Counted from the first letter of the stretch, positions 1 through 10,396 are shown. The stretch: DNA of 10,396 nt from a bacterium (GCA_027062325.1 JAMOTN010000022.1:1-10396); one strand, 5' to 3'. A program made the numbers and translations. Notes: generated by a model not told the origin, from the letters alone.

Positions 1-2178
1 TCTGAAATTTTGGATTCGTACAATGTTTATTCTAAGGCAGGTCAGAATTTAATAGAAGAGGCTTATGAGTTTGCAATTAAAGCTCATGCAGGGCAGAGGC
101 GTCAGAGTGGCGAGCCATACTTTTCACATCCTTTTGAAGTGGCGAAAATCTTGACAGATTTAAAAATGGATGCCGTAACCATTGCAGCTGGACTTCTTCA
201 CGATACTATTGAGGATTGTGAAGAGGTTACGTTTGATCTTTTGAAAGAAAAATTTGGGCTTCCTGTTGCAGTGATTGTAGAAGGTGTGACCAAGCTTTCA
301 AAGATAGCGGTTCCGGAGAAAAAAGTGCGGGATGCGGAGAGTATAAGAAAAATGTTACTTGCGATGTCAAAGGATATAAGGGTGGTTATAGTTAAGTTAG
401 CAGATCGCCTCCACAACGTGCGCACTTTAAAAGGTGTAGGAGAAGAAAAAGAGAAGAGGATAGCTGCCCAAACACTTGAAATTTTTGCCCCTCTTGCTCA
501 TGCACTTGGAATGTACAAGATACAGCGTGAAATGGAAGATCTTTGTTTTGAAATTTTGTATCCAGCGGAGTTTAAGCGCATAAAAGCATTGATTGATGAA
601 TTATATGAGAAAAGGAAGGAGACTTTACATCAAGCAGTGGAGAAGATAGAACGTGCTTTAAAGGGTAATGGGATAAATGCTCGAACTTCCTTTCGCGTTA
701 AACATGCTTACAGCGTTTGGAGAAAGATGCATCTTAAGAGAAAGGATGCTTCTGAGATTTATGATTTGTTTGGAGTGAGGATTATAGTCAAGACGGTTGA
801 GGAGTGTTATGCAGCGTTAGGAATTGTGCATACGTTATTTGTTCCGGTGCAGGGGCGCTTTAAGGATTATATTGCTATGCCAAAGAGTAACGGTTATCAG
901 TCACTGCACACAACTCTGATGTTGAAGGGGGGAATTCCGTTCGAAGTTCAAATTAGAACTGAGAGGATGCACTACATTGCGGAAGAGGGAATTGCAGCTC
1001 ATTGGCGTTACAAAGAGGGTGGAAGTGATGATGTAGCGGAGAAGATTCGGTGGATAAGACAACTTATTGAGTGGCACAAGGATGTCAAAGTTGAGAATCC
1101 TCTTGAGTATATTGAATGGATAAAGGTTGATTTGTTTCAGGAAGAGGTATTCGTATTTACTCCGGCAGGAGATGTGGTAAGTCTTCCTGAGGGGGCGACG
1201 GCTCTTGATTTTGCTTACTACATACATACTGAAGTTGGGAATCATGCTAAGGTTGCCCGTGTAAATGGAATTGCAGTGCCATTGGACTATCGATTAAAAA
1301 CTGGTGACATTATAGAGATAATCACTTCGAAAGAGGTTGAGCCGACTCGCGAGTGGCTGAATTGGGTTGCTACTTCTAGAGCAAAGAGTAAAATTCGTGC
1401 TTATATAAGGACAAAAGAGAGGGAGTTGTATCTTGAAGACGGCTTGAGAAAACTATTTGAGGTTATAAGACAATTCAAAATGAAACTACAAACATTTCCA
1501 GAGGAAACTTTAAAGGAAAAAAATATTGATCTTTCGATACCTGAGGCTGAATCACCAGAAAAGTTGAGGCAAAGTCCGCTTCTTGAAAAAGCAGCTGTTG
1601 AATTGAACAAGGAGAGTATTGAGGAATTGCTGCTAGCTGTGGGGAGGGATGAGATCAAACCTAAAAGAGTTCTAGAATTTATAGTGCCAGCTTGGTTGGA
1701 GCTTGCTGCTTTGAAGGTCAAAAGGGAAGGTCAAACTTTGCGAAAAAGTATGGGATCTGTTGTTAAGATCTCTGGAAAGAGTGGTATTGCTTATAAGATT
1801 TCAAAGTGTTGTTGTCCAATACCAGGAGATGATGTTGTAGGAGTTGTCACCAGGAAAGGATTTATATCAATTCACAGAAAAAATTGTGCTAATGTTAATG
1901 GCGTTTTGCCGGAACGATTGGTTGATGTTGAGTGGACTGACTGGAAAGGAAAATTTGAAGTTTATGTTTTGGTTGAAGCTGTAGACAGAGAAGGGCTTTT
2001 GATGGATGTAGCTGCAGCATTGCGTGATATGTCAATAAATTTAAAACATGTGGAGGCATGGACTGAGGGGACACGAGCCTTTATAAAATTACGTTTTGAA
2101 GTTAAATCTAGGCAAGAATTGGAGAACGTTTTAAAGAAGATAAGGGGAGTAAAAGGGGTGGTTAATGTTAGTCGTTAA
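1..2178 (+). CDS. relA: Bifunctional (p)ppGpp synthetase/hydrolase, Rel/SpoT family (5' end probably outside window)
   Basis: Cytoplasmic stringent-response enzyme that makes (p)ppGpp from ATP and GDP/GTP and hydrolyses it. Counting from the TTG at position 10, the order is: HD hydrolase domain with H40, the HD pair 64-65 in HDTIED and D131 in ADRLHN; synthetase domain about 220-335 with RFKD at 283-286, followed by YIAMPKSNGYQSLHT, and EVQIRT at 312-317; TGS domain about 378-438; zinc-finger-like conserved-cysteine domain with CCC at 600-602, H622 and C626; C-terminal ACT domain about 650-715. The RXKD form of the synthetase motif is that of bifunctional Rel/SpoT enzymes; RelA-only synthetases carry EXDD. 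Both active sites look intact. Positions 1-9 stay open in frame (Ser-Glu-Ile), and family members usually have a short lead-in resembling SEILDSYN, so the real start is probably a few codons upstream and the TTG is not trusted. The next gene follows after 64 bases. Confidence 0.97.
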   Translation, partial: SEILDSYNVYSKAGQNLIEEAYEFAIKAHAGQRRQSGEPYFSHPFEVAKILTDLKMDAVTIAAGLLHDTIEDCEEVTFDLLKEKFGLPVAVIVEGVTKLSKIAVPEKKVRDAESIRKMLLAMSKDIRVVIVKLADRLHNVRTLKGVGEEKEKRIAAQTLEIFAPLAHALGMYKIQREMEDLCFEILYPAEFKRIKALIDELYEKRKETLHQAVEKIERALKGNGINARTSFRVKHAYSVWRKMHLKRKDASEIYDLFGVRIIVKTVEECYAALGIVHTLFVPVQGRFKDYIAMPKSNGYQSLHTTLMLKGGIPFEVQIRTERMHYIAEEGIAAHWRYKEGGSDDVAEKIRWIRQLIEWHKDVKVENPLEYIEWIKVDLFQEEVFVFTPAGDVVSLPEGATALDFAYYIHTEVGNHAKVARVNGIAVPLDYRLKTGDIIEIITSKEVEPTREWLNWVATSRAKSKIRAYIRTKERELYLEDGLRKLFEVIRQFKMKLQTFPEETLKEKNIDLSIPEAESPEKLRQSPLLEKAAVELNKESIEELLLAVGRDEIKPKRVLEFIVPAWLELAALKVKREGQTLRKSMGSVVKISGKSGIAYKISKCCCPIPGDDVVGVVTRKGFISIHRKNCANVNGVLPERLVDVEWTDWKGKFEVYVLVEAVDREGLLMDVAAALRDMSINLKHVEAWTEGTRAFIKLRFEVKSRQELENVLKKIRGVKGVVNVSR

Positions 2179-2179
2179 G

Positions 2180-2188
2180 TGGTAAAAT
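2180..2188 (+). promoter_or_regulatory. Possible extended -10 promoter element
   Basis: TGGTAAAAT reads as an extended -10 (TGn followed by TAAAAT, five of six matches to TATAAT), 55 bases upstream of the ATG of the acidic membrane protein. There is no convincing -35 hexamer at the usual spacing, which an extended -10 can tolerate. In an AT-rich genome such a match can arise by chance, so this is weak support for separate transcription of the acidic protein gene. Confidence 0.25.
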
Positions 2189-2242
2189 ATCCATAGGTAG
2201 ATGATGCATCTTGCAAACTGTTTTTTCAAGGAGGGATTTTCG

Positions 2243-2716
2243 ATGAGTATTGTTTATGCAGCTTCTACGGCAGAGCAAGCGGTAAATCTCTTAAACAAAT
2301 TAAACCCTTTAACTCTTGCAATTATTGGTTTGGTTGTTGTAGCAGTAGTACTTGCTATGATGGCTTCTTCGCGTGCTCCAATTTCAACAGGAGTTGCGGG
2401 TTCTGGAAGGGTTAGAAGTGGGAGGTCAAGTTCAATAAAGGATGAGTATAATGAGGACAAGTTGGGAGAAGAAAAAGAAGGAGAGGAGAAGGATAAGAAA
2501 GAAGAGGGAGAAGAGAAGAAAGAAGGAGATGCCAAAGAGGGAGAAGAAGATAAGGAAGATGCTACTGATAGAGAGGATATGGATTTTAGTTATGATGAAG
2601 ATGATGAGGATGAGAAAGAAGATGATGAGGAGGAAGAAGAGGAAGAAGATGCCACGGATGAAGATGATATGGATTTTGACTATGATGACGACGATGATGA
2701 TGATGATGATGAGTAA
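2243..2716 (+). CDS. Small single-pass membrane protein with very acidic tail
   Basis: Family not recognised. I chose the ATG at 2243 because AAGGAGGG at 2228-2235 sits just before it; an in-frame ATG at 2201 lacks such a site. The 157-residue product has a short N-terminal segment, one hydrophobic helix (about 22-41), a Ser/Gly/Arg-rich stretch (about 42-64) with several Arg, and a Glu/Lys- then Glu/Asp-rich tail (about 67-157). The tail holds two copies of a motif: DATDREDMDFSYDED (106-120) and DATDEDDMDFDYDDD (136-150), and ends in nine Asp and a Glu. The basic residues after the helix favour a cytoplasmic tail (positive-inside rule), though this is an inference. The tail is probably disordered; it could bind cations or basic partners. 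The continuous reading frame through biased sequence, the good Shine-Dalgarno and the fit between neighbours support a real gene. Low-complexity composition makes homology searches unreliable. Confidence 0.8.
   Translation: MSIVYAASTAEQAVNLLNKLNPLTLAIIGLVVVAVVLAMMASSRAPISTGVAGSGRVRSGRSSSIKDEYNEDKLGEEKEGEEKDKKEEGEEKKEGDAKEGEEDKEDATDREDMDFSYDEDDEDEKEDDEEEEEEEDATDEDDMDFDYDDDDDDDDDE
2684..2710 (+). repeat. GAY trinucleotide run encoding nine Asp
   Basis: Nine consecutive GAT/GAC codons, the last six all GAT, sit immediately before the final Glu codon and stop of the acidic membrane protein. Trinucleotide runs can change length by replication slippage without breaking the frame, so tail length may vary between strains. 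Confidence 0.85.
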
Positions 2717-2724
2717 TTGAAGAG

Positions 2725-3804
2725 ATGGGCGTTTGGAGGTATGTGGTAAAGACAACTCATAAAACTCCCAATTTTTGGACGGGACGCGAAAGGTTTTGTT
2801 CAGGGGACAGGTTACTGCTGAACCCTTACGTAGGCTGTGAGGTGGCTTGTCCCCTTTGTTATGCCGCGAATTATCCTTTTAAACTATTCAAGGAGGCAAA
2901 AAATAACAGACTTGTATTTTGTTATATAAACTTACCAAGGGATTTTGACTTGTTTTTAAAAAAAGTTAACTATGCTTTTACTATTTATCTATCTCCTGTT
3001 GCGGATCCATTGCAGCCAGCAGAAAAAGAGTTTGGTTTGACACGCCAAATTGTTGAAGTAGCAAAGCGCTGGGGTTTACCAGTTTCTATTACTACACGTT
3101 GTGAAGTTGATAGCTTTTTACTATCTTATGTGGATCACTTTCAGTTCAGCTTGAATACACTTGATAATAGAAAATGGCGACTTCTCTCTCCAAATGCAAT
3201 GGAGTTGACTTCTTACCTTGAACAAATCAAAGAGGTTTCCCGAGTTAAACCAGTAACTTTAAGAATTGATCCGATAATTTGGCCTTACACGTGGAATGAA
3301 GTGGATGACTTGATCGCGTTTGCACATGAGGCTGATGTAGCTCACGTGACTTTTAGCATTTTGGATTTACCCTCTGGAGGTAGAAGTTTTCTGAGAGGAC
3401 TGATAGGAAATAAAGTTGATTATTATAGCGAGTTTTTTAGAGGACGTTATCAGCTGTATGAGAATATGAGAAATAAACTATTACTTGAGTTGTGGGAAAA
3501 GACGAGAAGTTTGCGAGAGGCAGGGATAGAAATTGGATTTTGTATGGAAAAAGTTGAAGGAATAGATGCAAATCTTTATTTTGCCAAGCTTTCTAATTCG
3601 GCGCCACTCCACTGTGATGGTGTGAAATGGGGAGTTTTTAAAAAAGAAAGAGATGTTTTTAGGCCGTTAGTTTATTGTTCTGGTAATTGTCTTTACTGTT
3701 ATAAAGCAAGTTGCGGCTTAAATTGGCTTGCCATGAGAGGAGAGGGACGTTTTTTGAAAGTAAGTGATTTAAAAGCTAATTCAGAAGAAGCACTATTTAA
3801 TTGA
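2725..3804 (+). CDS. SPL-like radical SAM protein with extra C-terminal Cys cluster
   Basis: Probable radical S-adenosylmethionine enzyme related to the spore photoproduct lyase-like (SplB, COG1533) group; substrate unknown. NPYVGCEVACPLCYA (33-47) contains the CxxxCxxC triad C38/C42/C45 that binds the catalytic [4Fe-4S] cluster, in the NPYxGC context typical of SPL-like proteins. The middle (about 85-280) has barrel-like strands such as FTIYLSPVADP, SITTRCEV and VTLRIDPIIWP. Near the C-terminus a second C-x3-C-x2-C appears (C318/C322/C325, then C330; C297 is also nearby), suggesting an auxiliary iron-sulfur cluster. At 359 residues it is in the usual SPL-like range and looks complete. The start is 8 bases after the previous stop with only a weak GAAGAG site abutting it; a GTG at 2743 preceded by GGAGG is in frame but the spacing of 3 bases is too short. 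True spore photoproduct lyase activity is not implied; nothing in the window points to sporulation. Confidence 0.85.
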   Translation: MGVWRYVVKTTHKTPNFWTGRERFCSGDRLLLNPYVGCEVACPLCYAANYPFKLFKEAKNNRLVFCYINLPRDFDLFLKKVNYAFTIYLSPVADPLQPAEKEFGLTRQIVEVAKRWGLPVSITTRCEVDSFLLSYVDHFQFSLNTLDNRKWRLLSPNAMELTSYLEQIKEVSRVKPVTLRIDPIIWPYTWNEVDDLIAFAHEADVAHVTFSILDLPSGGRSFLRGLIGNKVDYYSEFFRGRYQLYENMRNKLLLELWEKTRSLREAGIEIGFCMEKVEGIDANLYFAKLSNSAPLHCDGVKWGVFKKERDVFRPLVYCSGNCLYCYKASCGLNWLAMRGEGRFLKVSDLKANSEEALFN

Positions 3805-3815
3805 TGATCAAGCTA

Positions 3816-3844
3816 TTGGCAACTTTTTTGTGATAGACTAACAT
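3816..3844 (+). promoter_or_regulatory. Candidate sigma-70-type promoter ahead of the pseudopilin-like gene
   Basis: TTGGCA (3816-3821, five of six matches to TTGACA) and TAACAT (3839-3844, four of six matches to TATAAT) are separated by 17 bases. This falls in the 106-base gap at 3805-3910, the longest gap in the window, and would give a leader of roughly 60 bases before the ATG at 3911. No hairpin with a T-run was found in the gap, so read-through from upstream is also possible. Confidence 0.45.
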
Positions 3845-3910
3845 TATGATGGGGAAGAAAATGAGTAAAAATCTGACTGTTTAAAATTACTTTTAACAGG
3901 AGGGCCATAT

Positions 3911-4837
3911 ATGGCTGATAAGGTAAAAAAGGTTTTTTGGGAGAAGTTGAAAAAATTCTTAGTTCCAGCAAGTTTTGCTTTTGTAATTGGAATTTTGCTA
4001 TTTGTTTCTTTAAGAATTTATTCAGGTTTAAAAATAACAGCTCAAATTGACAGATGCAATAGTGAATTGAAGTCTATTGCAAAAAAAGTTTTGACTTTTG
4101 TTCAAACTCAAGGAGAGGATCCAGAAAGTTGGCAGGATTTAATAAAGGCGGGAATACTTTCGGAAATTCCATACGATCCATGGGGGAGAGCTTACGAGCT
4201 TCTAGTAGATGCTTGCAAGGTTGTATCAGCTGGTCCTAACGGTAAATTTGGTGATGGGGATGATATAGGTGAGTACTGGATAAAAGATTTGGTTTTGATG
4301 CAGGCATATTTAGATGATGGTGGTACTTACAATGATAGATCAGATGATCTGCTAGTACTTGTTTTTTCTAAAAAAGTGGGCTTTTCTAAAGATAATGTTA
4401 CTGCTGATGATATACTGCAAGATTTTAAGCTAGTAACAAAATATGGGCAGCCTTTGGATATAGCGCAATACATTCCTGTAGATTCCCAAACAGAGTTTTT
4501 CATTGATGCAGATGATGAAAAGACGTTGGTTATCCATCTTCCTCCCAACCATCAGTTGGATGTTTTTAAATATGCAATAAATATTAAGGCTCCCCATGCG
4601 AATGTGATAATGGCCAGAGATGGTGTTCCTGCAGTTCCATCTGGGACCCCAATAGAGATAGAATCTGGGACTTACAATAAATATGCCAATGTTATGAAAA
4701 ATTTGGGAGTTGGAGAAGAGAGTGGGGAAGATAGTGATACTGAAGGTGGAGAAGTGCTCAATTGTAAGAGCGGGACTGTGAAAGCTGCAGATGAGGAAAA
4801 TTCTTCTGAAGAAAATGGGCTTGAAGGAGCTGAATAG
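3911..4837 (+). CDS. Membrane-anchored GspG-like (pseudopilin-related) protein with beta domain and acidic tail
   Basis: Probable cell-envelope protein related to the C-terminal domain of the type II secretion major pseudopilin GspG. A basic N-terminus (MADKVKKVFWEKLKK) precedes one hydrophobic helix (about 17-37). A helical stretch (about 42-84) leads to DPWGRAYE (89-96) and GPNGKFGDGDDI (108-119), the two sequence marks of GspG: the DPWG(R/N)PY turn and the glycine/aspartate loop that binds calcium in that family. The usual prepilin peptidase site (G, then F/M-T-L-I-E) is missing, so it would stay membrane-anchored and not be processed. Residues about 125-252 look like an added beta-sandwich domain with strands such as DLLVLVFSKKV and KTLVIHL and Asp-rich turns. 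Residues 267-308 are Ser/Glu/Gly-rich and acidic. C49 and C102 could pair outside the cell. AGGAGGG at 3898-3904 supports this start. Proximity to a PilB/GspE gene downstream fits a pilus or secretion role, which is inferred. Confidence 0.75.
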   Translation: MADKVKKVFWEKLKKFLVPASFAFVIGILLFVSLRIYSGLKITAQIDRCNSELKSIAKKVLTFVQTQGEDPESWQDLIKAGILSEIPYDPWGRAYELLVDACKVVSAGPNGKFGDGDDIGEYWIKDLVLMQAYLDDGGTYNDRSDDLLVLVFSKKVGFSKDNVTADDILQDFKLVTKYGQPLDIAQYIPVDSQTEFFIDADDEKTLVIHLPPNHQLDVFKYAINIKAPHANVIMARDGVPAVPSGTPIEIESGTYNKYANVMKNLGVGEESGEDSDTEGGEVLNCKSGTVKAADEENSSEENGLEGAE

Positions 4838-4846
4838 TTATAAAAT

Positions 4847-5797
4847 ATGAAAAGATTTACTTTATTATTCGTGCTTCTGCTTGGATTTGGTTGTGTTAAT
4901 TTCAAAGCTTGGGCTTTTTATATAGGAGATGTTTATTTTTCAACAGAAGAATTCTATTTGTATGTTAGAGATGAGCTTGCTGATCCAGAACTGGCTTCTA
5001 AATTTTTAAAAGAAGCTTTGTCAGCTGGGGAAAAGTGGGCTGCTAATTATATGCGTCCAAAGAATAAGTTTGAGGAGTTCAAGAGAATTATTGTAAGTGG
5101 AGATTTGAGTAAAGCAATTGAATTTTTAAAAGAAATTCCCGCAACTAAATTGAAAAGAGCATATTGGTTATTGGTTAACTATGCTTTGACTCAGCACAGA
5201 AATGATATTGTGTTTGCTTACTTACCGCGGCTTAATTTAGAAGATAAAAAACGACTGCTGATTTTAGCCCGCTCTATGGGTAATACGGAGGTTGTTGAAA
5301 AAGTTGTGAAGTTTTTAGAAGGAAGTGATGAAGAGGTTGCTTTAGCCAAGGCATCTGTTTTGTGGAGAAAGGGACAAAGAGATAAAGCTATAGATATTTA
5401 TAAAAATGCCTATCGTAAATTTTCTTCCCGGAAGGCGTTTGTGAATTTAATAAGTGGATTACTGGAGCTTGGTAGGATTTCGGAGGCTGAGTCTCTAGTG
5501 GAGGCAGATGCTTTTTTGAACGGAAAGGATGCAGCTTACTATTATTGTGCTGCCATAGTGAAGGTTAAAAAGGGAGATTTTAAAGGGGGTTTGAATTTGC
5601 TGAATAAAAGCCTAAATTTTTCATGGTTTGGTAGAGATAAGGTGTTGGAGTTAAAGAAAAAAATTGAAAAGCTGTTGTTGAATTACAATGTGAGCAAGTC
5701 TGAGGGTTCTTCTAATACTTCTGATTTTAAAGCATCTAAGATTGACTCCTCTAAGTCGGTTGAACTTGATCGAGAAATTAATGAGATATTGAAATAA
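4847..5797 (+). CDS. Exported TPR-like repeat protein
   Basis: Predicted secreted or periplasmic helical-repeat protein of unknown function. Residues 1-23 form a signal peptide: basic start MKR, hydrophobic core LLFVLLLGFG and a likely signal peptidase I site after AWA (21-23). C16 lies in the core, but GFGC does not fit a lipobox well, so a lipoprotein is less likely. The mature part is helical; about 162-260 carries TPR-like units (for example WRKGQRDKAIDIYKNAYRKF at 173-192, GLLELGRISEAESLVEADAF at 204-223, and VKKGDFKGGLNLLNKSLNFS at 240-259). The C-terminus (283-316) is Ser/Lys-rich and probably flexible. It begins 9 bases after the previous stop with no good Shine-Dalgarno sequence nearby, so translational coupling to the upstream gene is likely. 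TPR proteins often serve as assembly or docking factors for pili and secretion machines; that role here rests on neighbourhood only. Confidence 0.75.
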   Translation: MKRFTLLFVLLLGFGCVNFKAWAFYIGDVYFSTEEFYLYVRDELADPELASKFLKEALSAGEKWAANYMRPKNKFEEFKRIIVSGDLSKAIEFLKEIPATKLKRAYWLLVNYALTQHRNDIVFAYLPRLNLEDKKRLLILARSMGNTEVVEKVVKFLEGSDEEVALAKASVLWRKGQRDKAIDIYKNAYRKFSSRKAFVNLISGLLELGRISEAESLVEADAFLNGKDAAYYYCAAIVKVKKGDFKGGLNLLNKSLNFSWFGRDKVLELKKKIEKLLLNYNVSKSEGSSNTSDFKASKIDSSKSVELDREINEILK

Positions 5798-5834
5798 ATC
5801 ATGAGTATAGCTTTATTTAACTGGAGGGAAGCTG

Positions 5835-8456
5835 ATGGATATTGCGTATGCTATAAGCCTCCTCAAAAGTGCCGATGAATCAGAAAGAATTCGTGGAGTT
5901 ATGGCTCTTTCCAATTATCGCGTTGATAAAGTAGCAGCCCAGCATCTAATAGATGTGTTAAAGGGTGATCCTTCTTTTTATGTGCGTCTTCAAGCAGCTA
6001 AAGTTTTAAGAATGTTCAAAATTCAAATAGATACAGCTTCTCTTTACGAGTTGCTGGATTCCGAGAAAGAGATTGTTGAAGTTGTCATAGATATTATTGC
6101 AAATCACGCAAATAAGAAAATATTCAAAGTCTATGCTGAGAGGTTTAGTAAAGATACATCTGTTTCCTCCACGGCCTTAGCTAATTTTGTGGAACTTGCA
6201 GGGAGAATGGGCCAATGGGATGTAGTTATGAAATTTTTGGACAGCCGTTTTTGGAATGTGAGAGATAAAGCAGCCAATGTTTTAGCTTCAGCTGTTAAAG
6301 AAGATACTCAAGTGTTCAAATCACTTTTAGAAATGGTTAGAAGAGATGGAGAAAAAGCGTGGTGGTCCTCTGTTGCTATTTGGAAGGCTTTTAGAAATTT
6401 GGATGATGATATGTTGAATGAATTGGAGCGTTTTCTAAAAGATGAGGGGGAGCTTGGACGGATAGGAGATCGTTCTGTATTTTTGAAGTGGGCTTTATTT
6501 ATGAATGAAAAGTGGAAACTTGATGAGTTTGATAAAGAGTTAACTGCACGCTACTTTGGTTTTGTTTTTAGAGAGTTATTGCCGCAGGAAATTGTTGCTA
6601 AGTTTTCGTTTTTATTAGATGATGCGAACAGAGATGTTAGATATTCAGTAGCTTTCTATTTAAAAGATGCATTGAAAGATCCAGTGTATGATACTTTGCT
6701 TGAAAAGTTGTTTGAAAAAATTGGAATTGAGGGTAAACTCGCTCTTTTTTGTGCCTTTGTTAATGATGGGATTTTTTACGATAGGTGGTTTGAGAAAATA
6801 GTTGAGTTATCAGAACAAAAGGGAAATATTGATGTGTTGAGAAAGTTGTTTTCTGAAAGTGCTAAAAATTTTCCAGAAATTTTAGTTTCCTACATGGAAA
6901 AGTTGAGCTTAGAAGGTCAAGATTTGTTGATGGTGGAGCTTGCTCATAGGAGGTATGAACCTGTTAAAGGTATTTTGCTAAAACGTTTTGATGAAAAGAT
7001 AACAGTTGAATTTTTTAGGGCTCTTGCGAATTTCGCCCAGGACTTAGAAGTGGCTTCTAAACTTTTGGAAGTATTAAAAAAATTACCTTTGAAGTTTTGG
7101 GAAAGAGTGTATGAGGCAATTGTAAGTTTGGCAAGAAGTCAACCGGAGCTCATTTTGGATACGTATAATCATTGTGATTGGGCTAAAAGAGCACTTTTGA
7201 AAAAAATCATTAAGCAAGTTACTTCTGAAATTACAGGTACTTTGATAGAAGCTTTGTCTTCTAAAAATGGCATAGTTACTTCAATGGTCATGGAAGTTTT
7301 ATCTTCAAGTAAGGAGGCCATACTTTCTTTGATAGGACTTTTCAAGAGCGAAAGTTGGATAATGCGTCGACGAGCATATGAAGCTTTGAAAATGGCAGAT
7401 CCTTATTTTACGGCCGAAAAACTTTTTTTTGTAGTTAAGTCTGATCCTGATGAGAATATAATGTATTGGGCTGAAAGATTACTTGCATACTGGTCCGAGA
7501 GGATAGTAGACAAGTTGTCTGAGGCTCTGAATGAGCGAAATTTACATCTTAACATATTAGTTGTTAGAGTTATAAGGCATTTGAATTCGCTTGAGATAAA
7601 AGAGTTGCTCTCTCATGCTTTGCGAGATGAGTTTGATGAGGTTAGACTTGAGGCTCTCAGGGCTTTAAAAAATCATCCGTTTGTGGAGTTTTTAGATTTA
7701 TTGAAGAAATCGTGGGGAATGGAGTCGCGGGCGTGGAAGGTAGAAGCGTTGAAAATAATGGCTTTTCTAGGAGAAGTTGAGTTGTACGATGAGGTTGCTA
7801 AGTCAGGAGACTTTGAGATTTTAAGCGCACTTCTAGAGGGGCTTTTAGAAGCGATAGAGGTAGGGGTAAATAAGGTAGAATATATGAGAATAATAAAGGG
7901 AGTATTAGAGAAAAGTTCTATTTTGGGAGAGCAATATTTTGAAGATTTGGTATTGGTTTTTCATGAGGAGGAGTGGTTTGCCAAATTTTTTGAAGAGGTG
8001 AAAGAAAGGCTTTTGGAAAATCAATTAAAGTTAGCAGAATTACTTATGAATAATCGTAAGGAAATTCTGGAGGATAGAGAATTTAGCAAGTGGCTTCATG
8101 CGACGGGATTTTATTCTAAAGTGCTGACAGTTGTTGGAGTAGATTTTGATAAGTTGTTGTCTAGTGAGAAACTGTATGATTCTGATGAAAGGGTAATTGG
8201 CTTTAAAGTTCCAATTATAAAAGGTTACGAAAAAATTTCTGCCGAACTTATTAAAAATCCGGAGAAAGCGCTTCAGTTGCTGAGGGGGGATAAAAGTTTT
8301 ATAGGAAGTTTTTACAAAGTGTTGGCTCTAAAGCTTGCAGGTTATGATGATAAGGCTTCCCAGTTGTTTTGTAAGATGAGAAATTTAGTTAGCAGGGTTG
8401 AAAAAGGGACAGCTGTGAAGTTGATAATGTACCTTGAGAAGGTGTTGCAAAAGTGA
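5835..8456 (+). CDS. Large HEAT-repeat scaffold protein
   Basis: A 873-residue, almost wholly helical protein, probably cytoplasmic since no signal peptide or membrane helix is visible. HEAT-type units with the D..VR..A...L pattern recur: V51-RLQAAKVL, V142-RDKAANVLA, V268-RYSVAFYL, WIMRRRAYEALK near 508, DENIMYWAERLL near 542 and DEVRLEALRAL near 603. The clearest units are in about 1-225 and 490-660; between and after them the helices are more degenerate. No catalytic motif is recognisable, so a protein-binding scaffold role is the best guess. The start has a good GGAGGG site at 5823-5828. The stop codon overlaps the next start as GTGA, coupling it tightly to the MiaA-like gene. HEAT repeats also occur in phycobilisome lyase-like and adaptor families, but nothing points to those here. 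Confidence 0.75.
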   Translation: MDIAYAISLLKSADESERIRGVMALSNYRVDKVAAQHLIDVLKGDPSFYVRLQAAKVLRMFKIQIDTASLYELLDSEKEIVEVVIDIIANHANKKIFKVYAERFSKDTSVSSTALANFVELAGRMGQWDVVMKFLDSRFWNVRDKAANVLASAVKEDTQVFKSLLEMVRRDGEKAWWSSVAIWKAFRNLDDDMLNELERFLKDEGELGRIGDRSVFLKWALFMNEKWKLDEFDKELTARYFGFVFRELLPQEIVAKFSFLLDDANRDVRYSVAFYLKDALKDPVYDTLLEKLFEKIGIEGKLALFCAFVNDGIFYDRWFEKIVELSEQKGNIDVLRKLFSESAKNFPEILVSYMEKLSLEGQDLLMVELAHRRYEPVKGILLKRFDEKITVEFFRALANFAQDLEVASKLLEVLKKLPLKFWERVYEAIVSLARSQPELILDTYNHCDWAKRALLKKIIKQVTSEITGTLIEALSSKNGIVTSMVMEVLSSSKEAILSLIGLFKSESWIMRRRAYEALKMADPYFTAEKLFFVVKSDPDENIMYWAERLLAYWSERIVDKLSEALNERNLHLNILVVRVIRHLNSLEIKELLSHALRDEFDEVRLEALRALKNHPFVEFLDLLKKSWGMESRAWKVEALKIMAFLGEVELYDEVAKSGDFEILSALLEGLLEAIEVGVNKVEYMRIIKGVLEKSSILGEQYFEDLVLVFHEEEWFAKFFEEVKERLLENQLKLAELLMNNRKEILEDREFSKWLHATGFYSKVLTVVGVDFDKLLSSEKLYDSDERVIGFKVPIIKGYEKISAELIKNPEKALQLLRGDKSFIGSFYKVLALKLAGYDDKASQLFCKMRNLVSRVEKGTAVKLIMYLEKVLQK

Positions 8457-9394
8457 GAAGAGAGAATATTTTTTTAAAGAGAGGAGTGCCGTTGATTTGT
8501 ACGGGGAAAACTGATGATGCTTTAGAATTGGCTTCCTACCTTGAAAGTAAAGGAATTGAAGCTGAAATTATCAACGTTGATTCCAAGGGAGTTTATAAAT
8601 ACCTCAAAGCTTTGTGCGCCATTCCTGAAAGGAAGCATCACCTTGTGGAATTTTTACCTCCTGACAAAAGAATAAGTGCTGTTTTTTTTGCAAAGCTTAT
8701 GAATTACTGCTTATATTCGATGTTTAACAAGGGCATTTTTCCAATTTTGTGTGGAGGGACTGGCTTTTATTTTGAAGTTTTCTTCTATGGTGTTGATAAT
8801 ATACCGGCTGATGGTGAACTTAGAAATTTGATTAGTGTTGCTCTAGAAGATGATGAGTTACGTTTTAAAATATGGCGCTATTTAAAGAAAGTATATGAAT
8901 ATCAGATTCACTTCAATGATAAAAAAAGATTGAGCCGATGGATAGAGAATTATGTTTTGGTGGGTTCAAAGGTGAGAAAAAAAAGATTTATGAGTTTGTT
9001 TTTTCCTGTCTTTTTTCATAAGAGGATAGATTTTGATGAAAGATTGAAAGAGAGATATAAAACTCGTTATTTAAAGATGTTGGAAGAAGGAGCCTTAGAA
9101 GAGGTGAAGTTTGTAGTTGAAAATTACGGAGTAGATGCGCCTGCTTGTTATGATGTTATATCTTTCGATGATACTTACGATATTTTATTGGGAAAGATAG
9201 ATGAGGAAAAGGCTGCTTTTAATTATTCTAAAAAAGCATGGCGTTTTGCTAAAAAGCAGGAGAGGTGGTTTAATAGATATGAACGTTATGCTCAGCAAGA
9301 GCGATGTTATTATCAGAGATACGGTAATGTAAAAGAGCTATTTGAGGTGGCAGATAAAATTTTGGATTTTTACAGAGATACAGAATTACTTTAA
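8453..9394 (+). CDS. miaA: Divergent MiaA-family (tRNA dimethylallyltransferase-like) protein
   Basis: MiaA transfers a dimethylallyl group to the N6 of A37 in tRNAs reading codons that start with U. Full length (313 residues; family about 300-320) and the family landmarks come in order: GKT of the P-loop (18-20), DS (43-44, matching the catalytic-Asp ADS motif), HHL (62-64), CGGTGFYFE (100-108, matching GGTGLY with the catalytic Thr), PADGELR (118-124), HFNDKKR (153-159, matching HPNDxRR), RIDFDERLKERY (191-202), MLEEGALEEV (209-218) and KAWRFAKKQERWF (261-273, matching the RYAKRQxTWF motif). Deviations: the first P-loop Gly is Pro13 (GPTASGKT becomes PLICTGKT), the Q of DSxQVY is Gly46, and the Q.IGYKE motif is replaced by CYDVISFDD (232-240). 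It is either a very divergent working MiaA or a paralogue with altered function. The GTG start overlaps the upstream stop by 4 bases; GAGAAGG at 8435-8441 is a usable ribosome site. Confidence 0.75.
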   Translation: MRRENIFLKRGVPLICTGKTDDALELASYLESKGIEAEIINVDSKGVYKYLKALCAIPERKHHLVEFLPPDKRISAVFFAKLMNYCLYSMFNKGIFPILCGGTGFYFEVFFYGVDNIPADGELRNLISVALEDDELRFKIWRYLKKVYEYQIHFNDKKRLSRWIENYVLVGSKVRKKRFMSLFFPVFFHKRIDFDERLKERYKTRYLKMLEEGALEEVKFVVENYGVDAPACYDVISFDDTYDILLGKIDEEKAAFNYSKKAWRFAKKQERWFNRYERYAQQERCYYQRYGNVKELFEVADKILDFYRDTELL

Positions 9395-9397
9395 GAT
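9369..9397 (+). promoter_or_regulatory. Possible promoter ahead of pilB
   Basis: TTTACA (9369-9374, five of six matches to TTGACA) and TAAGAT (9392-9397, four of six matches to TATAAT) are 17 bases apart, overlapping the end and stop codon of the MiaA-like gene. This would start transcription about 30 bases ahead of the PilB ATG. The match is modest and chance hits are common in AT-rich DNA; co-transcription with the upstream genes is equally possible. Confidence 0.3.
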
Positions 9398-9432
9398 ATT
9401 GATTAATGTAAGTATGTAGGGGGCGGTATTTA

Positions 9433-10396
9433 ATGGAAGGTGCTTTTGTTAGAAAGTGGAGAAGGATAGGAGAAATACTTATTGAAATGGGAGTTGTTAC
9501 TAAGGAACAATTGGATGAAGCATTGACGGTTCAAGAAGAAAATCCTACTAAGAGAATAGGAGAAATATTGATTGAGCTTGGTTATGCGAAAGAAGAAGAT
9601 ATAGCTAGAGCTTTAGCAAGACAATACGGTGTTATGTACACCGACTTTAAAGATTTAACATACGACACTTCGTTAAAAGAAAACTTGCCTCAGCAGTTGT
9701 TTAAGAACTTTGAGTTTGTACCAGTTGATTACCAAGAGGGTGTTTTGACAATTGTAGTATGGGATCCGACAAATGCTGAGATGTTTGAATTGATAGAGGC
9801 CTTGACTGGCTATACTGTCAAATTTTTGGTTTCAACCCGTGAAGCTATAAGAAAACAGTTGTATGGTGGTGGGGATGAAGAGGGAGGAGCCTTAGATAAA
9901 GTAAAAGTTGAAGAGGTTTTACAAGAGGTTGAGATGGAAGCAGGAGAAGGTGAAGGTGGAGAAGAAGGTGGAGAGCGTGCTGCTATAGATATATTGAAGC
10001 AAAGTGCTAATCAAAAGCCAATAGTGATGCTCGTTAATAAAATTATCCTAGATGCTTTGAAAAAAAAGGCAAGTGATATTCATATTGAGCCTGAAGAAAA
10101 GTACGTGCGTGTACGCTACAGAATAGATGGGATTTTATTTGAGCAAGCCAAGGTTAGTAAAAAGGCTCAAGATGCTATAATTTCTCGTATCAAAATTATG
10201 TCTAACCTGAATATTGCAGAGCGAATGATTCCTCAAGATGGAGCTTTTTCTATAAAAATGAGGGGTAAAAAAGTTGATTTTCGTGTATCAATATTGCCGG
10301 CGGTATGGGGCGAGGTCATAGTCATACGTGTTCTCGCAAAAGATAATTTGAAACTTGATTTGAGAGAGCTTGGTTTTGAAGAAGATGATTATAAAA
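9433..10396 (+). CDS. pilB: PilB/GspE-type assembly ATPase with MshEN N-terminus (cut by window end)
   Basis: Cytoplasmic hexameric ATPase that powers type IV pilus extension or type II secretion; 321 codons are visible and the frame is open at the end. Residues 11-34 and 41-64 are two copies of the MshEN motif (R(I/L)Gxx(L/I)(L/I)xxG...L...L..Q), followed by the rest of the N-terminal domain to about 143. An acidic Gly/Glu-rich linker (about 144-183) leads to the N2 domain: KPIVMLVNKII (195-205), the hallmark KASDIHIEP (212-220), VRYRIDG (227-233), SNLNIAERMIPQDG (257-270), DFRVSILPAVWGE (282-294) and VIRVL (297-301). The Walker A, Asp box, Walker B and His box lie beyond the window. ATG at 9433 follows AGGGGGCGG at 9418-9426. 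QDGA at 268-271 replaces the usual QDGR. PilB versus GspE cannot be settled here; the MshEN half and lack of other T2SS genes slightly favour PilB. Confidence 0.93.
   Translation, partial: MEGAFVRKWRRIGEILIEMGVVTKEQLDEALTVQEENPTKRIGEILIELGYAKEEDIARALARQYGVMYTDFKDLTYDTSLKENLPQQLFKNFEFVPVDYQEGVLTIVVWDPTNAEMFELIEALTGYTVKFLVSTREAIRKQLYGGGDEEGGALDKVKVEEVLQEVEMEAGEGEGGEEGGERAAIDILKQSANQKPIVMLVNKIILDALKKKASDIHIEPEEKYVRVRYRIDGILFEQAKVSKKAQDAIISRIKIMSNLNIAERMIPQDGAFSIKMRGKKVDFRVSILPAVWGEVIVIRVLAKDNLKLDLRELGFEEDDYK

Follow-up and report, generated by a model that had tools for sequence, protein, structure and literature searches.

A divergent MiaA-like protein with a contracted P-loop encoded by a deep-branching bacterium

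MiaA attaches a prenyl group to position 37 of tRNA. A gene of a deep-branching bacterium encodes a protein that follows the order of MiaA landmarks and departs from them within the active site, and the question is what such a protein can do. A preliminary description of the locus offered three readings: a paralogue with a new substrate, a non-catalytic RNA-binding role, and a rapidly evolving single-copy MiaA. In this study, the gene was examined together with its window (the whole 10,396-nucleotide stretch of DNA analysed, which is one entire contig of a genome of 1.65 Mb in 81 contigs, with an estimated completeness of 83.9%).

Family assignment, fold and neighbourhood

The open reading frame (ORF) at 8453-9394 encodes 313 amino acids from a GTG start. 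It is uninterrupted and its coding signal is ordinary relative to its window, in agreement with the full-length frame reported earlier. In scans of the Pfam and NCBIfam collections, the protein matched the IPPT/MiaA family alone. PF01715 (IPPT) matched residues 61-275 with 114.5 bits, against a curated Pfam cut-off of 23.6 bits, and it was the only Pfam match, the adenylate isopentenyltransferase family not being hit. The sole NCBIfam match, TIGR00174 (miaA), scored 101.6 bits, under its curated cut-off of 148.65 bits; the MiaB and RimO proteins of the same genome are also under their own equivalog cut-offs. Since the score lies under the TIGR00174 cut-off and the P-loop departs from the family pattern, the protein is filed here as an IPPT-family member that probably works like MiaA, and is not certified as a MiaA equivalog.

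By sequence, the nearest proteins of solved structure are bacterial MiaAs. An AlphaFold2 model of the protein (mean pLDDT 88, pTM 0.82, with residues 1-9 at pLDDT below 50) adopts the tRNA-IPT fold with its insertion domain. Compared to the E. coli MiaA-tRNA complexes, the model gave Z scores of 25.1 over 280 residues (3foz) and 25.0 (2zm5), while a plant adenylate isopentenyltransferase (21.4) and nucleotide kinases (about 11) scored lower. The structural comparison proposed in the preliminary description thus returned a clean MiaA fold.

Table 1. Features of the miaA-like gene and its immediate neighbours; coordinates are those of the window
Feature	Coordinates	Strand	Basis and remarks
HEAT-repeat protein, 873 aa, upstream	5835..8456	+	ORF call; PF13646, 67.5 bits
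MiaA-like (PF01715, IPPT) gene	8453..9394	+	ORF call, PF01715/TIGR00174 scores, model fold, coding signal
Contracted P-loop VPLIC-TGKT, residues 12-20	8486..8512	+	Alignments, AlphaFold2 secondary structure, survey of 144 homologues
DSKG instead of DSxQ, residues 43-46	8579..8590	+	Alignments; Asp43 and Ser44 retained, Gln replaced by Gly
LCAIP instead of GTAKP, residues 54-58	8612..8626	+	Alignments; tRNA-binding Lys56 (E. coli) corresponds to Ile57
GGT, residues 101-103, conserved	8753..8761	+	Alignments
Arg159 and Arg162, retained equivalents of tRNA-binding Arg167 and Arg170	8927..8938	+	Alignments, roles from PMC8234997
Arg205, retained equivalent of DMAPP/diphosphate-binding Arg217	9065..9067	+	Alignments, roles from PMC8234997
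CYDVISFDD instead of Q-x-IGYKE, residues 232-240	9146..9172	+	Alignments
Lys267-Lys-Gln269, retained equivalent of K280-R-Q	9251..9259	+	Alignments
PilB/GspE-type ATPase, downstream, cut by contig end	9433..10395	+	ORF call, family scans

The tight coupling to a HEAT-repeat gene and the pilus ATPase gene downstream, both pointed out previously, are borne out: the HEAT gene overlaps the start of the miaA-like gene by four bases (GTGA, 8453-8456), and the ATPase is of the PilB type. This operon context is real and points to no particular function. Further upstream of the cluster, window positions 3911-4837 encode a membrane-anchored protein with DPWGxxY...GPNGKFGDGDDI, typical of type II pseudopilins (GspG-like), for which no match was found in Pfam or NCBIfam. 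Positions 2725-3804 encode a radical-SAM protein nearest to the PA0069 family, with a score far under the cut-off and no Pfam match. The 171-aa protein encoded at 2201-2716 is hydrophobic in an N-terminal segment and has a long, Glu/Asp-rich acidic tail, and its low-complexity tract is mirrored by ORFs on the opposite strand.

The P-loop and other functional residues

Positions of the reference enzyme are numbered after what we take to be the E. coli MiaA sequence. Its residues match the list given in PMC8234997 as well as the 2zm5 alignment.

In an alignment with 38 homologues from diverse phyla, the P-loop region reads VPLI----CTGKT against a typical IIxGPTASGKT, and a second alignment agrees. 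About four residues (GPTA) of GPTASGKT are apparently absent, including the equivalent of the catalytic Thr19. In the AlphaFold2 model, strand 1 spans residues 12-16 (VPLIC) and helix 1 begins at T20, leaving T17-G18-K19 alone in between, whereas six residues (GPTASG, G13-G18) separate the same two elements in a control model of a canonical homologue. A third alignment suggested instead a two-residue insertion in the P-loop, which was set aside because AlphaFold2, when fed this same alignment, still put strand 1 at residues 12-16. The contraction is thus supported by two of the three alignments and by the model, and these results, together with the canonical control, lead us to conclude that the loop is contracted and has lost its counterpart of E. 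coli Thr19. The replacement of the first P-loop glycine by Pro13, noted in the preliminary description, correctly marked an altered loop but understated the change. The same description listed Asp43 and Thr103 as the catalytic positions kept; both residues are present (Thr103 within GGTGFY), but the catalytic role belongs to the P-loop threonine (Thr19 in E. coli), for which the ORF protein has no equivalent.

Such a loop is without parallel among the 144 distinct homologues surveyed in the sampled genomes. GxT/S precedes GK[ST] in 142 of them (one reading SPT), the other two being a GPTATHKS and a frameshifted record (L115) with GPTAS in another frame, and every readable homologue has Thr or Ser at the Thr19 position. 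In the ORF protein, the pattern GxTxxGK[ST] with the catalytic threonine was not found, and only TGKT follows strand 1. A hidden frameshift within the P-loop was ruled out, as the GPT motif is absent from both other frames. A search for GPTAxxGK across the genome also gave no match, a result that says little taken alone. The L115 record (CANPWU010000026.1, uncultured Clostridia) has a miaA gene frameshifted within the P-loop at about 3960-4010, with GPTAS in one frame and GKT onward in another. This frameshift probably reflects an error of assembly or a pseudogene, and the record was rejected as a second MiaA lacking the P-loop.

The consequences of losing this threonine have been measured in related enzymes. 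The T19A mutation of E. coli MiaA lowers kcat 600-fold, and the matching mutations T12A in Tit1 and T32A in TRIT1 yield inactive proteins (PMC7200024). Among the E. coli mutants tested, loss of the MiaA/TRIT1 P-loop threonine is the worst for catalysis. The missing residue is strong evidence against ordinary catalysis by the ORF protein.

The remainder of the active site is largely kept. In E. coli MiaA, mutagenesis or structures assign K23, T24, H67 and R217 to DMAPP binding, and K56, R167, R170 and K280 bind tRNA, T19 and Y47 act in the transition state and D42 is the general base, as listed in a review (PMC8234997). Nine of these 11 residues are retained in the ORF protein, the exceptions being T19 and K56. 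All four DMAPP ligands are present (as K19, T20, H62 and R205), as are the general base (D43) and the tyrosine (Y48), and three of the four tRNA ligands are found as R159, R162 and K267. The fourth, Lys56, is lost with the change of GTAKP to LCAIP, which the preliminary description did not list. It did report Gly46 at the glutamine of the DSxQ motif, for which the functional role is taken from work on DSMQ (PMC7200024); the glycine is there, but this position is non-diagnostic because E. coli MiaA has Leu at it. The reading of ISFDD in place of IGYKE holds, and the motif glycine, which is Ser in the ORF protein, is retained in 76 of 77 homologues. Of the 51 columns in which conservation reaches at least 85%, the ORF protein retains 36 (71%), compared to 79% for the lowest other homologue and a median of 96%.

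Substrate tRNAs, copy number and evolutionary rate

ARAGORN identified 43 tRNAs in the genome. All nine UNN-reading tRNAs (Phe, Leu x2, Ser x3, Tyr, Cys and Trp) carry A36-A37-A38, which occurs in no other tRNA. A tRNA-Leu with anticodon AAG lies on the minus strand at L082 100-184 (contig C66:17818-17901), while Leu-UAG and Leu-GAG, as well as Thr-CGT, were not found among the ARAGORN calls. These gaps suggest that some tRNA genes may be in sequence missing from the assembly. The nearly full set suggests that true completeness may exceed the estimate. Partner enzymes are also present. A MiaB-like protein (L032), with MiaB as its best equivalog at 281 bits against a cut-off of 355, has all six cysteines, namely CNNFCSYC (CxxxCxxC) and three N-terminal ones. 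RimO scores 294 bits against a cut-off of 357. IspH, the DMAPP-forming enzyme, scores above its cut-off.

A search of the genome for another miaA, as previously proposed, was made with three models (Pfam IPPT, TIGR00174 and a 78-sequence profile), and neither a second gene nor a contig-end fragment was found in the assembly, which is estimated to cover about 84% of the genome. The absence of a second miaA there agrees with part of the refuting outcome that the preliminary description had set out. The four strongest weak profile matches fell on the P-loops of HslU-, ClpX- and Clp-like proteins and of another ATPase, all of which are normal. The MiaA score of this genome is the lowest among 41 sampled genomes, only one of which (G030) has two miaA genes. 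The two G030 copies, at C53:4510-5220 and C60:12579-13265 (L259 and L258), score 198 and 151 bits, and one of them is rather divergent.

The comparison genomes share only the domain with this bacterium, and apparently none comes from its own phylum. Close relatives with the same changes were found neither in GTDB species genomes, searched with single-protein patterns, nor in viral contigs, and a profile scan recovered ordinary MiaA only. Across 386 whole genomes, no identity to the ORF protein exceeded 36% among the matches listed. In trees of matched genomes, the terminal branch of this lineage is 2.4 to 2.6 times the median for MiaA, and 2.0 times for both MiaB and RimO. Because the MiaB and RimO branches are also long, most of the MiaA divergence is lineage-wide, with MiaA evolving somewhat faster.

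Candidate explanations and known systems

The reading that we favour, with modest confidence, is that the ORF product is the lineage's own fast-evolving tRNA A37 prenyltransferase, which works like MiaA with a remodelled active site. It is favoured because the gene is single-copy, the tRNAs are intact, a MiaB-like protein is present, and the catalytic and DMAPP-binding residues are otherwise kept. Among the three readings of the preliminary description, the rapidly evolving single-copy MiaA is accordingly the best-fitting, being the sole match in a genome with long MiaB and RimO branches, A36-A37-A38 tRNAs, MiaB and IspH. In this scheme, the protein would bind the anticodon loop of the nine UNN-reading tRNAs, Asp43 would serve as general base, and the dimethylallyl group of DMAPP would be transferred to N6 of A37, to which the MiaB-like protein could then add a methylthio group. 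The activity is one that we infer. The function of Thr19 may have been taken over by another group, with Thr17 and Thr103 as candidates, or its loss may be tolerated at a lower rate. Points against a working MiaA are the losses of the P-loop threonine, Lys56 and the IGYKE glycine, the low share of conserved columns retained (36 of 51), the TIGR00174 score under its cut-off, and a branch that exceeds the MiaB and RimO branches in length. As the lost threonine argues against ordinary catalysis, three alternatives keep some weight.

First, the assembly may have missed a canonical miaA, and the copy at 8453-9394 may be a paralogue or pseudo-enzyme that binds tRNA with weak or no catalysis. The incomplete assembly would leave room for such a gene, the MiaB-like protein would require i6A37, two miaA genes do occur in at least one sampled genome, and the catalytic threonine is lost while tRNA-binding Arg159, Arg162 and Lys267 are kept. 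We regard this explanation as rather unlikely: three models detected no second copy or fragment, duplicates occur in just 1 of 41 genomes, the set of 43 tRNAs hints at higher completeness, and a pure binding protein would not be expected to keep Asp43 and every DMAPP ligand. The non-catalytic RNA-binding role suggested earlier is weakened by the retention of these same residues, and it keeps some weight because the P-loop threonine is gone.

Second, i6A37 may have been lost or be in the process of being lost in this lineage, with relaxed constraint on the gene. The lowest MiaA score of 41 genomes, the longest branch, the loss of several active-site motifs and the retention of only 71% of near-invariant columns are in line with decay. 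Decay is nevertheless quite unlikely, as the frame is uninterrupted with an ordinary codon signal, D43, K19, R205, GGT and the arginines are all spared, the protein is modelled at a mean pLDDT of 88, and the nine A36-A37-A38 tRNAs and a six-cysteine MiaB-like protein are retained. Furthermore, RimO, which is not of the same pathway, is likewise long-branched.

Third, the shortened loop may accommodate a different prenyl donor or RNA acceptor. The three changed regions, namely the diphosphate loop, the motif for A37 recognition and the GTAKP segment, all face the substrates according to published roles (PMC8234997, PMC7200024), and the collections searched (GTDB species genomes, viral contigs and 386 genomes) contain no close relative. 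A new substrate is very improbable, since nothing positive points to another donor or acceptor, and otherwise no enzyme would be left for the usual tRNA substrates, every one of which is present; the paralogue with a new substrate put forward in the preliminary description therefore finds no positive evidence.

Finally, an erroneous consensus, short of 12 in-frame bases in the P-loop, is scarcely credible: the contracted stretch does resemble LICGPTATGKT less GPTA, the public L115 miaA is frameshifted at exactly the same place and the loop is known from one genome of the lineage, but the missing motif is absent from the alternative frames and a single indel cannot explain why Lys56, DSxQ, the IGYKE glycine and further sites were lost independently.

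A bolder proposal, which we consider doubtful, is that the only tRNA prenyltransferase in a lineage of phylum rank has a collapsed P-loop, lacks the otherwise invariant catalytic threonine, and performs or has altered its chemistry by way of a relocated activating group, a different prenyl donor or a purely RNA-binding role. A natural homologue lacking the threonine, in a genome that retains every tRNA target and the MiaB step, would represent either a second route to DMAPP activation or a case in which i6A37 was shed while the rest of the pathway was kept.

Compared to known systems, the ORF protein is closest to MiaA itself (E. coli, 2zm5/3foz; TIGR00174, PF01715). The two share a full-length fold match (Z 25), the order of landmarks, GGTxxY and AKxQ, the general base Asp, the Tyr, the DMAPP ligands K/T/H/R and the tRNA ligands R/R/K, and a single copy alongside intact A36-A37-A38 tRNAs. 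They differ in the contracted P-loop without Thr19, the loss of Lys56 and ISFDD for IGYKE, and the ORF protein scores under the TIGR00174 cut-off, with 36% identity or less to any homologue among the matches listed. The eukaryotic tRNA isopentenyltransferases Mod5, Tit1 and TRIT1 (3eph) share the fold (Z 22.6) and the general base; however, they keep the P-loop threonine, whose mutation kills activity, and have a C-terminal zinc finger, which the ORF protein lacks. The adenylate isopentenyltransferases (plant 3a8t and bacterial Tzs 2ze5) share the core fold (Z 21.4 and 17.6), the Asp base and the Arg, but their fold scores are lower and their family gives no Pfam match, whereas the ORF protein possesses the tRNA-binding arginines and the insertion domain of MiaA.
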